Assembly (NCBI RefSeq): GCF_035599575.1
Contig: NZ_CP141179.1
Span: 3,224,001 to 3,288,000, forward strand
DNA: 64,000 nt
Source: Roseovarius sp. Pro17
GTDB taxonomy: Bacteria; Pseudomonadota; Alphaproteobacteria; Rhodobacterales; Rhodobacteraceae
Direction: 5' to 3'
Shown one piece after another: positions 1-64,000 of this stretch. Each line of letters starts with the position of its first letter. Positions within the stretch are counted from its first letter, which is position 1. The position numbers and the translations under genes are program-made. Under the pieces are notes generated by a model. That model was not told where the DNA came from. It saw only the letters and a list, made by a program, of their open reading frames with translations, and ran no database searches.

Positions 1-4
1 CGCT

Positions 5-562
5 GTGGCAAAGCGCCTTGGGCGACTGGGCATGAGCCGCTTTCTGCGCCCCGAGGCGGTCGCGGCGCTGCAACGCTCGCAGGGCGTTCTGGTAAGCGCG
101 GCGGTGCTGGCATTGGGGCTATATGTGGCGCTGCGCAGCTTTGGCCTGATCTTCTGGCTGGGCGCAGTGATCGCGCTGGCCGGCGCCGTGTCGCTGATCG
201 CCGCCGCGCAGCGGATGCGCTTTGCCGCCGGATCGGGCGGCCCCGGTGTGGTGCAGATCGACGAAGGCGCCATCGGCTATTTCGGCCCCTTGGGTGGCGG
301 CGTGATCGCGCGCTCGGAAATGACCGCGCTCACGCTGGATCGCACAGGCAAGCCCGCGCATTGGGTTCTCAGCCAGCCGGATCAGCCCGACGTGATGATT
401 CCGCTGACTGCCGCGGGGGCTGACGCGCTCTTTGATGTTTTCGCCGCGCTGCCCGGTATGCGCACCGAACGGATGCTGGCCGAAATGCGCCTGACGACGC
501 CCGGCACGACCATTTTGTGGCAGCGCCCCGGCACCGTCGCGCCGCATCTGCGGCTAATGTGA
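5..562 (+). CDS. Uncharacterised two-segment membrane protein
   Basis: I do not recognise a family. The protein has about 185 residues, with two adjacent hydrophobic stretches at roughly residues 28-46 and 48-68, followed by a soluble, mostly cytoplasmic-looking C-terminal half rich in beta-type sequence. The frame opens at a GTG at base 5 and has no upstream stop inside the window, so the true start could lie before base 1. An in-frame ATG at base 32 is an alternative. It precedes gshA by about 200 bases on the same strand, but the gap argues against tight coupling. A membrane-anchored protein of unknown role is all that can be said. Confidence 0.55.
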   Translation: MAKRLGRLGMSRFLRPEAVAALQRSQGVLVSAAVLALGLYVALRSFGLIFWLGAVIALAGAVSLIAAAQRMRFAAGSGGPGVVQIDEGAIGYFGPLGGGVIARSEMTALTLDRTGKPAHWVLSQPDQPDVMIPLTAAGADALFDVFAALPGMRTERMLAEMRLTTPGTTILWQRPGTVAPHLRLM

Positions 563-759
563 CCGGCGCGCATTCGCTGTTCGCGGGTTGACACCCCCCT
601 GCCCCCGCGCCACCTACTTAACGCTAACACACAGCGTTTCGACATATTGCCCTGCCAAGATCTATGTCAAAACGCCTACGACAAATGATTGTTGCGCGCG
701 TTTCGAGTTCCCGTTGGGTCTCAACTGCGCACTCGAAACGCTTTAGCGGAGGCCAAGCC

Positions 760-2130
760 ATGTCCATTCCCCAGTCCGGCGGCGGGCCGATCGAACACTA
801 CAGCCAATTGGCCGACTACCTTGAGGACGGCAACAAGCCCAAGGAAGACTGGCGCATCGGCACCGAGCACGAGAAGTTCGGCTATTGCAAGGACACGCAT
901 CAGCCCATCCCCTATCGCGGAGAGCGCAGCGTTCTGGCCGTTCTTGAGGGGCTGCGCGATGCCCATGGCTGGTCGCCCGTCACTGAGGATGGCAATCTGA
1001 TCGGGCTGGAAAAAGACGGCGCGAATGTCTCGCTCGAACCGGGCGGCCAGTTGGAGTTGTCAGGCGCTCCGCTGGAGACGATCCACGGCACCTGCGACGA
1101 GGTCAACGTGCATCTGCGCGAGGTCAAGGATGTGGCCGACCGTGTCGGCGTAGGCATTATCGGGCTGGGCGCGGCGCCCGAATGGAAGCATGAGGACATG
1201 CCCCTGATGCCCAAGGGCCGCTACAAGCTGATGGATGCCTACATGCAAAAGGTCGGCACGATGGGCCGGGTCATGATGCGCCGTACCTGCACGGTACAGG
1301 TCAATCTGGACTTTGCGTCCGAGGCCGACATGGTTCAAAAATTCCGCGTGGCGCTGGCGCTTCAACCGGTCGCAACCGCCCTCTTCGCCAACTCGCCATT
1401 TTTCGAGGGCAAAACGAACGGCCATAAATCGTGGCGCAGCCGCGTCTGGCGCGATCTGGACGCCGATCGCACAGGGATGCTGCCCTTCGTCTTTGAGGAC
1501 GGCATGGGGTTCGATCGATATGTCGACTACGCCCTCGATGTGCCGATGTACTTTGTTTACCGCGACGGCAAATATATCGATGCGCTGGGTATGTCCTTTC
1601 GCGACTTCATGCGCGGTGAGTTGCCCGCACTGCCGGGCGAGGTTGCGACTCTGTCGGACTGGGCCGATCACCTCACAACGACCTTCCCCGAGGCACGTAT
1701 TAAGAAATTCATGGAGATGCGCGGTGCAGATGGCGGCCCGTGGCGACGCCTGTGTGCGTTGCCCGCCTTCTGGACCGGTATCTTGTATGATCAAAGCAGC
1801 CTTGATGCCGCTTGGGATCTGGTCAAGCATTGGACGCCTGAGCAACGCGAGGCGCTGCGCGTCGCTGCCAGCGTCGATGCGCTTCAGGCCAAGGTTGATG
1901 GTATCGACATGCACGAAATCGCGCGGCAGGCGGTGGACATCTCGGGGGCTGGTCTGCGCGCCCGCGCCCGTCCCGGCGCCGAAGGCCTGATCCCCGATGA
2001 AACGCATTTCCTGAATGCCCTGCGCGAGAGCATCGAGTCGGGCCAGACCCCGGCCGACGAGCTACTGGCGCGCTATAATGGCGAATGGAACGGCGATCTC
2101 AGCCGGATCTACGGCGAATATTCCTACTGA
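760..2130 (+). CDS. gshA: Glutamate-cysteine ligase
   Basis: It catalyses the first, ATP-dependent step of glutathione synthesis, joining L-glutamate and L-cysteine through the gamma-carboxyl in the cytoplasm. The 456-residue protein matches the plant/alphaproteobacterial type of the enzyme: GTEHEKFGY near residue 35 and the MMRRTCTVQVNLDF stretch near residue 170 belong to the conserved core. The frame is open upstream to base 664, but the ATG at 760 is preceded by a good ribosome-binding site (agcggagg) and starts with a typical N-terminus. Its product would serve the glutathione-dependent formaldehyde dehydrogenase at 6453-7580. The gene appears monocistronic. Confidence 0.93.
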   Translation: MSIPQSGGGPIEHYSQLADYLEDGNKPKEDWRIGTEHEKFGYCKDTHQPIPYRGERSVLAVLEGLRDAHGWSPVTEDGNLIGLEKDGANVSLEPGGQLELSGAPLETIHGTCDEVNVHLREVKDVADRVGVGIIGLGAAPEWKHEDMPLMPKGRYKLMDAYMQKVGTMGRVMMRRTCTVQVNLDFASEADMVQKFRVALALQPVATALFANSPFFEGKTNGHKSWRSRVWRDLDADRTGMLPFVFEDGMGFDRYVDYALDVPMYFVYRDGKYIDALGMSFRDFMRGELPALPGEVATLSDWADHLTTTFPEARIKKFMEMRGADGGPWRRLCALPAFWTGILYDQSSLDAAWDLVKHWTPEQREALRVAASVDALQAKVDGIDMHEIARQAVDISGAGLRARARPGAEGLIPDETHFLNALRESIESGQTPADELLARYNGEWNGDLSRIYGEYSY

Positions 2131-2152
2131 TCCTGCAAAGCGCCCGTTTTTC

Positions 2153-2632
2153 CTAATGCGGGACCGAAAAGTAATTGCCGCGATGGTAGCCCAGCGCGGG
2201 CCCATCGCGCATGTCGGTCTGTAGCACCTCGCCGATCAGTATGACGTGATCTCCGGCCATGACCAGTTGGTGCTGGGCACAGACCAGAGTCGCCAGCGCG
2301 CCGGGCAAGAGTGGCACGTCATGCGCGCCCGCATACCAATCTGTCTGACCGAACTTGTCCTCGCTGCGCGAAGCGAAAAGGTTGGCGGTTCCCTTCTGAT
2401 CGGCACTGAGGATGTTCACCGCAAAATGCGGCGCCGCGCGAAAGGCCGGGCCGCTATGTGCGTTATCCCCGATGCAAACCAGAACCAGCGGCGGATCGAG
2501 CGATACCGAGCTAAAGGAATTGGCGGTGAACCCACGCGGCGTGCCATCCGCCTCACGCGTGGTCAGCACCGTTACGCCGGTGGCAAACCGGCCAAATGCA
2601 TCACGCAGGGCGCGGGTATCTTTTATGGTCAT
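2153..2632 (-). CDS. Flavin reductase-domain protein (FMN-binding split barrel)
   Basis: This 159-residue protein belongs to the flavin-reductase-like family, which uses NAD(P)H to reduce FMN or FAD, often for a partner monooxygenase. The N-terminal AFGRFATGVTVLTT segment and the following GFTANSFSSVSLDPPLVLV are the flavin-binding signature, and the GDHVILIGEV and GNYFSVPH segments are typical of the C-terminal part. A longer frame reaches 2710, but the ATG at 2632 starts where the family does. It is convergent with gshA, with only 22 bases between the stops. No oxygenase partner is adjacent, so the substrate system is unknown. Confidence 0.82.
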   Translation of the reverse strand: MTIKDTRALRDAFGRFATGVTVLTTREADGTPRGFTANSFSSVSLDPPLVLVCIGDNAHSGPAFRAAPHFAVNILSADQKGTANLFASRSEDKFGQTDWYAGAHDVPLLPGALATLVCAQHQLVMAGDHVILIGEVLQTDMRDGPALGYHRGNYFSVPH

Positions 2633-2716
2633 GAACGCTCCGGCAGGTGGCGGGTTTGGCCAAGAAGAGGCACGCGCGCCCCTTCTATATCGGTCGCCAC
2701 AGGGATGCACCCCCTG

Positions 2717-4942
2717 TCAATCGCTGCCATGCACCGCGATCTGCGCATCCGGTGCAGGCCGGAATCGACGCTGCACCACGAACAATACCGCGGCCAGCGC
2801 GATCCCGACCGCGTCGGTAATAATCCCGCCCGCGATCATGCACAGCGCCGCCAGTATCAGCCCGGCGCGAATGAACCACGCCACGCGCCCGCCCGCAAAC
2901 CAGCCCTGCACGCCCGAAGATAGCAGAAAGACGCCAAAGACGGCGGTGGTTCCTGCGCGGATAACCTCGAACCATGTTCCGTCCATCAAGATCGCGCCGT
3001 TGTAGAAGAACATGAACGGCACGATGAACGCCGAAATGCCGATCTTGAACGACGCCACCGACGTCTCCATCGGGTTGGCGCCCGATATGCCCGCCGCTGC
3101 GTAGCTGGCCAGCGCCACAGGCGGCGTGATGGCCGACACGACCGCAAAGTAAAAGACAAAGAAATGCGCCGTCAGTTGAGGAATGCCCAACTGAACAAGG
3201 CCCGGCGCGACGACCGATGCGGCCACCGCGTAGGCCGCCGTCGTCGGCATCCCCATGCCCAAGAGGATCGAGATGCACATCGCAAAGAAGAGCGCCAGGA
3301 ACTGGCTGGCATCAGCAAGGCCCAGAAGGACCGAAGAGAACCGCGCGCCAACGCCTGTCAAGCTGATGACGCCCACGATGATGCCTGCACAGGCGCAGAC
3401 CGCGATGATCTGGATCGACATGATGCCGGCCAGCTCGAACGCCTTCAAGATGCTGCGCATGCCCATGCGATAGGGCGTAAACCACGACACGACGGCGGCG
3501 GCGGCCGTCGCCAGCGTGCCCGCCCGGATCACCGAATAGCCCATAAAGAGCGCCACGATCAGGATGATGATCGGCAGGAACAGGAACACCCGGCGGATCA
3601 TGTCGCGGAACTTGGGCAGCTCGTCTTCGCGCATTCCGCGCATGCCCAGTTTGGCCGCCTCAAAATCGACCATGAAGTAGATCGACACGAAGTAGAGAAC
3701 CGCCGGTATGATCGCCGCGATGGCGATGTCGGTATAGGGGATGCCCGTAATCTCGGCCATGATGAACGCGCCTGCACCCATGATCGGGGGCATGATCTGC
3801 CCGCCGGTGGACGCTGCTGCCTCGACCGCGCCGGCGGTCTTCTTGTGATAGCCGACCTTCTTCATCAATGGGATAGTCAGCGAGCCTGTCGCGACCACGT
3901 TGCCCGCTGACGTGCCGTTGATCATGCCCATGAGGCCAGAGGCGAAAATCGCCACCTTCGCCGGGCCGCCGCGCGCGCGCCCTGCGGCGGCAAAGGCGAA
4001 GTTGACGAAGTAGTCGCCGACCTTCGACGCCTGAAGGAAGGCCGCGAAGATTATAAAGAGGATGATATAGGTCGACGAAACCGCCGTCGTTGGCCCGAGG
4101 ATACCCGCATCGGTGTAGACTTGGCTAAAGAACCGCGTCCATTGAATATTCGGCGCATTGAGAAAGCCGGGCAGCATGTCGCCGGTAAAGACATAAATCA
4201 GGAATATCCCCGATATCACGATCAGCGCCAGACCCGCGACGCGGCGTGTCATCTCCATGATCAGTGCGGTCCCGGCCACGGCAGCGAGGCTGATGCCGAT
4301 GGGCGCAAAGGGCGTGCCGGTCGAGTTGCGCATGAGCGTGCCGTAAATCGTGATGAGGTAAACGGCGACCGCGATGGCGCAAAGCGACAGCAGCAGATCG
4401 GCGATGGCGATTTGCCCGCGCTCGCGGCCCCGCAGCCAGCCGACCACGATGCCGATGGCGGTAGCCGCAATTAGCGGCAGGCCAAACTGATAAATCTCGA
4501 GGTTCTTGAATTCTGGGGTCATCCCGTTCCACATCACACCGCCAGCGATCTGGTTGGCGATGCGGAAGGCAGTCCAAGTGGCATAAAGCGCGGGCAAAAT
4601 GGCCAGCGCCGCGATAATATCGAGCGGATGGCGCGCCGCGCTCTTGCCCTCGTCGATGAACCCGCGCGCGGAATATAGCGTAAAGCCGAGGATCAGCGCG
4701 CCCGCGATATGCACGATGCGGAAATTCCAGGTTTCCATCGGGAAGGTCGGCAGGAACGGCACCTCGAGTCCGGTCCATTCGGAGATCGACAGGCCATTTA
4801 ACGCGGCCATGTGAAAGAACGCATATATCGCCGAAAGGGCAGCCACGATCAGATAGCCACGCCCCGCAAAAATACGGCGATTGCTCTCGACAGGTTCCTC
4901 GTCGACGCCCTCGGCTATGATCTGACTGTCCTGATCTGTCAT
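2717..4942 (-). CDS. TRAP transporter fused permease (TAXI type, DctQM fusion)
   Basis: This is the membrane component of a sodium-driven TRAP transporter of the TAXI class, in which the small DctQ and large DctM subunits are fused. The 741-residue product carries about 16 hydrophobic helices. Residues 330-420 contain the conserved DctM region (FASGLMGMINGTSAGNVVATG, broken here as GLMGMINGTSAGNV and GQIMPPIMGAGAFIMAE). The start at 4942 has a strong ribosome-binding site (gaagggtgaag) and is preferred over the longer frame to 4990. It lies downstream of its binding protein (5032-6015), separated by a perfect inverted repeat. Substrate class cannot be read from sequence; characterised TAXI systems often carry glutamate or other carboxylates. 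Confidence 0.92.
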   Translation of the reverse strand: MTDQDSQIIAEGVDEEPVESNRRIFAGRGYLIVAALSAIYAFFHMAALNGLSISEWTGLEVPFLPTFPMETWNFRIVHIAGALILGFTLYSARGFIDEGKSAARHPLDIIAALAILPALYATWTAFRIANQIAGGVMWNGMTPEFKNLEIYQFGLPLIAATAIGIVVGWLRGRERGQIAIADLLLSLCAIAVAVYLITIYGTLMRNSTGTPFAPIGISLAAVAGTALIMEMTRRVAGLALIVISGIFLIYVFTGDMLPGFLNAPNIQWTRFFSQVYTDAGILGPTTAVSSTYIILFIIFAAFLQASKVGDYFVNFAFAAAGRARGGPAKVAIFASGLMGMINGTSAGNVVATGSLTIPLMKKVGYHKKTAGAVEAAASTGGQIMPPIMGAGAFIMAEITGIPYTDIAIAAIIPAVLYFVSIYFMVDFEAAKLGMRGMREDELPKFRDMIRRVFLFLPIIILIVALFMGYSVIRAGTLATAAAAVVSWFTPYRMGMRSILKAFELAGIMSIQIIAVCACAGIIVGVISLTGVGARFSSVLLGLADASQFLALFFAMCISILLGMGMPTTAAYAVAASVVAPGLVQLGIPQLTAHFFVFYFAVVSAITPPVALASYAAAGISGANPMETSVASFKIGISAFIVPFMFFYNGAILMDGTWFEVIRAGTTAVFGVFLLSSGVQGWFAGGRVAWFIRAGLILAALCMIAGGIITDAVGIALAAVLFVVQRRFRPAPDAQIAVHGSD

Positions 4943-4986
4943 AGAAACTTCACCCTTCCCGAAGTGTGGCCGCTTGCGCAGCGGTA

Positions 4987-5014
4987 ACATGCCGCCCGAT
5001 CAGGGGCGGCATGT
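4987..5014 (-). promoter_or_regulatory. Inverted repeat between TRAP binding-protein and permease genes
   Basis: The arms ACATGCCGCCC (4987-4997) and GGGCGGCATGT (5004-5014) form a perfect 11-base-pair stem with a 6-base loop. No T-run follows in the direction of transcription, so it looks like an mRNA-stabilising or partially terminating stem-loop rather than a full terminator. Such elements commonly allow more binding protein than permease to be made. Confidence 0.7.
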
Positions 5015-5031
5015 AAAACGATTGGATTGGC

Positions 5032-6015
5032 TCAGTTGCCGTAGATCATGTCATCGGGAATGTCCGCGCCTGCATTTTCCTTGAACCAGGCTGCGGCACC
5101 GGGATGCCATTTCAACACTTTGTTCTTGTCCCAGTTTTCAGGCAAGGTCGAACCAGCGGCCTTGTGAATGCCAACCATGCGTGCGTTGTCGGACATGACA
5201 ACATCGACGGCGGCATTCACGAAGGAGTCGGGCAAGTCGCAATTCGCGATGGCAAAGTTCCACATCGAAACCGAGCGCGCGTCAGCCTCAAGCGTGCTGT
5301 AGGTGCTGGCCTTGATCGAGAAGTCCGAGACGGGGAATTCTGCCAGCAGCTTGGCCTGCTCTTCTTCGGTGAACTCGATGATGTTGACGTCGGTCTGCAC
5401 CTCCAACTGGCTGACAGCGGGCACCGGCACGCCTGCGGCGAAGGCGATGACATCCAGCAGGCCATCCTGCAACTGGCCACCCAGATCGGTCCAGCCGCCA
5501 TTGCGCCGCTCATAATCGACGCCCAGCGTATCCATCATGCGCGGGAAATACGTGTCGGACGTCGATCCGGCGGGGCCAAACCCGATCTTGGCACCAGCGG
5601 GAATGTCCGCGACGCTCTTGATACCCGAGGATGCCAGCGCGGTTACAGAAAACGGCGTCTGATACATCGGGAACATGGCGCAGGCCTGCGTCATTTCCAG
5701 ACCCGGTGCGATCGGGTTGGTGCCTGCCAGTGATTCGGCTGCCGGTCCCATCGTGGTCATGCCAAACGCGGCCTCGCCAGTGTGCACCAGCGCCATGTTC
5801 TGCATCGGTCCGCCAGTGACTTCGCCGCCGCCCGTCAGGCCCAGCTCTTCGGCCACGAGGTTCGCCCAGCCCGAACCATAGGCGAAATATGTGCCGCCCT
5901 GGCTGGCCGTTCCGACGGTAAAGCTGGTGGGCCAGTCCGTTTTATCGACATCCTGCGCAAAGACCGCGCCTGCGGCGATTATCGTGGTGGATGCAAGGAT
6001 TGCTGTAAATTTCAT
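5032..6015 (-). CDS. TAXI-family TRAP transporter solute-binding protein
   Basis: This periplasmic binding protein delivers its ligand to the fused TRAP permease encoded downstream. It has 327 residues with a clear signal peptide ending at VFA-QD around residue 20. It then shows the TAXI signature FTVGTASQGGTYFAYGSGWA and the KIGFGPAGSTSD ligand-pocket segment. The start ATG at 6015 is preceded by ggagagag. It is the first gene of a two-gene operon, followed by the stem-loop and the permease. The ligand is not predictable from the sequence alone. Confidence 0.9.
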   Translation of the reverse strand: MKFTAILASTTIIAAGAVFAQDVDKTDWPTSFTVGTASQGGTYFAYGSGWANLVAEELGLTGGGEVTGGPMQNMALVHTGEAAFGMTTMGPAAESLAGTNPIAPGLEMTQACAMFPMYQTPFSVTALASSGIKSVADIPAGAKIGFGPAGSTSDTYFPRMMDTLGVDYERRNGGWTDLGGQLQDGLLDVIAFAAGVPVPAVSQLEVQTDVNIIEFTEEEQAKLLAEFPVSDFSIKASTYSTLEADARSVSMWNFAIANCDLPDSFVNAAVDVVMSDNARMVGIHKAAGSTLPENWDKNKVLKWHPGAAAWFKENAGADIPDDMIYGN

Positions 6016-7580
<1,565 letters not shown>

Positions 7581-7599
7581 GCGAAACGAGGGGTCGCGC

Positions 7600-8116
7600 C
7601 ACGTGCGGCGCGGCCCTCGCGATCCAGCTTTACGAAACGCTCACTCGTCCAGTTGGTGTCGTTCCACGCCGTATTCGGCATGTAGCCGATCGACAACGGA
7701 TCGTCGACGGTTTGGCGGCGCTTCACTAGCACGCGCATCATGGCGTTTCATCCAACCGCGGTCCAGCAGCCATCGTTCGGCATTGCCCGCCTCAAGGTCG
7801 ATGACCACGTTTGCCCGTCTACGCGCATCTCAACGATCTGCTCGACCAGCGCGCTGCCGACCGACGCGCTGCCCTCAAAGCGATGACAATCTACCGAGGC
7901 TATGACGCCCTCCGGGCGCACGGCCTTGCGGTTGTGAGACAACATACTTTTGCGGATTTTGACCGCCCACTGCTTGGCGTCCGCTGACGCCTCCCAGCTT
8001 TGTGCAACTTCTCTGATATGATTTCTTAGGGTGTAGCCTTTTTTGGTGTCGCGGCCTGTGCGGGCATTCAAATGGGCATCAATGCGACCGTTCAGCGACG
8101 GCGCAAGAGGGATCAA
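7600..8116 (-). pseudogene. Decayed family-5 (peptide-type) ABC transporter binding protein
   Basis: Minus-strand reading gives pieces of a peptide/nickel-type solute-binding protein in different frames. One frame carries EVAQSWEASADAKQWAVKIR, then VIASVDCHRFEG and ALVEQIVEMRVDGQT. The frame then shifts to VVIDLEAGNA, and a third frame holds AWNDTNWTSERF, which is close to the C-terminus in this family. The intact family is about 500 residues; this relic covers only a few blocks, so internal deletion plus at least two frameshifts are implied. It lies between the formaldehyde dehydrogenase and the aldehyde dehydrogenase. Identification rests on recognised blocks, not on an alignment. Confidence 0.6.
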
Positions 8117-8212
8117 TCAGTCAAAAGGGTCATGGAATCTCCTGTCATTGGCAAAGAAATGGCGCGGCGGAACCAGCCGCGCCCCGTGAAGCTGTTCCCC
8201 TGTCACCCGGTG

Positions 8213-9637
8213 TTAGCCAAAGTGCAGCGTCTTGATCTCCTGATAGTCTTCCAGCCCGAACAATCCGCCCTCGCGGCCATTGCCCGACTGCTTGTACCCG
8301 CCAAAGGGCGAGCCGTAGTTGAAGCCGCCGCCATTGATATGCACGGCCCCAGCGCGTAGCTGCGCGGCCACACGCTCGGCCCGGTCGGGATCGCCGGTTT
8401 GCAGGTAGGCGGCAAGGCCGTAGGGCGTGTCATTGGCAATCTCGATGCCCTGCTCTTCTCCCTCGAAAGGGATGATTACCAGCACGGGGCCAAAGATCTC
8501 CTCCTGCGCGATACGCATGTCATTTCGCACGTCGGAAAAGATCGTTGGGCGGCAGAACCAGCCGGTATTGCGCCCATCAGGCTTGCCTGTGCCTCCGACC
8601 AAAAGGGTCGCGCCCTCGTTGATGCCTGCCTCGATCATGGCCTGCACACGGTCATACTGGATCTGATCGAACAGCGGGCCGATGTGATCGCCCTCTTTGG
8701 TCGGATCGCCCACCTCTATGGCCTCGCCGACCTGGCGCGCGATCTCGCAGACTTCATCATAGCAGGACCGCTCGACGATCAGGCGCGTGGGCGCGTCGCA
8801 GGATTGGCCAGTGTTATACATGCATTCCTGCACCGACGCCGTCACGCGCGGCTCCATATCCGCGTCGGCAAAGACGAGGTTGGGCGACTTGCCCCCTAGC
8901 TCTAGCGTGACGCGCTTGATCGTCTCGGCAGCGTCACGGGTGATGCTGCGGCCCGCGCGGGTCGATCCGGTAAATGAAATCATGTCGATATCGGGGTGCT
9001 GCGACATGGCACGTCCGACCGTCTCGCCATCGCCATGGACGAGGTTGAACGCGCCAGCAGGGAAGCCCGCGGCATCAATGATCTCAGCGTAGATCATGGC
9101 CGACAGCGGCGTATGCTCGGACGGTTTCAGTATACAGGTGCAACCCGTCGCCAGCGCCGGAATGACCTTGAGCGCGATCTGGTTGATCGGCCAGTTCCAC
9201 GGCGTGATCAGCCCGCAAACACCGATAGGTTCGCGCACCACAATATCGCCGTTGTCCAGCGTCTCGCGCAATTCCTGTTTCTTCATCGCGTCGATAAAAC
9301 CTTGCAGGTGGCCAATGGCCGCGTCCGCTTGCGCCTCGCGAGACATCGTGATCGGCGCGCCCATTTCGCGACTAATCGCCTGCGCCAGATCCTCGAACCG
9401 TTCGCGACTGGCCTCCATCATCCGCTCAAGCAGCTTCAGCCGCTCGGCTTGCGTGGTGCGGCCATAGGTCTGGAATGCCTTTTTCGCGGCGGCGACGGCC
9501 TTGTTAAGGTCGGCCTCACTGCCGAGTGCGATTTCGCCGATCTGCTCTTGGGTCGCGGGATTCAGGACGGGAAATTTACGAGCCGATTCCGGGGCGACCC
9601 ATTTGCCGTCGATGTAGAATTTACCCAGATGTTCCAT
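8213..9637 (-). CDS. NAD(P)+-dependent aldehyde dehydrogenase family protein
   Basis: This enzyme oxidises an aldehyde to the acid with NAD(P)+. It has 474 residues and contains the family hallmarks: TPWNWPINQIALKVIPALA, LELGGKSPN with the general-base Glu, and the catalytic Cys in GQSCDAPTR near residue 285. A C-terminal FGGYKQSGNGREGG block follows. An Asp follows the catalytic Cys, where this subgroup usually has Asn or Thr. The start at 9637 has a near-perfect ribosome-binding site (aggaggttacc). The substrate is not evident; the neighbouring decayed genes give no help. It is transcribed divergently from the AroE-like pseudogene. Confidence 0.92.
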   Translation of the reverse strand: MEHLGKFYIDGKWVAPESARKFPVLNPATQEQIGEIALGSEADLNKAVAAAKKAFQTYGRTTQAERLKLLERMMEASRERFEDLAQAISREMGAPITMSREAQADAAIGHLQGFIDAMKKQELRETLDNGDIVVREPIGVCGLITPWNWPINQIALKVIPALATGCTCILKPSEHTPLSAMIYAEIIDAAGFPAGAFNLVHGDGETVGRAMSQHPDIDMISFTGSTRAGRSITRDAAETIKRVTLELGGKSPNLVFADADMEPRVTASVQECMYNTGQSCDAPTRLIVERSCYDEVCEIARQVGEAIEVGDPTKEGDHIGPLFDQIQYDRVQAMIEAGINEGATLLVGGTGKPDGRNTGWFCRPTIFSDVRNDMRIAQEEIFGPVLVIIPFEGEEQGIEIANDTPYGLAAYLQTGDPDRAERVAAQLRAGAVHINGGGFNYGSPFGGYKQSGNGREGGLFGLEDYQEIKTLHFG

Positions 9638-9689
9638 GGTAACCTCCTGTTCAGCGCGCCGATGTCACGGCGCAATTGGTCAACGTTTC

Positions 9690-10195
9690 AACATGTCCCA
9701 CGTTCCAGTCGCCCGGATCGGTCGCGGCGGCGCTGTCCAGCATCGCCTTGGCGACCAGTGGCACGCAGGCAATTTCGACGGTGTCGGCGCCGGCGCGGCC
9801 AAAGCATCGCTGGCCTATTGCCGTGCCGAAGCGGGCACTACGCCATCACCATCAGCGATACTGCCGAAAGCCGCAACGAGGATATCGCCCGGCTGGTGGC
9901 ACAGACCTGTCGCGGTTGTGCGCTGCACGCCGAAGCGCCCGATCCTGAGGGCCATGACATCGTCATCAATGCAACGCCCTTGGGGTTGAACGGGAATGAT
10001 CCGCTACCCCTCGAGGTCAACCGCTTGCAGCCAATCATGATCGTGGTCGATGTCATCAGGGTCCCGGTAGAAACGCCCCTGTTGCGCCACGCAAAAGAGC
10101 TGGGTTGCCGGGTGTAGTACGGTCAGCCGATGATGGGGTTGCAGATGAGTGCGATGAGCGAATGCCCGAACGTACTGAACGGGTCGGAACGATGA
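9690..10195 (+). pseudogene. Shikimate/quinate dehydrogenase (AroE-like) pseudogene
   Basis: Blocks of an AroE-family dehydrogenase are readable in more than one frame. NFDGVGAG with AYCRAEAG (the substrate-loop to nucleotide-fold region) sits in one frame. ITISDTAESRNEDIARLVAQ, HDIVINATPLGLNGNDPLP and MIVVDVIRVPVETPLL sit in another. The second frame ends at a TAG at 10115-10117 in the middle of the conserved C-terminal helix, and the frame continues for 25 more codons after it (YGQPMMGLQMSAMSE) to a TGA at 10193-10195. The N-terminal substrate-binding half is missing. A frameshift, a nonsense codon and a 5' truncation make it non-functional. Confidence 0.7.
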
Positions 10196-10347
10196 GCGCT
10201 GATATTGACGGCGCGCACCAGGATCGACGTCGTGTTCGGCAGGCTGGAGGATTTGCAACGCGTCGCAACCCGCTGGGTCAAATGCCCAAAGGTCTTTAGT
10301 GCTTCCTTACACTCCTGAGAAAAGGATCACCGCATCAAACCGAGGAA

Positions 10348-10890
10348 TCACAGACTTAGAGGATTGCGCATCATCTCTGCGTCGATGCGAGCATCGAGCG
10401 GCGTCTGATAGGTCAGAAGCAGATAACCCAGGATTGAGTAGAATCCGACGGTAGCAATCAGGTCAATCACTGCCTTGCCTCCAATAATGGCTGCCAGTTC
10501 TGCTTCCTGTTCCAGCGTCAAATGTCTGTTGTCGATCAGGGCATCTACCGCTCGCACGATCAAGCCATCTTCACCATCGGGCATTTCGCGGATCGCCGCT
10601 ATCCGCGCATCGTCCATGTCCAATGCGCGAGACCGGCTCACGTGATGTGCCCATTCATATTCCGATCCAAGACGGACCGCAGTGCGCAGGATTACCACTT
10701 CTGTGCGAATGGGGCCGAGTTGATTGTCTTTCACTATATGCTGGCGCAGCGGGGCCCAAGCCCGCAGCAGATCTGGGTGGTGTGCCATCGTGCGATACAC
10801 GTTCAGCGCCCCTGCAAAATCGTCGCGCAAATCGGAAATCTGCGTGGGCCATTCAGCATCAGACAAAGGTACAAAAGGCGACTGGGTCAT
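10348..10890 (-). CDS. Carboxymuconolactone decarboxylase / AhpD-like family protein
   Basis: This 180-residue, mostly helical protein resembles the carboxymuconolactone decarboxylase family. The segment IRTEVVILRTAVRLGSEYEWAHHVSRSRAL aligns in type with the active-site helix region, and the later VDLIATVGFYSILGYLL helix is typical. The C-x-x-C pair of peroxidase-type AhpD proteins is absent, so thiol peroxidase activity is unlikely. A decarboxylase-like or lyase-like role on a small ring compound is possible but unproven. It stands alone, with a moderate ribosome-binding site (aggatc) ahead of the ATG. Confidence 0.75.
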   Translation of the reverse strand: MTQSPFVPLSDAEWPTQISDLRDDFAGALNVYRTMAHHPDLLRAWAPLRQHIVKDNQLGPIRTEVVILRTAVRLGSEYEWAHHVSRSRALDMDDARIAAIREMPDGEDGLIVRAVDALIDNRHLTLEQEAELAAIIGGKAVIDLIATVGFYSILGYLLLTYQTPLDARIDAEMMRNPLSL

Positions 10891-11034
10891 GATCCTAACT
10901 TTCCATTTCTCAGATAGGGCGCCGCAAATCGGCTACCGCCGATCTGTTCATATGTTGATAGACGAGCATATAGCACAATCTTTGCGCCCACTGTGCCAAG
11001 CACTTTCTGTGGGGTTCCTACGACAGCACTTTGG

Positions 11035-11100
11035 TCGCGACGCTTCAGGAAAAGGTTATAGTTCGACCAGTTCTTGGTCTTGTAGGTCGTTGGTGCCCAA
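11035..11100 (-). mobile_element. Remnant of IS5-family transposase N-terminus
   Basis: The minus strand encodes TTYKTKNWSNYNLFLKRR, which resembles the N-terminal (Y/H)KTTNW-x-x-YN-x-x-L-x-x-RG motif of IS5-family transposases. The frame does not continue into the rest of the enzyme. The surrounding 10891-11284 interval holds no other gene that I can support. Confidence 0.4.
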
Positions 11101-11284
11101 CTGCTTCTCGGTGCGACGACGGGTGGGCGCGGCTGAACAATCGGACCGTGCCTTTCCGGGGTGGGTGGAGGCGCGAGAAAGGTAAATTGGGCGTTAACCG
11201 TGATGAGTACGCTCTGGTAGCAGACGTTAACTGTCTGGACCGATGCTTTGCGCAATCTTGAACCTTCGCGAGGATTTCCCTGTC

Positions 11285-13078
11285 ATGTCCGATACGACCG
11301 CCCGCCTGAGCCTGCCGTTAATCGCCCCGTCTCAAGCCCAGAAGCACGTCACCCACAATGAGGCGCTACGCATTCTGGACGGGATCACCCAAATGGTTCT
11401 GGCCGGGGTGGACGTCAACACGCCGCCCGAAAGCCCCGAGGCGGGCGAAGTGTATGCCATAGGCGCCGCGCCCACGGATGCTTGGGCCGGGCAAGCAGGC
11501 AAGCTGGCGCAATGGTCCGGGGGTTGGATCTTTGTCACGCCGCAGGAGGGCTGGCGCGCCTGGGACGGGGCGGCGGCGCGCGATCTCGTCTTTCAAGGCG
11601 GTGTCTGGCACGCACCGACCTCGAATCTGCAAAACATCACCGGTATCGGGATCAATGCCAGCTCTGATGCCACCAATGCGCTGTCGGTTGCAGCAGAGGC
11701 CACCTTGCTGAGCCATGCTGGCGCGGGCCACCAGCTAAAGATTAACAAGGCTGAAGCAAGCGATACGGCGTCGCTGCTCTATCAAACCGGATTTTCGGGG
11801 CGCGCGGAAATGGGGCTGGTTGGAACGGATGATTTTGCGATCAAGGTCTCGGCCGATGGCGCCAACTGGACCGAAGCGCTGAAGGTCGACGCCACCACCG
11901 GGCTGCTGAGCGGCGCAGCCGTGCAGGCGGATGTGTCCGACACCGCGCCCGGGCGCCTCGTGACGACCGAAGGTGCGCTGACGGCCGGGCTGAACGGGTT
12001 CGGCGGCTACTATAGCGCCGCTGCCAATGTGGATATCGATGCGGCCGCCGCCGGCTTTGCCGGGCTGGTCAGCGATGACAACCCCGGAACTTGGCCGCAG
12101 AGCCCTAATGGCAGTCTTGTCATGATCCGGACCCGGCGGCTTGATACCGGGCAGGCGGTGAAACAGACGGCTGAATATGGCCACGCTGCCACTGGCATGC
12201 CGGGCGATCTGCGTCGTTATGAGCGTATTCGCAACGACGCCGGCACGCAGTGGTCGGACTGGAACGCGGATTACAAAGGGATAACATTGCTGGGCACGGT
12301 CACCCAGACGGGCGGCATTCCGACGGGGGCGGTGATCGAACGGGGCACAGGCGGCGGCGGAGACTATGTACGCTTTGCCGATGGCACCCAATTCTGCACC
12401 CTCAAGATCGCGATGGGCAATATCACGAAAAACGGTAACGGCACGGCCGCCAACCCCTATCGAACCGATAATGTTGACGGAAACTGGCCCGCACCTTTTG
12501 CGGTAGAACCTGTCGTGAGCACGCAAGCAGTGCCACCGTTCGACAACTTCTCGATCGGGCAGTCGTTTGCCATTGCGAATATCCGCCGCGTTACAGCGGG
12601 CAGCTATTTCGATGCGGCGCTGCTTAGCGCCGGCAGGTCAAAGTCACACGGCAGTCAACTTCGATTTGACACTGACGGCGATTGGTCGCTGGTTCTAAAT
12701 CGCGTCGTCCCGGTTCATCGCGTCCACAGACGCGTGTGCAATGCCCTCAGATACGCGGGACCGGGCAAGGCGGCGTTCAGATCGGTGCGCAGGGCGGCGT
12801 ATTCACCGGCCAGCGCGCGCATATGCAGATCGGTGCGGGCGCTGGCCAGTAATGCCAGATGCGCCGCACCATCCTGGCCGTTGCGAACGGCGTTCAGGAA
12901 CGGCCCTGCCGGCGCCGGTGCCGCGCAGACCTGCGCGCGCAAGGATCGGGGCAGAGCGCGCAGGAGGCGCGCGGCGGCGGTGAGCGTGTCGGCCGCCGTT
13001 TCTGGCGGGGCGAGTGCCAGAGCATCGCCCACCCAGTGCAGGGCGCGAGCCAGCCGGTCGGCGCGTTCCGCCTTGTGA
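11285..13078 (+). CDS. DUF2793 phage/GTA-type protein, 3' end frameshifted
   Basis: The N-terminal 110 residues (RLSLPLIAPSQAQKHVTHNE, then WAGQAGKLAQW and GWRAWDGAA) match DUF2793, a domain of phage or gene-transfer-agent-like structural proteins in roseobacters. The middle part is a repetitive beta-rich fibre-like region. The start at 11285 is preferred over 11243. The open frame runs to 13078, but the last 360 bases overlap the antisense glycosyltransferase gene and read as nonsense. In another frame from about 12639 the sequence reads QSHTAVNFDLTLTAIGRWF and stops at 12696-12698, just before that gene ends. I infer a frameshift at about 12631-12640 and a native end at 12698. Confidence 0.72.
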   Translation: MSDTTARLSLPLIAPSQAQKHVTHNEALRILDGITQMVLAGVDVNTPPESPEAGEVYAIGAAPTDAWAGQAGKLAQWSGGWIFVTPQEGWRAWDGAAARDLVFQGGVWHAPTSNLQNITGIGINASSDATNALSVAAEATLLSHAGAGHQLKINKAEASDTASLLYQTGFSGRAEMGLVGTDDFAIKVSADGANWTEALKVDATTGLLSGAAVQADVSDTAPGRLVTTEGALTAGLNGFGGYYSAAANVDIDAAAAGFAGLVSDDNPGTWPQSPNGSLVMIRTRRLDTGQAVKQTAEYGHAATGMPGDLRRYERIRNDAGTQWSDWNADYKGITLLGTVTQTGGIPTGAVIERGTGGGGDYVRFADGTQFCTLKIAMGNITKNGNGTAANPYRTDNVDGNWPAPFAVEPVVSTQAVPPFDNFSIGQSFAIANIRRVTAGSYFDAALLSAGRSKSHGSQLRFDTDGDWSLVLNRVVPVHRVHRRVCNALRYAGPGKAAFRSVRRAAYSPASARICRSVRALASNARCAAPSWPLRTAFRNGPAGAGAAQTCARKDRGRARRRRAAAVSVSAAVSGGASARASPTQCRARASRSARSAL

Positions 13079-13743
13079 GCAGCGGCCAGCATCGGCGCGA
13101 TGGCGTCCAGACTGGCCGCTGCGCCGCAACGGGACGTAGCGGTGAGCAGAACGGGATAGGGGTGGAACAGGATCTGTTCCGCCTTTTTTATCGTCTTTTC
13201 CCAGATGTCCCAAGCTGCGCGCGGATCCGCAAGGGGATCAGACACGGCGCACTCGCCCCCTCGGATCAACAGGTGCCGGGAATCGGGATAAAGCGTGAGC
13301 AGATCCCCCACGTCAGGCTTGGCAGGCAGCGCGGCGGCGCGGCGCGCGTCCGGGCCAGGCAGGGGGCGATCCGGGTGGGTGATCCATCCGCCGGACGCCA
13401 TGACCGCCAGATCGGGGCGGTACAGTTCAAGCGACTGCTCCAGCGCCGCGAGGCTCGCGTTGTTCACCCGATCATCGCATGTCAGCACCAGCACATAATC
13501 AGCGCCGGTTTCTTTGCGTGCGAGCGCGCTCGCCTCGGCGCGCGTCAGCGCCTCACCCAGCGGCAAGAGGTTTCCGCCGTGGCGATTTACGAACATCCGC
13601 AGCATGTCACGGTTGCCACCTTGGGAGTCGGGATCAACCAGCAGCAGCAGCGGGCGATCCGGTGTGGCCAGCCCAGCGAGCGATTCAAGCGCCGCCTTCA
13701 GTGCGGGCGTATCGCCATCAGCCAGAAACGCGAGGGTCAGCAT
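12715..13743 (-). CDS. Glycosyltransferase-like protein (GT-A-like N-terminus)
   Basis: The protein has 342 residues. Its first 130 or so look like a GT-A nucleotide-sugar fold: a hydrophobic beta strand at the start, PLLLLVDPDSQGG, and GADYVLVLTCDDRVNNASL, in which CDD could be the DxD-like metal site. The C-terminal half is alanine-rich and helical with no recognised domain. The start at 13743 overlaps the stop of the upstream glycosyltransferase (atgctga), indicating translational coupling. It is the last gene of a three-gene minus-strand operon. Donor and acceptor are unknown, and it could equally be a non-catalytic partner. Confidence 0.6.
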   Translation of the reverse strand: MLTLAFLADGDTPALKAALESLAGLATPDRPLLLLVDPDSQGGNRDMLRMFVNRHGGNLLPLGEALTRAEASALARKETGADYVLVLTCDDRVNNASLAALEQSLELYRPDLAVMASGGWITHPDRPLPGPDARRAAALPAKPDVGDLLTLYPDSRHLLIRGGECAVSDPLADPRAAWDIWEKTIKKAEQILFHPYPVLLTATSRCGAAASLDAIAPMLAAAHKAERADRLARALHWVGDALALAPPETAADTLTAAARLLRALPRSLRAQVCAAPAPAGPFLNAVRNGQDGAAHLALLASARTDLHMRALAGEYAALRTDLNAALPGPAYLRALHTRLWTR

Positions 13744-14708
13744 GGCACAGGCTCCGCCGACCTTTGCAGGCAAAGTTGCAGTGCCAGCACCGGATCTTCA
13801 TGGATCAAGGTCTCGTGAATCTGCGCCGTCACTGCTGATTGCAGGAAAATCTGTGTACGGGTGCGAAATGCGTCGCGCAGGTCCGCGTCAATCATGCGCT
13901 CAGCCCAGATCAGCAGATCAGCGGCAAAACGCAGGAACGACAAAGTGGCGGGGAGCGGATTACCGTGCTGTGCCAGCGTCTCAAGCACGCGGTTTAGTGC
14001 CTGAAACAGCTGAAGGCGCGTGGCATCCGATATGTTGGTCAGGCGATCCGCCCCCGGACGCACCACATGCAGCGCCCCGATGCGCGCAGAGAGAATGACA
14101 CGGCGCGCGGCCAGAAAGCTGCCCCAGTGCAGTTCGATATCGTTATGCACCTGCGTTTCCGTGCAGCGCAGACCGTTGTCGCGCAGAAATGCGGTGCGAT
14201 AGATCTTGTTCCAAGGAAAATTCCCCGCTTGGGCCAGGGTCCAAAGGGCCGTTTCGCTTGGCTCGCTCAGAACATCATTGCCTGCCTCGGCCCTCTTCCA
14301 GCACGCTTCGTCGTGCGGATTCTGCCCCCAGCCACCGAAATGCGCCCGCTCGCTGTCCTGATAACGCATCAGGCAGAAATCGAAATCCCGCCCCTGAAGC
14401 GACTCCCAGAGCGGCGCGAATTCAGGCGTAAAAAGATCGTCGCTGTCGAAAAAGATCATATGATCGGTTTGCACCATCCCCAGCGCGAGGTTGCGTGCCG
14501 TCCCGGCCCCGCCCCGCGCATCCCGGCGCAAAACCGTGACAGGACACCGGCGCGGGCCGATGATATCGCCTGCCACGCTAACGGGAACCTCCGAGGCGTC
14601 ATCGACGACCACGATCTGGGCGAACACCCCCATGAAACGGGCCTGCGCCACCAGCCGATCCAGCCCCAGCTGATCGTTGCGCACCGGGATGACCAGCGCG
14701 AGGTTCAT
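13737..14708 (-). CDS. Family 2 glycosyltransferase
   Basis: It transfers a sugar from a nucleotide donor, probably in cell-surface polysaccharide synthesis. The 323-residue protein has an intact GT-A fold: LALVIPVRND at the start, IVVVDDASEVPVS, GAGTARNLALGM, and the metal-binding MIFFDSDDLFTPE at about residue 95. It is middle gene of an operon: its ATG overlaps the upstream stop (atga) and its stop overlaps the downstream start. The acceptor is unknown. Confidence 0.88.
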   Translation of the reverse strand: MNLALVIPVRNDQLGLDRLVAQARFMGVFAQIVVVDDASEVPVSVAGDIIGPRRCPVTVLRRDARGGAGTARNLALGMVQTDHMIFFDSDDLFTPEFAPLWESLQGRDFDFCLMRYQDSERAHFGGWGQNPHDEACWKRAEAGNDVLSEPSETALWTLAQAGNFPWNKIYRTAFLRDNGLRCTETQVHNDIELHWGSFLAARRVILSARIGALHVVRPGADRLTNISDATRLQLFQALNRVLETLAQHGNPLPATLSFLRFAADLLIWAERMIDADLRDAFRTRTQIFLQSAVTAQIHETLIHEDPVLALQLCLQRSAEPVPC

Positions 14709-15241
14709 ACGATAAAGGTGCGCAGATCAATCAGGGACATGCGAAAATCATGCGTGGGCAGAAACAGCACCAGTTCGCGCCAAGGCGCCTGCATCGGGAT
14801 CTGGTCGCGGTACTGGACGGGCAGAGCATCAAGATGGCTGGCCTCTTCGGGACGCACCATCAGATGCTTGTCAAAGAAGCAATCGACGAAGCCATTGATC
14901 GTTCCGCTGCGCAAACAGGCGCGCACCACCATGATTTCGGGCGCCGAGACGCGCGCAGCAAAGCCGAGAATCCCCGCCTGGCGCAGATCGCCCGCAGGCA
15001 GCGCCACATGCAGCCCCACCCATTCGCCGAGGCCCGGCCCCATATGTGCGTCGAAATCCAGAATTCGGCCCTTGGGTGACGCGAAACTGCCCGAAATTTC
15101 CAGCGCCGGATCAGCATGAAATGCAAGGCCCGGCAGGAAATCGACATCCACCGCCAGCGCCCCTTCGCGGGTCTCGTCGCGCATAACGGCGAGGGTATGA
15201 TTGGCCTGACCGTCGGCGCCGGGGCTGATGCTGTCTGTCAT
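14705..15241 (-). CDS. Uncharacterised protein of the glycosyltransferase operon
   Basis: The 178-residue protein has no membrane segment or signal peptide. It is beta-rich (for example RILDFDAHMGPGLGEWVGLHVALP), with a cysteine pair region near VRACLRSG and FVDCFFDKHLM. I do not recognise a named family. Its four-base overlap (atga) with the following glycosyltransferase makes it the first gene of the three-gene operon, so it probably acts in the same glycan pathway. The composition resembles lectin-like or carbohydrate-handling beta proteins, but that is only an impression. Confidence 0.6.
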   Translation of the reverse strand: MTDSISPGADGQANHTLAVMRDETREGALAVDVDFLPGLAFHADPALEISGSFASPKGRILDFDAHMGPGLGEWVGLHVALPAGDLRQAGILGFAARVSAPEIMVVRACLRSGTINGFVDCFFDKHLMVRPEEASHLDALPVQYRDQIPMQAPWRELVLFLPTHDFRMSLIDLRTFIV

Positions 15242-15407
15242 GGGGTGCTATCCAGTGTCATCTGTGGCATCGCTCGCCTTAAGGGAGCATGCGGCAACGC
15301 CGAAGTTCTGCGTGATAAGCTATAAAAGTGCAAGGCCTGAAGGGCGCTGTCAACAATGCCTTTAGAACTCGATACTACACTGCCAGTCTCTTACGTAGGA
15401 ATGGGTC

Positions 15408-15785
15408 ATGATACAAAACCTTGAGTTGACTGAAATCGATGAACTTGTTTCGTATCGCGAGGGATCAGCGCAGTATCTAGTCAAAGTGGCAAAGCAGCAG
15501 GTTCCGCTATGCGCTCACTTTCGCGATTCGAAAAATCTGGTGGTTTTCTTTCCCGGAGCGCACGCGTTGAGTGCGCCGAAACCGAAATTTCAGCGCCAAA
15601 ATTACTTTAAAAACCTTGACTGTTCCTGTGTCAGCTTCTTCGATCCGACACTGTTTCTCGATCCCGAACTCACGCTTGGCTGGTTCCAAGGAGGAGGTGA
15701 GGTCAGCCATCTGGAGCGCGCGACAGATATCGTCACGACCCTATGTGATGCGTGTCTGACGTCAGCGCCTGTGGGACAGATTTGA
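15408..15785 (+). CDS. Hydrolase-like N-terminal fragment truncated by an IS element
   Basis: The first 120 or so residues look native. They include LVVFFPGAHALSAPKPKFQR and CSCVSFFDPTLFLDPELTLGW, which resemble the beginning of alpha/beta-hydrolase-like proteins found in polysaccharide loci. The last residues (GQI) and the stop codon come from the IS3-family element whose left end is at 15772. The catalytic part expected further on is missing, and no continuation is found on the other side of the element. The gene is therefore a 5' fragment and probably non-functional. Confidence 0.6.
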   Translation: MIQNLELTEIDELVSYREGSAQYLVKVAKQQVPLCAHFRDSKNLVVFFPGAHALSAPKPKFQRQNYFKNLDCSCVSFFDPTLFLDPELTLGWFQGGGEVSHLERATDIVTTLCDACLTSAPVGQI

Positions 15786-15837
15786 GGAATTGAACAACGG
15801 AGGATTTCTGGTTCATCGTAACCTTCATGGAGTGAAG

Positions 15838-16212
15838 ATGAACAAGAAATCCGGAACGTCTAAGGACGCAGCTGACAAGCTGGTCAAGAACATCCGCCGC
15901 AAGACCCGTCAGACCTATTCGGCTGAGGAGAAGATCCGCATCGTCTTGGCGGGTCTGCGAGGCGAAGAGAGCATTTCGGTGCTCTGTCGCCGTGAAGGCA
16001 TCGCCGAAAGCCTATATTACAGCTGGTCGAAGGAATTCCTTGAGGCTGGCAAGCGGCGATTGTCCGGCGACACGGCCCGGCAGGCAACGTCGCCAGAAGT
16101 CAAAGATCTGCGCTCGGAGTCACTTGCCCTGAAGGAATGCGTGGCAGACCTGACCCTTGAGAACCGTCTGCTCAAAAAAAGCATGACAGGGGCTGGGGAG
16201 GCAGAGAAATGA
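15838..16212 (+). CDS. IS3-family transposase OrfA
   Basis: This 124-residue DNA-binding subunit of the IS3-type transposase carries a helix-turn-helix (YSAEEKIRIVLAGLRGEESI, then ISVLCRREGIAESLYYSW). A leucine-rich coiled segment at the C-terminus (LALKECVADLTLENRLLKK) serves multimerisation. The ATG at 15838 fits the family better than the upstream ATG at 15790. Its stop overlaps the OrfB start (atga), so OrfB is made by coupled reinitiation or frameshifting. Confidence 0.88.
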   Translation: MNKKSGTSKDAADKLVKNIRRKTRQTYSAEEKIRIVLAGLRGEESISVLCRREGIAESLYYSWSKEFLEAGKRRLSGDTARQATSPEVKDLRSESLALKECVADLTLENRLLKKSMTGAGEAEK

Positions 16213-17189
16213 GGTATCCCGCGTCCGAGAAGCTGGAAATCATCCGAACGGTTGAAGGCTCACATCTACCGGCCAGGCAGACCCTCGACATGCTGGGCAT
16301 CCCGCGCGCGACCTTCTACCGTTGGTATGATCGTTATGTCGACGGCGGCCTTGATGCCCTGGCGGACCACGCACCCCGTCCAGGTTCTGTCTGGAACCGT
16401 ATTCCACAGGATCGGCGCGATGATTTGATCGAGTTCGCGCTGGAATTTGAGGCCCTGACGACACGGGAGCTGGCGGTGAAATACACCGACGAGAAGCGGT
16501 ATTTTATATCTGAATCATCAGCATATCGTATTCTGAAGGAAGCTGACCTGATCACGGCGCCCGCGCATGTGGTGATCAAGGCGGCCGACGAGTTTAAAGA
16601 CAAAACCACGGCAATCAACCAGATGTGGCAGACCGATTTCACCTACTTCAAGATCATCGGGTGGGGCTGGTATTACCTCAGCACGATCCTGGACGATTAC
16701 AGCCGCTACATCATTGCGTGGAAGCTCTGCAGCACCATGCGTGCTGCCGATGTGACCGACACTATCGAGTTGGCTCTGGCGGAATCGGGTTGCGACCAGG
16801 CGGTCGTGCGCCACAAGCCGCGGCTGCTCAGCGACAACGGCTCATGCTATATCTCTGGCGATCTGGCCGATTGGCTGGAGGATCACAAAATGACGCACGT
16901 CCGCGGGGCGCCATTCCACCCACAGACACAAGGCAAGATCGAACGCTGGCACCAAACTATGAAGAACCGGGTTCTGCTGGAGAATTACTACCTGCCCGGC
17001 GATCTCGAGCAGCAGATCGGGGCCTTCGTCGAATATTACAATAACCAACGATACCACGAGAGTCTGAACAACGTCACACCCGCCGACGTCTACTTCGGCC
17101 GCGATAAAGCCATTCTCAGGGAAAGGGAGAAGATCAAGAAACAGACAATCCGACAGCGCCGCTTGCAACACCAGAAACAAGCCGCATAA
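16209..17189 (+). CDS. IS3-family transposase OrfB (DDE integrase)
   Basis: The 326-residue catalytic subunit has an N-terminal helix-turn-helix (LDMLGIPRATFYRWYDRY) and an rve integrase core. The DDE residues are visible in WQTDFTYFK, LLSDNGSCY and GKIERWHQTMKN. The C-terminal YYNNQRYHESLNNVTPADVY motif is standard for IS3. The reading frame is intact, so the element could be active. It begins at an ATG overlapping the OrfA stop. Confidence 0.92.
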   Translation: MRYPASEKLEIIRTVEGSHLPARQTLDMLGIPRATFYRWYDRYVDGGLDALADHAPRPGSVWNRIPQDRRDDLIEFALEFEALTTRELAVKYTDEKRYFISESSAYRILKEADLITAPAHVVIKAADEFKDKTTAINQMWQTDFTYFKIIGWGWYYLSTILDDYSRYIIAWKLCSTMRAADVTDTIELALAESGCDQAVVRHKPRLLSDNGSCYISGDLADWLEDHKMTHVRGAPFHPQTQGKIERWHQTMKNRVLLENYYLPGDLEQQIGAFVEYYNNQRYHESLNNVTPADVYFGRDKAILREREKIKKQTIRQRRLQHQKQAA

Positions 17190-17222
17190 TCAATCACACG
17201 AACGAGCCAGAGCCTCCAATGC

Positions 17223-18479
17223 TCAAGCCGCTCTGATGTCCCATTTTATTTGACGACGGACAGCCAGTCCGAAGATCACGAAAGCTCGCGGATATTCGGC
17301 GTCTTCGGCCAATGTAGGCTCTATATAGGCGGCCAGATAGCGGCTTTGGCGGATCGCCTCGGCCTGCGCTGAATCGCGGGCTGTCAGGGCCGCGCGATAG
17401 GCCTGTTCGGCAAACTCACGCTCGACGACAAGACCTTCGAATTCCGAGATCAGGGTGGGATAATCCTCGCCGGTTTGCGGCACTTCGGTCGTGGCGAAAT
17501 CGCGGCGCTCCTGGGCGATGCGGCCGCGAATTACCTCAATGCGACGCATGGCCTGACTGACACGAGGGTCGTCGCTGCGGGTGGTTCCGCTTAGCTCGTC
17601 AAAGTCGACGAGCTCGGTGGCCAGTTGCTGCTGAAGGTTGTTCATCACCCCCATTCGGCCTTGAATGTCGGATTGCAGATCGACGATCTGGGTTCGGGTG
17701 CGGAAGCCGGTCAGTTCTGAGCGGGTGTTCTTTAGCCGCTGCTCGGCCTGCGCCAGATCGGCCATCGCATAATTGATGGCATCGACACGCGCGACCTCGT
17801 TCAGCGCGTTCACCATGTCCTGACTTTCACGCACGATATCGCCGGCGATCATCTGGGCCATCAGCGGATCAAAGGCCAGGACTTCGACTTCGATCAACCC
17901 GCTGGACTGCTCGTAGGACACCCGCACGATACGCTTCCAGAACCAGCGCAGATCCTCAATCGACGCATCGGGCCAGAGCGAAAAGACCGGATCCGCGCTC
18001 CAATTCTGTGAATAATATCCACGCAGATCGCGCGCCTCGTCGATCCGCCTGACCAAGGCCTGGCTGCGAATGAATTCGTAAAGGATATCACTATCGCCCG
18101 AAGCGCTGCTGCCCGTAAATTTTGCCAGCCCGCCCAGAAGATCGGTAGCACTGGCGCCTTCCTCCTGACGCACGGTAAAGCCGGCTGTCGAGGCGTATTG
18201 ATCCTTGGCCACCAGACCCAGATAAATCGCCACCACGACCAACGGCACGAGAACAAAAACCGCAAAGCCGATCAGAACCCCCCGGTGACGCCGTTTCATG
18301 CCGGCAGGCTCGGCCATGGGGCGAATATTGACCACGGGGGGCGGCTTGGGTCTACCGCCCGGCCCCGCTCTATGCCCCGGCCCGGCCTTGGGCGCAGGTG
18401 CTTTTCCTGAGCCCACGGCAGCACCCGGCGATTGATCGGGTTTTCGCGGGGCATCGCCCTTTGTGTTGTTATCTGTCAA
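17223..18479 (-). CDS. KpsE/Wzz-type capsule export inner-membrane protein, C-terminally truncated
   Basis: This is a polysaccharide co-polymerase/adaptor-type inner-membrane protein of ABC-dependent capsule export. A proline-rich cytoplasmic tail of about 65 residues precedes the first membrane helix (VLIGFAVFVLVPLVVVAIYLGL). A long periplasmic part with coiled coil follows, containing FTVRQEEGASATDLLGGL and EFAEQAYRAALTARDSAQ. The second membrane helix should start at RAFVIFGLAV, but it is cut short: the last six residues (WDIRAA) and the stop are encoded by the right end of the IS3 element. Loss of that helix probably inactivates it. It is divergent from the KpsM-like permease, 81 bases away. 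Confidence 0.82.
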   Translation of the reverse strand: MTDNNTKGDAPRKPDQSPGAAVGSGKAPAPKAGPGHRAGPGGRPKPPPVVNIRPMAEPAGMKRRHRGVLIGFAVFVLVPLVVVAIYLGLVAKDQYASTAGFTVRQEEGASATDLLGGLAKFTGSSASGDSDILYEFIRSQALVRRIDEARDLRGYYSQNWSADPVFSLWPDASIEDLRWFWKRIVRVSYEQSSGLIEVEVLAFDPLMAQMIAGDIVRESQDMVNALNEVARVDAINYAMADLAQAEQRLKNTRSELTGFRTRTQIVDLQSDIQGRMGVMNNLQQQLATELVDFDELSGTTRSDDPRVSQAMRRIEVIRGRIAQERRDFATTEVPQTGEDYPTLISEFEGLVVEREFAEQAYRAALTARDSAQAEAIRQSRYLAAYIEPTLAEDAEYPRAFVIFGLAVRRQIKWDIRAA

Positions 18480-18560
18480 TTTTCAAACCGTAATAAAGCT
18501 GATAGGCCGTCGGTGCTCTGCATACCTGACAATCGAACGGCTACAAGGGACTTGTCCAGA

Positions 18561-19400
18561 ATGTCCGCCTCCGACCCCTCGCATCCCGAATCTACCGGGC
18601 AGGTTCCGCCCCAAAAACCGGGCGCAGGCCTAACGACGTCGTTTCGCACGGCGCGCACCGTGTTTGCACTTATGCTGCGCGAAATGTCCACCCGTTATGG
18701 CCGCTCGCCCGGGGGGTATCTGTGGGCCATTCTCGAACCTCTTGGCGGTGTATTCATCTTGGCGCTGGCTTTTTCATTGCTGCTGCGCACACCATCGCTG
18801 GGCAACAGCTTCGTCCTGTTCTACGCAACCGGATTCGTGCCGTTTACACTTTATCAGAACATCTCGAACGCGGTGGCGCGGGCGTTGTCGTTTTCCAGAC
18901 CGCTGATGCAGTATCCGGTTGTGACATGGGGCGATGCCGTTCTGGCGCGGTTCACCCTGAATGCCCTGACCGGGATCCTTGTGGGCTATGTCGTCCTGTT
19001 GCTGATCATGGTGATCATCGACACGCATGTGTTGCTGGACATCGTGCCGATCCTCAAGGTGATCTTTCTAACGCTTCTGCTGAGTCTGGCGGTAGGAGTG
19101 TTGAACTGTGTTCTTATCGGGCTGTTCGACGCATGGGACATGATCTGGTCGATCGCAACACGGCCACTGTTTTTGGCTTCGGGGGTCATTTTCATCTACG
19201 AGGACATGCCCCCGGTGGTGCAGAAGGTGCTGTGGTACAACCCACTCATGCACATCACCGGGCTCATGCGCGAGGGGTTCTATTCCACCTATTCGCCCAG
19301 CTACATCTCCGAGCTTTACGTGATCTGCGTCAGCTTGGTCGTGCTTTTTCTTGGCACCGTCCTGCTGCGCCGCCATCACCGCGACATCCTGACCCGCTAA
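18561..19400 (+). CDS. ABC-2 type polysaccharide export permease (KpsM-like)
   Basis: This is the membrane subunit of an ABC exporter for capsular or similar polysaccharide. The 279-residue protein has six hydrophobic helices. It begins its membrane domain with LMLREMSTRYGRSPGGYLWA, the usual entry motif of the ABC-2 family, and ends in the conserved YNPLMHITGLMREGFY segment. The ATG at 18561 is preferred over 18432, which would overlap the divergent KpsE-like gene. The ATP-binding partner (KpsT type) and outer-membrane component are not in this window. Confidence 0.85.
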   Translation: MSASDPSHPESTGQVPPQKPGAGLTTSFRTARTVFALMLREMSTRYGRSPGGYLWAILEPLGGVFILALAFSLLLRTPSLGNSFVLFYATGFVPFTLYQNISNAVARALSFSRPLMQYPVVTWGDAVLARFTLNALTGILVGYVVLLLIMVIIDTHVLLDIVPILKVIFLTLLLSLAVGVLNCVLIGLFDAWDMIWSIATRPLFLASGVIFIYEDMPPVVQKVLWYNPLMHITGLMREGFYSTYSPSYISELYVICVSLVVLFLGTVLLRRHHRDILTR

Positions 19401-19467
19401 GCCTTTTGCGGTTTTCATATCTCAGGAATAGCGGAAAAAACCCGCTCATGGTGCAGTCGTACGATAG

Positions 19468-20448
19468 TTAAAGACCGGCCCAGCCCAGCACCTTGGCATG
19501 CGCCACATCCCTGCGCCGCCCCAGCCCGTCGCGCACGGCCCGCCTGAGAAGTCTTAGATAAAGCAATCTCTGCCCGCCATGTGCGCGCATCTTCCACAGC
19601 CATCTCGGCAGGATCAGGCACAAAGCCGGCCAGAACATCCACCCCGCCGCCAGCCGATAGAGCAGCAGCAGGTTGCGGTGGTAGTAATAGGCCTTCCAGA
19701 TCGGGGCGAATTGCCCCCTCTGAGCGGCAGAAAAGGTCGAGCAATCATGCTCGAACCGCACCATGGGGTCGAATACCATGCGCCCGCCTGCGTGCCGAAG
19801 CCCAAGGGTGTAAAGCCCGTCATCGCCATAAAGGAAAAGGCCCGGATCGGGCAGCCCAGCCAGATCGAGCCCCTTGCTCGATACAAAGAACCCGACGAAG
19901 GATGTGACGTCGATCTCGCGCAGCTCTGTGCCCTGATAGATCGCAGGGGACAGGTGAAACCCGCCCCGCCCGCGCAGCGCGGTGCGCAGAAATTCGCGGC
20001 CATGCCAGAACGGGTTGCGCGACGGGCGGTTCATCTCGCAGATGCGCCCGTCGGGGAAATAGACGGCGGCCGCCACCGCGTCGATCCCGGCCTTGTCGCG
20101 GTCGTGAAAGGCTGCCAGTGCGCCCGGTTCGGGGCGCGCATCGTCGTCCATGACCACCAGCCAATCAGGGTTGAACCGGTCCCGCGCCATGGCCATGCCG
20201 GCGGCAAATCCACCTGCTCCGCCGCGATTGACCTCAAGGCGTTGCGTCACCAGGCGCGGATCGTTCTGCGCGCTCAGCCATTCGGACGTGCCGTCGCTGG
20301 CGGCGTTGTCGACCACCACCACGGCGGTCAGATCCTGCGCAGGACATTCCAGTAGCCGCATCAACGTGATCTTTAGCTGGGCCAGGCGATTATGCGTCAC
20401 CACCACGGCCACGAGCCGTTCCGCCTGCCTTTTGCTTTGCTGTGACAC
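19468..20448 (-). CDS. Family 2 glycosyltransferase (galactofuranosyltransferase-like)
   Basis: The 326-residue protein has a GT-A fold with LVAVVVTHNRLAQL at the start, VVVVDNAASDGTSEWL, NRGGAGGFAAGMA and the metal site LVVMDDDARPEP at about residue 100. The later GLFLYGDDGLYTLGLRHAGG segment is typical of the GlfT2/rhamnosyl-type subgroup. A hydrophobic patch near residue 270 (GWMFWPALCLILPRWLW) suggests membrane attachment. It lies downstream of a perfect 16-base palindrome (20529-20544) that may be an operator. Sugar and acceptor are unknown. Confidence 0.87.
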   Translation of the reverse strand: MSQQSKRQAERLVAVVVTHNRLAQLKITLMRLLECPAQDLTAVVVVDNAASDGTSEWLSAQNDPRLVTQRLEVNRGGAGGFAAGMAMARDRFNPDWLVVMDDDARPEPGALAAFHDRDKAGIDAVAAAVYFPDGRICEMNRPSRNPFWHGREFLRTALRGRGGFHLSPAIYQGTELREIDVTSFVGFFVSSKGLDLAGLPDPGLFLYGDDGLYTLGLRHAGGRMVFDPMVRFEHDCSTFSAAQRGQFAPIWKAYYYHRNLLLLYRLAAGWMFWPALCLILPRWLWKMRAHGGQRLLYLRLLRRAVRDGLGRRRDVAHAKVLGWAGL

Positions 20449-21009
20449 CTATACCTCCGGTTGTATTTCGGTCCAGCCAGTGGTCATGAATTGGCAGCAG
20501 TGTCAAACCACCCATTCTGTTCGGAAGCGTTTCGCGCGCGAAACATTTTGGAGGTAAGCTGGGTAGGATCTGATGCACTATTTCAGGCGCTGACCATTCC
20601 CACTTTGTACAGATTGCCGTTTTGGCATCGTGCCCACAGGCCCCCACAAAACGGGTTTCGCCTTCTACCTCTGATTGAGCGCCTTGGAAATGATCGTGTT
20701 TAATGGTTCGAGTCGCATCAACGTCACGCAGCAGGGCTTTGGCCGGTTACGACTATTTATAGTCCGTAGGAGCAAGCCGCTTCATGGGCGCGGCATGGTC
20801 GCTATCAATTCTATTGTTTTTGAACCTGCGGTTAATGTGCAGCACCCCTTTGCCGGAGAACTTAAACCGGTTCATGCGCGGGTCACTGCTGACGGCTCAA
20901 GGTCCTTGGGCGGCGCGAGGTAGAAGACCCGACGTTTGAATGGCGGCACCTCCATTATCAACCTAGATGTGGCTGAATGCCGACACGCTAACGGCTGTGC
21001 GCAATTCGA
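20449..21009. other. Intergenic region with no supportable gene
   Basis: These 561 bases separate the glycosyltransferase from the adenylation-acyltransferase fusion. Six-frame reading gives only short, low-complexity frames. The one clear element is the palindrome listed separately. The promoter of the glycosyltransferase should lie near its start at 20448. Confidence 0.5.
20529..20544. promoter_or_regulatory. Perfect 16-base palindrome, possible operator
   Basis: GTTTCGCGCGCGAAAC is its own reverse complement. It sits about 80 bases upstream of the glycosyltransferase start at 20448, a position suited to a dimeric repressor or activator. No regulator gene is adjacent, so the binding protein is unknown. 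Confidence 0.4.
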
Positions 21010-23415
21010 TCATCGGGCCAATTTTCTCGACTGAATAAACCGCCGTTCACAAAATGCATACATATGGGTCAATGCGACACCGACGATGACTGCCGAAATC
21101 AGTGACACCCATGGCTTGTTCTCGCCGAATACCTTGGTCACAATGATAATCATCTCGTAATGGCTGAGATAAATAAACATCGAAGCACCGGCGATTTCGG
21201 CCACCAACACCTTCGCTGGCGCTGGCACGACAAAGGCGCGCACGAACAACACGATCACACATCCACCACCCACGTAGTACGCAGCAGAACTCAGCCCCCA
21301 CACGGACCAAACTGCCACGATCGAGACGGCCAGAGCCAAAAGCCGGGTGCGCAGATCGTTCGCACCCGCCAGAACCATGCCAAGCACGAAAGCCCATGCA
21401 TAATGCCACGGGGTCCGGTGGTAGTTGTAATCACCGTTCCAGAAAGATTCGATGGTCCGGTCAACCAGAACCACTGCCATGAGCAAAACAAGAGCACTGA
21501 ACATCGGGCGCACACGGAACGACTCGCGCACTGTCGAAAAAGAAAACAACAATGCAGCAAGCAGCAGCAGCTGGACGTAGAACTCAATGAAGTAAAAGTG
21601 AAATCCCCTTAGTGTATGAGGGTCGAGAAAATTGGAGACCAAGAGCAGTGGCGTTACTTCGAAATTTTGAGTGTATACCTGCAACAAGGCGACCAATATC
21701 AGCGTTGGAATTGCCACATACTTGATGGTCCCGAGCAGCGTTCTGACGCTGCCGGTGCGGATGATCTCGGGCAATTGAAAGCGGGCAACAGAGTAACCCG
21801 CGAGCATGACCAGAAAATAGGCTGCTCCCCAATTGGGACTGTAGACAAACGCACCGGTGTGCAAGGCGACGATGCAGACCATGAAAAACGCACGCGTCAA
21901 GGTAACAGACTCCAGTCGACGCCAGATGGTCTTGACGTTCACGCCAACGTGGCGCTGCAGCTCAGCTACACTGAGCTGTTCCCATTTATTCGGCAGCTGT
22001 CCAAAGCGCTTTTCGAAACTCAGAGAGAACTGAATGTATAGCAGGGAGTCCCCGCCAAGAGTCTCGAACGTATCGTCCGGTCGAATCGCTTGACCGGAAA
22101 ATTCATGCCGAAACAGAGAGAGTACGTCGTTGATCTTGCTTGTAGGCAAGGTCGGCTCGGCAGGCTCCGTGAGCCACTGCGAAACAAACTGCTCTGCGAG
22201 CACACCTCTTTGCACCTTGCCGGTGCCCGTTTTGGGTATGGCATCCACAGCCATGATATGCAGCGAACTGCCGGCCTCGACCCCCATTTCGCGCAGCGCA
22301 GCTACTGCCGCATCTCGCACTGGCCCGGTTTCGGATGGGCCGGTTTGTACCGCGACTAACACGCCGTCGCCACGCTGAGCATCAGGGACTTTCGCAACCG
22401 CAATCTGCGCACCAGATTCTAGCCGCGAGCGAATATGCTCTTCGAGCTGGTCGGGAACGATCTTCATGCCACCGCAATTGATCAGATCGTCGGCCCGGCC
22501 ATCGAAAAACAGATGGCCGTCCCGCATGTGTCCAAGGTCGTTGGTTTGCAGCCAGCCCTCGGCGTCCTGCAGGTCATGCAAACCGTCGCCGTCAATGCGC
22601 GATTTTGCGACATGCGGGCCGCGGATCCGAATACGACCGTCAGCGCTGAGTTGCACATCTGTACGCCCAACGGGTTGGCCTACGGATTCCAGCACGTCCT
22701 TCGATGCGCCGGAAATCTGCAGGAAGGTGCTGCGCGAGGCTTCGGTGAGGCCGTAATGCTGCACGATCAGAGCATTGGGGAAAAGCTCTCTGACGCGGCG
22801 CTTTTCGTCCGCTGTCATTTGCTGCGACCCGATTTCCATCCAGCGCAGGTACTTGCCCGCTTCACCGATGATGGTGGGTTCTGCCAACAGAATGCGAAGC
22901 AAGGTTGGCACCACTGAAAGCGCATTGACCTGGCCGGCGTCGAGCATACGGGCGAGCTCAAGAGGATCAAAACCGCGTGGAGGCAGGTAGGCCTGACCAC
23001 CCACGGCGCTGATTGCCCGGTAGCGAGCCAAGCCGAAGCTGAAGGTAGCCGGCACGCCCACATACTCACGTATCTCTGCGGTCATCTGCATCTGCTTGAT
23101 GATCCGCTCGGCGGCATCAGCCAAATTTGCGTGCGTCAGAAGGATGCCTTTCGGCTGGCCTTCGGTCCCTGACGTGTAGCTGACCTGCGCGGGTGCGTCG
23201 TCGTGAATCAGAGAATGTTCAGCGACAAACCAGCCCGACTGCTCTGCAGGAACGATGCAGCGGTCAATCATTATGCCTGACAAGTTCTCGGCCTGCGCTT
23301 CGTCTGTGACCATCACCACTGGGCGACGCGCCTCATAAAGCGCAAATACCTGCTCGACGAACGCGATCGAGTTTTTGCGGACCACCGCAGTGGCTTCTAG
23401 CTTGATGAAATCCAT
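21010..23415 (-). CDS. Adenylation - carrier - membrane acyltransferase fusion protein
   Basis: This single 801-residue protein combines three modules. Residues 1-415 are an AMP-forming adenylation domain with SYTSGTEGQPKG (79-90), YGLTEASRS (221-229), TNDLGHMRDGHLFFDGRADD (291-310) and the catalytic-lysine motif PKTGTGK (Lys400). Its N-terminal subdomain is shorter than usual. Residues 425-490 are a carrier domain with phosphopantetheine site LGGDS (Ser457). Residues 500-800 form about ten membrane helices with R508-x10-H519, the acyltransferase-3 hallmark. I infer that it activates an acyl or aminoacyl group, loads it on its own carrier, and transfers it across or at the membrane to a surface glycan or lipid. 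A phosphopantetheinyl transferase must come from elsewhere. The start at 23415 has aggaaacg as ribosome-binding site. Confidence 0.85.
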   Translation of the reverse strand: MDFIKLEATAVVRKNSIAFVEQVFALYEARRPVVMVTDEAQAENLSGIMIDRCIVPAEQSGWFVAEHSLIHDDAPAQVSYTSGTEGQPKGILLTHANLADAAERIIKQMQMTAEIREYVGVPATFSFGLARYRAISAVGGQAYLPPRGFDPLELARMLDAGQVNALSVVPTLLRILLAEPTIIGEAGKYLRWMEIGSQQMTADEKRRVRELFPNALIVQHYGLTEASRSTFLQISGASKDVLESVGQPVGRTDVQLSADGRIRIRGPHVAKSRIDGDGLHDLQDAEGWLQTNDLGHMRDGHLFFDGRADDLINCGGMKIVPDQLEEHIRSRLESGAQIAVAKVPDAQRGDGVLVAVQTGPSETGPVRDAAVAALREMGVEAGSSLHIMAVDAIPKTGTGKVQRGVLAEQFVSQWLTEPAEPTLPTSKINDVLSLFRHEFSGQAIRPDDTFETLGGDSLLYIQFSLSFEKRFGQLPNKWEQLSVAELQRHVGVNVKTIWRRLESVTLTRAFFMVCIVALHTGAFVYSPNWGAAYFLVMLAGYSVARFQLPEIIRTGSVRTLLGTIKYVAIPTLILVALLQVYTQNFEVTPLLLVSNFLDPHTLRGFHFYFIEFYVQLLLLAALLFSFSTVRESFRVRPMFSALVLLMAVVLVDRTIESFWNGDYNYHRTPWHYAWAFVLGMVLAGANDLRTRLLALAVSIVAVWSVWGLSSAAYYVGGGCVIVLFVRAFVVPAPAKVLVAEIAGASMFIYLSHYEMIIIVTKVFGENKPWVSLISAVIVGVALTHMYAFCERRFIQSRKLAR

Positions 23416-23854
23416 AATGCGTTTCCTACAAGGTTAAAAGCCGAAGTGACTTCTAATTTCTGACCGAAGTCACCCGACAATCCCCCAGGTGGAACGCCTC
23501 GTTTTGACTGTTGGCGCTGTATTGCCCACCGATCAAGGACTTTCAGCTGCTCCGTGGCATGAATCCAGTGGGTGTGGCTCAATCCGCAATAGGTTTGACG
23601 GGATTGTTGCTAATTTCGGCTTGGTCGGGTGCAGCGCGCCCTATTGTTTCTCTAGTTGCCACGCTGAACAGATCCCGGACAAAGTCGATCTCTGGGCTGG
23701 TTTGGAAATACCGAAATGGACTGCGTTTTTGTCATGCAGGACGGCTGCATGAGGCACGAACAACGCAGGTGTCTAGAACACTAGGGGCACGGCAGAGTTT
23801 GATATCCAGAGGTGCTTTGACATCGTTGAGCGACCGCAATGCACCTACCCCTCG
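23416..23854. other. Intergenic region with no supportable gene
   Basis: These 439 bases contain only short frames without ribosome-binding sites or recognisable domains. They should include the promoter of the fusion gene starting at 23415. Base composition is somewhat less G+C rich than the flanking genes. Confidence 0.45.
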
Positions 23855-24340
23855 TCAGAACACTCCCATACTCAGACCGGCACCCATCGCCGCGCCAAGA
23901 TCGCGACAAAGGGCGAGTTGTTCTTCGGGGATCGTCTTGTCGGCGAGGATTTCCTCGGGCGTCTGCGCATGGGTGCAAATGATCAATGGTGGCTGAACTT
24001 CCTTGAGCCGCCAACCCTGGGCAATGCGAGCGGTCTGACGAGCTGCGTTTTCCCCATCCGAACCGGCACATACCATCTGCGCGTAAGGGCGCCCCTCGAT
24101 ACGTCCGAGGGCTGGATAATAGCTGCGGTCATAGAAATCCTTCATCATGCCCGCAATCGCGGCAAGGTTCTCTGGCGCGCAGAAGATGTAACCGTCTGCA
24201 CGCAAGAGATCCTTGGGCTCGGCCTTTTGCGCAGTCTTTAAAACTGTCGTCACTTCTTCGGATGCCGCTGAATTAGCCGCTTCGGCCATCTGCCGACTGC
24301 CACCCGTCTTGGAATAATAAACGATTAAAAGCTGCACCAT
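23855..24340 (-). CDS. Flavodoxin-like NAD(P)H-dependent oxidoreductase
   Basis: The 161-residue protein has a flavodoxin-like fold. The FMN phosphate loop is LIVYYSKTGGSRQMAEA at the N-terminus, and GYIFCAPENLAAIAGMMKDFYDR with the Tyr/Asp segment and QMVCAGSDGENAARQ form the rest of the flavin site. This pattern matches small FMN reductases or flavodoxin-domain oxidoreductases of the cytoplasm. Substrate and partner are unknown. It stands alone between two intergenic regions. Confidence 0.82.
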   Translation of the reverse strand: MVQLLIVYYSKTGGSRQMAEAANSAASEEVTTVLKTAQKAEPKDLLRADGYIFCAPENLAAIAGMMKDFYDRSYYPALGRIEGRPYAQMVCAGSDGENAARQTARIAQGWRLKEVQPPLIICTHAQTPEEILADKTIPEEQLALCRDLGAAMGAGLSMGVF

Positions 24341-24659
24341 CGCGCAATATTCTAGGGCATCGACCAGGGTTCGCCAAATGACTTATGTCTTAGGTTTCTG
24401 GCGATACAGAATGCGCCAGTTAAAGCCGGGCAACCCCGCTCGTCGATAGGCGGGATGACAAGCCGCCCATATTTGACAATGGTTCAGGAATATGCCATAT
24501 TATTGAAAGTAAATGACAAATAGTCAAATCTAGGTGAAGAAATTCCCTGGATTTTTCTAACCTTTAATTCCGACAGTTCGGCTTTCCTTGCAAAAGGCTC
24601 CAGAAAAAATTCTGGGGGTGTCATTTCGCAGGGATAACGCAGTTATTTTGGAGGACGTT
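24341..24659. other. AT-rich intergenic region upstream of a small gene
   Basis: This 319-base stretch is clearly richer in A+T than its surroundings (around 24470-24560). It presumably contains the promoter for the small gene at 24660, and that for the flavodoxin-like gene on the other strand. No RNA gene or repeat is evident. Confidence 0.4.
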
Positions 24660-24851
24660 ATGTCACATCGCAACCACGCCAGTTATGATTCCGTAGTAAG
24701 GGTCACCCCACAGGAGGCCGAGCGCAACAAACGCGTCATGGGCAAGAGTGAGGCTGCAGAAGAAGATCCGCGTGGAGTGGACCATTCCATCGGACAGTTG
24801 CCTACAGAGGATCCGGAAACGGACCCAGTTGCCCCTACGGACGACAAATAA
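24660..24851 (+). CDS. Small acidic hypothetical protein (63 aa)
   Basis: The 63-residue product is hydrophilic and acidic toward its C-terminus (EEDPRGVDHSIGQLPTEDPE), with no membrane segment. The ATG at 24660 has an excellent ribosome-binding site (ggagg at 24650-24654), which is why I choose it over the longer frame from 24588. Its content of charged and disorder-promoting residues suggests an unstructured protein, possibly stress-related. No family is recognised. Confidence 0.6.
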   Translation: MSHRNHASYDSVVRVTPQEAERNKRVMGKSEAAEEDPRGVDHSIGQLPTEDPETDPVAPTDDK

Positions 24852-25068
24852 GAAATCCGCCAAGACCGGAACGGCCTCTGCATCTGCATCTTTTGCAAAC
24901 CGCTAGCAAAGCATGGTTGGCATAGATTTCCAGCATGTTGACTTGCCTCGTTCTCAGGGTCTTGGCACCCCCATCAGCCGTGTTTTCAGCAAAGGCTACC
25001 CTTAACCGACGGGGGGGCGCAAATCATTGCGGCCCTCGCCCGTGAATAGTCAGGAGAGGACTTAAAAA

Positions 25069-26169
25069 ATGACAAATCGTGTTTTCGCACTAGAAGGTGA
25101 ACATAGCGCTTTGGGCGCAGAATTCATGGATTGGAACGGCCTCAAACTGGCCGCAAACTATTCCGGGATCACGGTTGAACAAGAACACGACGCGGTGCGT
25201 GATGCAGCCGGGATGTATGACCTCACCGCGTTCCGCATGCTTTGGCTCAGGGGCCCCGATGCGCGCGCGGTTCTGGATCAGGCCTGTACCCGCGATATCA
25301 GCAAGCTCAAGCCGAACAGGGCCACCTATACATGTGTGCTGACCGACGACGGCGGGGTGGTCGATGACAGCGTCGTCTTCTGCACCGCCGACGATGCGTT
25401 TCTGTATGTCATCGGCACCGGTAACAGTGGCGAGGTTATCGAGAAGATTGCCAAGGGCAAAGATGTCGAGCTGGAATGGGACAACTCGCTTCAACTCATG
25501 TCGCTACAGGGCCCGAAGGCAATCGATATCCTCGCGCCGAATGCCAGTGGCGATGTGGCTGGGCTCAAGTTCTTCCAGCACACTAAATCCAAGCTGTTCG
25601 GCCGCGACGTGATGATTGCGCGCGTCGGATATTCCGGTGAGCGCGGGTATGAAATCTACGCATCGGCAGAAGATGCGCCGCATATTTGGCGCAGCATTCT
25701 CGAAGCTGGCAAGCAGCACGGTATCCAGCCCTGTTCGTTCGCCAGCCTGACTCCGGTTCGTGTAGAGGCGGGCCTGCTGTTCCACCCCTTTGACGTCAAC
25801 GAGGATACGACGCCTTGGGAGGTTGGCCTTGGGTTCACCATCGACAAAAGCAAGGGTGACTTCGTGGGCCGTGATGCCGTTCTGGCAAAGGAAGGCAAAG
25901 AGCGCTTCATTGCGCGCGGCGTTTCGTGCCCGTCGGACAAGCCGGTTTTCGAAGGCGAAGAGGGGCTTTATCGCGATGGCAAGAAGGTCGGCAAGATCAT
26001 CAGCCCCGCCTATTCGCATCGCATGAAAAAGTCGATCGCGATTGCCTATCTTGACCCGGACGTGACCGAAGGGGCGACCCTAACGGTTGGCAATGACGCC
26101 GGTGCTCAGAAAGTCGCTGTCGAAGACCTGCCGTTCTATGACAAAAAGAAGGAACGACTGCGCGCATAA
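25069..26169 (+). CDS. GcvT-family aminomethyltransferase-like protein
   Basis: The 366-residue protein has the folate-binding GcvT fold. DAVRDAAGMYDLTAFRMLWL, ARAVLDQACTRDIS and LMSLQGPKAIDIL mark the N-terminal part, VGYSGERGYEIY the core, and GDFVGRDAVLAKEGKER the C-terminal barrel region. Members move a methyl, aminomethyl or related one-carbon group to tetrahydrofolate; besides glycine cleavage they include demethylases of methylated amines and of DMSP. No gcvH or gcvP is adjacent, so this is probably a stand-alone demethylase-like enzyme rather than the glycine-cleavage T protein. The substrate is unresolved. A hairpin follows the gene. Confidence 0.82.
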   Translation: MTNRVFALEGEHSALGAEFMDWNGLKLAANYSGITVEQEHDAVRDAAGMYDLTAFRMLWLRGPDARAVLDQACTRDISKLKPNRATYTCVLTDDGGVVDDSVVFCTADDAFLYVIGTGNSGEVIEKIAKGKDVELEWDNSLQLMSLQGPKAIDILAPNASGDVAGLKFFQHTKSKLFGRDVMIARVGYSGERGYEIYASAEDAPHIWRSILEAGKQHGIQPCSFASLTPVRVEAGLLFHPFDVNEDTTPWEVGLGFTIDKSKGDFVGRDAVLAKEGKERFIARGVSCPSDKPVFEGEEGLYRDGKKVGKIISPAYSHRMKKSIAIAYLDPDVTEGATLTVGNDAGAQKVAVEDLPFYDKKKERLRA

Positions 26170-26183
26170 GTGTGCAATATGCG

Positions 26184-26221
26184 CCGCTGCCGCCCCATTG
26201 GTTTTCCGGTGGCGGCAGCGG
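26184..26221 (+). terminator. Strong hairpin after the GcvT-family gene
   Basis: CCGCTGCCGCC (26184-26194) pairs perfectly with GGCGGCAGCGG (26211-26221), giving an 11-base-pair G+C-rich stem with a 16-base loop. It begins 14 bases after the stop codon. The T-tract is weak (gtcgttg), so termination may be factor-assisted. Confidence 0.6.
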
Positions 26222-26311
26222 TGTCGTTGCTCAAGATGAAATCAGCTTGAGGCCGTTCGCACGCCGGGCCATGCTGCTGCGAAACATGACAATGAGCCGG
26301 GTGTTATCTCC

Positions 26312-26641
26312 ATGGAAATCAGTTTCCCTCGTAAGCGAGATAACGAGCCATTCGCATGGGGGTTATCTGGCCCCGAGCCCGTCGAAATCTGGGAGAGATT
26401 CTCGCCAGCATACGAAGCACAACTGGAGCGGCTGGTTTCAGTTCTACGAGAGCTTGGTTTTAGCCCAGCCATAGGTGGAGCTGGCTCAGAGGACGGCGAA
26501 TATATCAGGGCTGAACACGACGATAACAGCCGCGTAGTGTTTTTTTATCACCTTGAGGAACCCGCCGATGCAAAGTTCGTGGACTCTCTCGATGACGATG
26601 CGCTGCGTGAGTGGATTGTCGCGTCGTGGATAGGCACCTAG
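26312..26641 (+). CDS. Hypothetical acidic protein (109 aa)
   Basis: The 109-residue product is acidic and soluble. It contains an amphipathic helix (YEAQLERLVSVLRELGF) and a C-terminal helix (DDDALREWIVASW). No signal peptide, membrane segment or known motif is visible. The residue pattern (alternating hydrophobic and charged) looks like a real folded protein rather than a chance frame, but the ribosome-binding site is weak and there are no informative neighbours. Confidence 0.5.
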   Translation: MEISFPRKRDNEPFAWGLSGPEPVEIWERFSPAYEAQLERLVSVLRELGFSPAIGGAGSEDGEYIRAEHDDNSRVVFFYHLEEPADAKFVDSLDDDALREWIVASWIGT

Positions 26642-26870
26642 AGCGCGCGTCGCAACAAATGCCGGTTTAGTGTGGGACAGACGTTTCAATCGGTTAATTG
26701 CTCGGCTGTTTTATCAAAACGTATGCTGATAAAATCACCGGGGTCAAACGTGTCGCCGAAAACTAAATCGCCCTGAAGCGTGCGTAAAAGGCTTGATTGC
26801 GGCCCAAAGCAACGCCAAGCTGCCGATTGAGACACGCCACTTGCGGAATGTCGGACAAGGGAGAAGTGAC

Positions 26871-27116
26871 ATGGGAATTGGTTTGATCGGTGCGATCATC
26901 ATTGGCGGTCTTGCGGGTTGGATTGCCAGCATGATCATGAAGGTGGACACCGGATTGATCGCCAACATCGGCCTCGGCATCGTCGGTGCGGTTGTACTAA
27001 ACCTAATCCTCGGTGCGCTAGGTATCTATGCTGAGAAAAGCTGGCTTCCACAGTTGATTGTCGGACTGGTCGGTGCCTGTGCCCTGATCGCAGGATGGCG
27101 CGCAATTAAAAGGTAG
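26871..27116 (+). CDS. GlsB/YeaQ/YmgE family small membrane protein
   Basis: This 81-residue protein has three membrane helices with the family's small-residue-rich pattern (LIGAIIIGGLAGWIASMIMK, NIGLGIVGAVVLNLILGALG, LIVGLVGACALIAGWRAI). The family is associated with general and acid stress in bacteria; its molecular function is not defined. The ATG at 26871 follows caagggagaag, a good ribosome-binding site, and fits the family start, so the longer frame from 26793 is rejected. It appears to be a single-gene unit. Confidence 0.85.
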   Translation: MGIGLIGAIIIGGLAGWIASMIMKVDTGLIANIGLGIVGAVVLNLILGALGIYAEKSWLPQLIVGLVGACALIAGWRAIKR

Positions 27117-27331
27117 TTTCGTTGCCCACAACCCACTAGTAGCGTCCAGCCTCTTAGCCAGCTAGGAACAAACCCGCCACGTCTACATCCTGCTTCACAA
27201 GGGCGAGGGTGTGCGCGGAGCGGCCGCGATTTTTGAAACAGTCAGATATGGCTCCGATGGCGCTGACAGCGGATGCGGGTGCCACCGCACGCCGGGTGCG
27301 TCCGGCTGTGATGTTAGCGGTAAATCAATTG

Positions 27332-27652
27332 TTAAGTTTCGAGGCACCGCTGTCTGCTGGGACCGTTTTCTATCGTGCCATATACTGCGTTGAATTCCGG
27401 GAAAAACAGCGTGTCGCTGCAATCGGTCACTTCCTGCAAATGCACAAAGGGGCTGTTCTCGGGATCGTGGCTGCTCTTGCTCAGCAGAGCTTTGGTGTTG
27501 GCTATAGCCTGCAAATCCACTTCGATACCTAGCGCGGGCTCTGCCGCATAGAGGCCCACGACACTTGAAAACTTCCCTTGGCAAGACCAATTGCCAATAT
27601 GCCTGCTCTGACATGGATGCCACACTAGATACAAACGGGTTGAGGCATCCAC
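27332..27652 (-). CDS. Possible hypothetical ORF in a 545-base gap
   Basis: The interval 27117-27661 has no clearly recognisable gene. The best candidate is a 106-residue minus-strand frame with some protein-like sequence (GKFSSVVGLYAAEPALGIEV, SHDPENSPFVHLQEV and LFFPEFNAVYGTIENG). A methionine start exists at 27652 but lacks a good ribosome-binding site, and the N-terminus looks unnatural. It could be a decayed gene or a real small protein; I cannot tell. Confidence 0.3.
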   Translation of the reverse strand: MDASTRLYLVWHPCQSRHIGNWSCQGKFSSVVGLYAAEPALGIEVDLQAIANTKALLSKSSHDPENSPFVHLQEVTDCSDTLFFPEFNAVYGTIENGPSRQRCLET

Positions 27653-27661
27653 CGCATCAGT

Positions 27662-28945
27662 TCATCCCTCGATCTCGTCCAGCCCTCTCGCCACGCCCAT
27701 CGCAGCCAGTGACATCGCGGCGAAGATCACCAGCGTCACCTTGATGCCGGCCAGCGAGGCCAGCGCACCGAAGAGGCCAGATCCCAGCAGCACAACGCCG
27801 ATCACCGTATTGGACACGGCGGTATAAGCGGGGCGACTGCCCTCTGGTGCCATATCCACCAGATAGATCGAGCGACCCTGCCGCACGCCGTGATATGCAA
27901 TCATCAAAACGGACAAGACCAGCGGCAAGGCCCAGATCGTGCCCGATAAACCGGCCAGATCCAGCAAGACCGCTGCCAGCAGCGCCACCGCCCCCACCAG
28001 CCCTGAGAGCATCAGCACCATGCGGCTGGATCTGTCCGCCATTCGCCCCCAGATCCACGAACTAAGAAAAGACGCGACGGAAGAGGCCAGGACCATAGCG
28101 CCCAGCCGGTCAAATGCTCCATGGCCAGCCTGCGTGCCCAAAAGAACAAGGTAGGGCGGTGCCAATGCGGTCGCCGTCAGAAGCCCACGCGCCCAGATGA
28201 AACGCCGCAATTGTGGGTCCGTCCGCAGCAGTTTTAACTGACCCAAGGATGCCGTTCCCGCTTGTCCCGGCGCAGGCTCCTCCCACAAGGTCGAAAATAA
28301 CGCGCCAGCCGCCAACCAAAGGATCGCCGCCAGCGCAATGGCTGCCAGCACCAGCGTCGCGCGATCCACCAGCCCCATCATCAGCACCAGCGCGAAAATC
28401 ACGACGGCGCCCGCGCCAAGCGAACTGGCCAGTCCGGTCGCCGCTCCGCGCCGCGACTGACCCACCGTCTTGCCCAAAACGTCCTGATAGCTAACGGAAC
28501 AAAGCGAACGCGAAACGGCCAGCACCATGAGCAGAGCGCAGATCACCGCCCCCGCCACAGCGCCGCCCAGCGTCAAACCAGCCAGTACGATTCCGGCCGC
28601 TGCGGCGCCCTGCCCGACGCTGCCCACGACCCATGCCCATTTACGCCGCGCCATTGCTTGCACATGCGGGGCGGTAAATAATTGTGGTAGCAGCGCACCC
28701 GCCTCGCGGATCGGGACCAGCAGACCGACGAAAACCGAAGACGCGCCCAGATGGCTCAGCAGCCATGACAGGACCAGTTTCGGATCGATCAACCCATCGG
28801 CGATCTTGGTCATCGAAAGCGATCCGGCGTGGCGTAGGAAATTGCCCGGCTCATGACGCGCCTGCACTTCGGAAAGGCCGCCATCGCCCTCGGTATTGCC
28901 AGTCAACGCTTCGAACAGCGTTTCCTCAAAGCTCTCGGTAGTCAT
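27662..28945 (-). CDS. MFS-type transporter
   Basis: The 427-residue inner-membrane protein has about 11-12 helices and a 45-residue cytoplasmic N-terminus. The segment GRMADRSSRMVLMLSGLVGA between helices 8 and 9 is a loop motif of the major facilitator superfamily. GAATGLASSLGAG and HGVRQGRSIYLVDMAPEGSR are also family-like. Substrate and direction of transport cannot be deduced. It stands alone, with a long non-coding region upstream. Confidence 0.78.
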   Translation of the reverse strand: MTTESFEETLFEALTGNTEGDGGLSEVQARHEPGNFLRHAGSLSMTKIADGLIDPKLVLSWLLSHLGASSVFVGLLVPIREAGALLPQLFTAPHVQAMARRKWAWVVGSVGQGAAAAGIVLAGLTLGGAVAGAVICALLMVLAVSRSLCSVSYQDVLGKTVGQSRRGAATGLASSLGAGAVVIFALVLMMGLVDRATLVLAAIALAAILWLAAGALFSTLWEEPAPGQAGTASLGQLKLLRTDPQLRRFIWARGLLTATALAPPYLVLLGTQAGHGAFDRLGAMVLASSVASFLSSWIWGRMADRSSRMVLMLSGLVGAVALLAAVLLDLAGLSGTIWALPLVLSVLMIAYHGVRQGRSIYLVDMAPEGSRPAYTAVSNTVIGVVLLGSGLFGALASLAGIKVTLVIFAAMSLAAMGVARGLDEIEG

Positions 28946-29781
28946 GAGGCCATCCTTGCCGGGGTTTTCGACCCTAAGGATGCGTGATCGGGACCGTCAT
29001 TTCAATCGAACTCTCGACGGGAGTGGCCAGCGGACTTTGCTAGGTGCGGATCGGGATCTAACGCTGCGTAGGATGCGTTCCACTCATCCTTCTGCGGTGA
29101 ATCTGTTGGCGTTGAACCCAGATAGGATGACTGGTCCCGGCCGCTCAATCTTCATCACGGGTGGACGTTGGGGGGGGGCCAGGTGATTTATTTAAGGAGT
29201 GAGGTCAGTTTCATGTGCTCGCCTATAGATCCACATCAAGAGCTCTTTAATTAGACCCTTGGGAACTTAGAAGTCCTAAGATTGCGAAGTGGGCACGAAG
29301 AGTTACACTCAGACATGCGGCGCAAAAGAGGAAACTCTGCTTTGAAGAGCCGCCGTGCAAAATACTGAGATTCCGCTAGCAGCGGCAAATGGCCGCTTCA
29401 TCCCAGATGGACAAGGCAAAGTTTGATCATTTTTTAATTCGGTCCGCCAAAAAATGACATCGAGCTTTATTTCCACCGCGTTCATAGCACCTTTGGTTGC
29501 GGTTCACTCTTGGGCAGTTTCTTCTGTCGACTTCTTGTCCAAAACGACGCTGACCCGTCCATCAGCGATCTGAGCCCATTCTCCAGGATAGAAGGGGGCT
29601 TCGACGTTGAAACTGTTTCCTAGTTTCTGCGCCTCTAGCCTTTGCTCGATTTCAGCGTAGCACTGCTACTGACATGTTCCGCTTTGGAGAAGGCGCATTG
29701 CGGCGCAAGACACTATGGTGGACGTCCACTCCGGGCCGGTCGATCCAAACTGAAATCTAGAAACCAACACCAAATTGTCAG
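28946..29781. other. Long intergenic region, largely non-coding
   Basis: This 836-base stretch contains one short protein-like fragment (29504-29665, listed separately) and a run of nine G around 29170-29178. The remainder gives no supportable gene. It presumably carries the MFS gene promoter near 28950. Confidence 0.5.
29504..29665 (-). pseudogene. 3' fragment of an unidentified gene
   Basis: A 53-codon minus-strand frame reads as credible protein: EIEQRLEAQKLGNSF, VEAPFYPGEWAQIADG and RVSVVLDKKSTEETAQE to a stop at 29504-29506. There is an in-frame TAG just upstream and no start codon with a ribosome-binding site, so it looks like the C-terminal remnant of a decayed gene. The family is unknown. 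Confidence 0.35.
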
Positions 29782-31728
29782 CTAGTTCGCTTTCGCGAGA
29801 GATAGTCCCAAGAGATCTATTCTACGCCCCAGAGACTGCGCACTTTCTACCGATAGATGTCCGTGATCACGGTACAAAAAGACATCGCCATCTGAGGCCG
29901 CGCAGCTTCCTTCCCGGCACATTAGTTTATCCAAGAAAACTACAGGAAAATCCTTCCCGACTTCATCCAAAAGCCGATATGATTTTATTCGTGCGTCGGT
30001 ATAATCTTGCGTTGTGAAATCGCATCTTGAAAGATCTTCATCCCACAAGATTGCGTACAATAGGCAATCGCCAATATCAGAACCTGAATTGGGCGGAGGG
30101 GAAACAATGACGACCCGCTTTTTCAGGGCGCGTAGTGACTCTATAGTCGATAGGATGTGCGCCAATCCATATGTGTCATCGCTGTTGTCGATTGTTTTTC
30201 CCGTTCTGTCGGTCACTGTACCCGCCGTGTGAAACGGTGAGGACAAAATTATCGTTGAAATATTGGCCTGCTTTGAAACCCAGTCAAGAACTGCATCATT
30301 AAATTCTACGCATTCCCGCGCCTGTGCCAGCGACAGTTCACGACCAGCGACACCCAGGATCGGCCAACAGGCGCCCTTTGTGATCTGTTGGACGCCAACG
30401 TCTGCGGCGCTGTCGCTATATTCCAGCCATTTAGCAAGATGCATTGCATAGCTGTCGCCCCAAAGCAGTACTGATGGGTTATCTGACGTCCGACAGGCCG
30501 GAGAGGCTATGGCGGATTCCAAGCTTTTCACGCAGGCACGGTCCAGCCCTACGTTGAATGCCAGCTTTTCGTCAGACAGAAAGTCGCTGTACCTGATGCC
30601 GTTTGGGGCCATTCGGAACGGCGCGCCCCCGGATTGCAATACCAACACGCCAACGCAAACCAGCACGGCCATGCCCGCGCCGCCGACTACAAAAACTGAC
30701 TTCTGCGTTGGAAGAAGTTGCCGGTCGCGACGCCTGAACGGTTGCTCTACGAAGCGCCAGCTAAGGTACGCAAGGCCCAGCGTCATCACAGACAAAAGCA
30801 TCATCCAAGCCATGGCGGGTTCTTGCGGGCTTCGAATTCTGGCAAAGGCAAAAAGCGGCTGGTGCCAAAGATAGGCACTATAACTTATCAAGCCAATCCC
30901 TACGAATAGCTTGAGTGACAGGATATGGGCGACCACCGTCAGAGGCCCTGCAAAAAGGATAATCAACACACTGCCCATGACTGGCACAAGTGCATAGACG
31001 CTGGGAAAAGGCACCGTTTCATCGAATGCGAACACAGCAAACAAGACAAGCCCAAGCCCTAACGCCGCCAGCGCATTGTTTGAATATGGATCACGATCAA
31101 ACAGCAAAATCGCGCAGAGTGACCCTGCCAAAAGTTCCCAGAAACGCGACAGCGTAAAATAGAAGTTTGCGTCCGGCTCGTTCCGCCACCCCCATTCACT
31201 CAGCAGCAATGACGCCAGCGCCAGAACTCCCAAAAGCCAAGCAAAACGGCCCAACTTGCGTGTTCCTGCGAGGATAATTAGCAGCGGGAAAACAAGATAA
31301 AACTGCTCTTCGACCGCGAGGCTCCAAGTGTGCAGGAGCGGTTTGAGATCCGTGTCACTTGCAAAATAACCCGCTGTTTCCCAGAAATGTGCGTTTGAGA
31401 TGAAAAGGGCTGTCGCTGCAACGCTGCGGGCGAAATCTGCCAAAATTTGAGGAACCATCCATGCCCATGCAAATGGTAGACAAGCGAAGATAACTAAATA
31501 AAGAGCGGGCAAAATTCTGCGCGCACGACGCTCATAGAACCTTCGGATACTGAAAACACCGGCTGCACGCTCTGCCAATATGATTGTCGTGATGAGATAG
31601 CCACTAATGACAAAGAATATGTCGACTCCGACATAGCCACCGCTGAAAACGCTCGCGCCCGCGTGAAAAAATATGACGGGCAGTACAGCGACTGCTCGCA
31701 ATCCGTCGATTTCACTTCTGTATTTCAT
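29782..31728 (-). CDS. OafA-type acyltransferase with C-terminal SGNH domain
   Basis: This inner-membrane enzyme probably O-acetylates a surface polysaccharide. The 648-residue protein begins with the acyltransferase-3 domain. EIDGLRAVAVLPVIFFHAG contains the R-x10-H hallmark, followed by GYVGVDIFFVISGYLI and WSLAVEEQFYLVFPLLI, and about ten helices to residue 365. The periplasmic C-terminal part is an SGNH-like domain with VLLWGDSYAMHL as block I and DHGHLSVESA as the His-containing block. This two-domain architecture is standard for bacterial O-antigen and exopolysaccharide acetylation. Near the sulfotransferase gene it suggests a glycan-decoration patch. Confidence 0.9.
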   Translation of the reverse strand: MKYRSEIDGLRAVAVLPVIFFHAGASVFSGGYVGVDIFFVISGYLITTIILAERAAGVFSIRRFYERRARRILPALYLVIFACLPFAWAWMVPQILADFARSVAATALFISNAHFWETAGYFASDTDLKPLLHTWSLAVEEQFYLVFPLLIILAGTRKLGRFAWLLGVLALASLLLSEWGWRNEPDANFYFTLSRFWELLAGSLCAILLFDRDPYSNNALAALGLGLVLFAVFAFDETVPFPSVYALVPVMGSVLIILFAGPLTVVAHILSLKLFVGIGLISYSAYLWHQPLFAFARIRSPQEPAMAWMMLLSVMTLGLAYLSWRFVEQPFRRRDRQLLPTQKSVFVVGGAGMAVLVCVGVLVLQSGGAPFRMAPNGIRYSDFLSDEKLAFNVGLDRACVKSLESAIASPACRTSDNPSVLLWGDSYAMHLAKWLEYSDSAADVGVQQITKGACWPILGVAGRELSLAQARECVEFNDAVLDWVSKQANISTIILSSPFHTAGTVTDRTGKTIDNSDDTYGLAHILSTIESLRALKKRVVIVSPPPNSGSDIGDCLLYAILWDEDLSRCDFTTQDYTDARIKSYRLLDEVGKDFPVVFLDKLMCREGSCAASDGDVFLYRDHGHLSVESAQSLGRRIDLLGLSLAKAN

Positions 31729-31884
31729 CGACGGACCTTTTACTCAATCCTGGTTCCCGTGACCTCGCCCACCGCCCCTCTCGACGATCTGCGTCAGCGT
31801 GCCTGAGCATAGGAAACTGTTTCTCTAACCATCCAGAGGCCAGTTCAGTTTCTTCTGCCGCTACATAGTCGCGGATAGGGCTGA

Positions 31885-32913
31885 TTAGGGGCCCTTGGCG
31901 CTCTTCACAAGACTGTTCAACTCGCCAAATAGGGTGCCCAACTTTTTGCGTTGTTCGACTTCTTCAGCGCTCATTGCGTCAGGCGGACGCGAGTCCGCTT
32001 TCTCACGCAATTTTTCGCCAAGCTTTTCGTGCAGGCGGATTGGACGAGGGTTTGGATTGTGCAGCTCATACCCCAGTTGTTTTAAGACCGCCCCACCTTC
32101 GGCCTCTACATACTCCAATTCGCGTGCATCCATTTCTTTCAGGTACTTCTGGGAGTTGTCCGCTTTGATAGGCTGCGCCAACTCTTTCCAGAAGATCGAG
32201 CTCTGAGAGTGTTTGATTGTTTCCGAGCTGCTGTAATATTCCAGCTGGGATGCCTCAAATTCCAGACCTACGCGTGTCATGAGGGGCCTCAGGACCGCTT
32301 CTGGCGACGCGGTCAAATCCTCGTAGCGGATCGTGTGGGTTATGTCCGATACGCGACTGTCTTTCAGGGCGTCCAACATTTTCTCTTGCTCTCGCGTCCA
32401 GCGTGCGATCCCCTGCCGCATAGTATTGGCGTAATGCCTCTTACGCACCATGGATACTGCAACATCGCGGCCGTCCCGCACCAGATGTACGACATGAGCG
32501 TTTGGAAAAGTCGCGGCGATCTCGACGGCATGTCCGATCAATCCTGGCTCCTTGCTCAGCCAGATCTCGCCTCCAGACTTTTCGCTGAAATAGAGATTAT
32601 AGGCCGCAAACAGATCCCAGAAGGTCGGAGCCACCGGAAGGGCCGCGAGAACTTCGTCCGGCTCGGGGCAATGCACCCACTTGTTCATGTGTGTCTGCGT
32701 CAGCTCATTGGCGTAAGAGATTATTTTCTCCAGCGGCAGTGGAGCACCGGCGCGTTTGAAAGCCTCAAACACGGGGTGCAATCCCACGACCATGCCCGAT
32801 GGCGGCGGCGAGGATATTTTTGAGTGTGACGACAAGATTGACCGAAGTAGGTTCGTGCCGGACCGTTCAGATGCCAGAATAAAGATGGCGGGCTGGTCGC
32901 GCAGGGTGATCAT
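31885..32913 (-). CDS. Sulfotransferase family protein
   Basis: It is predicted to transfer sulfate from PAPS to a hydroxyl or amino group. In the 342-residue protein the 5'-phosphosulfate loop is ERSGTNLLRSILSSH near residue 16, and the 3'-phosphate site is HVVHLVRDGRDVAVSM at about residue 145. The charged C-terminal 60 residues (RLHEKLGEKLREKADSR and later) look like an extension. The ATG at 32913 has aagg seven bases ahead and is preferred over the TTG six bases upstream. The acceptor may be the same surface glycan as modified by the neighbouring acyltransferase. Confidence 0.85.
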   Translation of the reverse strand: MITLRDQPAIFILASERSGTNLLRSILSSHSKISSPPPSGMVVGLHPVFEAFKRAGAPLPLEKIISYANELTQTHMNKWVHCPEPDEVLAALPVAPTFWDLFAAYNLYFSEKSGGEIWLSKEPGLIGHAVEIAATFPNAHVVHLVRDGRDVAVSMVRKRHYANTMRQGIARWTREQEKMLDALKDSRVSDITHTIRYEDLTASPEAVLRPLMTRVGLEFEASQLEYYSSSETIKHSQSSIFWKELAQPIKADNSQKYLKEMDARELEYVEAEGGAVLKQLGYELHNPNPRPIRLHEKLGEKLREKADSRPPDAMSAEEVEQRKKLGTLFGELNSLVKSAKGP

Positions 32914-33429
32914 AGGCAACCTTGATTTGGTTGAAGGGACGTTGCTGTTTACACATGGGCAGTCACCAGTGGCACCTTTATTTATAGGGGTAATGGTGTC
33001 AGAGAATTTGAGCTTATTTCTGCAATAATGGTGTAGTTATATCAAATTATACTTGAAACGTTGCTGTTCTGACTCAGTCAGTTTCCAACGCAAGATCTGC
33101 TCAGGATTCAAAGCTATCATCTAGGTCTATTGGTCGTATTTGCCCCGTAGTACAAATTGCGATCTGGCGGGGATTCACACTGGGGTCTGGCGTGATAGCT
33201 TGTGTGGCTGAGCAAAACTGTCCTCCCGGCAAGTGTCATGATCCCTGTGTATCTGGCCCGGTCCATGCGGGTGTAATATTCGGTTACGCGTTGAAACGCT
33301 CGTCGAAATGATAGCGACTTGACTGCGTGCGTCAAACAATTCTCGGGAATTCCTGCCACCTTTCTCGAAGTTGGGGAGAGCCAGATAGAAGGGACTGTTA
33401 CGTTGTTGGGCAGCCGGAAGGCATACTGC
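32914..33429. other. Non-coding or degraded DNA
   Basis: Only short unrelated frames occur here. The interval leads into a dispersed repeat (33430-33503) and an IS5-family transposase fragment, so it is probably an accumulated mobile-element graveyard. An A+T-rich stretch at 32960-33060 probably includes the sulfotransferase promoter. Confidence 0.4.
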
Positions 33430-33503
33430 CCGGGACTGGTGCATTGACGGGCTCGTAAAGGTGATGCTGACTTTGACCCACAAATGGGGCCGGTCGTGCG
33501 CCG
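33430..33503. repeat. Dispersed repeat, copy A
   Basis: This segment shares an extended similar stretch with 47975-48053. Both contain cattgac(g/a)ggctcg, then atgctgactttgaccca, then a cggtcg(t/c)gcg(c) block. In both copies the minus strand encodes related peptides (GQSQHHLYEPVN here, GQSQHPHCEPVN there). It is probably an end of a mobile element. Confidence 0.55.
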
Positions 33504-33780
33504 CGAGTCCGCACATATCTACACATGGCAATCGCGATGTGCTTGACGTTGGCGTGGTGTACAAGCTGCCGCTTCGGCAAACGCGAGAGCTGATGCGGAG
33601 CATCGCAAGGCTTATGGGGTTGGAAGTTCCGGTGCCAAATTTCTCGACCCTGTCGTGTCGTGAACCAAGGCTGAACCTTCCAGCGAGCCTCCGGACCGGG
33701 AGAACCGAGCCTGCTCATCTTGCCGTGGAAAGCACCGGCATGAAGATATTCGGCAAAGGCAACAAGGCGCAGCTTGAGCA
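33504..33780 (+). mobile_element. Internal fragment of an IS5-family transposase
   Basis: The plus-strand frame reads VVYKLPLRQTRELMRSIARL, VPVPNFSTLSCRE and AHLAVESTGMKIFGKGN. These correspond to the (K)LPLRQT, PDFSTLSRR and LxxDSTGxK blocks of IS5-family transposases. The N-terminal motif and the catalytic C-terminal half are missing, and the first DDE position (D in IDSTG) reads Glu. The fragment abuts the stop codon of the cytochrome P460 gene. Confidence 0.75.
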
Positions 33781-33781
33781 C

Positions 33782-34315
33782 TTAATCCGTGGTAAACATA
33801 TAGTCGTCACCCGGGGCGGCAACGTGACATGATATGCAACCGGCATCAGCCCCCTTGGCGACACGTCCCGCAAGCTGCATTCCCGCCGGATTCTTGTCAA
33901 GCGAGCCATCCGGCAGGTACTTGGCCCAGAACCAATCCAAGTTGTCCGCATCATAGCCCGCTTCGCGACGAAACATCACCGTGATAGCAGCCAGATGCTT
34001 GCCGGGATCTGCTTGCACATCTTCGATCGTGACGCCTTCCGGCCCATAGTTCCTCTTGACGATCAAATCACTGCTGTGACCGTTTACTTCAGCCTTGGAA
34101 TAAAACGTCTCAAGCATCATCCCGTGCGGCTCCACCCCGTCATAGGGGAAAGTTCGGATTGCGTTCTCTCCTGCCAAGTTCGCCGCTTCCATCACGTCCC
34201 ACAACAGCCGGGCATACTCGGCGTCAGCTTCCGTCCCAAATGGCGCGTCTTGCGCTGACGTGGCGCCGACCCCGAGGACGAGGGCGGTGAACCCCGCGGC
34301 AAAGTAGCGTATCAT
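33782..34315 (-). CDS. Cytochrome P460 family protein
   Basis: This 177-residue periplasmic c-type haem protein has a cleavable signal peptide (FTALVLGVGATSAQ). IVKRNYGPEGVTIEDV contains the lysine position that is cross-linked to haem in true P460 proteins, and AGCISCHVAA is the CxxCH haem-binding motif near the C-terminus. Family members oxidise hydroxylamine or handle nitric oxide, though many homologues, especially roseobacter ones, are uncharacterised. The ATG at 34315 has the ribosome-binding site ggaggaatt; the longer frame to 34564 is rejected. It is divergent from the small secreted protein at 34482. Confidence 0.85.
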   Translation of the reverse strand: MIRYFAAGFTALVLGVGATSAQDAPFGTEADAEYARLLWDVMEAANLAGENAIRTFPYDGVEPHGMMLETFYSKAEVNGHSSDLIVKRNYGPEGVTIEDVQADPGKHLAAITVMFRREAGYDADNLDWFWAKYLPDGSLDKNPAGMQLAGRVAKGADAGCISCHVAAPGDDYMFTTD

Positions 34316-34481
34316 GATAATTCCTCCCATGTGGCCAGATCCATGTTGGAAGCTTATCGTTTTCAGGCGCACGTCACGTTCATTTTCCGTCACCATCCCG
34401 GCATGCGATTGTGATGGTTTTTTACTTGGTCCAAGTGGCGGACAGGAGGAAAGTGGATGGAAACGAAAATCGAGGGGACGT

Positions 34482-34811
34482 ATGCTCTTGCGCTCTGTTG
34501 CAGTATCGACCGCCCTGTCCATTATCGCTGCCGCGCCCGCGTTGGCGGGTGAAACCTGTGTCAAGAACGCGTCGCAGGAGCGTCACCTTTTTGCGGCAGA
34601 GGCTGAAGGGGATCGGATCAGTCGCTGGTTGGGGGCGGGCGAAAAACTTTGCCTTCCCACTGCCCTCGAACCGGGCAGACGTGCCGTCGTAAGTGTTTTC
34701 GAAGATGTTGACGCACTAGAGGGCTGTTCGCGGCTCATTGTCACTGGCGAGACCGAAATATTAATCCGTTACTCTGATTTTGATCGCTGCGCGTGGAGAT
34801 CCAATTCGTGA
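34482..34811 (+). CDS. Small secreted cysteine-containing protein
   Basis: The 109-residue product has a clear signal peptide (VAVSTALSIIAAAPALAG), after which about 87 residues with four cysteines remain (ETCVKN, KLCLP, EGCSRL, DRCAW), suggesting two disulfides in the periplasm. The start at 34482 follows cgaggggacgt. I do not recognise a family. Divergent placement against the cytochrome P460 gene raises the possibility of shared regulation. Confidence 0.65.
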   Translation: MLLRSVAVSTALSIIAAAPALAGETCVKNASQERHLFAAEAEGDRISRWLGAGEKLCLPTALEPGRRAVVSVFEDVDALEGCSRLIVTGETEILIRYSDFDRCAWRSNS

Positions 34812-35053
34812 TCCGACCGTCCAGAGCGCTGGATAAGTGGCCGCCAATCTCGACGCTGATTGAGTGTCGGTCTGCAGTTAAATGGCGGCGGTGACGACTT
34901 GGGAATGGTCAAAAAAATATGGACCCTAAGGACCTCACCGCAATTTTGGTGTGCGGATGTGCTGCCGCGTGATAGAATACAACCATTCGGTGTTTGACCG
35001 GCCTCCGGTTTGGTCGGTCGACGCCTAACCTGTTCGTGCGCGGAGGTTTTCCA

Positions 35054-35917
35054 ATGGTAAAGCCAATTAAAACAATCGGAAATCCCGGGTCTTGGTTGAT
35101 GCGAGCATTTGGCGATGCTTCAAATTATGCCACCGACGCGGCTCATGAAATTGGTGGTGAGGCGCTCGGGCACCCCACCGTGAAGCAGATTGGCATCAAG
35201 GATATCAGGATCGCGCTCCGAAAAGGTGCGGAAGATTTCACGGCGCTTCGCACAGATGTGCTGTTCATCGTTATCCTCTATCCGATCATCGGGCTGTGCC
35301 TCTCGGCAATTGTCTTCCAGCGCGACCTATTGCCCCTCTTGTTCCCGCTCATTTCAGGTTTTGCCCTGCTCGGGCCCATCGCAGCCGTCGGTCTCTACGA
35401 GATGAGCCGTCGCCGTGAGAAAGGCGAGCCGGCAGGCTTTCGGTCGGCGCTTGGTGTCATGGGATCACCGGCCATTGGTGCGGTCCTGATAATTGGCTTG
35501 GGTCTGGTCTTGATGTTTGTGGTCTGGATGCTGACAGCTTATCTTATTTACACACTGACGCTGGGTCCCGAGCCTCCACTCTCGGTGGCGTCGCTCCTGC
35601 GGGATGTCTTCACGACAGGCGCTGGTTGGGCGATGCTGATTATTGGCTGCGCCGTGGGATTTGTGTTCGCCGCCGCAACACTTGCCACGACGATTGTTTC
35701 GATACCGCTGCTGTTGCATCGGCATGTCGGCGTGCGTGTCGCGGTAGAGACCTCATTGGAACTGACGAGAAAGAACCCGGTGACGGTGGCCGCGTGGGGA
35801 TTGATCGTCGCCACATTCTTGATGGTTGGGATGATCCCGATCTTTCTGGGATTGATATTTGCGTTTCCGATACTCGGACATGCGACGTGGCACCTTTACC
35901 GCAGAGCGGTAGGTTGA
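35054..35917 (+). CDS. DUF2189 family integral membrane protein
   Basis: The 287-residue inner-membrane protein has about six helices. The N-terminal soluble part ends in IKDIRIALRKGAEDFTALRTDVLFIV, a typical DUF2189 entry. SGFALLGPIAAVGLYEMSRRREKGE and VSIPLLLHRHVGVRVAVETS are also characteristic. The function of the family is unknown. The ATG at 35054 is preceded by cggagg and is preferred over the longer frame from 34994. It is monocistronic. Confidence 0.82.
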   Translation: MVKPIKTIGNPGSWLMRAFGDASNYATDAAHEIGGEALGHPTVKQIGIKDIRIALRKGAEDFTALRTDVLFIVILYPIIGLCLSAIVFQRDLLPLLFPLISGFALLGPIAAVGLYEMSRRREKGEPAGFRSALGVMGSPAIGAVLIIGLGLVLMFVVWMLTAYLIYTLTLGPEPPLSVASLLRDVFTTGAGWAMLIIGCAVGFVFAAATLATTIVSIPLLLHRHVGVRVAVETSLELTRKNPVTVAAWGLIVATFLMVGMIPIFLGLIFAFPILGHATWHLYRRAVG

Positions 35918-35954
35918 CGGGCCGAATGCACAATGTAAGCAACCATTTCAATTT

Positions 35955-36164
35955 TTAAGATGCGAGCTTGCCCGCCCAGCGCTCCCGGGCCGGGCCAACG
36001 AAAAGGCCCTCAATCACGTAGGGATCGTGCTTGATCATCAGGCAGGCTCCTGCTCGTGGCAAATCTGTTCCGTCTCCGCAGGGTCCAGCGTAACATGCAA
36101 AAGCGTTATCTGTCGGCTTGAAATGTCGGCAGGTGCGGCAGATACCAAAAGGCTTTGAGCCGTC
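35955..36164 (-). pseudogene. Frameshifted remnant, possibly a MarR-type regulator C-terminus
   Basis: One minus-strand frame starts FGICRTCRHFKPTDNAFAC. From about 36095 another frame continues HVTLDPAETEQICHEQEPA and stops. Joined by one frameshift these form the cysteine-containing C-terminal tail seen in some MarR-family regulators. A short second frame follows (MIKHDPYVIEGLFVGPARER, ending 35955). No N-terminal helix-turn-helix remains. It sits directly downstream of the formate dehydrogenase operon. Confidence 0.4.
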
Positions 36165-36296
36165 TTAATCGTTGATCCTGACATTACTCGTCGAGGCCCA
36201 AGCTGCCTCGGCTGAGAAATTGCTCATCACCAATATCCAGTTCGCTCCGACGGTTATCGCCACCAGTGCAGCCAATGCTAACAAAAACGCCTTCAT
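36165..36296 (-). CDS. Small membrane/secreted protein of the formate dehydrogenase operon (43 aa)
   Basis: The 43-residue product is one hydrophobic helix followed by a short polar tail (KAFLLALAALVAITVGANW, then SAEAAWASTSNVRIND). It starts one base after the stop of the gamma subunit, so it is translated from the same message. I recall short proteins with similar NVRL-like tails as common in Rhodobacterales genomes. A role as accessory subunit or membrane peptide is inference. Confidence 0.6.
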   Translation of the reverse strand: MKAFLLALAALVAITVGANWILVMSNFSAEAAWASTSNVRIND

Positions 36297-36297
36297 C

Positions 36298-37482
36298 TTA
36301 CGCTTCCTTACTCTGGTGCACTTCGGCTTCCTGCACTTCTTCAACCCAGAGGCTATGATGTTCGCGCGCCCATTGCTCTTCGACCTCCCCGCTGCCCATA
36401 GCGTCGAAAGCGCCCTCCATACCGATGGAACCGATATAGATATGGGCAAGGATAATGGCGGTCAGGATCAGGCTGACGATGGCGTGCCACAGCTGTGCAT
36501 ATTGCATCTCTTCCTGTGGTGACAGCGGATAGGGAAGAGGCTCTGATCCGATCAAGCCGGTGACGCCCCAGTCATTCAGCTTTGCAAAAGTCGCACCAAA
36601 CATGTTGAATTCAAACGGAAACAGCAGCGAAAGCCCCGAGGCGGAGATCGACGCGCCCAAAATAATCACCGACCAGAAAATCATCTTCTGACCCGCGTTA
36701 AACTTCTCGGCGGGGGGATGGCCGCTGCCGATAATGCCACCGCCCTTTGCGAGCCACACCAGATCGGTGCGGTTGGGAAGGTTGTGAGCGACCCAAAAGA
36801 CAAAAATGATGACAAGCGCCACGATGAACGCCCAAGAGACGTTATTGTGTATCCATTTCGAGCCAATCGCGAGCATCGAGAAGGCTTCATGGCCGAAGGC
36901 CGGTATCAACACCTTGCGCCCGAACAGGGAAATCAGGCCAGTCACGCCGAGGATGAGAAACGAACTGGCCAACAGCCAATGGCCAAACCGTTCTACCCCG
37001 CTAAAGCGTGTAATCGTGCGGCCAGTTTTCTCGCCCTTGATGCGGATGCGTCCGCGGATCAGGTAAAACAGCGCCAGCAGCAGTAACGTGCCGCCCAAGA
37101 GGGCCGCGCCATAGATCAACAGTGGTCCTTCGCGGAATTTCAGCCACCACATCCCGCCGTCCTGAATTAGCGTCGTCGCTGCAGGCCCGCGTGATTGGGT
37201 GGAAACGTCCGCCGTATCGTAGCGCAGCGCGCGCCACAGATCGGAGATGGATTGCCCGCCGCGAGTGCCAAGCGGCGCTGTGATCGGGGCGGCTGCCTCG
37301 GGATCGCCGGTTTCAGAGCGTCGGAATTCGTCGTCCACCTTCTGCTCGGCCTGCCTGCGCATGATATCGTCCAGCGTTTGCGCCCCGCCAGTCTCGGCGC
37401 GCGGGTTGCCGGTGTCCTCCTGCGCCATAGCGGGCGCCAGCAGGCCGAACATCAGGACGATAACTGTAAACAGGCGAAGCAT
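36298..37482 (-). CDS. Formate dehydrogenase gamma subunit (cytochrome b556)
   Basis: This membrane subunit passes electrons from the periplasmic formate dehydrogenase to quinone. The 394-residue protein has a signal peptide (VIVLMFGLLAPAMAQ) and about 110 periplasmic residues. Four cytochrome-b helices follow, with haem-ligand histidines at FSGVERFGHWLLASSFLIL, SKWIHNNVSWAF, and the late WHAIVSLILTAIILAHIYIG. The N-terminal extension is typical of the FdoI-like subunits of alphaproteobacteria. The ATG at 37482 follows gaggatcgctcag. It lies downstream of the beta subunit. Confidence 0.93.
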   Translation of the reverse strand: MLRLFTVIVLMFGLLAPAMAQEDTGNPRAETGGAQTLDDIMRRQAEQKVDDEFRRSETGDPEAAAPITAPLGTRGGQSISDLWRALRYDTADVSTQSRGPAATTLIQDGGMWWLKFREGPLLIYGAALLGGTLLLLALFYLIRGRIRIKGEKTGRTITRFSGVERFGHWLLASSFLILGVTGLISLFGRKVLIPAFGHEAFSMLAIGSKWIHNNVSWAFIVALVIIFVFWVAHNLPNRTDLVWLAKGGGIIGSGHPPAEKFNAGQKMIFWSVIILGASISASGLSLLFPFEFNMFGATFAKLNDWGVTGLIGSEPLPYPLSPQEEMQYAQLWHAIVSLILTAIILAHIYIGSIGMEGAFDAMGSGEVEEQWAREHHSLWVEEVQEAEVHQSKEA

Positions 37483-37563
37483 CTGAGCGATCCTCAAATT
37501 GTGTCGCAAAAGATGGGCGGCCCCGCAAAGGCCGCCCGTTCCATGCAGGAAAGGCAGACGGGT

Positions 37564-38184
37564 TTATTCGCCGCTTCCTCGTTGCTGTGCCGGTTGACCC
37601 TTCTGGCCGTAGGCGGTGCCCCAACCCCAGGCACCCGCGCCAAAGCCGCGCGCGACGATACGCTCGCGGTAGATGTTGGAGACGTCATCGCCGTTACCCG
37701 CCAGCAGCGCCTTGGTCGAACACATCTCGGCGCAGAGCGGCAGCTTGCCCTCGGCAATCCGGTTGCGCCCGTATTTGGCAAATTCGGCAGCCGAGTGGTT
37801 TTCCTCGGGACCGCCTGCGCAGAAGGTGCATTTGTCCATCTTGCCGCGCGATCCGAAATTGCCCGCCTGCGGATATTGCGGCGCACCGAACGGGCACGCG
37901 TAAAAGCAATAGCCACAGCCGATGCACAGATCCTTGGAGTGCAGGACGATGCCATCGGCGGTCTGATAGAAACAATCCACCGGGCAGACCGCCATGCAGG
38001 GCGCGTCCGAGCAGTGCATGCAGGCCACGGAAATCGAGCGTTCGCCCGGTTTGCCGTCGTTAAGCGTGACTACCTTGCGGCGGTTGATCCCCCACGGCAC
38101 CTCATGTTCGTTTTTACAGGCGGTGACGCAGGCATTGCATTCGATGCAGCGTTCAGCGTCGCAGAGAAACTTTGCTCTAGCCAT
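37564..38184 (-). CDS. Formate dehydrogenase beta subunit, 4Fe-4S
   Basis: The 206-residue electron-transfer subunit links the molybdenum or tungsten site to the membrane cytochrome. It has four ferredoxin-type cysteine clusters: CIECNACVTACKNEHE, CMHCSDAPCMAVCPVDC, CIGCGYCFYACPFG and the KCTFC...C group. It follows the alpha gene by 13 bases. It lacks a C-terminal membrane anchor of the E. coli FdnH type, which fits the gamma subunit carrying all membrane helices. Confidence 0.94.
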   Translation of the reverse strand: MARAKFLCDAERCIECNACVTACKNEHEVPWGINRRKVVTLNDGKPGERSISVACMHCSDAPCMAVCPVDCFYQTADGIVLHSKDLCIGCGYCFYACPFGAPQYPQAGNFGSRGKMDKCTFCAGGPEENHSAAEFAKYGRNRIAEGKLPLCAEMCSTKALLAGNGDDVSNIYRERIVARGFGAGAWGWGTAYGQKGQPAQQRGSGE

Positions 38185-38197
38185 GATTGGTCTCCTC

Positions 38198-41100
38198 TTA
38201 TGCTGTCCAGATTTTGCAGAGAGTCGCTTTGGTCTCCTGCATCTGGGTTACGCTGTCATAGCCATAGGTCTGGGCAAGGTTGGCGGACTCACCCAAAACA
38301 TAGGGATCGGCCCCCTCGGGGTATTTATCCCTCAGATCCTTGCCCTCGAAGTGCCCGCCAAAGTGGAACGGCATAAAGGCGACGCCCTCGCCAACACGCT
38401 CGGTCACCATGGCCATCACCTTGACCTTGGCACCTTCGGCCCCCTCGACCCAGACCTGTTCGCCGTCACGGACGCCCAGATTGTTGGCGTCGCGCGTGTT
38501 GATTTCGACAAACATGTCCTGCTGCAATTCCGCCAGCCATGGGTTGGACCGGGTTTCCTCGCCTCCGCCCTCGTATTCGACCAGACGGCCAGAGGTCAGG
38601 ATGATCGGGTAATCCTTCGAGAAATCGTTCTTTTGGATCGAGTTGTACATTGTCGGCACGCGCCAGAACTTCTTGTCCTCGTAGGTCGGATAATCGGCCA
38701 CAAGGTCACGGCGATTGGAATAAAGCGGCTCGCGGTGGAGCGGAACCGGATCAGGGAAGGTCCAGACGACGGCGCGGGCCTTGGCGTTGCCAAAGGGCGC
38801 GCAGCCATGCGCGATGGCAACCCGCTGGATACCGCCCGACAGGTCCGTTTTCCAGTTCACACCGCCTGATTTCTCTTCGTAATCCGACGGGATTTCGCCC
38901 TGCTGAGATGTCTCGCCAACTTCTGCGTCCTCGCCCGAGCCGCCATCGTCGGCAGGCGCTGTCGTTAGCGGGGCACCTTCGGGATAACCTGCAACGCGGT
39001 TGATACTGGACATTTCATCGTCGGTCAGATCGCCTTCCCATCCCAGATCACGCAGCATTTGCACCGTGAACTCAGGGTAGCCGTCCTTGATCTCGGACCC
39101 TTTGGAATAGACACCTTCCGCCAGAAGATTTTCACCGTCACGTTCCACGCCAAAGCGTGCACGGAAGGTCAAGCCGCCCTCGGCCACGGGAATCGACATA
39201 TCATACAGCAGTGCAGTGCCGGGATGGTTCATCTCGGGCGTGCCCCAACAAGGCCACGGCAGGCCATAGAAATCACCGTCTGCGGGCCCACCATTGGCGC
39301 GCAAAGTCGTGCGGTCAAAGGTGTGCTGGTTGGCCATATGCATTTTCAGCCGTTCAGGGCTTTGGCCCGTATAGCCGATGGTCCACATGCCACGGTTAAA
39401 TTCGCGAGTGATGTCCTCGACATTCGGCTCGCCGCCCTCGTCGATGGCGATGTTGCGGAACAACTTGTCGTGGAAGCCAAATTTCTCGGCGAACTTTGCC
39501 ATGATGGTTTGGTCGGGCAACGATTCAAACAATGGCTCAAAGACCCGCTCGCGCCATTGCAGCGACCGGTTAGATGCGGTTACCGAGCCTCGCGTCTCAA
39601 ACTGCGTACACGCGGGCAGCAGATAGACGCCATCGGTGCGGTCCTGCATTACGGCGGACACGGTCGGATAGGGATCGACCACGACCAGCATATCCAACCG
39701 CTCCATCGCGGTCTTCATTTCCTTCATCCGAGTTTGCGAATTCGGCGCGTGGCCCCAAAGAACCATCGCGCGGGTATTGTCGGGCTGGTCAAGGTTGGCC
39801 TTGTCCTCCAGCACCCCGTCGATCCAACGGCTGACCGGAATACCCGTCAGGTTCATCATCGGGGTGTCCTCGAAGCTTGCTTCGGAAAACTGCCCCTTGA
39901 GCCAATCAAGGTCTTCTTCCCAGACACGCGCCCAATGCGCCCACGAGCCTTCCGATAGTCCGAAATAACCCGGCAGTGAATCCGCCACGACCCCAAAGTC
40001 GGTCGCGCCCTGCACGTTGTCATGGCCACGGAAAATGTTGGTGCCGCCGCCTGCGCGACCCATGTTGCCAAGGGCGAGTTGCAGGATGCAATAAGCGCGG
40101 GTGTTGTTGTTGCCGTTGCTGTGCTGCGTGCCGCCCATGCACCAGATCACGGTGCCGGGGCGGTTATTGGCCAGCGTGCGCGCAACGCGCTCCAGTTGCT
40201 CGCCGGGGGTGCCGGTCACGCGCTCGACCTCTTCGGGGGTCCAGTTTTTCACCTCGTCGCGGATCTGGTCCATGCCCCAGACACGGGTGCGGATGAACTC
40301 CTTGTCCTCCCAGCCATTCTCGAAAATGTGCCACAGAATACCCCAGACCAGCGCCACGTCGCTGCCGGGCCGGAAGCGCACATATTCGTCCGCATGCGCC
40401 GCCGTGCGCGTGAAACGAGGATCGCAGACGATCAGCGGTGCGTTGTTCTCCTCTTTTGCCTTGAGGATGTGCAGCAGGGAAACCGGGTGCGCCTCGGCAG
40501 GGTTGGCGCCGATCAGGAACATCGCCTTGGAATTGTGGATGTCGTTATAGCTGTTGGTCATGGCGCCGTAGCCCCATGTATTCGCCACGCCCGCCACAGT
40601 GGTCGAGTGACAGATGCGCGCTTGGTGGTCGACGTTGTTGGTGCCCCAGTAAGCGGCGAATTTACGGAACAGATAGGCCTGTTCGTTGCTATGCTTGGCA
40701 GAGCCCAGCCAATAGACAGAATCTGGCCCGCTTTCGTCGCGGATCTTCATCATGCCGTCGCCGATCTCATTGATCGCCTGTTCCCAGCTGATGCGGACCC
40801 ATTCGCCGTTTTCTTTCTTCATCGGGTATTTCAGGCGTCGCTCGCCATGGGCATGCTCGCGTACCGACGCGCCCTTGGCGCAATGCGCCCCAAGGTTGAA
40901 CGGGCTGTCAAAGCCGGGCTCCTGCCCTGTCCAAACGCCATTATCGACCTCGGCGATCACCGTGCAACCGACCGAGCAGTGGGTACAGACGGATTTCTTG
41001 ATCTCGACCGCCCGTGTGGCTGCTGTTTGCGCCGTGGCGGGCGAAACGGTGCTGCCGGTCGCGGCAACAGCGGCCAACCCACCGATGGCAAGGCCCGAGC

Positions 41101-41200
41101 CGCGCAGGAATGTACGGCGATCAACGCCAGTCGCGGCGGCGCTTGCAGCGGGCGTCCTTGCTGACCGACGTGCACTGCCATTTGTCTTTTTCCTGAGCAT
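38198..41200 (-). CDS. Formate dehydrogenase alpha subunit, molybdopterin-dependent (Cys type)
   Basis: The 1000-residue catalytic subunit oxidises formate to CO2. It has a Tat signal (DRRTFLRGSGLAIGG, Arg28-Arg29), so it is exported folded. A 4Fe-4S binding site is formed by VCTHCSVGCT and GAHCAKGAS. The active-site metal ligand is Cys197 in DHQARICHST, where the selenocysteine homologues of FdnG/FdoG have Sec; no SECIS is needed. The C-terminal molybdopterin-dinucleotide domain runs from about residue 850. It heads the structural genes alpha-beta-gamma, with the Tat peptide and TorD chaperone just upstream. Confidence 0.95.
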   Translation of the reverse strand: MLRKKTNGSARRSARTPAASAAATGVDRRTFLRGSGLAIGGLAAVAATGSTVSPATAQTAATRAVEIKKSVCTHCSVGCTVIAEVDNGVWTGQEPGFDSPFNLGAHCAKGASVREHAHGERRLKYPMKKENGEWVRISWEQAINEIGDGMMKIRDESGPDSVYWLGSAKHSNEQAYLFRKFAAYWGTNNVDHQARICHSTTVAGVANTWGYGAMTNSYNDIHNSKAMFLIGANPAEAHPVSLLHILKAKEENNAPLIVCDPRFTRTAAHADEYVRFRPGSDVALVWGILWHIFENGWEDKEFIRTRVWGMDQIRDEVKNWTPEEVERVTGTPGEQLERVARTLANNRPGTVIWCMGGTQHSNGNNNTRAYCILQLALGNMGRAGGGTNIFRGHDNVQGATDFGVVADSLPGYFGLSEGSWAHWARVWEEDLDWLKGQFSEASFEDTPMMNLTGIPVSRWIDGVLEDKANLDQPDNTRAMVLWGHAPNSQTRMKEMKTAMERLDMLVVVDPYPTVSAVMQDRTDGVYLLPACTQFETRGSVTASNRSLQWRERVFEPLFESLPDQTIMAKFAEKFGFHDKLFRNIAIDEGGEPNVEDITREFNRGMWTIGYTGQSPERLKMHMANQHTFDRTTLRANGGPADGDFYGLPWPCWGTPEMNHPGTALLYDMSIPVAEGGLTFRARFGVERDGENLLAEGVYSKGSEIKDGYPEFTVQMLRDLGWEGDLTDDEMSSINRVAGYPEGAPLTTAPADDGGSGEDAEVGETSQQGEIPSDYEEKSGGVNWKTDLSGGIQRVAIAHGCAPFGNAKARAVVWTFPDPVPLHREPLYSNRRDLVADYPTYEDKKFWRVPTMYNSIQKNDFSKDYPIILTSGRLVEYEGGGEETRSNPWLAELQQDMFVEINTRDANNLGVRDGEQVWVEGAEGAKVKVMAMVTERVGEGVAFMPFHFGGHFEGKDLRDKYPEGADPYVLGESANLAQTYGYDSVTQMQETKATLCKIWTA

Positions 41201-41287
41201 GGTCTTTCTCCCTACATCTGCGATGCCCGCAGTCTTGGTACCTATCTATTGCCCCTGCCTTTCAAGTCATCAGGCGGCGGCGCTGCC

Positions 41288-41476
41288 CTAAAAACGGGCG
41301 CTTTCCAAATAAGCGCGGGTATGTTCCGTGTCCTGCATCACTTGCGATGACAGATCGACTTCGGCCGGGGCGGCTTGTGCCGCGCTGCCAGTGGCGACGG
41401 CCACGACACCCGGCACTGCGGTGCCCGCGATCTTTAGGAAATTCCGGCGGGTCGTACCTTTTTTCGTATCAGCCAT
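41288..41476 (-). CDS. Formate dehydrogenase region Tat-target small protein
   Basis: The 62-residue protein carries a Tat signal (TTRRNFLKIAGTAVPGVVAV) and a mature tail of only about 30 residues (APAEVDLSSQVMQDTEHTRA). It matches the small Tat-target proteins conserved next to formate dehydrogenase genes; the function is unknown, perhaps helping export or assembly of the alpha subunit. The ATG at 41476 follows aaaggacgc. It lies between the chaperone and the catalytic subunit gene. Confidence 0.82.
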   Translation of the reverse strand: MADTKKGTTRRNFLKIAGTAVPGVVAVATGSAAQAAPAEVDLSSQVMQDTEHTRAYLESARF

Positions 41477-41537
41477 TTTATGCGTCCTTTCCCTGCTACC
41501 TTCGTGGCGGCCCCTGCCGCCGATCAATCGGCGGGCA

Positions 41538-42146
41538 TCAGCCTGCCATCATGCGAAATGCCTCTTGTTCGACATCCAAAAACTCGGCTCCTACCGCCCC
41601 GACCGAGGCATAGAGCACCGACGCCTTGGCCCCTTGCAGATCCGCAAAGAAATGCGTCGCCCAAGGGCGAATATGCTTGCTGTAGAATTCTTTCTGGCGC
41701 GCCAACGTTGCCGCATTTCCAAAGCGTCCGACGATCATGCCGCCCATCATTTCCATCAGCGAGGCAATATTATCCTCCGGCTCAAACGTGTTTTCTGCCC
41801 GTGTCATTCCGAGCGCCGCCATGTCCGCGCGCAAATTGGCCAGCGGCTTCTCGTTCAGGAACCCGGTCATGTAGTAGCTGGCGTAGGGCAACAACTCGCC
41901 GCGTCCAAGGCCGATGAACAAGGCATTGTATTCCGTAAGGGCGGATTTGGGCTTGGTCACTTTCGCAACGCGGGCCAGCCCTTCGATTGCCTGCCCCAGC
42001 GGTGACGCATCGCCGCTCAGCCCCGCCGTCTGCGCCAACAACATTTCATCAGGCGCACGCGCCAGCATGACGCCGAGATAGTTGTAGAGATCAGCCCGTA
42101 GGCGATCCTCTTCGTCAATCTGCGGATGGGCTTGTGCCAATGTCAT
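41538..42146 (-). CDS. TorD/DmsD-family redox enzyme chaperone
   Basis: The 202-residue, all-helical cytoplasmic protein is predicted to bind the Tat signal of the formate dehydrogenase alpha subunit and hold it until the cofactor is inserted. RADLYNYLGVMLARAPDE, LTEYNALFIGLGRGELLPYA and the FFADLQGAKASVLYASVG block fit the TorD-like fold (including the E-Y-N-x-L-F-I-G-L-G motif). Its start overlaps the stop of the DUF3306 gene, so translation is coupled. Confidence 0.87.
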   Translation of the reverse strand: MTLAQAHPQIDEEDRLRADLYNYLGVMLARAPDEMLLAQTAGLSGDASPLGQAIEGLARVAKVTKPKSALTEYNALFIGLGRGELLPYASYYMTGFLNEKPLANLRADMAALGMTRAENTFEPEDNIASLMEMMGGMIVGRFGNAATLARQKEFYSKHIRPWATHFFADLQGAKASVLYASVGAVGAEFLDVEQEAFRMMAG

Positions 42147-42742
42147 GCGGTGTTCCCGTCAAAGTGAAAAACCATCCGGCGCGGTCTGCCGTCGTCCGTG
42201 TCTTGCGGCACTGATTCCTTGTCCAGTGCTACGTCCGGTACAGGCCTTTCGCCCGCTACGACCGGGTCTGCGTCACTATCATCTTGTGCCGCTTTCTCTT
42301 CTTTGTCGAGTGGCGCCAGGTCATCGGTAGTCTTTTCTTCTAAGCGCGCGACCTCCAGCACATGCGCCAGCAACCCCTTGCCGACCTGATAACTCGTCTG
42401 AATCGGTTTATTTCCGTAGCTGCCGGCCAAATAGTCATCGTCGTAATCGTTCAACCCATCCACACAAGCCAGAACCGGATTGCTACGCCACAGCTTGCGC
42501 AGCGCGCGTTTGCGGATGTGCTCTGGAACCGCCTTGGCCATGAACGCGGCGAAATCGTCGCCTTTGGTCAAGGTTTCGGGATCAGGCAAATCCAGCTCGG
42601 CTAGGATTTCTTCGTCGCTTTTCTCTGCAAGGGCCTCCTGTTCGCGCAGTTCAACCGCGGCCTGCTGGGCGGCGGCGTCTACATCTGCCTCGGCCTCGAC
42701 GGCGGCGCGGCGGCGGTCCCAGAATGTAGGGTTTCGGGTCAT
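42143..42742 (-). CDS. DUF3306 family protein
   Basis: The 199-residue hydrophilic protein begins TRNPTFWDRRRAAVEAEADV and has the conserved FAAFMAKAVPEHIRKRALRKLWRSNPVLA block (broken here: VPEHIRKRALRKLWRS, NPVLACVDGLNDYDDDYLAG). These features place it in DUF3306, a family seen almost only next to formate dehydrogenase genes. It is strongly charged and probably partly disordered at its ends. A role in maturation is inferred. The start at 42742 overlaps the DUF3305 stop. Confidence 0.82.
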   Translation of the reverse strand: MTRNPTFWDRRRAAVEAEADVDAAAQQAAVELREQEALAEKSDEEILAELDLPDPETLTKGDDFAAFMAKAVPEHIRKRALRKLWRSNPVLACVDGLNDYDDDYLAGSYGNKPIQTSYQVGKGLLAHVLEVARLEEKTTDDLAPLDKEEKAAQDDSDADPVVAGERPVPDVALDKESVPQDTDDGRPRRMVFHFDGNTA

Positions 42743-43332
42743 TTTAGCGCACCCCCGCTGCGGCGCGGAGACCGGTAAACATCGCTGTCCTGCGCGATGC
42801 GCGCGTCGCCGATACCGTCCTCGCTGTCCTCGGCACGCCAATCGCGGCGCTTGCGTTTCACGAACGCCTCTTCCTCGTGGTGCCGGGTCACGAAATCCCC
42901 CACCCAAGCCTGCATGCCATTCGGCATCGCCACCTTTTCGACCAACACCTCGGCCGAGTCGCAGTAATCCTGCCCCTCATAGGGCGAGGCCGTCACAAAC
43001 GTCACCTTCCACGGTATATCGCGCGATGAGGCGTCCGGGCTGAGCACAATGTATACGGATGGCTGCCGAGTCTGAAGTTCGTGCGCGTAAGCCTCAGTAT
43101 CGGAAACATACAGCTTCAGCGGCAGGGTCGCAGCGTGAAATTCGGTCACGCCGTCTTCGCTGCGCAGAACGGTCCAATCCGCCGGTCCCGCGCCGGGCAG
43201 AATACCCACAACCCGCCACGCCCATTTCGCCCAGCGCGTCGCGCCCGGCGACTTCCGGACCACAACCCCAAGGGGGATGGATTGAGAGTTGGGAAAGACG
43301 AAGGTCAAGCTGGCACCCGCTGGCTGAAACAC
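42739..43332 (-). CDS. DUF3305 family protein
   Basis: The 197-residue protein contains IPLGVVVRKSPGATRWAKWA, LKLYVSDTEAYAHELQTRQP and VEKVAMPNGMQAWVGDFV, matching DUF3305. This family accompanies DUF3306 and TorD-type genes at formate dehydrogenase loci. Its role is unknown, presumably assembly. The frame opens at a GTG at 43332 without an obvious ribosome-binding site, so the exact start is uncertain. It is the first gene of the minus-strand operon that runs to the small protein at 36165. Confidence 0.78.
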   Translation of the reverse strand: MFQPAGASLTFVFPNSQSIPLGVVVRKSPGATRWAKWAWRVVGILPGAGPADWTVLRSEDGVTEFHAATLPLKLYVSDTEAYAHELQTRQPSVYIVLSPDASSRDIPWKVTFVTASPYEGQDYCDSAEVLVEKVAMPNGMQAWVGDFVTRHHEEEAFVKRKRRDWRAEDSEDGIGDARIAQDSDVYRSPRRSGGALK

Positions 43333-43531
43333 TAGGATGAGTTTCGTTCAGTGTACTGATTTATAGAAGAAATCAAAGCAGAGTCTTAATGTACACGCGT
43401 TTGCTCCATTATGTCAGTTACAGATCTGCCCACTGCCGCAACGTCAGCCTTGGCGACACGCATCGAAACTTATGTGAGCGCCTTTCATCTGCTAGCTTTC
43501 CGTCCTACCCTACAGCGCGCAAGGAGGCGAA
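43333..43531. promoter_or_regulatory. Divergent promoter region of the formate dehydrogenase locus
   Basis: These 199 bases separate the two divergent accessory operons and must hold both promoters. The centre (43350-43420) is A+T rich. A strong ribosome-binding site (aaggagg) precedes the plus-strand gene at 43532. I could not assign exact -35/-10 elements. Confidence 0.45.
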
Positions 43532-45487
43532 ATGAAAAAATCTCTGCTGATTTGTGATTGTCTCGGCACCCAGACCATTGATGCGGCCGCGCTAAGTGCT
43601 GCGACGGGGAGGGAGTGTTCGCGGCTGCACACCGCCCTATGCCAATCCCAGATCGCCCTCGCCGCCGAGGCGATAGAGGGCGGCGACGTCATGATCGCCT
43701 GCCAGCAAGAGGCAGACCGCTTTGCCGATCTGGCCGAAGACATCGGCGCGCCCATGCCCAAGTTTGTTGACATACGCGACCGCGCAGGCTGGACGGCTGA
43801 CACCGCTGACACCACACCCAAAATGGCCGCCTTGGTAGCTGACGCCGCGCTGCCACAGCCGTCGCCCAAGACAATTGACGTCGCGTCTGACGGGATCTGC
43901 CTGATTATCGGGGCGCCAGAGGTCGCGCTTGCCGCCGCCGAAAAGCTGGCCGATATCCTGGGAGTGACCGTGCTGGTGCCAGATGACGCGGACCTACCCG
44001 TAACCGGGCGTTATGATTGCTGCACCGGGCGGATGCGCAGTGTCTCTGGGACGCTCGGAGCATTCCACATCTCGATCGACGCATTCCAGCAAGTGTTGCC
44101 GGGCGGGCGCGGTGCGGCGCAACTGACAGAGCCGCGCGATGGAGCGCAGTCCGAATGTGATCTGATCCTCGATTTGACGGGTGACACGCCCCTCTTTCCC
44201 GCTCCGGAAGAGCGCGACGGATACCTGCGCGCCGATCCCGGCAGCTTGCCCGCCGTGGCCGATGCCATTCTTGCCGCCAGCCAAATGATCGGCACGTTTG
44301 AAAAACCGCTTTATATTCGGCTGGAGACCAACCTCTGCGCCCATTCCCGTGCTGAACAGCCCGCCTGCTCCAACTGCCTGAATGTCTGCCCGACCGGTGC
44401 GATCCTGCCCGCGGGCGAGCATGTCAGCATTGATCCACTCATCTGCGCCGGTTGTGGCGCGTGTTCGGCGGTCTGTCCTTCGGGCGCGATCAGCTATGAC
44501 GCGCCGCCGGTCGACCATGTGTTCCGCCGCATTGGCACGCTCGCCTCGGCCTATCGCAAGGCGGGCGGCCCGTCGGGCGCGCTACTGGTCCATGATGCGC
44601 ATGGGGCCGAGATGATCAGCCTTGCAGCGCGGTACGGTAACGGCCTGCCCGCCCATGTGATCCCGCTAGAGATCGACGCGCTTGCGATGTTTGGCCATGC
44701 CGAAATGCTGGCGGCGCTGGCGACTGGATTTGCCCGTGTCGATGTCCTGCTCGCCCCCAAAAGCGACCGCGAAGTTTTGCAGGCCCAGGCGGAACTGGCC
44801 GCAGCGATGGGCGCGGGCGATGTCGTGACGCTGCTGGATATCGCGGACCCCGACGCGCTGTCGGATCATCTGTTCGACCCCGATGTCGTGGACAGCCCCG
44901 CCGTAACCCCGATCCTGCCGCAAGGCTCGCGCCGCCAGATCGCGCGCTTGGCCGCCAAGGCCCTGTCGCCCGAGGCAGAGGTCATCCCGCTGCCCGCTAA
45001 CGCGCCATATGGTGCGGTGATTGTTGACACCGATGCCTGCACGCTCTGCCTCGCCTGCGTCTCGCTTTGCCCGTCCGGCGCCCTGATGGACAATCCCGAC
45101 ATGCCGCAACTGCGCTTTCAGGAGGATGCGTGCCTGCAATGCGGGCTCTGCGCCAATGTTTGCCCCGAAGACGCGATCACCTTGAAACCGCAGATTAACT
45201 TGACCGATGCTGCGCTGAGCCAAGTAGTGCTAAACGAGGAAGAACCGTTTGCCTGCGTCGAATGCGGCAGCCTGTTCGGTGTCAAATCCACGGTCGAGCG
45301 GATCATGGAAAAGCTGGCGGGCAATCACGCGATGTTCGCCAATCCTGCCACTGCGCGGATGATCCAGATGTGTGACAATTGCCGCATTCAGGCGCAGTTT
45401 CATTCGCAGAACAATCCTTTCGCGGGAAAGGAGCGCCCACGCGTGCGCACCACCGAGGACTACTTGTCCAAGCGTAAGGATCATTAG
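43532..45487 (+). CDS. Multi-cluster 4Fe-4S protein of the formate dehydrogenase locus
   Basis: The 651-residue cytoplasmic protein has four ferredoxin-like clusters: CSNCLNVCPTGAI and CAGCGACSAVCPSGAI near residues 280-330, and CTLCLACVSLCPSGAL and CLQCGLCANVCPEDAI near 505-555. A C-terminal CVECGSLFG...CDNCRIQ group may bind a further metal. The N-terminal 250 residues have no clear domain. It is absent from simple formate dehydrogenases but typical of this accessory locus. An electron-transfer or sulfur/cofactor-maturation role is plausible. It heads the plus-strand operon. Confidence 0.85.
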   Translation: MKKSLLICDCLGTQTIDAAALSAATGRECSRLHTALCQSQIALAAEAIEGGDVMIACQQEADRFADLAEDIGAPMPKFVDIRDRAGWTADTADTTPKMAALVADAALPQPSPKTIDVASDGICLIIGAPEVALAAAEKLADILGVTVLVPDDADLPVTGRYDCCTGRMRSVSGTLGAFHISIDAFQQVLPGGRGAAQLTEPRDGAQSECDLILDLTGDTPLFPAPEERDGYLRADPGSLPAVADAILAASQMIGTFEKPLYIRLETNLCAHSRAEQPACSNCLNVCPTGAILPAGEHVSIDPLICAGCGACSAVCPSGAISYDAPPVDHVFRRIGTLASAYRKAGGPSGALLVHDAHGAEMISLAARYGNGLPAHVIPLEIDALAMFGHAEMLAALATGFARVDVLLAPKSDREVLQAQAELAAAMGAGDVVTLLDIADPDALSDHLFDPDVVDSPAVTPILPQGSRRQIARLAAKALSPEAEVIPLPANAPYGAVIVDTDACTLCLACVSLCPSGALMDNPDMPQLRFQEDACLQCGLCANVCPEDAITLKPQINLTDAALSQVVLNEEEPFACVECGSLFGVKSTVERIMEKLAGNHAMFANPATARMIQMCDNCRIQAQFHSQNNPFAGKERPRVRTTEDYLSKRKDH

Positions 45488-45525
45488 AAATGACTACACC
45501 AACAAACCCCGAAAAGGAGACAAGG

Positions 45526-45714
45526 ATGAGCGAAGATTTCAACATGTCGATGCGCAAGTTCCTCAAGCAGGTCGGCGTGACCTCGCAACAGGCGATCGAA
45601 GAGGCGTTTCGCAAGGCGGGCGGCACCGAAGGCAAGCAGTTCGAGGCCAAGATGGTCCTGACTGTGGATGGCGTCGATCTGGAACATGTGGTGACCGGCA
45701 CGATCAAGGGTTGA
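45526..45714 (+). CDS. DUF6494 family small protein
   Basis: The 62-residue soluble protein reads FNMSMRKFLKQVGVTSQQAI, then a conserved KQFEAKMVLTVDGVDLEHVV. This is the short DUF6494-type protein found with formate dehydrogenase accessory genes. The ATG at 45526 follows aaaaggagacaagg, so it is better than the upstream ATG at 45490. It lies between the Fe-S protein and Mrp in an apparent operon. Function unknown. Confidence 0.75.
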   Translation: MSEDFNMSMRKFLKQVGVTSQQAIEEAFRKAGGTEGKQFEAKMVLTVDGVDLEHVVTGTIKG

Positions 45715-45721
45715 GACAGGA

Positions 45722-46789
45722 ATGACACTCGCTCGCGAGGATGTGCTGGCCGCGCTGAAAACGCTGACCGATCCGGTCAGCGGCGCGTCGCTGGTCGATG
45801 CCGGTCTCATCAAGGCACTGACTGTGCAGGACGGTGCCGTGCGCTTTGTACTGGAGGTCAGCGGCAACCACGCAGCGGCCTATGGCAAGGTCAAGGACGA
45901 GGTCGAGGCCAAGCTGCACGCCCTGCCCGGCGTCGAAAAGCTGTCTGTCGTCATGACCGCCCACAGCGCTCCGACAGCGCCCCCCGATCTAAAACTGAAC
46001 CGCCCGGCTGAACCGGCTGGACCGCAGAAGATACCAGGCGTTGACCGGATCATTGCGGTGGCATCAGGCAAGGGCGGCGTGGGCAAATCCACGGTCGCCG
46101 CCAACCTCGCCTGCGCGCTGGCCGCCGAGGGGTGCCGTGTCGGGCTGCTGGATGCCGATGTCTATGGCCCATCGCAGCCGCGCATGCTGGGCGTATCTGG
46201 CAGGCCGTCCTCGCCTGATGGCAAGACGATCCTGCCGATGCGCAATTTCGGCGTGACGATGATGTCGATGGGGCTGATGACGAACGACGATCAGGCCGTC
46301 GTCTGGCGCGGACCCATGCTGATGGGTGCCTTGCAGCAAATGCTGACACAGGTGCAATGGGGTGCGTTGGATGTGCTGATTGTCGATCTGCCGCCCGGCA
46401 CCGGCGACGTCCAGATGACGCTGGCACAAAAGGCGCAGTTGGACGGCGCGATCATCGTCTCGACACCGCAGGATGTAGCGCTGCTTGATGCCCGCAAGGG
46501 GATCGACATGTTCAATCAGTTGGGCACGCCGATCCTTGGAATGATCGAGAATATGTCCACGCATATCTGTTCGCAATGTGGACATGAGGAACACACCTTT
46601 GGCCATGGCGGCGTCGCCGCCGAGGCGGCCAAGCTGGGCGTGCCTCTGCTGGCGGAAATACCGCTGCATCTGGATATTCGGCTAGCGGCAGATGGCGGTG
46701 CGCCAATCGTGGTGTCCAAACCTGACAGTCCGCAGGCGGCGGGATTTCGTGCTGTGGCACAGCAGCTGATTGCGCTTGGCCACGCATGA
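45722..46789 (+). CDS. Mrp/ApbC-type Fe-S cluster carrier P-loop ATPase
   Basis: The 355-residue protein has an N-terminal MIP18/DUF59-like domain (residues 1-80: DVLAALKTLTDPVSGASLVD) and a ParA/MinD-type ATPase with deviant Walker A, ASGKGGVGKSTVAANLA. VDLPPGTGDVQMTLAQ is the Walker B region, and CSQCGHEEHTFGHGG provides the cysteine pair for a bridging 4Fe-4S cluster. It likely delivers clusters to the formate dehydrogenase or to the multi-cluster protein of the same operon. The stop overlaps the next gene's start. Confidence 0.9.
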   Translation: MTLAREDVLAALKTLTDPVSGASLVDAGLIKALTVQDGAVRFVLEVSGNHAAAYGKVKDEVEAKLHALPGVEKLSVVMTAHSAPTAPPDLKLNRPAEPAGPQKIPGVDRIIAVASGKGGVGKSTVAANLACALAAEGCRVGLLDADVYGPSQPRMLGVSGRPSSPDGKTILPMRNFGVTMMSMGLMTNDDQAVVWRGPMLMGALQQMLTQVQWGALDVLIVDLPPGTGDVQMTLAQKAQLDGAIIVSTPQDVALLDARKGIDMFNQLGTPILGMIENMSTHICSQCGHEEHTFGHGGVAAEAAKLGVPLLAEIPLHLDIRLAADGGAPIVVSKPDSPQAAGFRAVAQQLIALGHA

Positions 46790-47490
46790 CGCCGCCGGTG
46801 TTCCCTCCGCTGTTCTTCGGGCTCGATGCAGATGGCGCAGATCCGTTCGCCCTAGCCTGTGCCAAGGCCGCGCAGGTGTGCGACGCGGGATTGGTCACCT
46901 ATGATCTGGGCGCTGACCGGCTGCGCGCTGCAATGGTGTTTACGCCAGAGGTGCCACTGCGCGATGCTGCGTGCATGCTCCCGCTCTGCGGGGTCGGTTT
47001 CCAAAATGCGCTCGGCGCGCTTGCGCCGCCAGAGGTGGCTGTGCATCTGGGCTGGAGCGGGGAAATCTATCTTAACGGTGGACGATGCGGCGCGATGCAA
47101 CTGGCCGCCGCAACCTCTGACGCCAAGACCATCCCCGACTGGCTGGTTGTCGGCCTGTCGCTGGACCTGTGGCCACCCTCCCAAGACACCGGCCTGACGC
47201 CCGATGATACGGCCCTTTATGCTGAGGGATGCGGTGAAGTAGAGCCGATCACACTGGTTGAGGCTTGGGTGCGGCACACTTTGGTCGAAATCAACGCCTG
47301 GATTGACGACGGGCCGGCACGGCTGCACCGCAATTGGCTTGCCGTGGCTCAGGGGCTGGATAGCGACTTGACGGTTGGCGGATATGACGGGACTTTCATC
47401 GGAATTGATGAGACCCTTGGCCTGCTGATGAAAACCCAAGACGGTGTGCGCCTGATCCCCCTTACCACCCTTCTGACGGAGCCTGCATGA
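46786..47490 (+). CDS. Biotin/lipoate ligase-like protein (DUF4444)
   Basis: The 234-residue protein resembles the biotin/lipoate A/B protein ligase fold. HLGWSGEIYLNGGRCGAMQL occupies the place of the substrate loop (normally GRGRxGR plus a catalytic Lys), which is poorly conserved here, and DWLVVGLSLDLWP follows. The C-terminal domain (LAVAQGLDSDLTVGGYDGTF, GIDETLGLLMKT) is the DUF4444-type part. It is translationally coupled to Mrp. True ligase activity is doubtful without the lysine motif. Confidence 0.72.
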   Translation: MTPPVFPPLFFGLDADGADPFALACAKAAQVCDAGLVTYDLGADRLRAAMVFTPEVPLRDAACMLPLCGVGFQNALGALAPPEVAVHLGWSGEIYLNGGRCGAMQLAAATSDAKTIPDWLVVGLSLDLWPPSQDTGLTPDDTALYAEGCGEVEPITLVEAWVRHTLVEINAWIDDGPARLHRNWLAVAQGLDSDLTVGGYDGTFIGIDETLGLLMKTQDGVRLIPLTTLLTEPA

Positions 47491-47975
47491 AACTTGCCCG
47501 CGCAATTCACTTCGACGAAAGCGACACCCGGGTTTTCCACAACCCCGCCAGAACCGGCGAATGGTGTATCTCGGGCGGATTCGAGTTTTCCAACTGGTCC
47601 GAGGCCGATCTGACCGGCAAGGCCCGACAGGCATTTGCCAATGGCTGGATGGGGTGCGAAACCTTTGGTCGCGTCAGCTTTGTCGCCGTAACGCAGATCG
47701 AGCCCGCCGAGCGTGACACCTTGGCAGACATCCTGGCGCAGCATTTCGTCGATATTTACGGAGCGCCCTCGCTGACCTTGGCGCGCAATGTCGCGCTGGA
47801 AGAATTGTCGCAAATGGCGGATCTTTGCGACGAACATGACTCCAACACCCTGCTGACCGTCGCGCGTGATCTGACCGAAGCTGGCGTCAGGGAAACATAC
47901 CGCGTGATCGAAGCGCAGGCCGCAGAGCTTGAACAGTTCGCGATCCACGGATCGCTGGATGAACCGCCGCATTAG
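47487..47975 (+). CDS. DUF6505 family protein
   Basis: The 162-residue soluble protein begins KLARAIHFDESDTRVFHNPA and contains GWMGCETFGRVSFVAVTQI and LAQHFVDIYGAPSL. It resembles the DUF6505 proteins found at these loci; function unknown. It overlaps the preceding gene by four bases (atga), and is the last gene of the five-gene plus-strand operon. Its stop codon adjoins copy B of the dispersed repeat. Confidence 0.7.
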   Translation: MKLARAIHFDESDTRVFHNPARTGEWCISGGFEFSNWSEADLTGKARQAFANGWMGCETFGRVSFVAVTQIEPAERDTLADILAQHFVDIYGAPSLTLARNVALEELSQMADLCDEHDSNTLLTVARDLTEAGVRETYRVIEAQAAELEQFAIHGSLDEPPH

Positions 47976-48053
47976 CGGGACCATCACATTGACAGGCTCG
48001 CAATGGGGATGCTGACTTTGACCCACGAGAAAAGGGGCGGTCGCGCGCTGCGG
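47975..48053. repeat. Dispersed repeat, copy B
   Basis: This is the second copy of the element at 33430-33503, sharing the cattgac(g/a)ggctcg and atgctgactttgaccca blocks plus similar flanks. It begins right at the stop codon of the preceding gene. The rest of the interval up to 48257 has no supportable gene. Confidence 0.55.
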
Positions 48054-48257
48054 CCCGTTCAAAAGGCATCGGTATCGACGAAACATCATCTTTCTTGCCG
48101 TTCGCTTGATATCGTAGCTACGAGCTGACGCTCAGAAGTAGCTGTCTAATGCATCAGTCCCATCGAAAAAGAGAACGTGCGTAGCGGCGATGGCAGAAGG
48201 CCGGGCATTTTGGCCCGATCTGTCAAAGGTGGGATGGAGGGCTCACTCTCCGCTATA

Positions 48258-49049
48258 TCAACCCCAGCCACGATCCCCGAGGGCGAAGTCGCGGATCTGG
48301 GACGGGACGAAATCTGCGGTCTCGGAGCTTGCGGCGTAGCGAGTGACGGTGATGGCACCCGCGCCGATCTCGAGCAGGTTGAAATCGTTTTCTTCACCGC
48401 GATGGCGGGTCGACAGGCCAGTACCGGCATGGACTTGCAGCATCGCATTGCGCCCATCCTTGTGTGCGTAGGGATCCGCGCGCCAACTATGCAGGTGGCC
48501 CGACAGGACTGCGTCGACGCCCATCTGTGACAGCATGTCCTTGGCGCACTCGGCGCCGCGCGTCGGCCTCTTGCGGTCAGTCGCAAGCTGCTCAAGCGGG
48601 TGATGCGCGACGATCAGGCAGGTGCGGCTTTTTCTGTCGCCCAGCGCGCAATCGACACGTGACAGCGCGCTGGGCGACACCTGACCGCTTTGATGGGCAA
48701 AGCGATTGACGGTGTTCATGCCCAACACGATCAGCTCGCTATCCTCGAAGCTAGGCTCCAACTGTGGCGAGATGTGGCTGCGATATTGTCGCCATGGCCA
48801 GAGGATGCGCGCCAGCGGATTATGCAGGGGAATGTCGTGATTGCCGGGCACCACGAGCACCGGCGCCTCAAGGCGCTGCAGGAACGCGCGCGCGGCGCGA
48901 AACTGCCCAGACCTGGCACGCTGGGTTAGATCCCCCGAAATCGCCACCAGATCGGGTGCGAGCATGTTTACCGCCGTAATCAATGGTGCCAGCAACTCTG
49001 GTCGGTCGCGGCCAAAATGCAAATCCGACAAATGGACAACGCGCCTCAT
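48258..49049 (-). CDS. Metallophosphoesterase (calcineurin-like)
   Basis: The 263-residue cytoplasmic protein has all blocks of a dinuclear metallophosphoesterase: VVHLSDLHFGR, LVAISGDLTQRA, VLVVPGNHDIP, CLIVAHHPLEQ and VLSGHLHSWRA. The pattern is that of the CpdA/Icc-like class III phosphodiesterases, but many members act on other phosphoesters. Its start overlaps the stop of the upstream lipid-kinase-like gene (atga), so the pair is co-translated and perhaps acts on related phospho-metabolites. Confidence 0.87.
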   Translation of the reverse strand: MRRVVHLSDLHFGRDRPELLAPLITAVNMLAPDLVAISGDLTQRARSGQFRAARAFLQRLEAPVLVVPGNHDIPLHNPLARILWPWRQYRSHISPQLEPSFEDSELIVLGMNTVNRFAHQSGQVSPSALSRVDCALGDRKSRTCLIVAHHPLEQLATDRKRPTRGAECAKDMLSQMGVDAVLSGHLHSWRADPYAHKDGRNAMLQVHAGTGLSTRHRGEENDFNLLEIGAGAITVTRYAASSETADFVPSQIRDFALGDRGWG

Positions 49050-49984
49050 CGAGTATCCCCCTGCCGATTGGGCGGTACGATGACAGTGAGTGCGTCCTCG
49101 ACCACTTTCAGTTCCAGCGGTGCGCGAATGCGCTCGCGCTCTCCGTCGAAAGCGACGTCGCAGGACCGGCGGCGCGTTTCGATGCGGATGCTGTCCGCCG
49201 TGATCATGTCAAAATCCACGTCATGCTGCGCGCGCCCCATGGCCAGCGCCAGCGCGTTTCGTAACATGCCCCAGCGTCCGGTATCGGGCGCAATGAAAAG
49301 CGCCAGACGCCCCTCGGCGATATGCTCGCGCCCCTCCAGACCCATCTGGTCCAGTTGGAAGGCGTTGTTCACTGCGAACGCCAGCGGCGTGCGTCGACTG
49401 ATGCGCCCGCCGTTAGCCTCGATCGTTAGCTTGAGTGGGCGGCGCAGCGTCGCCAGCGTCACGAGAACCGACCAGTAGGCGGCGAGGCGGCTGCGGCCCC
49501 ATCTACGGTAGGTTTGCTCGCGCGTGCGAAGGATAGTTGGGTAGGCGCCAAGGCTGGCGTTGTTGAGAAAAATGCGCCCGTTGACGTCGCCCACCCGCAT
49601 TGGCCTGCGTGCGCCACTGCCCAAGAGCTGGACTGCGCTGGCGATGTCGATGGGGACGTCGAGGGAGCGGGCGAAGTAGTTGAACGTGCCCAGTGGAATG
49701 ATACCGAGGCTAGCGTCCCGGCCACGCAGCGCGCTCGCGACCGCTGCGATGGTGCCATCGCCCCCGGCGGCCACAATGATCTCGAACCCCTCTTGCAAGG
49801 CGGATCGCGCGGATGAGGCGATATCGTCGTCACGGTCAAGGACCCACACCTCGTAGTTGCGGGCGATGGCAGATAGGGCACTGCGGATCACCACCGCAAT
49901 CTGTTCAGCGTCGGTCTTGCCCGAGCCTCCGTTTAGCAGGACGCAGGTGCGCTTGGAGGTATGTTCAGTTGCGTCGTGCTTCAT
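49046..49984 (-). CDS. Diacylglycerol/lipid kinase family protein (DAGK catalytic domain)
   Basis: The 312-residue protein carries LLNGGSGKTD at the start, EIIVAAGGDGTIAAVASAL (nucleotide-binding GGDGT) and LGIIPLGTFNYFARSLDVP, which form the DAGK/YegS-like kinase core. The C-terminal beta domain ends in ERIRAPLELKVVEDALTVIVPP. It probably phosphorylates a lipid such as diacylglycerol at the inner membrane face. The substrate is not certain. It is upstream of, and coupled to, the metallophosphoesterase. Confidence 0.86.
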   Translation of the reverse strand: MKHDATEHTSKRTCVLLNGGSGKTDAEQIAVVIRSALSAIARNYEVWVLDRDDDIASSARSALQEGFEIIVAAGGDGTIAAVASALRGRDASLGIIPLGTFNYFARSLDVPIDIASAVQLLGSGARRPMRVGDVNGRIFLNNASLGAYPTILRTREQTYRRWGRSRLAAYWSVLVTLATLRRPLKLTIEANGGRISRRTPLAFAVNNAFQLDQMGLEGREHIAEGRLALFIAPDTGRWGMLRNALALAMGRAQHDVDFDMITADSIRIETRRRSCDVAFDGERERIRAPLELKVVEDALTVIVPPNRQGDTR

Positions 49985-50675
49985 GGAATGATCCTGTCGT
50001 CACCGCGTCGGGCTCACTGCTCAACGGCGCGGGGTCATTGATGTTCCATCATCGAAGGGTTTAGACACTGCTTCGAAACGAATAATATGGGTTTTGGGAT
50101 AAGCGGGGCGCGACGGCAGAGATCTGGCTTGTGCATCAACAAACGTAAAGCGCCCCCCGATGGCGTTACCAGCCCTGCGGCAATGCAAGCAAACAGGCGT
50201 AGTAATACCCAAAACGACCTCTGGCGGACGAATTGGGCAACGCTGCCCGATGATATCGGAGTTGCTACGCAACGATTTTGAAGCCACTCAATTTGCTGCA
50301 ATTGTGGGCAACTTGTCGAACACCCGACTCGGTCCCTGAGCTAACCTAGGTGCAGCCGAGTATGTTGGAATGTGCGCGTACTGCCCAAGATCGCACTTTG
50401 TTTGTGCGACACCGGCGAAAGCCAATTGGCCGCGACCTCGCAGCGTTATTATACCCTTACGCTGGCCAATTCAATTTGACAGCAACTTTGCGTCCGAGGC
50501 ACACCGATGGCCTTGACGGGAATCGCGCATCTCGTGCTAGGGTTTTGTTAGTCGATCCAGCGGCCATCGAGTCGAGGGAAAATACGGCAACATCGCGCCC
50601 GCGCTGATTTCAGGGAATCCGCTCACCCATCCGCGTGCAGGCTCTTGACGCCGCGAAACGGTATGGGAGATGACA
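49985..50675. other. Intergenic region without supportable genes
   Basis: This 691-base stretch separates the lipid kinase and soxC, which are divergent. Frames here are short and low in protein character. It should contain both promoters; the soxC ribosome-binding site is gggaga at 50665-50670. No repeat or hairpin stands out. Confidence 0.45.
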
Positions 50676-52055
50676 ATGTCCGAGACTGAACAATTCCCCG
50701 CAACGCTTTATGGCCCCGCTGAAAGGCATATGGCCGAGAGCCTGATCGAGATTGAGCGCCAAGCGCTCGCCGAGAATGACGAGGATTGCGACTGCAAAGA
50801 CGGCATGTTCACCGGTCTGACGCGGCGCGGCCTCTTGATGGGCGGTGTGGCTCTTGGTGGCAGCGCGCTCGCCGGTAGCCGCGCACAGGCCGAAGCACCT
50901 CCGGGCGCAATCGAATACGATGTCCAGCCCGATCCGACCAAGGAACAGGGCCGCTTCATCCTCGACGATGGTGGCTATGGCTCGCGCTCGCAGTTCGAAA
51001 ACGAGGTGCGCTGGCGTTATCCGACGGCCAGCCTCGATTCCAGCTGGTCGATGACGCCGCTGGCCTCTGGGCAGGGAATTATGACCCCTTCGGGTCTGCA
51101 TTTCGAGCGACATCACGCCGGTATCCCCACGATAGATCCGCGCACGCATGAGCTGATCCTGCACGGCATGGTCGACCAGCCGATGCGCTTTACCGTGGAC
51201 GATCTGAAACGGCTCCCTGCGGTCAGCAAGATCCACTTTATCGAGTGCTCCGGCAACGGCCTGACCGAATGGGCCAAGCCAACGCTCAAGACGGTGCAGG
51301 GCACGCATGGCCTGACCTCGACGTCCGAATGGACGGGCGTGCGCCTGTCGACCCTGCTGGAGATGGCGGGCGTGCAGGACACCGCCGCCTGGATCCTTGC
51401 CGAAGGCGCGGATGCGGCCGTGATGACCCGCTCGGTCCCTATCGACAAAGCGATGGACGATGCAATCGTGGCCTATGCGCAGAACGGCGAGGCGCTGCGC
51501 CCTGAGCAGGGTTATCCACTGCGCCTGCTACTGCCAGGCTATGAAGGCAACACTCATATCAAGTGGCTGCGCCGCCTTGATGTCAGCGACAAGCCGTTCA
51601 TGACGCGCGAAGAGACGTCGAAGTATACAGACCTCATGCCGGACGGCACGGCGCGGCAATTCTCGCTGGAGATGGAGGCGAAATCGGTGATCACCTTCCC
51701 CTCGGGCGCGATGAAGTTGCCGCGCGCGGGCTTTTACGAGGTAACCGGCATCGCTTGGTCGGGCCGGGGCACGATCACACGCGTCGAGGTGTCCACCGAT
51801 GGCGGCGCGACATGGCAGGAGGCCGCGCTGGACGGCCCGGTCCTGCCCAAGTGCCACACGCGGTTCCGCCTGCCATGGACCTGGACCGGCGAGGAGGCTG
51901 TGCTGCAAAGCCGCACGGTGGACGAGACCGGATATGTACAGCCGACGCTGGAACAACTGGTCGAAGTGCGCGGGCTGAAATCGGTCTATCATTTGAACGC
52001 AATCCAAAGCTGGCATATCGCGCCGGACGGGGAGGTGACCAATGTTCACGCGTAA
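50676..52055 (+). CDS. soxC: Sulfite dehydrogenase molybdopterin subunit SoxC-like
   Basis: The 459-residue periplasmic molybdoenzyme is of the sulfite oxidase family. A Tat-type signal (LTRRGLLMGGVALGG) lies near residue 50, after an unusually long acidic N-terminal part. The molybdenum-ligating Cys is in KIHFIECSGNGLTEW, and the dimerisation domain runs from about residue 320 (SVITFPSGAMKLPRAG). In Sox systems SoxCD oxidises the sulfane sulfur on SoxY. The start at 50676 is spaced six bases from gggaga. It overlaps the soxD-like gene by 14 bases. No soxXYZAB is in the window. Confidence 0.9.
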   Translation: MSETEQFPATLYGPAERHMAESLIEIERQALAENDEDCDCKDGMFTGLTRRGLLMGGVALGGSALAGSRAQAEAPPGAIEYDVQPDPTKEQGRFILDDGGYGSRSQFENEVRWRYPTASLDSSWSMTPLASGQGIMTPSGLHFERHHAGIPTIDPRTHELILHGMVDQPMRFTVDDLKRLPAVSKIHFIECSGNGLTEWAKPTLKTVQGTHGLTSTSEWTGVRLSTLLEMAGVQDTAAWILAEGADAAVMTRSVPIDKAMDDAIVAYAQNGEALRPEQGYPLRLLLPGYEGNTHIKWLRRLDVSDKPFMTREETSKYTDLMPDGTARQFSLEMEAKSVITFPSGAMKLPRAGFYEVTGIAWSGRGTITRVEVSTDGGATWQEAALDGPVLPKCHTRFRLPWTWTGEEAVLQSRTVDETGYVQPTLEQLVEVRGLKSVYHLNAIQSWHIAPDGEVTNVHA

Positions 52056-52719
52056 CCTGACGATCATTTGTGCCATGGGTGCGCTGACTGGCGCCTTGGC
52101 TGGCCCGGCATTGGCGCAGGATGACGCCCGCACCGTTGCCGCGCTGCCCGAAACGCTGGAGGAAACGGGCGAGCGCGCTCCGGCACAGGTGCCACAATCC
52201 AGCGCTGAAACCGTGGGCGACATCGCCCCAACGGACAATGCCTACGGCGTGGGCCAGCCCGCCAGCGAGGCCGAAATCGCGGCTATCGACATTGACGTGA
52301 TGCCGGACGGGCGCGGTTTGCCCGAGGGTAGCGGCACCTATGCCGAGGGCGAGGGGCTGTATGAAGAGGTCTGCGCCGCCTGCCACGGCTCGGACTTGAT
52401 GGGTGTTTCCGAACTGGGCGCACCCCAGTTGATCGGCGGTCGCGATACGCTCGCTTCGGACAAGCCCGTCAAGACCGTCGAAAGCTATTGGCCCTATGCC
52501 AGCACGCTCTTTGACTATACCCACCGCGCCATGCCGATGACTGAACCCGGCTCGCTTACGGCCGATCAGGTCTATGCTATCAGCGCCTATATACTTGGGC
52601 AGGCGGGCATCACCGGGACCGAGCCAGACACGGTGCTGGATGCCGCTTCCATGGCCAAGGTCGAGATGCCGAACGCGGACGGCTTCGTCGCTGACCCCCG
52701 TCCCGACGTGGGCGAATAG
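52042..52719 (+). CDS. soxD: SoxD-like c-type cytochrome (short, mono-haem)
   Basis: The electron acceptor for SoxC has a signal peptide (MGALTGALAGPALAQ) and one haem site CAACHGSDL around residue 113, with a likely Met axial ligand in RAMPMTEPGSL. It is 225 residues, shorter than the di-haem SoxD of the Paracoccus Sox system (about 380), whose second cytochrome domain is missing here. The overlap with soxC shows translational coupling. The mono-haem form recalls the small cytochrome subunits of other sulfite dehydrogenases. Confidence 0.82.
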   Translation: MFTRNLTIICAMGALTGALAGPALAQDDARTVAALPETLEETGERAPAQVPQSSAETVGDIAPTDNAYGVGQPASEAEIAAIDIDVMPDGRGLPEGSGTYAEGEGLYEEVCAACHGSDLMGVSELGAPQLIGGRDTLASDKPVKTVESYWPYASTLFDYTHRAMPMTEPGSLTADQVYAISAYILGQAGITGTEPDTVLDAASMAKVEMPNADGFVADPRPDVGE

Positions 52720-53198
52720 GCATCGTCAATACTGCGTGCGGACCGGCCCGCAGGATCGAACATGAGCGAGACCTGAACCGCCCCCCCGTGCGCGTGCTGT
52801 GGGTTGGGCCGGCATTGAAATTTCGCGAGCATCCTCTCGCGGGGAGTGCCGGAGGACGACGCCGAGTTCCATGCGCATGCTTCCGAACGTTTCAGGCTTG
52901 CCGGCCAGCCCGACAGCCCCTGACATGACGAGAAGTTTCACTAAATTTCCTGAAAGCCTACGCTAGCGAACCGGCCCGCGCCGATCACAGCCACGATGGC
53001 TGATTGCCAGCCTTGGACTATCATCGTGCCCCCCCTTCGCCGTCATCAATTCCGCTTTTCAACCGACACCCAGCGGGATGCACGATCGACGATCAGATCC
53101 GTCCCTATCGGGAGCACGCGGTGCAGTGGGTCCGGACGTCGTAGAAGTTTATTCGGACAGGGCGATCTCATGTGCGAGCATGCCCCGCTTGCAGTCAC
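52720..53198. other. Intergenic region between convergent soxD and ugpC
   Basis: These 479 bases hold no supportable gene. A short inverted repeat (CGCGAG, 52824-52829, and CTCGCG, 52836-52841) without T-tract is the only candidate for a transcription end. Frames crossing it are shadows of ugpC. Confidence 0.4.
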
Positions 53199-54206
53199 TC
53201 AAATACGCTTTCCCGACGCGTCAAATAACATCTCGTTGGCTTCGCTCCACGTCAGAGCGACGTCTTCGCCTTCGGACGTAAACCTTTCGGACGCGTTTTG
53301 GCGGACGGTGACAAGCGTGCCGTCTGCCAACTTTACGTGAACAAGCGTTTCTGCCCCGAGTGCTTCGGTATAAAGGACTGTGCCACTCACCTTGTGATCG
53401 GCGGTGGCGATCGTCAGGTGTTCGGGGCGCACGCCCAGTGCGACGGCAGAGGCGGTGGCGATATTCGCCAACTCCGCCTTCATGAAGTTGGTCGGCGGTG
53501 ATCCGATAAAGCCTGCTACGAACTGGGTCGCCGGATTTGCATATACTTCAAGCGGGGCACCAATCTGCTCAGCGACACCGCCATTCATGACAATCATACG
53601 GTCGGCCAGGGTCATCGCCTCGACCTGATCGTGGGTGACATATAGGGACGTTACGCCCAGACGCCTTTGTAGCTGTTTGATTTCCAGCCGCATCTGCACG
53701 CGCAGCTTGGCGTCGAGATTGGACAGGGGTTCATCGAACAGGAACACCGCAGGTTTGCGCACAATAGCACGACCCATCGCAACACGCTGACGCTGACCTC
53801 CGGACAATTCGCGCGGACGGCGTTTGAGATAGGGTTCGATCTGAAGCAGCTTGGCAGCGGCGCCCACGCGCTCGGCGATTTCGGCCTTGGGGCGGCCTGC
53901 GATCTTTAGCCCATAAGCCATGTTGTCGAAAACTGACATATGCGGGTAAAGCGCGTAATTCTGGAACACCATCGCGATATCACGATCCATCGGCTCGCGG
54001 TCATTCACGCGTTCGCCATTGATGCTGACCTCGCCCGAGGTGATCGTTTCAAGCCCCGCAACCATGCGCAAAAGCGTGGATTTCCCGCACCCCGAAGGGC
54101 CGACGATCACGATCAGCTCGCCCTCCTCGATGTCGATATCGATGCCGTGGATTACGTCGGTCTTGCCGAAGGATTTCTTGATGCCCTTTAGGCTTACGGT
54201 CGCCAT
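53199..54206 (-). CDS. ugpC: sn-Glycerol-3-phosphate-type ABC transporter ATP-binding protein
   Basis: This 335-residue ATPase drives the Ugp importer. It shows Walker [10 protein letters not shown] (near residue 36), the Q-loop [16 protein letters not shown], the ABC signature [16 protein letters not shown], Walker [14 protein letters not shown] and switch His in [12 protein letters not shown]-terminal regulatory TOBE-like domain follows ([12 protein letters not shown]). It is the last gene of the ugpBAEC operon. It is a little shorter than E. coli UgpC, at the C-terminus. Sugar-import ATPases of the MalK type look alike, so the assignment rests on the neighbours. Confidence 0.88.
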
Positions 54207-54209
54207 TTG

Positions 54210-55076
54210 TTATTTCTCACTATCGACAAGGCCGCGAATGAACAGCCGCTGCATGCTGATGACCACAATCACTGGCGGTATCATTGCAAGGATGGACGTC
54301 GCCATGATCACCGGCCAGTCGGCGACATCATCGCCCGACGGGAACATCTGCTTGATCCCCATGACGATCGTATTCATCGACGGGTCAGTGGTGATCAGCA
54401 GCGGCCACAGATATTGGTTCCAGCCGTAGATGAACAGGATCACGAACAGGGCCGCGATGTTCGTGCGACTCATCGGCAGCAGGATATCCCAGAAAAAGCG
54501 CATGGGCCCCGCGCCATCGACGCGAGCAGCCTCGGCCAGTTCGTCGGGCACAGTCATGAAAAACTGGCGGAACAGAAAGGTGGCAGTGGCCGATGCGATC
54601 AGGGGAAAGATCAGCCCCGAATAACTGTTCAGCATACCGAACCCCGCAACGACCTCATACGTTGGAACAATCCGCACCTCGACCGGCAGCATCAGGGTCA
54701 GAAAGATCAACCAGAAGAACAGTTTGCGCCCCGGAAAACGGAAGTAAACGATGGCGAAGGCCGATATCAGCGAGATGACGATCTTGCCGATGGCGATACC
54801 CATCGCCATGATGAGTGAGTTCGCCATCATCAAGGCGACAGGTGCATTGATGCCCGCGAGCAAAGCCTTGCGATAGTTTTCAAAGAACTGATCGCCCGGC
54901 AGCAGCGGCATGGGCGGTTTGACGATCTCGGGCTGGGTCACGGTCGAAGCGACAAATGCCAGCCAGATCGGAAAGAACACGAACAGAAGCCCGATGATCA
55001 GGCCCAGATGGGTCAGCCAGTGACCCATCCCGCGCCTTTCCACCATGCCTGTGCGCGTGTTTGTCTGATTGCCCAT
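54210..55076 (-). CDS. ugpE: sn-Glycerol-3-phosphate-type ABC transporter permease UgpE
   Basis: The 288-residue membrane permease has six helices and the EAA loop DELAEAARVDGAGPMRFFWD near residue 190, where the ATPase docks. The start overlaps the stop of the ugpA-like gene by a single base. VRIVPTYEVVAGFGMLNSYSGLIFPLI fits MalG-type/UgpE proteins (shown here in part: VRIVPTYEVVAGFGML). It forms a heterodimer with UgpA for import of glycerol-3-phosphate or related phosphodiesters. Confidence 0.88.
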   Translation of the reverse strand: MGNQTNTRTGMVERRGMGHWLTHLGLIIGLLFVFFPIWLAFVASTVTQPEIVKPPMPLLPGDQFFENYRKALLAGINAPVALMMANSLIMAMGIAIGKIVISLISAFAIVYFRFPGRKLFFWLIFLTLMLPVEVRIVPTYEVVAGFGMLNSYSGLIFPLIASATATFLFRQFFMTVPDELAEAARVDGAGPMRFFWDILLPMSRTNIAALFVILFIYGWNQYLWPLLITTDPSMNTIVMGIKQMFPSGDDVADWPVIMATSILAMIPPVIVVISMQRLFIRGLVDSEK

Positions 55077-55957
55077 CAGTAATGCACCCGTCGTTCAATG
55101 AACTTGAACTGCACGATAGTCAGCAGACCGACGATGAACAGCAAAACAACGGATTGGGATGCGGACGATCCAAGGTCCTGCCCTACAAATCCGTCCGAAT
55201 AAACCTTGTAAACCAGAATGGTGGTGGATTGCTGAGGCCCGCCCGAGGTGATCGTGTGGATGACCCCGAAGGTCTCAAAGAAGGCGTAGACGATATTGAC
55301 GACCAGCAGGAAAAACGTGGTCGGCGACAGCAGTGGAAAGACGATCGTGCGGAACCGTGTCCAGAACCGGGCGCCATCAATGGCGGCGGCCTCGATCACC
55401 GATTTCGGAATCGCCTGAAGCCCGGCCAGAAAGAACAGGAAATTATAGCTGATCCGCCCCCAAGAAGAGGCGACAACAACAAGGCCCATCGCCTCGTCGC
55501 CGTTCAGCACATGGTTCCAGTCATAGCCCAGCATGCCCAGATACCATGTCACGACGCCCACCCGCGTATTGAACATGAATAGCCACAGCACCCCCGCGAC
55601 GGCCGGAGCAACGGCGTAGGGCCAGATCAGCAGCGTGCGATATACACCCGACCCTTTGATCAGCCGATCCGCCAACACGGCAAGGTATAGGGCGATCCCC
55701 ATCGACAGGACGGTCACAAGGATTGAAAATATCGCCGTCGTGACGAACGAAGCGCGGTAATAGGGATTGCCGAACAGGTATTCAAAATTGCCCAGACCGA
55801 CAAACCGCATCGACAATCCGAAAGGGTCGGGGATGAACAGTGACTGCCAAATCGCCTGACCAGCGGGATAGAAAAAGAAAACAGCCGTCACCACCATCTG
55901 CGGCAAGACCAGCAGAAGCGGCAACCAGATACCTTTGAAGGTGACGCGCTTTTCCAT
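55076..55957 (-). CDS. ugpA: sn-Glycerol-3-phosphate-type ABC transporter permease UgpA
   Basis: The 293-residue membrane permease has six helices, and its EAA-type loop is [40 protein letters not shown] is the usual loop after helix 1. The ATG at 55957 ([16 protein letters not shown]) matches the usual start of UgpA, while the longer frame to 55981 would begin inside the intergenic hairpin and lacks a ribosome-binding site. It follows ugpB and overlaps ugpE by one base. Confidence 0.88.
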
Positions 55958-55967
55958 GAAATGATGC

Positions 55968-55995
55968 ACCGCGCCCCACAACAGCGAGGCGCGGT
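55968..55995 (-). promoter_or_regulatory. Inverted repeat between ugpB and ugpA
   Basis: ACCGCGCC (55968-55975) and GGCGCGGT (55988-55995) form a perfect 8-base-pair stem with a 12-base loop, just after the ugpB stop. No T-tract follows. Like the hairpins at 4987 and 63507 it sits between a binding-protein gene and a permease gene, where it may stabilise the upstream message. Confidence 0.55.
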
Positions 55996-56001
55996 ATTGC
56001 C

Positions 56002-57312
56002 TTAGCGGTTCGCTTGCTCGAACCGGCGAAGCAGTTCGTTGCCACGGCTTGCAGCACGGTCCAGCGCGGCCTGCGCGTCCTTGTCGCCAGCCCAGACGGC
56101 CTCTAGCTCTTCGTCGATGATCGTGCGGATCTGGTCAAAGTTGCCAAGACGCAGCCCTTTGGAGTTCTCCGTCGGTGCGTTGGTCGTCATCTGGAGGACC
56201 GCCACATCCGTTCCGGGGTTTTCCTCGTAAAACCCCTGCTCACGCGTCAGTTCGGCGGCGGCAGTGGTAATCGGCAGATAGCCGGTGTCCTGATGCCACT
56301 TGGCCTGAACCTCTGGCGAGGAAAGATAGTTGAGGAAGGCCGCGACGCCTTTGTATTCCCCGTCATCCTGACCGGCCATCACCCAAAGGGATGCACCACC
56401 GATGATGGTGTTCTGAGGGGCATCAACCAGTGCCGACCAATACGGAAGTGGTCGAACGTCAAAGTCGAACGTCGCTTCGTCTTTGATACCGGCATAGCCA
56501 GCGGAACTTTCGGTAAAGAGCGCACACTCACCCGCCCGGAAGTTTGCGCCGCCCTCATTGCGACGCCCGGCGTAGATGAACTTGCCATCCTTAGCCCAGT
56601 CACCCATTGCCTGAATATGCGCGACCTGCGTCTGACCGTTCATGACCAGTTCGGTATCAAGCCCGTCAAAGCCGTTTGCCTGCGTGGCAAAGGGGACGTC
56701 GTGATAGGCAGACAGATTTTCCAGATGAATCCAGCTTTGCCATGCGGTGGTCAACGGGCAGCTGTGGCCGGCCTCTTTCAGCTGGTCAAGAACGGTGCCG
56801 ACGTTCTCCCATGTCGACAGGTCCGTATCCGGTTCGATCCCGGCGTCTGACAGGGCATCGCGGTTGACCCAAAGCACCGGCGTGGACGAATTAAAGGGCA
56901 TCGACAACATGTCCCCATCGCTGGTCGTGTAGTAGCCCTTGACCGATCCAATGAACGCATCGGGGTCAAAATCCGCACCCGCGTTTGCCATGACTTCATA
57001 GACCGGATTGATGGCCCCCGCGGCGGCCATCATCGTGGCAGTGCCCACCTCAAACACCATCAGAATGTCGGGCTGCTCGCCAGCGCGAAAGGCAGCGATA
57101 CCGGCATTCAACGTCTCAGAATAGTTGCCCTTGTGGGACGCGGTCACAGTATAGTCTGATTGCGAGCCATTGAAGTCCTCGACCTGAGCGGCGACCAATT
57201 CCCCCAGCCGACCTGTAAAAGCGTGCCAGAATTCGATTTCCGTCTGTGCAGCAAGCGGCGCTGCGATCACAGTCGCGGATGCCGATGCCAGCACTAAGTG
57301 TCTGATGTTCAT
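56002..57312 (-). CDS. ugpB: sn-Glycerol-3-phosphate-type ABC transporter binding protein
   Basis: This periplasmic binding protein of the Ugp importer has 436 residues with a signal peptide ([18 protein letters not shown]). [37 protein letters not shown] and [17 protein letters not shown] are characteristic of Ugp[20 protein letters not shown] lines the ligand cleft. The ATG at 57312 has an ideal gggaggg ribosome-binding site, so the longer frame to 57486 is rejected. It is the first gene of ugpBAEC, matching the operon order of other bacteria. Ligands may include glycerophosphodiesters, useful under phosphate limitation. Confidence 0.9.
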
Positions 57313-57756
57313 GTCGACCCTCCCAGTTAAACGATTAATGCGTGCCACCACGATAGAACCAAGTCCTTTGGTTAGGCAACCAACTCGCGTTGAGCGCTTG
57401 GAAGGGGGCGCGAACGGCGCCCGGAACAGTACTAAGATATTGCACAGACAGCAAAATCGGTACGGCCCAGACTGGACGTCGATCAAATTTGCCTACTCAA
57501 ATTTGCCTACTCTATGCCCAGAATGACGGACTGGATGCCGCCGATCATCTCGAAAACCCGCCTTTTCGAACCGCAAGGATACGTTGCCATTCCACTTAGG
57601 TAGGGCAACCATTTTGATCCTTTTGAAGCTGCGAATAATCAGCCACTCTGAATTGCGCGGATTTCCGCCTTCGCCGGACAATTAGGGATTGTTTCGGAAA
57701 CTTCGTGACGACTCAATCGTTGAGTTATCACAACGCATAAAAAGGGAGTTCTGAAT
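57313..57756. other. Intergenic region between divergent ugpB and CHRD genes
   Basis: These 444 bases separate two divergent transcription units and should include both promoters. The only structural feature is a 14-base direct tandem duplication of caaatttgcctact at 57484-57511. No convincing Pho box or other operator could be assigned by eye. Confidence 0.45.
57484..57511. repeat. 14-base tandem duplication
   Basis: Two exact copies of caaatttgcctact lie head to tail between ugpB and the CHRD gene. They may be a recent slippage event or a pair of binding sites. Confidence 0.6.
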
Positions 57757-58185
57757 ATGCTCACGCCCAATATCAAGTTTACAGCGATTGCTGTCGCTGC
57801 CTGCACGGCGCTTGCGGTTCCGGCTTTTGCCGAGACAGTCAATTACACCACTGATCTGACAGCCGGGGCCGAGGTTCCGCCAACAGACAGTGCTGCGACG
57901 GGCACAGCAGACGTGACCGTAGATACCGAAGCCAAAACGGTGTCTTGGACAGTAACGTATGATGGTCTGACAGGGGATGCGACCGGTGCGCATATCCACG
58001 GACCCGCCAGCGAAACCGAGAACGCCGGGCCAGTCATCGACATGTCCGAGTCGATCATGGAAGGTAGTGGCGACATTACTGACGAGCAGCTGAGCGAGCT
58101 GGAAGCTGGCCAGTATTACGTGAACGTCCATACGGAACAACACCCCGATGGAGAGATTCGCGGACAGCTTTCCAAAGCTGAGTAA
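57757..58185 (+). CDS. Secreted CHRD-domain protein
   Basis: The 142-residue protein has a signal peptide (VAACTALAVPAFAE) followed by one CHRD domain. TDLTAGAEVPPTDSAATGTA is the entry, AHIHGPASETENAGPVI the central motif, and GQYYVNVHTEQHPDGEIRGQ the C-terminal motif. The domain is found in chordin and in many secreted bacterial proteins; its biochemical role is unclear, possibly ligand or metal binding. A good terminator follows. It stands alone. Confidence 0.9.
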   Translation: MLTPNIKFTAIAVAACTALAVPAFAETVNYTTDLTAGAEVPPTDSAATGTADVTVDTEAKTVSWTVTYDGLTGDATGAHIHGPASETENAGPVIDMSESIMEGSGDITDEQLSELEAGQYYVNVHTEQHPDGEIRGQLSKAE

Positions 58186-58205
58186 TTGCTGAATGACATC
58201 ATGAA

Positions 58206-58236
58206 ACATGCCCTCCGTCGGAGGGCGTGTTTTTTT
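58206..58236 (+). terminator. Rho-independent terminator
   Basis: GCCCTCC (58210-58216) pairs perfectly with GGAGGGC (58220-58226) over a three-base loop, and a run of seven T starts at 58230. It lies about 20 bases after the CHRD gene stop and is the clearest intrinsic terminator in the window. Confidence 0.88.
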
Positions 58237-58562
58237 GTGACGTGTGCGATGTGTCGCCGCGCTTGCGGGGCAGCCGCAGCCTCGCAGCGGAAAAAGACGT
58301 GCATCGCCAAGGATGACGTCGACCCGACTAATTCGGCCTGACGGTCGCAAATCTGGGCTATTGGACTGACCCAGCAACAAGGCGATGCGCACCTCAAAGT
58401 GCAGATTAATTTTGGCGTAGGGCTTGCGTAGTTCCGTTTCTGCGGTGGACAGGTCGACGAGAAACCAGACTCCATGGTTCGCGTCCGTTGCCCAGCGCGC
58501 GATCCTGAAACTTTGCCAGCGGCCAAGCGCTCAGGGCACGATCATCCTGCAACCGGTGAATT

Positions 58563-58730
58563 TTATTCGCTGGGAATGGTCAGGACGGTATTAATGTCGG
58601 ACAGCGTCCATTCGATGTAGTTGCCAGCGAAACTGCTCCTTGGCGATAAGATCGCCCTGATCGACTGGGGACCACTTCGGTGATAGTTTTCCATGCCCGC
58701 CAAATGCCCATCTTCGAGTTCTATCCGCAT
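58563..58730 (-). CDS. Small ORF or gene fragment (55 aa)
   Basis: A minus-strand frame from an ATG at 58730 to a TAA at 58563 encodes a protein-like 55 residues (RIELEDGHLAGMENYHRSG, PQSIRAILSPRSSFAGNYIE and WTLSDINTVLTIPSE). The frame stays open for about 30 codons further upstream without a start codon, which hints that this is the C-terminus of a truncated secreted protein. The rest of the 58237-59066 gap contains no gene I can support, except the nhaC promoter region. Confidence 0.4.
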   Translation of the reverse strand: MRIELEDGHLAGMENYHRSGPQSIRAILSPRSSFAGNYIEWTLSDINTVLTIPSE

Positions 58731-59066
58731 AAGACCCAAGCGATGATCTTTGACGCCGCGTCGGGCGTTAGCCTCTTGCGGCGGGGCCTGCGCAGCTGAA
58801 ATGGCAAAAGCTCAAGAGCGCAAACCTCCGTCTAAAATCATCCAAAGGATTGCCTTTCGGGACAGCATCACACAACCTAAAGGTGCGTTCGATCCACATC
58901 GCCATCGATTTTCGGGCATCCCTCGCGTCAAATGATCGCGACCAACAGAAGCCACAGATCTGATTTTGGGAGAGATGGCGCAAGGAAAGACAGAACGATA
59001 AGGACGGCGGAAATACGAACGTCTCTGTCGGCAGTCATCTTGAGTATCCAACCGGAGGAGAATCCC

Positions 59067-60596
59067 ATGTCAGCAAAAGCCATAGACCCACGTCAGCCAT
59101 CGCTGGTTCTGGCCCTCGTGCCGGTCATCCTGACGTTGTTGCTGCTGGGTCTGCAATTGTTCTATTTCAACGACTTCACGCCGCAAATACCGTTGGCGAT
59201 CGGGCTGGCGATCACTGGGGTGGTGGGCATCTATCTGGGACATGATTGGGGCAGTATGGAAGAGGGGGTTTTCCACGTTATCAATGTCTCGTTGCCATCT
59301 GTCTCGGTGCTGATTGTCGTCGGCATGATCATCGGTGTCTGGATCGCCAGCGGCACGGTGCCGACGATCATCTACTACGGGTTAATCATCTTGACGCCGC
59401 AAATCTTTCTGGCCGCTGCAATGATAATGTGTTCGGTCGTTTCCGTATCGCTTGGCACGTCTTGGGGCACGGTCGGCACGGTGGGCCTTGCGCTGATGGG
59501 AATCGGTGCGGGCTTTGATGTGCCGATGTACTGGACTGCAGGCGCTGTCGTCTCTGGAGCGTTCTTTGGTGACAAGATTTCGCCGCTGTCGGATACAACC
59601 AACCTCGCCCCTGCTGTTACGGCGCAGAACGTGTTCGCGCATATCCGTAACATGATGCCGACGACCATTCCTGCCATGCTGATTGCATTGGGGATCTATG
59701 TTTGGGCCGGTTTCAGTCTGGTGCAGGGAACAGATGGCGCCTCATTTGAACGCATTGACGCGATCACGACCGCCCTTCAGGCAAACTTTACGATTTCTCC
59801 ATGGCTGCTGGTGCCGGCATTGCTGGTGATCGCGTTAGCCGTTGCGCAAAAGCCGCCAATTCCGTCGCTGTTTGCCGGTGTGCTCGTTGGTGGCCTCGCT
59901 GCGATTATTGCGCAAGGTGCTACCCTGCATGAAGTTTTCCAGTTTGCGAATAGTGGCTACAAGATCGACACGGGTGTCAGCGAAATTGACAGTCTGCTGA
60001 ATAGTGGCGGGATCCAGTCGATGATGTGGACGATTTCACTGATCCTTATTGCGCTCGGCTTTGGCGGCGCGTTGGAGCGTACCGGCTGCCTGCAAACCAT
60101 CATCGCCGCGATCCTGACCAAGGTTCACAGCTTTGCCGGTGTGCAGACAGCGGCAATCGGCACGTCGTTTGCCACAAATCTGGTGGCTGGCGATCCCTAC
60201 CTGTCGATTGCGCTGCCCGGACGCATGTATTCGCCGGTTTATCGGGGAATGGGCTACTCCACGCTGAACCTGTCTCGCGCGACCGAAGAAGGCGGGACGT
60301 TGATGTCACCGATGATTCCCTGGAATGCCGGGGGCGCCTTTGTAATCACCGCACTTGGGCTGGGTATATCGGGGCAAAACCTTGAGAACCTGCTCTATAT
60401 TCCGCTGTCCTTTGCCTGCTGGATGACACCGATAATCGGTATTATTTACGCTTGGACCGGGCTTTTCTCGCCGCGTGCCAGCGAGGCCGAGCGCAAGGAC
60501 TGGGCGGATAACGATCGTGAAATCACGGATATGAGTGGATATGGCTATGAGTATCCATTGACGCCTGCAGAACCCCAACCGGCGCCCGCAGAGTAA
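59067..60596 (+). CDS. nhaC: NhaC-family Na+/H+ antiporter
   Basis: The 509-residue membrane protein has about 11-12 helices. It resembles the NhaC family: GVVGIYLGHDWGSMEEGVFH near residue 50, SVSLGTSWGTVGTVGLAL, SGAFFGDKISPLSDTTNLAP (the central conserved motif) and TNLVAGDPYLSIALPGRMY. It probably exchanges sodium for protons in sodium and pH homeostasis, sensible for a marine cell. The ATG at 59067 has the ribosome-binding site ccggaggag; the longer frame from 58932 is rejected. It is separated from the liv genes by 190 bases. Confidence 0.88.
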   Translation: MSAKAIDPRQPSLVLALVPVILTLLLLGLQLFYFNDFTPQIPLAIGLAITGVVGIYLGHDWGSMEEGVFHVINVSLPSVSVLIVVGMIIGVWIASGTVPTIIYYGLIILTPQIFLAAAMIMCSVVSVSLGTSWGTVGTVGLALMGIGAGFDVPMYWTAGAVVSGAFFGDKISPLSDTTNLAPAVTAQNVFAHIRNMMPTTIPAMLIALGIYVWAGFSLVQGTDGASFERIDAITTALQANFTISPWLLVPALLVIALAVAQKPPIPSLFAGVLVGGLAAIIAQGATLHEVFQFANSGYKIDTGVSEIDSLLNSGGIQSMMWTISLILIALGFGGALERTGCLQTIIAAILTKVHSFAGVQTAAIGTSFATNLVAGDPYLSIALPGRMYSPVYRGMGYSTLNLSRATEEGGTLMSPMIPWNAGGAFVITALGLGISGQNLENLLYIPLSFACWMTPIIGIIYAWTGLFSPRASEAERKDWADNDREITDMSGYGYEYPLTPAEPQPAPAE

Positions 60597-60788
60597 TTCT
60601 GCGTCGGAAGAGAACATCTGTCCCGCCCTGCTGAAAGTCGGGCAGGGCGACTGGCGTTTAGGTCAAACAGTCCAACCTCTATTTACATTTTGAATCCAGA
60701 CACTAGCGTGGAATTTCATGATCTGTGCAGACTACCAGCAGGTTTGAATGTCGGTAGGCTTCCGGGATGTGCAAAGGATGAAGGCCAT

Positions 60789-61538
60789 ATGAGTATTGTA
60801 CTCGAGGCGCGTGGGCTCACGAAAGAGTTCAAGGGGTTCGTGGCCGTCAACGACGTCGATCTCAAGGTCGAAAAAGGGACGATCCATGCGCTGATCGGTC
60901 CCAACGGGGCGGGTAAGACCACCTTTTTCAACCTGCTGACCAAGTTTCTACAGCCGACTCGCGGCACCATCCACTACGAGGGCCGCGATATTACCCGCCT
61001 GCCCCCGGCGGAAATCGCGCGGCTTGGCATGGTGCGCTCGTTCCAGATATCGGCGGTGTTCCCCGATCTGAGCGTGCTTCAGAATGTGCGCGTCGCGCTT
61101 CAGCGCAAACGCGGCGAGAGCTATGACTTCTGGCGCTCGGAAAAATCGCTGACACGTTTCGACGACGCGGCCCGCGAACATATCGACGAGGTCGGCCTGT
61201 CCGAATTTGTGCATCACCGCGCCGCTGAATTGTCCTATGGACGCAAGCGCGCGCTGGAAATCGCGGCAACGCTGGCGCTGGAGCCTGAAATGCTGCTGCT
61301 GGATGAGCCGATGGCCGGCATGGCGCAGGAGGATATCGAGCGTATCTCGGCGCTGATCAAACGCGTCGCAAAAAACCGCACGATCCTGATGGTCGAGCAT
61401 AACCTGTCGGTGGTCGCCAACCTGTCGGACCGGATCACTGTTCTCGCGCGCGGGGAGGTTCTGGCCGAGGGTGATTATGATGCGGTATCCAAATCGCCCG
61501 AAGTGATCGAGGCCTATATCGGAGCGGGCTATGACTGA
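60789..61538 (+). CDS. livG: Liv-type ABC transporter ATP-binding protein (LivG-like)
   Basis: This is the first ATPase of a branched-chain amino acid/amide-type importer. The 249-residue protein has Walker A GPNGAGKTT, the signature ELSYGRKRALEIAATLA, in which SYGRKR replaces the usual SGGQ form, and Walker B MLLLDEPMAGM. The switch His is in MVEHNLSVV. The C-terminal EVIEAYIGAG is typical of LivG. The ATG at 60789 (tail of aaggccat) is preferred over 60690. It overlaps the next gene by eight bases. Confidence 0.87.
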   Translation: MSIVLEARGLTKEFKGFVAVNDVDLKVEKGTIHALIGPNGAGKTTFFNLLTKFLQPTRGTIHYEGRDITRLPPAEIARLGMVRSFQISAVFPDLSVLQNVRVALQRKRGESYDFWRSEKSLTRFDDAAREHIDEVGLSEFVHHRAAELSYGRKRALEIAATLALEPEMLLLDEPMAGMAQEDIERISALIKRVAKNRTILMVEHNLSVVANLSDRITVLARGEVLAEGDYDAVSKSPEVIEAYIGAGYD

Positions 61539-62250
61539 AGCCGCAAACAAATCCGCGCTGCTGCGCGTCGAGGGGCTGCACGGCTGGTACGGCGAAAGCC
61601 ATGCCCTGCACGGGATTGATTTCGAAGTCAAAACCGGTGAGGTCGTCACCCTGTTGGGCCGCAATGGCGCGGGCAAGACATCGACCCTGCTGGCAATCAT
61701 GGGCATGTTGCCACGGCGCGAAGGGTCGATCCGGTTTGGCGACACGGAAACCATCGCGATGCAATCGCGTCATATTGCAAGGCTCGGCATAGCGATCTGC
61801 CCTGAGGAACGCGGCATTTTCTCATCGCTGAATGTCGATGAAAACCTGATGCTGCCGCCGCGCATTGCCGATGGCGGCCTGAGCGTTGAGCGGATTTACG
61901 ATCTTTTCCCCAACCTCAAGGAACGTCGGCGCAGCCAAGGGACAAAATTATCGGGCGGTGAGCAGCAGATGCTGGCGATCGCGCGTATCCTGCGCACCGG
62001 TGCCAAGCTGCTGTTGCTGGATGAGCCGACCGAGGGCCTCGCGCCCGTCATCGTCCAGCATATCGGCCGCACCATCAAGGAATTGAAGAAAGAAGGTTTC
62101 ACCATCGTGCTGGTCGAGCAGAATTTCCGCTTTGCCGCCTCGGTCGCGGACCGGCATTACGTGGTCGAACAGGGTCGCGTGATCGACATGATCCAGAATA
62201 CAGATCTGGACGCTAACACAGACAAGTTGCAGGCTTATCTCGGCGTGTGA
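61531..62250 (+). CDS. livF: Liv-type ABC transporter ATP-binding protein (LivF-like)
   Basis: The second ATPase of the importer has 239 residues. Walker A is GRNGAGKTS, the signature is KLSGGEQQMLAIARIL, Walker B is LLLLDEPTEGLAP and the switch is VLVEQNFRFA. The C-terminus (KLQAYLGV) is typical of LivF. It starts inside the end of livG, implying coupled synthesis of the two ATPases. Confidence 0.9.
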   Translation: MTEAANKSALLRVEGLHGWYGESHALHGIDFEVKTGEVVTLLGRNGAGKTSTLLAIMGMLPRREGSIRFGDTETIAMQSRHIARLGIAICPEERGIFSSLNVDENLMLPPRIADGGLSVERIYDLFPNLKERRRSQGTKLSGGEQQMLAIARILRTGAKLLLLDEPTEGLAPVIVQHIGRTIKELKKEGFTIVLVEQNFRFAASVADRHYVVEQGRVIDMIQNTDLDANTDKLQAYLGV

Positions 62251-62298
62251 AGAATGACGAACTGACGCAACATGCGTCACATCAAGGAGGAAAATGTC

Positions 62299-63495
62299 AT
62301 GATGAAGAAGCTGGCACTGACGACGGCGCTCGGCGCGCTTGTCGCGGGGGCGGGATACGCTCAGGGGATCGACGTCAAGCTGGGCGTGCTCAACGACCGC
62401 TCCGGCGTTTACGCGGACCTTTCGGGCGAAGGCTCGGTCGTGGCTGCACGTATGGCAGTCGAGGATTTCAAAGCCGCTGACAAAGGTCTCAACGTCGAGA
62501 TCATCTCGGCTGACCATCAGAACAAACCCGATATCGGGTCAAGCATCGCAAATCGGTGGTATGACGAAGAGGGCGTGAATGCGATCCTCGACGTGCCGAC
62601 CTCATCGGTTGCGCTGGCAGTGGCCGACATTACCGCCGAAAAGAACGGCGTTCTTATCGATTCCGGCGCCGGGTCCACGCAACTCACCCGCGAGCAGTGC
62701 CGCCCGACGACGATCCACTGGACATATGACACCGCCGCGCTGGCAAATGGCACCGGGGCAGCAATGACCAACGCAGGCGGCAAGAAATGGTTCTTTCTGA
62801 CTGCTGACTACGCGTTCGGCCACTCATTGGAGGAAAACACCGTGAAGGTGGTCGAGGCCAATGGCGGCGAAGTCGTTGGCACTGTCGACGTGCCGTTCCC
62901 GGCGAACGACTTCTCGTCCTTCCTGCTTCAGGCGCAGGGCAGCGGCGCGGATGTGATCGGGCTGGCCAATGCCGGCGGCGACACTGTCAACGCGATCAAG
63001 CAGGCGTCGGAATTCGGCATCACACAGGCAGGGCAGAAACTGGCCGCGCTACTGTTCTTTGTCACCGACGTTCACGCGCTGGGGGCCGAGACCGCACAGG
63101 GCCTGTCGCTGACCGAAGCGTTCTACTGGGATCAGAACGACGCGACGCGCGCGTGGTCCAAGCGATTCATGGACACGCACGGCGCGCAGCCGACGATGGT
63201 GCAGGCCGGGGTCTATTCCGGCACGATGGCCTATCTTGCCGCAGTCGAGGCCGTGGGGAACACCGATGGCAAGGCCGTCGCGGCGCAGATGAAGTCGATG
63301 GACATCGACGACCCGCTCTTTGGCAAGGTCAACGTGCGCGGTGACGGCCGCGCTGTCCACGACATGTACCTCTTTGAGGTAAAGACACCTGACGAGTCGA
63401 CCGGCGAGTGGGATCTCTACAACCAGATTTCGTCGATCAGCGGTGAGGATGCGTTCCTGCCGATGCTGGACGAGTGCGACTTTACCAAGCAGTAA
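62299..63495 (+). CDS. Liv-type ABC transporter substrate-binding protein
   Basis: This periplasmic binding protein of the type I fold has 398 residues. The signal peptide (LTTALGALVAGAGYAQ) is followed by VKLGVLNDRSGVYADLSGEG, the typical entry of amino-acid or amide binding proteins, and WFFLTADYAFGHSLEENTVK and ANAGGDTVNAIKQASEFG of the second lobe. The start at 62299 has aaggagg eight bases upstream. It lies after the ATPases and before the permease, with a hairpin behind it. The ligand could be an amino acid, urea or a short amide; the sequence does not decide. Confidence 0.88.
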   Translation: MMKKLALTTALGALVAGAGYAQGIDVKLGVLNDRSGVYADLSGEGSVVAARMAVEDFKAADKGLNVEIISADHQNKPDIGSSIANRWYDEEGVNAILDVPTSSVALAVADITAEKNGVLIDSGAGSTQLTREQCRPTTIHWTYDTAALANGTGAAMTNAGGKKWFFLTADYAFGHSLEENTVKVVEANGGEVVGTVDVPFPANDFSSFLLQAQGSGADVIGLANAGGDTVNAIKQASEFGITQAGQKLAALLFFVTDVHALGAETAQGLSLTEAFYWDQNDATRAWSKRFMDTHGAQPTMVQAGVYSGTMAYLAAVEAVGNTDGKAVAAQMKSMDIDDPLFGKVNVRGDGRAVHDMYLFEVKTPDESTGEWDLYNQISSISGEDAFLPMLDECDFTKQ

Positions 63496-63506
63496 AGACA
63501 AAACCT

Positions 63507-63535
63507 GCCACCCTCCGGGACATCCGGAGGGCGGC
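63507..63535 (+). promoter_or_regulatory. Inverted repeat between binding-protein and permease genes
   Basis: CCCTCCGG (63511-63518) and CCGGAGGG (63524-63531) pair perfectly over a five-base loop, and flanking GCC/GGC extend the stem to 63507-63535 with one mismatch. No T-run follows, so it is likely a processing or stability stem-loop rather than a terminator. It is placed like the elements at 4987 and 55968. Confidence 0.65.
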
Positions 63536-63571
63536 GCATAACGACATACGACAACGCACCGGGACTCCGCC

Positions 63572-64000
63572 ATGTTCGAGCTTTTGGGAATACCGCCGCA
63601 GGTTCTTCTGGGCCAGCTTTTGCTGGGGCTCATCAATGGGTCGTTCTATGCGGTGCTGTCACTGGGGCTGGCGGTGATTTTCGGCCTGCTCAACATCATC
63701 AATTTCGCGCATGGCGCGCTCTATATGGCGGGCGCGTTCGTAGCATGGATGCTGCTGCATTATCTGGGCATCGGATATTGGCCGGCGCTGATCCTGGCGC
63801 CGCTGATTGTCGGCGTGTTCGGGATTATTCTGGAGCGCACGATGCTGTCGCGCCTCTATCACCTCGATCACCTTTACGGGCTACTGCTGACCTTTGGCCT
63901 CGCGCTGATCATTCAGGGGCTGTTTCGCAATTATTACGGCGTCTCAGGCCTGCCCTACCGCATACCGGATCTGTTGTCGGGCGGTCACAATCTGGGCTTT
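63572..64000 (+). CDS. livH: Liv-type ABC transporter permease (LivH-like), 3' end outside window
   Basis: The first 143 residues of a branched-chain amino acid-type permease are present. GQLLLGLINGSFYAVLSLGL and FGLLNIINFAHGALYMAGAF are the conserved start of LivH-type permeases, and LLLTFGLALIIQGLFRNYYG follows. The frame is open from the ATG at 63572 to the end of the window, so the gene is cut off by the window edge, not broken. A livM-like permease is expected downstream. Confidence 0.9.
   Translation, partial: MFELLGIPPQVLLGQLLLGLINGSFYAVLSLGLAVIFGLLNIINFAHGALYMAGAFVAWMLLHYLGIGYWPALILAPLIVGVFGIILERTMLSRLYHLDHLYGLLLTFGLALIIQGLFRNYYGVSGLPYRIPDLLSGGHNLGF

Follow-up and report, generated by a model that had tools for sequence, protein, structure and literature searches.

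The Dlt system of D-alanylation consists of an adenylation enzyme, a carrier and a membrane transferase (DltA-DltC-DltB). In the acyl-ACP synthetase/phospholipid acyltransferase Aas, a single chain loads an activated acid onto free ACP and passes it on through a PlsC-type domain. The epsilon-poly-lysine and delta-poly-ornithine synthetases (Pls and PosA) also hold adenylation, carrier and membrane domains in one chain, in which amino acids are polymerised by condensation-like domains.

Many molecules of the bacterial surface are modified by AT3 enzymes, and how the acyl donor of these enzymes gets across the membrane is under active discussion. In the available parts of the AT3 literature, acyl-CoA is taken as the donor (PMC9558356, PMC9833829, PMC12423673), and a 2022 review argues for acyl-CoA, not ACP, as the AT3 feed, naming SGNH and racemase fusions (PMC9558356). 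Two of these sources link CoA binding to the TMH1 Arg, the TMH3 RxxR motif and further basic residues (PMC9833829, PMC12423673) and describe OafB simulations in which the Arg equivalent to Arg508 of the protein studied here contacts the CoA 3'-phosphate (PMC9833829/PMC12423673). The AT3 fusions named across these sources, as far as their available text goes, are those with SGNH, racemase and eukaryotic NRF domains (PMC9558356, PMC9833829, PMC12423673).

In the literature searched, which subscription journals mostly lay outside, we found no description of an adenylation-carrier-AT3 (A-T-AT3) fusion and none that makes this architecture a well-characterised synthetase, as the first-pass annotation of this DNA had allowed it might be. 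We propose that such a fusion is probably a transmembrane acyltransferase that is self-contained, producing its own acyl donor, and in which the carrier, loaded on Ser457, would supply the AT3 pore instead of acyl-CoA.

Results

The window, that is, the whole 64,000-nucleotide stretch of Roseovarius sp. Pro17 DNA analysed here, contains an A-T-AT3 fusion gene at 21010..23415. The gene and all features within it lie on the minus strand; the open reading frame has an ATG start and encodes 801 aa, whereas on the plus strand these bases are interrupted by stop codons. The gene is separated by 439 bases on its 5' side from a small flavodoxin/FMN-reductase-like gene and by 561 bases on its 3' side from a GT2 gene, so that it appears to stand alone. 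Scans for promoters and terminators around it returned weak patterns only. A fusion of three modules had been claimed in the first-pass annotation, and a Pfam search confirmed all three above their cutoffs: AMP-binding at residues 67-271 (105.4 bits, cutoff 29.9), PP-binding at residues 441-472 (23.6 bits, only slightly over the cutoff of 20.8) and Acyl_transf_3 at residues 503-782 (41.6 bits, cutoff 31). The residues that it had singled out, TSGTEG at 81-86, Lys400, Ser457, Arg508 and His519, are all found at these positions. AlphaFold2 models likewise support all three modules, with ten helices in the AT3 domain. By sequence and predicted model, the chain is thus made of three modules with the folds and key residues of these families. 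The pTM of the full-chain model was 0.55, too low to predict how the domains are arranged relative to one another.

The carrier domain (residues 428-492; 21940..22134) was delimited from the Pfam match, the model helices and an alignment of the model, across residues 6-492, with holo-EntF (5t3d). Its helices span residues 431-438, 457-471 and 483-491 in the AlphaFold2 model. Ser457, the predicted phosphopantetheine attachment site (GGDSL; 22045..22047), opens helix 457-471, and it was invariant in 32/32 rows of one alignment and 54/54 of another. A PP-binding domain with an invariant Ser at the start of helix 2 places this module among the phosphopantetheine carriers.

The same architecture proved to be widespread, in a large family of full-length fusions. 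A protein search in which 8000 candidates were scored found at least 2060 relatives at E <= 0.001. Among the best 120 of these, which were 66-100% identical, 112 had both AMP-binding and Acyl_transf_3 domains, and in an alignment of 54 hand-chosen AT3-type relatives S82, K400, S457, R508 and H519 were invariant, indicating that the fusion is not a chance event. With one genome taken per species, 50 loci with relatives were collected. Thirty-six were at 53-77% identity and included Hydrogenophaga, Paracoccaceae, Novosphingobium, Sphingopyxis, Neorhizobium and Devosia; the other 14 were at 34-44%, nine of them Sphingomonadales by genus name. On plasmids, 62 of 2007 matching records covered at least 80% of the protein, and 27 of the best 30 of these 62 were at 24-27% identity. 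In 35 congeners there was no match above 42%, and four had relatives at 36-42%. The relative on plasmid pNgVX of Neorhizobium galegae (L076) is annotated as two genes, a fatty acid--CoA ligase and a hypothetical protein, with 91% of the query covered, and may be broken.

In the tree of the close clade, Comamonadaceae were nested among otherwise alphaproteobacterial sequences, which fits horizontal spread of the fusion, apparently as a single gene. The A-domain and AT3 trees both carried long-branch warnings. With this reservation, the AT3 domains of the main and distant fused groups formed one clade (99/98), with none of 12 loader-free AT3s inside. Their A domains formed two long-branched lineages, for which a single clade was not rejected (p-AU 0.419), so that an independent origin of the A domain of the distant group is not supported. 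No loader-free relative of the AT3 domain of the fusion was found among five candidates inspected: P0121 and P0122 begin with an internal Met that lies in TMH1, and P0126, P0147 and P0148 still have the carrier.

We then considered the genomic setting. The GT2 glycosyltransferase neighbour (GlfT1-like; 19468..20448, minus strand; Pfam/NCBIfam) is followed by a KpsM-like capsule export permease (18432..19400, plus strand; Pfam/NCBIfam) and by a KpsE/BexC/CtrB-family gene (17223..18479, minus strand; NCBIfam). The latter stops at 418 aa with the final ~30 profile positions absent and abuts an IS3-like element (HTH_Tnp_1 and rve; 15790-17189), so that this capsule export gene may be interrupted. 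From the position of the fusion gene at the end of this polysaccharide island, decoration of a surface glycan had been suggested; the comparison of hosts does not bear this out. GT2, KpsM and KpsE matches occur together in two congeners (G016 and G009), with no fusion match within ~4 kb around them. In 55 stretches (the 50 one-per-species loci, four congener loci and the window, several of them short) the fusion clustered in 53; no other gene cluster was shared by more than 6. Both in these stretches and in the set of flanking ORFs, frames were picked by length and may include false ones. Of 134 flanking ORFs (none from L017), 105 were scanned, 29 being omitted for size or as near-duplicate loci, and these 105, from 30 loci, matched 121 Pfam families, each of them in at most four ORFs. 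Wzx-type, Wzy-type, polysaccharide deacetylase and AT3 families had two matches each. A plasmid copy in Paracoccus zhejiangensis lies between a porin gene and a gamma-glutamyltransferase gene. The fusion gene therefore has no conserved linkage to polysaccharide genes, and its placement beside an island is local. We rejected a polysaccharide-island function as a general reading on these counts and keep it as possible for mid-range members, since two GT4-type genes flank the fusion at L041 and that of L044 lies within an O-antigen-type cluster.

The lack of conserved glycan genes alongside the fusion in the hosts examined agrees with a different reading, in which an NRPS-like enzyme of small-molecule metabolism would use its AT3 domain to release the acyl group not onto a glycan but onto an acceptor that is diffusible or a lipid, such as a secreted metabolite or metal-binding molecule. 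Indeed, a distant A-T-AT3 gene adjoins a substrate-binding/permease/ATPase set annotated as an iron ABC transporter in 5/5 actinobacterial plasmid records examined. Such neighbours were present at L080, L115, L116, L117 and L119, and also at L077, and in Pararhizobium a distant gene lies beside Fe(3+) ABC genes; they were not seen at L078, L079, L081, L113, L114 and L118. However, the iron link was not seen in the clade of the window, the distant members are only ~25% identical, and the glycosyltransferase and O-antigen-type surroundings of L041 and L044 also speak against this reading, which we consider unlikely.

The membrane domain (residues 503-800; 21016..21909) has about ten transmembrane helices, and this ten-helix fold together with the R508-x10-H519 motif in TMH1 (21859..21894) places it in the AT3/TmAT superfamily. 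R/K-x10-H was present in 143/143 fused AT3 domains and in all loader-free rows counted, the rows having been chosen by this motif. In contrast, TMH3 (residues 558-582; 21670..21744) is without the RxxR motif of other AT3s. Scored as RxxR followed by Pro after 1-3 residues (RxxR..P), the motif was found in 1/143 fused AT3s (0/129 close, 0/9 mid, 1/5 distant) versus 53/64 loader-free AT3s (25/28 that are mostly AT3-SGNH by frame length and 28/36 with shorter frames). The fused sequences are related, so that the 143 rows do not amount to 143 independent losses; the 11/64 loader-free AT3s without the motif indicate that it is usual and not universal. These counts left out the hexapeptide-type L044 and L048, as well as P0001 from the fused set, and the 28 loader-free AT3s came from 31 loci, of which L082, L105 and L108 gave no AT3 domain. 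A laxer count, of RxxR anywhere in the 113 residues past the His, gave 29/143 fused (27/129 close, 0/9 mid, 2/5 distant) versus 58/64 loader-free AT3s (28/28 and 30/36). The notion that RxxR is always lost in fused AT3s was rejected, as L077 retains the RxxR..P string and one basic residue is often left: K or R occupies position 565, the second RxxR column, in 33/45 close members. The Asp three residues before the TMH1 Arg was found in no close, one mid and no distant fused member, versus 23/28 and 25/36 loader-free AT3s. Other columns were nearly fixed in the 45 close members (S745 in 45, Y749 in 44, H752 in 45, T505 in 44, R545 in 45), and Arg at the R545 column occurred in 45/45 of these versus 1/24 loader-free AT3s. 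Such a pattern would fit a donor whose phosphopantetheine end is still in use and whose adenosine end is not, although it falls short of proof, Arg508 being kept. A second AT3 protein of the window (29782-32919; AT3-SGNH type; 648 aa), which adjoins a sulfotransferase gene, served as a control and retains the RxxR motif.

Relatives with other transferases were also present. In a Pfam scan of relatives that left out L053, the short A-carrier lineage was joined to AT3 in L040, L041, L043 and L049 and to hexapeptide repeats in L044 (9983-12127) and L048 (9989-12148). The C-terminal domains of L042, L045, L047, L051 and L052 were without any Pfam match; they are membrane-like, align with R/K-x10-H and are possibly an unlisted branch of the AT3/TmAT superfamily. 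The A domain of L040 grouped with those of L041 and L043 (96/84) and its AT3 domain with four distant members (95/94). The loader tree, whose deep branches are mostly weak, required 3 changes of transferase type, compared to a shuffled mean of 6.8.

These data bear on whether the AT3 domain uses acyl-CoA as usual, with the A domain an ordinary acyl-CoA ligase and the carrier vestigial or structural. The A domain is nearest to CoA ligases by sequence, Arg508 is kept, often along with the one basic residue of TMH3, and the preference for acyl-CoA over ACP in the available text of the AT3 review points the same way (PMC9558356). Against this stand the invariance of Ser457 in aligned relatives, the near disappearance of RxxR..P from the fused set and the retention of the carrier even with a hexapeptide transferase (L044 and L048), and we regard such a vestigial carrier as quite improbable.

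The adenylate-forming domain (residues 1-410; 22186..23415) passed the curated AMP-binding cutoff of the ANL family, with A3, A5, the A7 Asp/Arg and the A10 Lys all present. It contains the P-loop motif YTSGTEGQPKG at residues 80-90 (23146..23178) and the catalytic Lys400 (A10; 22216..22218). S82-G83, D293, R307 and K400 were found in 145/145 fused rows and E225 in 144/145; these rows represent 144 proteins, as P0001, identical to the window protein, was counted beside it. K400 was also present in 15/15 other ligases. We thus predict that the domain activates an acid with ATP. Its N-terminal subdomain had been noted as unusually short, and this was borne out and is common to aligned relatives: the Pfam profile matched only from position 156 on, and superposition of the predicted model on full-length ligases begins at about ligase residue 53. 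The best solved matches by sequence were oxalate and malonate ligases, all of them CoA ligases, and the best matches by sequence and structure were oxalate--CoA ligase, MatB and MenE. NCBIfam models PRK06814/PRK08633 (Aas type) matched through the ligase part.

In amino-acid-activating adenylation domains of the NRPS/DltA type, the Asp of motif A4 binds the amino group. The position that we take to be equivalent is Gly128 in 145/145 fused rows. Three arginines, R131, R133 and R228, which presumably lie near the pocket, were conserved without exception in close and mid members and occurred in none of 15 other ligases, suggesting a pocket for a substrate that is acidic or hydroxylated. Moreover, a DltB-type MBOAT domain was not found in the Pfam scan of the fusion protein, which returned Acyl_transf_3 instead. 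The initial suggestion of an acyl or aminoacyl group thus remains plausible for acyl and is unlikely for aminoacyl. With Gly128, the closeness to oxalate and malonate ligases and the three arginines all against it, an NRPS-like aminoacyl loader whose AT3 domain decorates a surface glycan with an amino acid, as a one-chain analogue of DltA-DltC-DltB, was rejected as the leading reading and is very improbable.

Discussion

We favor the carrier-fed acyltransferase, which would act in four steps. The short adenylate-forming domain would use ATP to convert a small, non-amino carboxylic acid to acyl-AMP, and would load the acyl group onto the carrier of the same protein, at the phosphopantetheine arm of Ser457. 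The carrier would then dock where the AT3 domain opens to the cytoplasm, so that the acyl-phosphopantetheine arm enters the pore otherwise filled by acyl-CoA. Finally, His519, with Arg508, would aid acyl transfer to an acceptor at the outer face of the inner membrane. We infer the order of these steps, the carrier docking, the acid and the acceptor. The apparent transfer of the gene on its own from genome to genome suggests that many hosts already possess the acceptor, which is probably part of the cell envelope.

More tentatively, and with somewhat less than even confidence, we suggest that carrier-fed AT3s are a separate class of transmembrane acyltransferases, in which a fused holo-carrier would replace acyl-CoA as the rod through the pore, the CoA clamp would have decayed in several lineages as a result, and one loader would have been plugged onto AT3, AT3-like and hexapeptide transferases. 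With its built-in covalent donor and a CoA-contact motif that is nearly gone, the fusion family makes the AT3 donor question testable. If the proposal is true, acids without a ready CoA pool could reach the cell surface via a single transferable gene. The parts are those of known enzymes, and their combination could show how membrane enzymes of the AT3 class are fed.

Compared to AT3/TmAT acyltransferases (OafB, OatA and OacA; HGSNAT and GWT1), the close clade of the fusion is without the TMH1 Asp and the TMH3 RxxR..P, and the AT3 domain carries a loader and a carrier at its N terminus. The A domain has core motifs and fold in common with ANL enzymes such as oxalate--CoA ligase, MatB and MenE; unlike these, the fusion is without ~50 N-terminal residues, has a covalent carrier after the A domain and has Lys318 where 14/15 other ligases have Asn. 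The fusion would work similarly to the Dlt system but in one chain, with AT3 and not MBOAT as the membrane transferase and without the amino-binding Asp. Whereas Aas has a PlsC-type domain and uses free ACP, the fusion has an AT3 domain and a fused carrier. Finally, the fusion resembles Pls and PosA in joining adenylation, carrier and membrane domains in one chain, and differs from them in that they polymerise amino acids.
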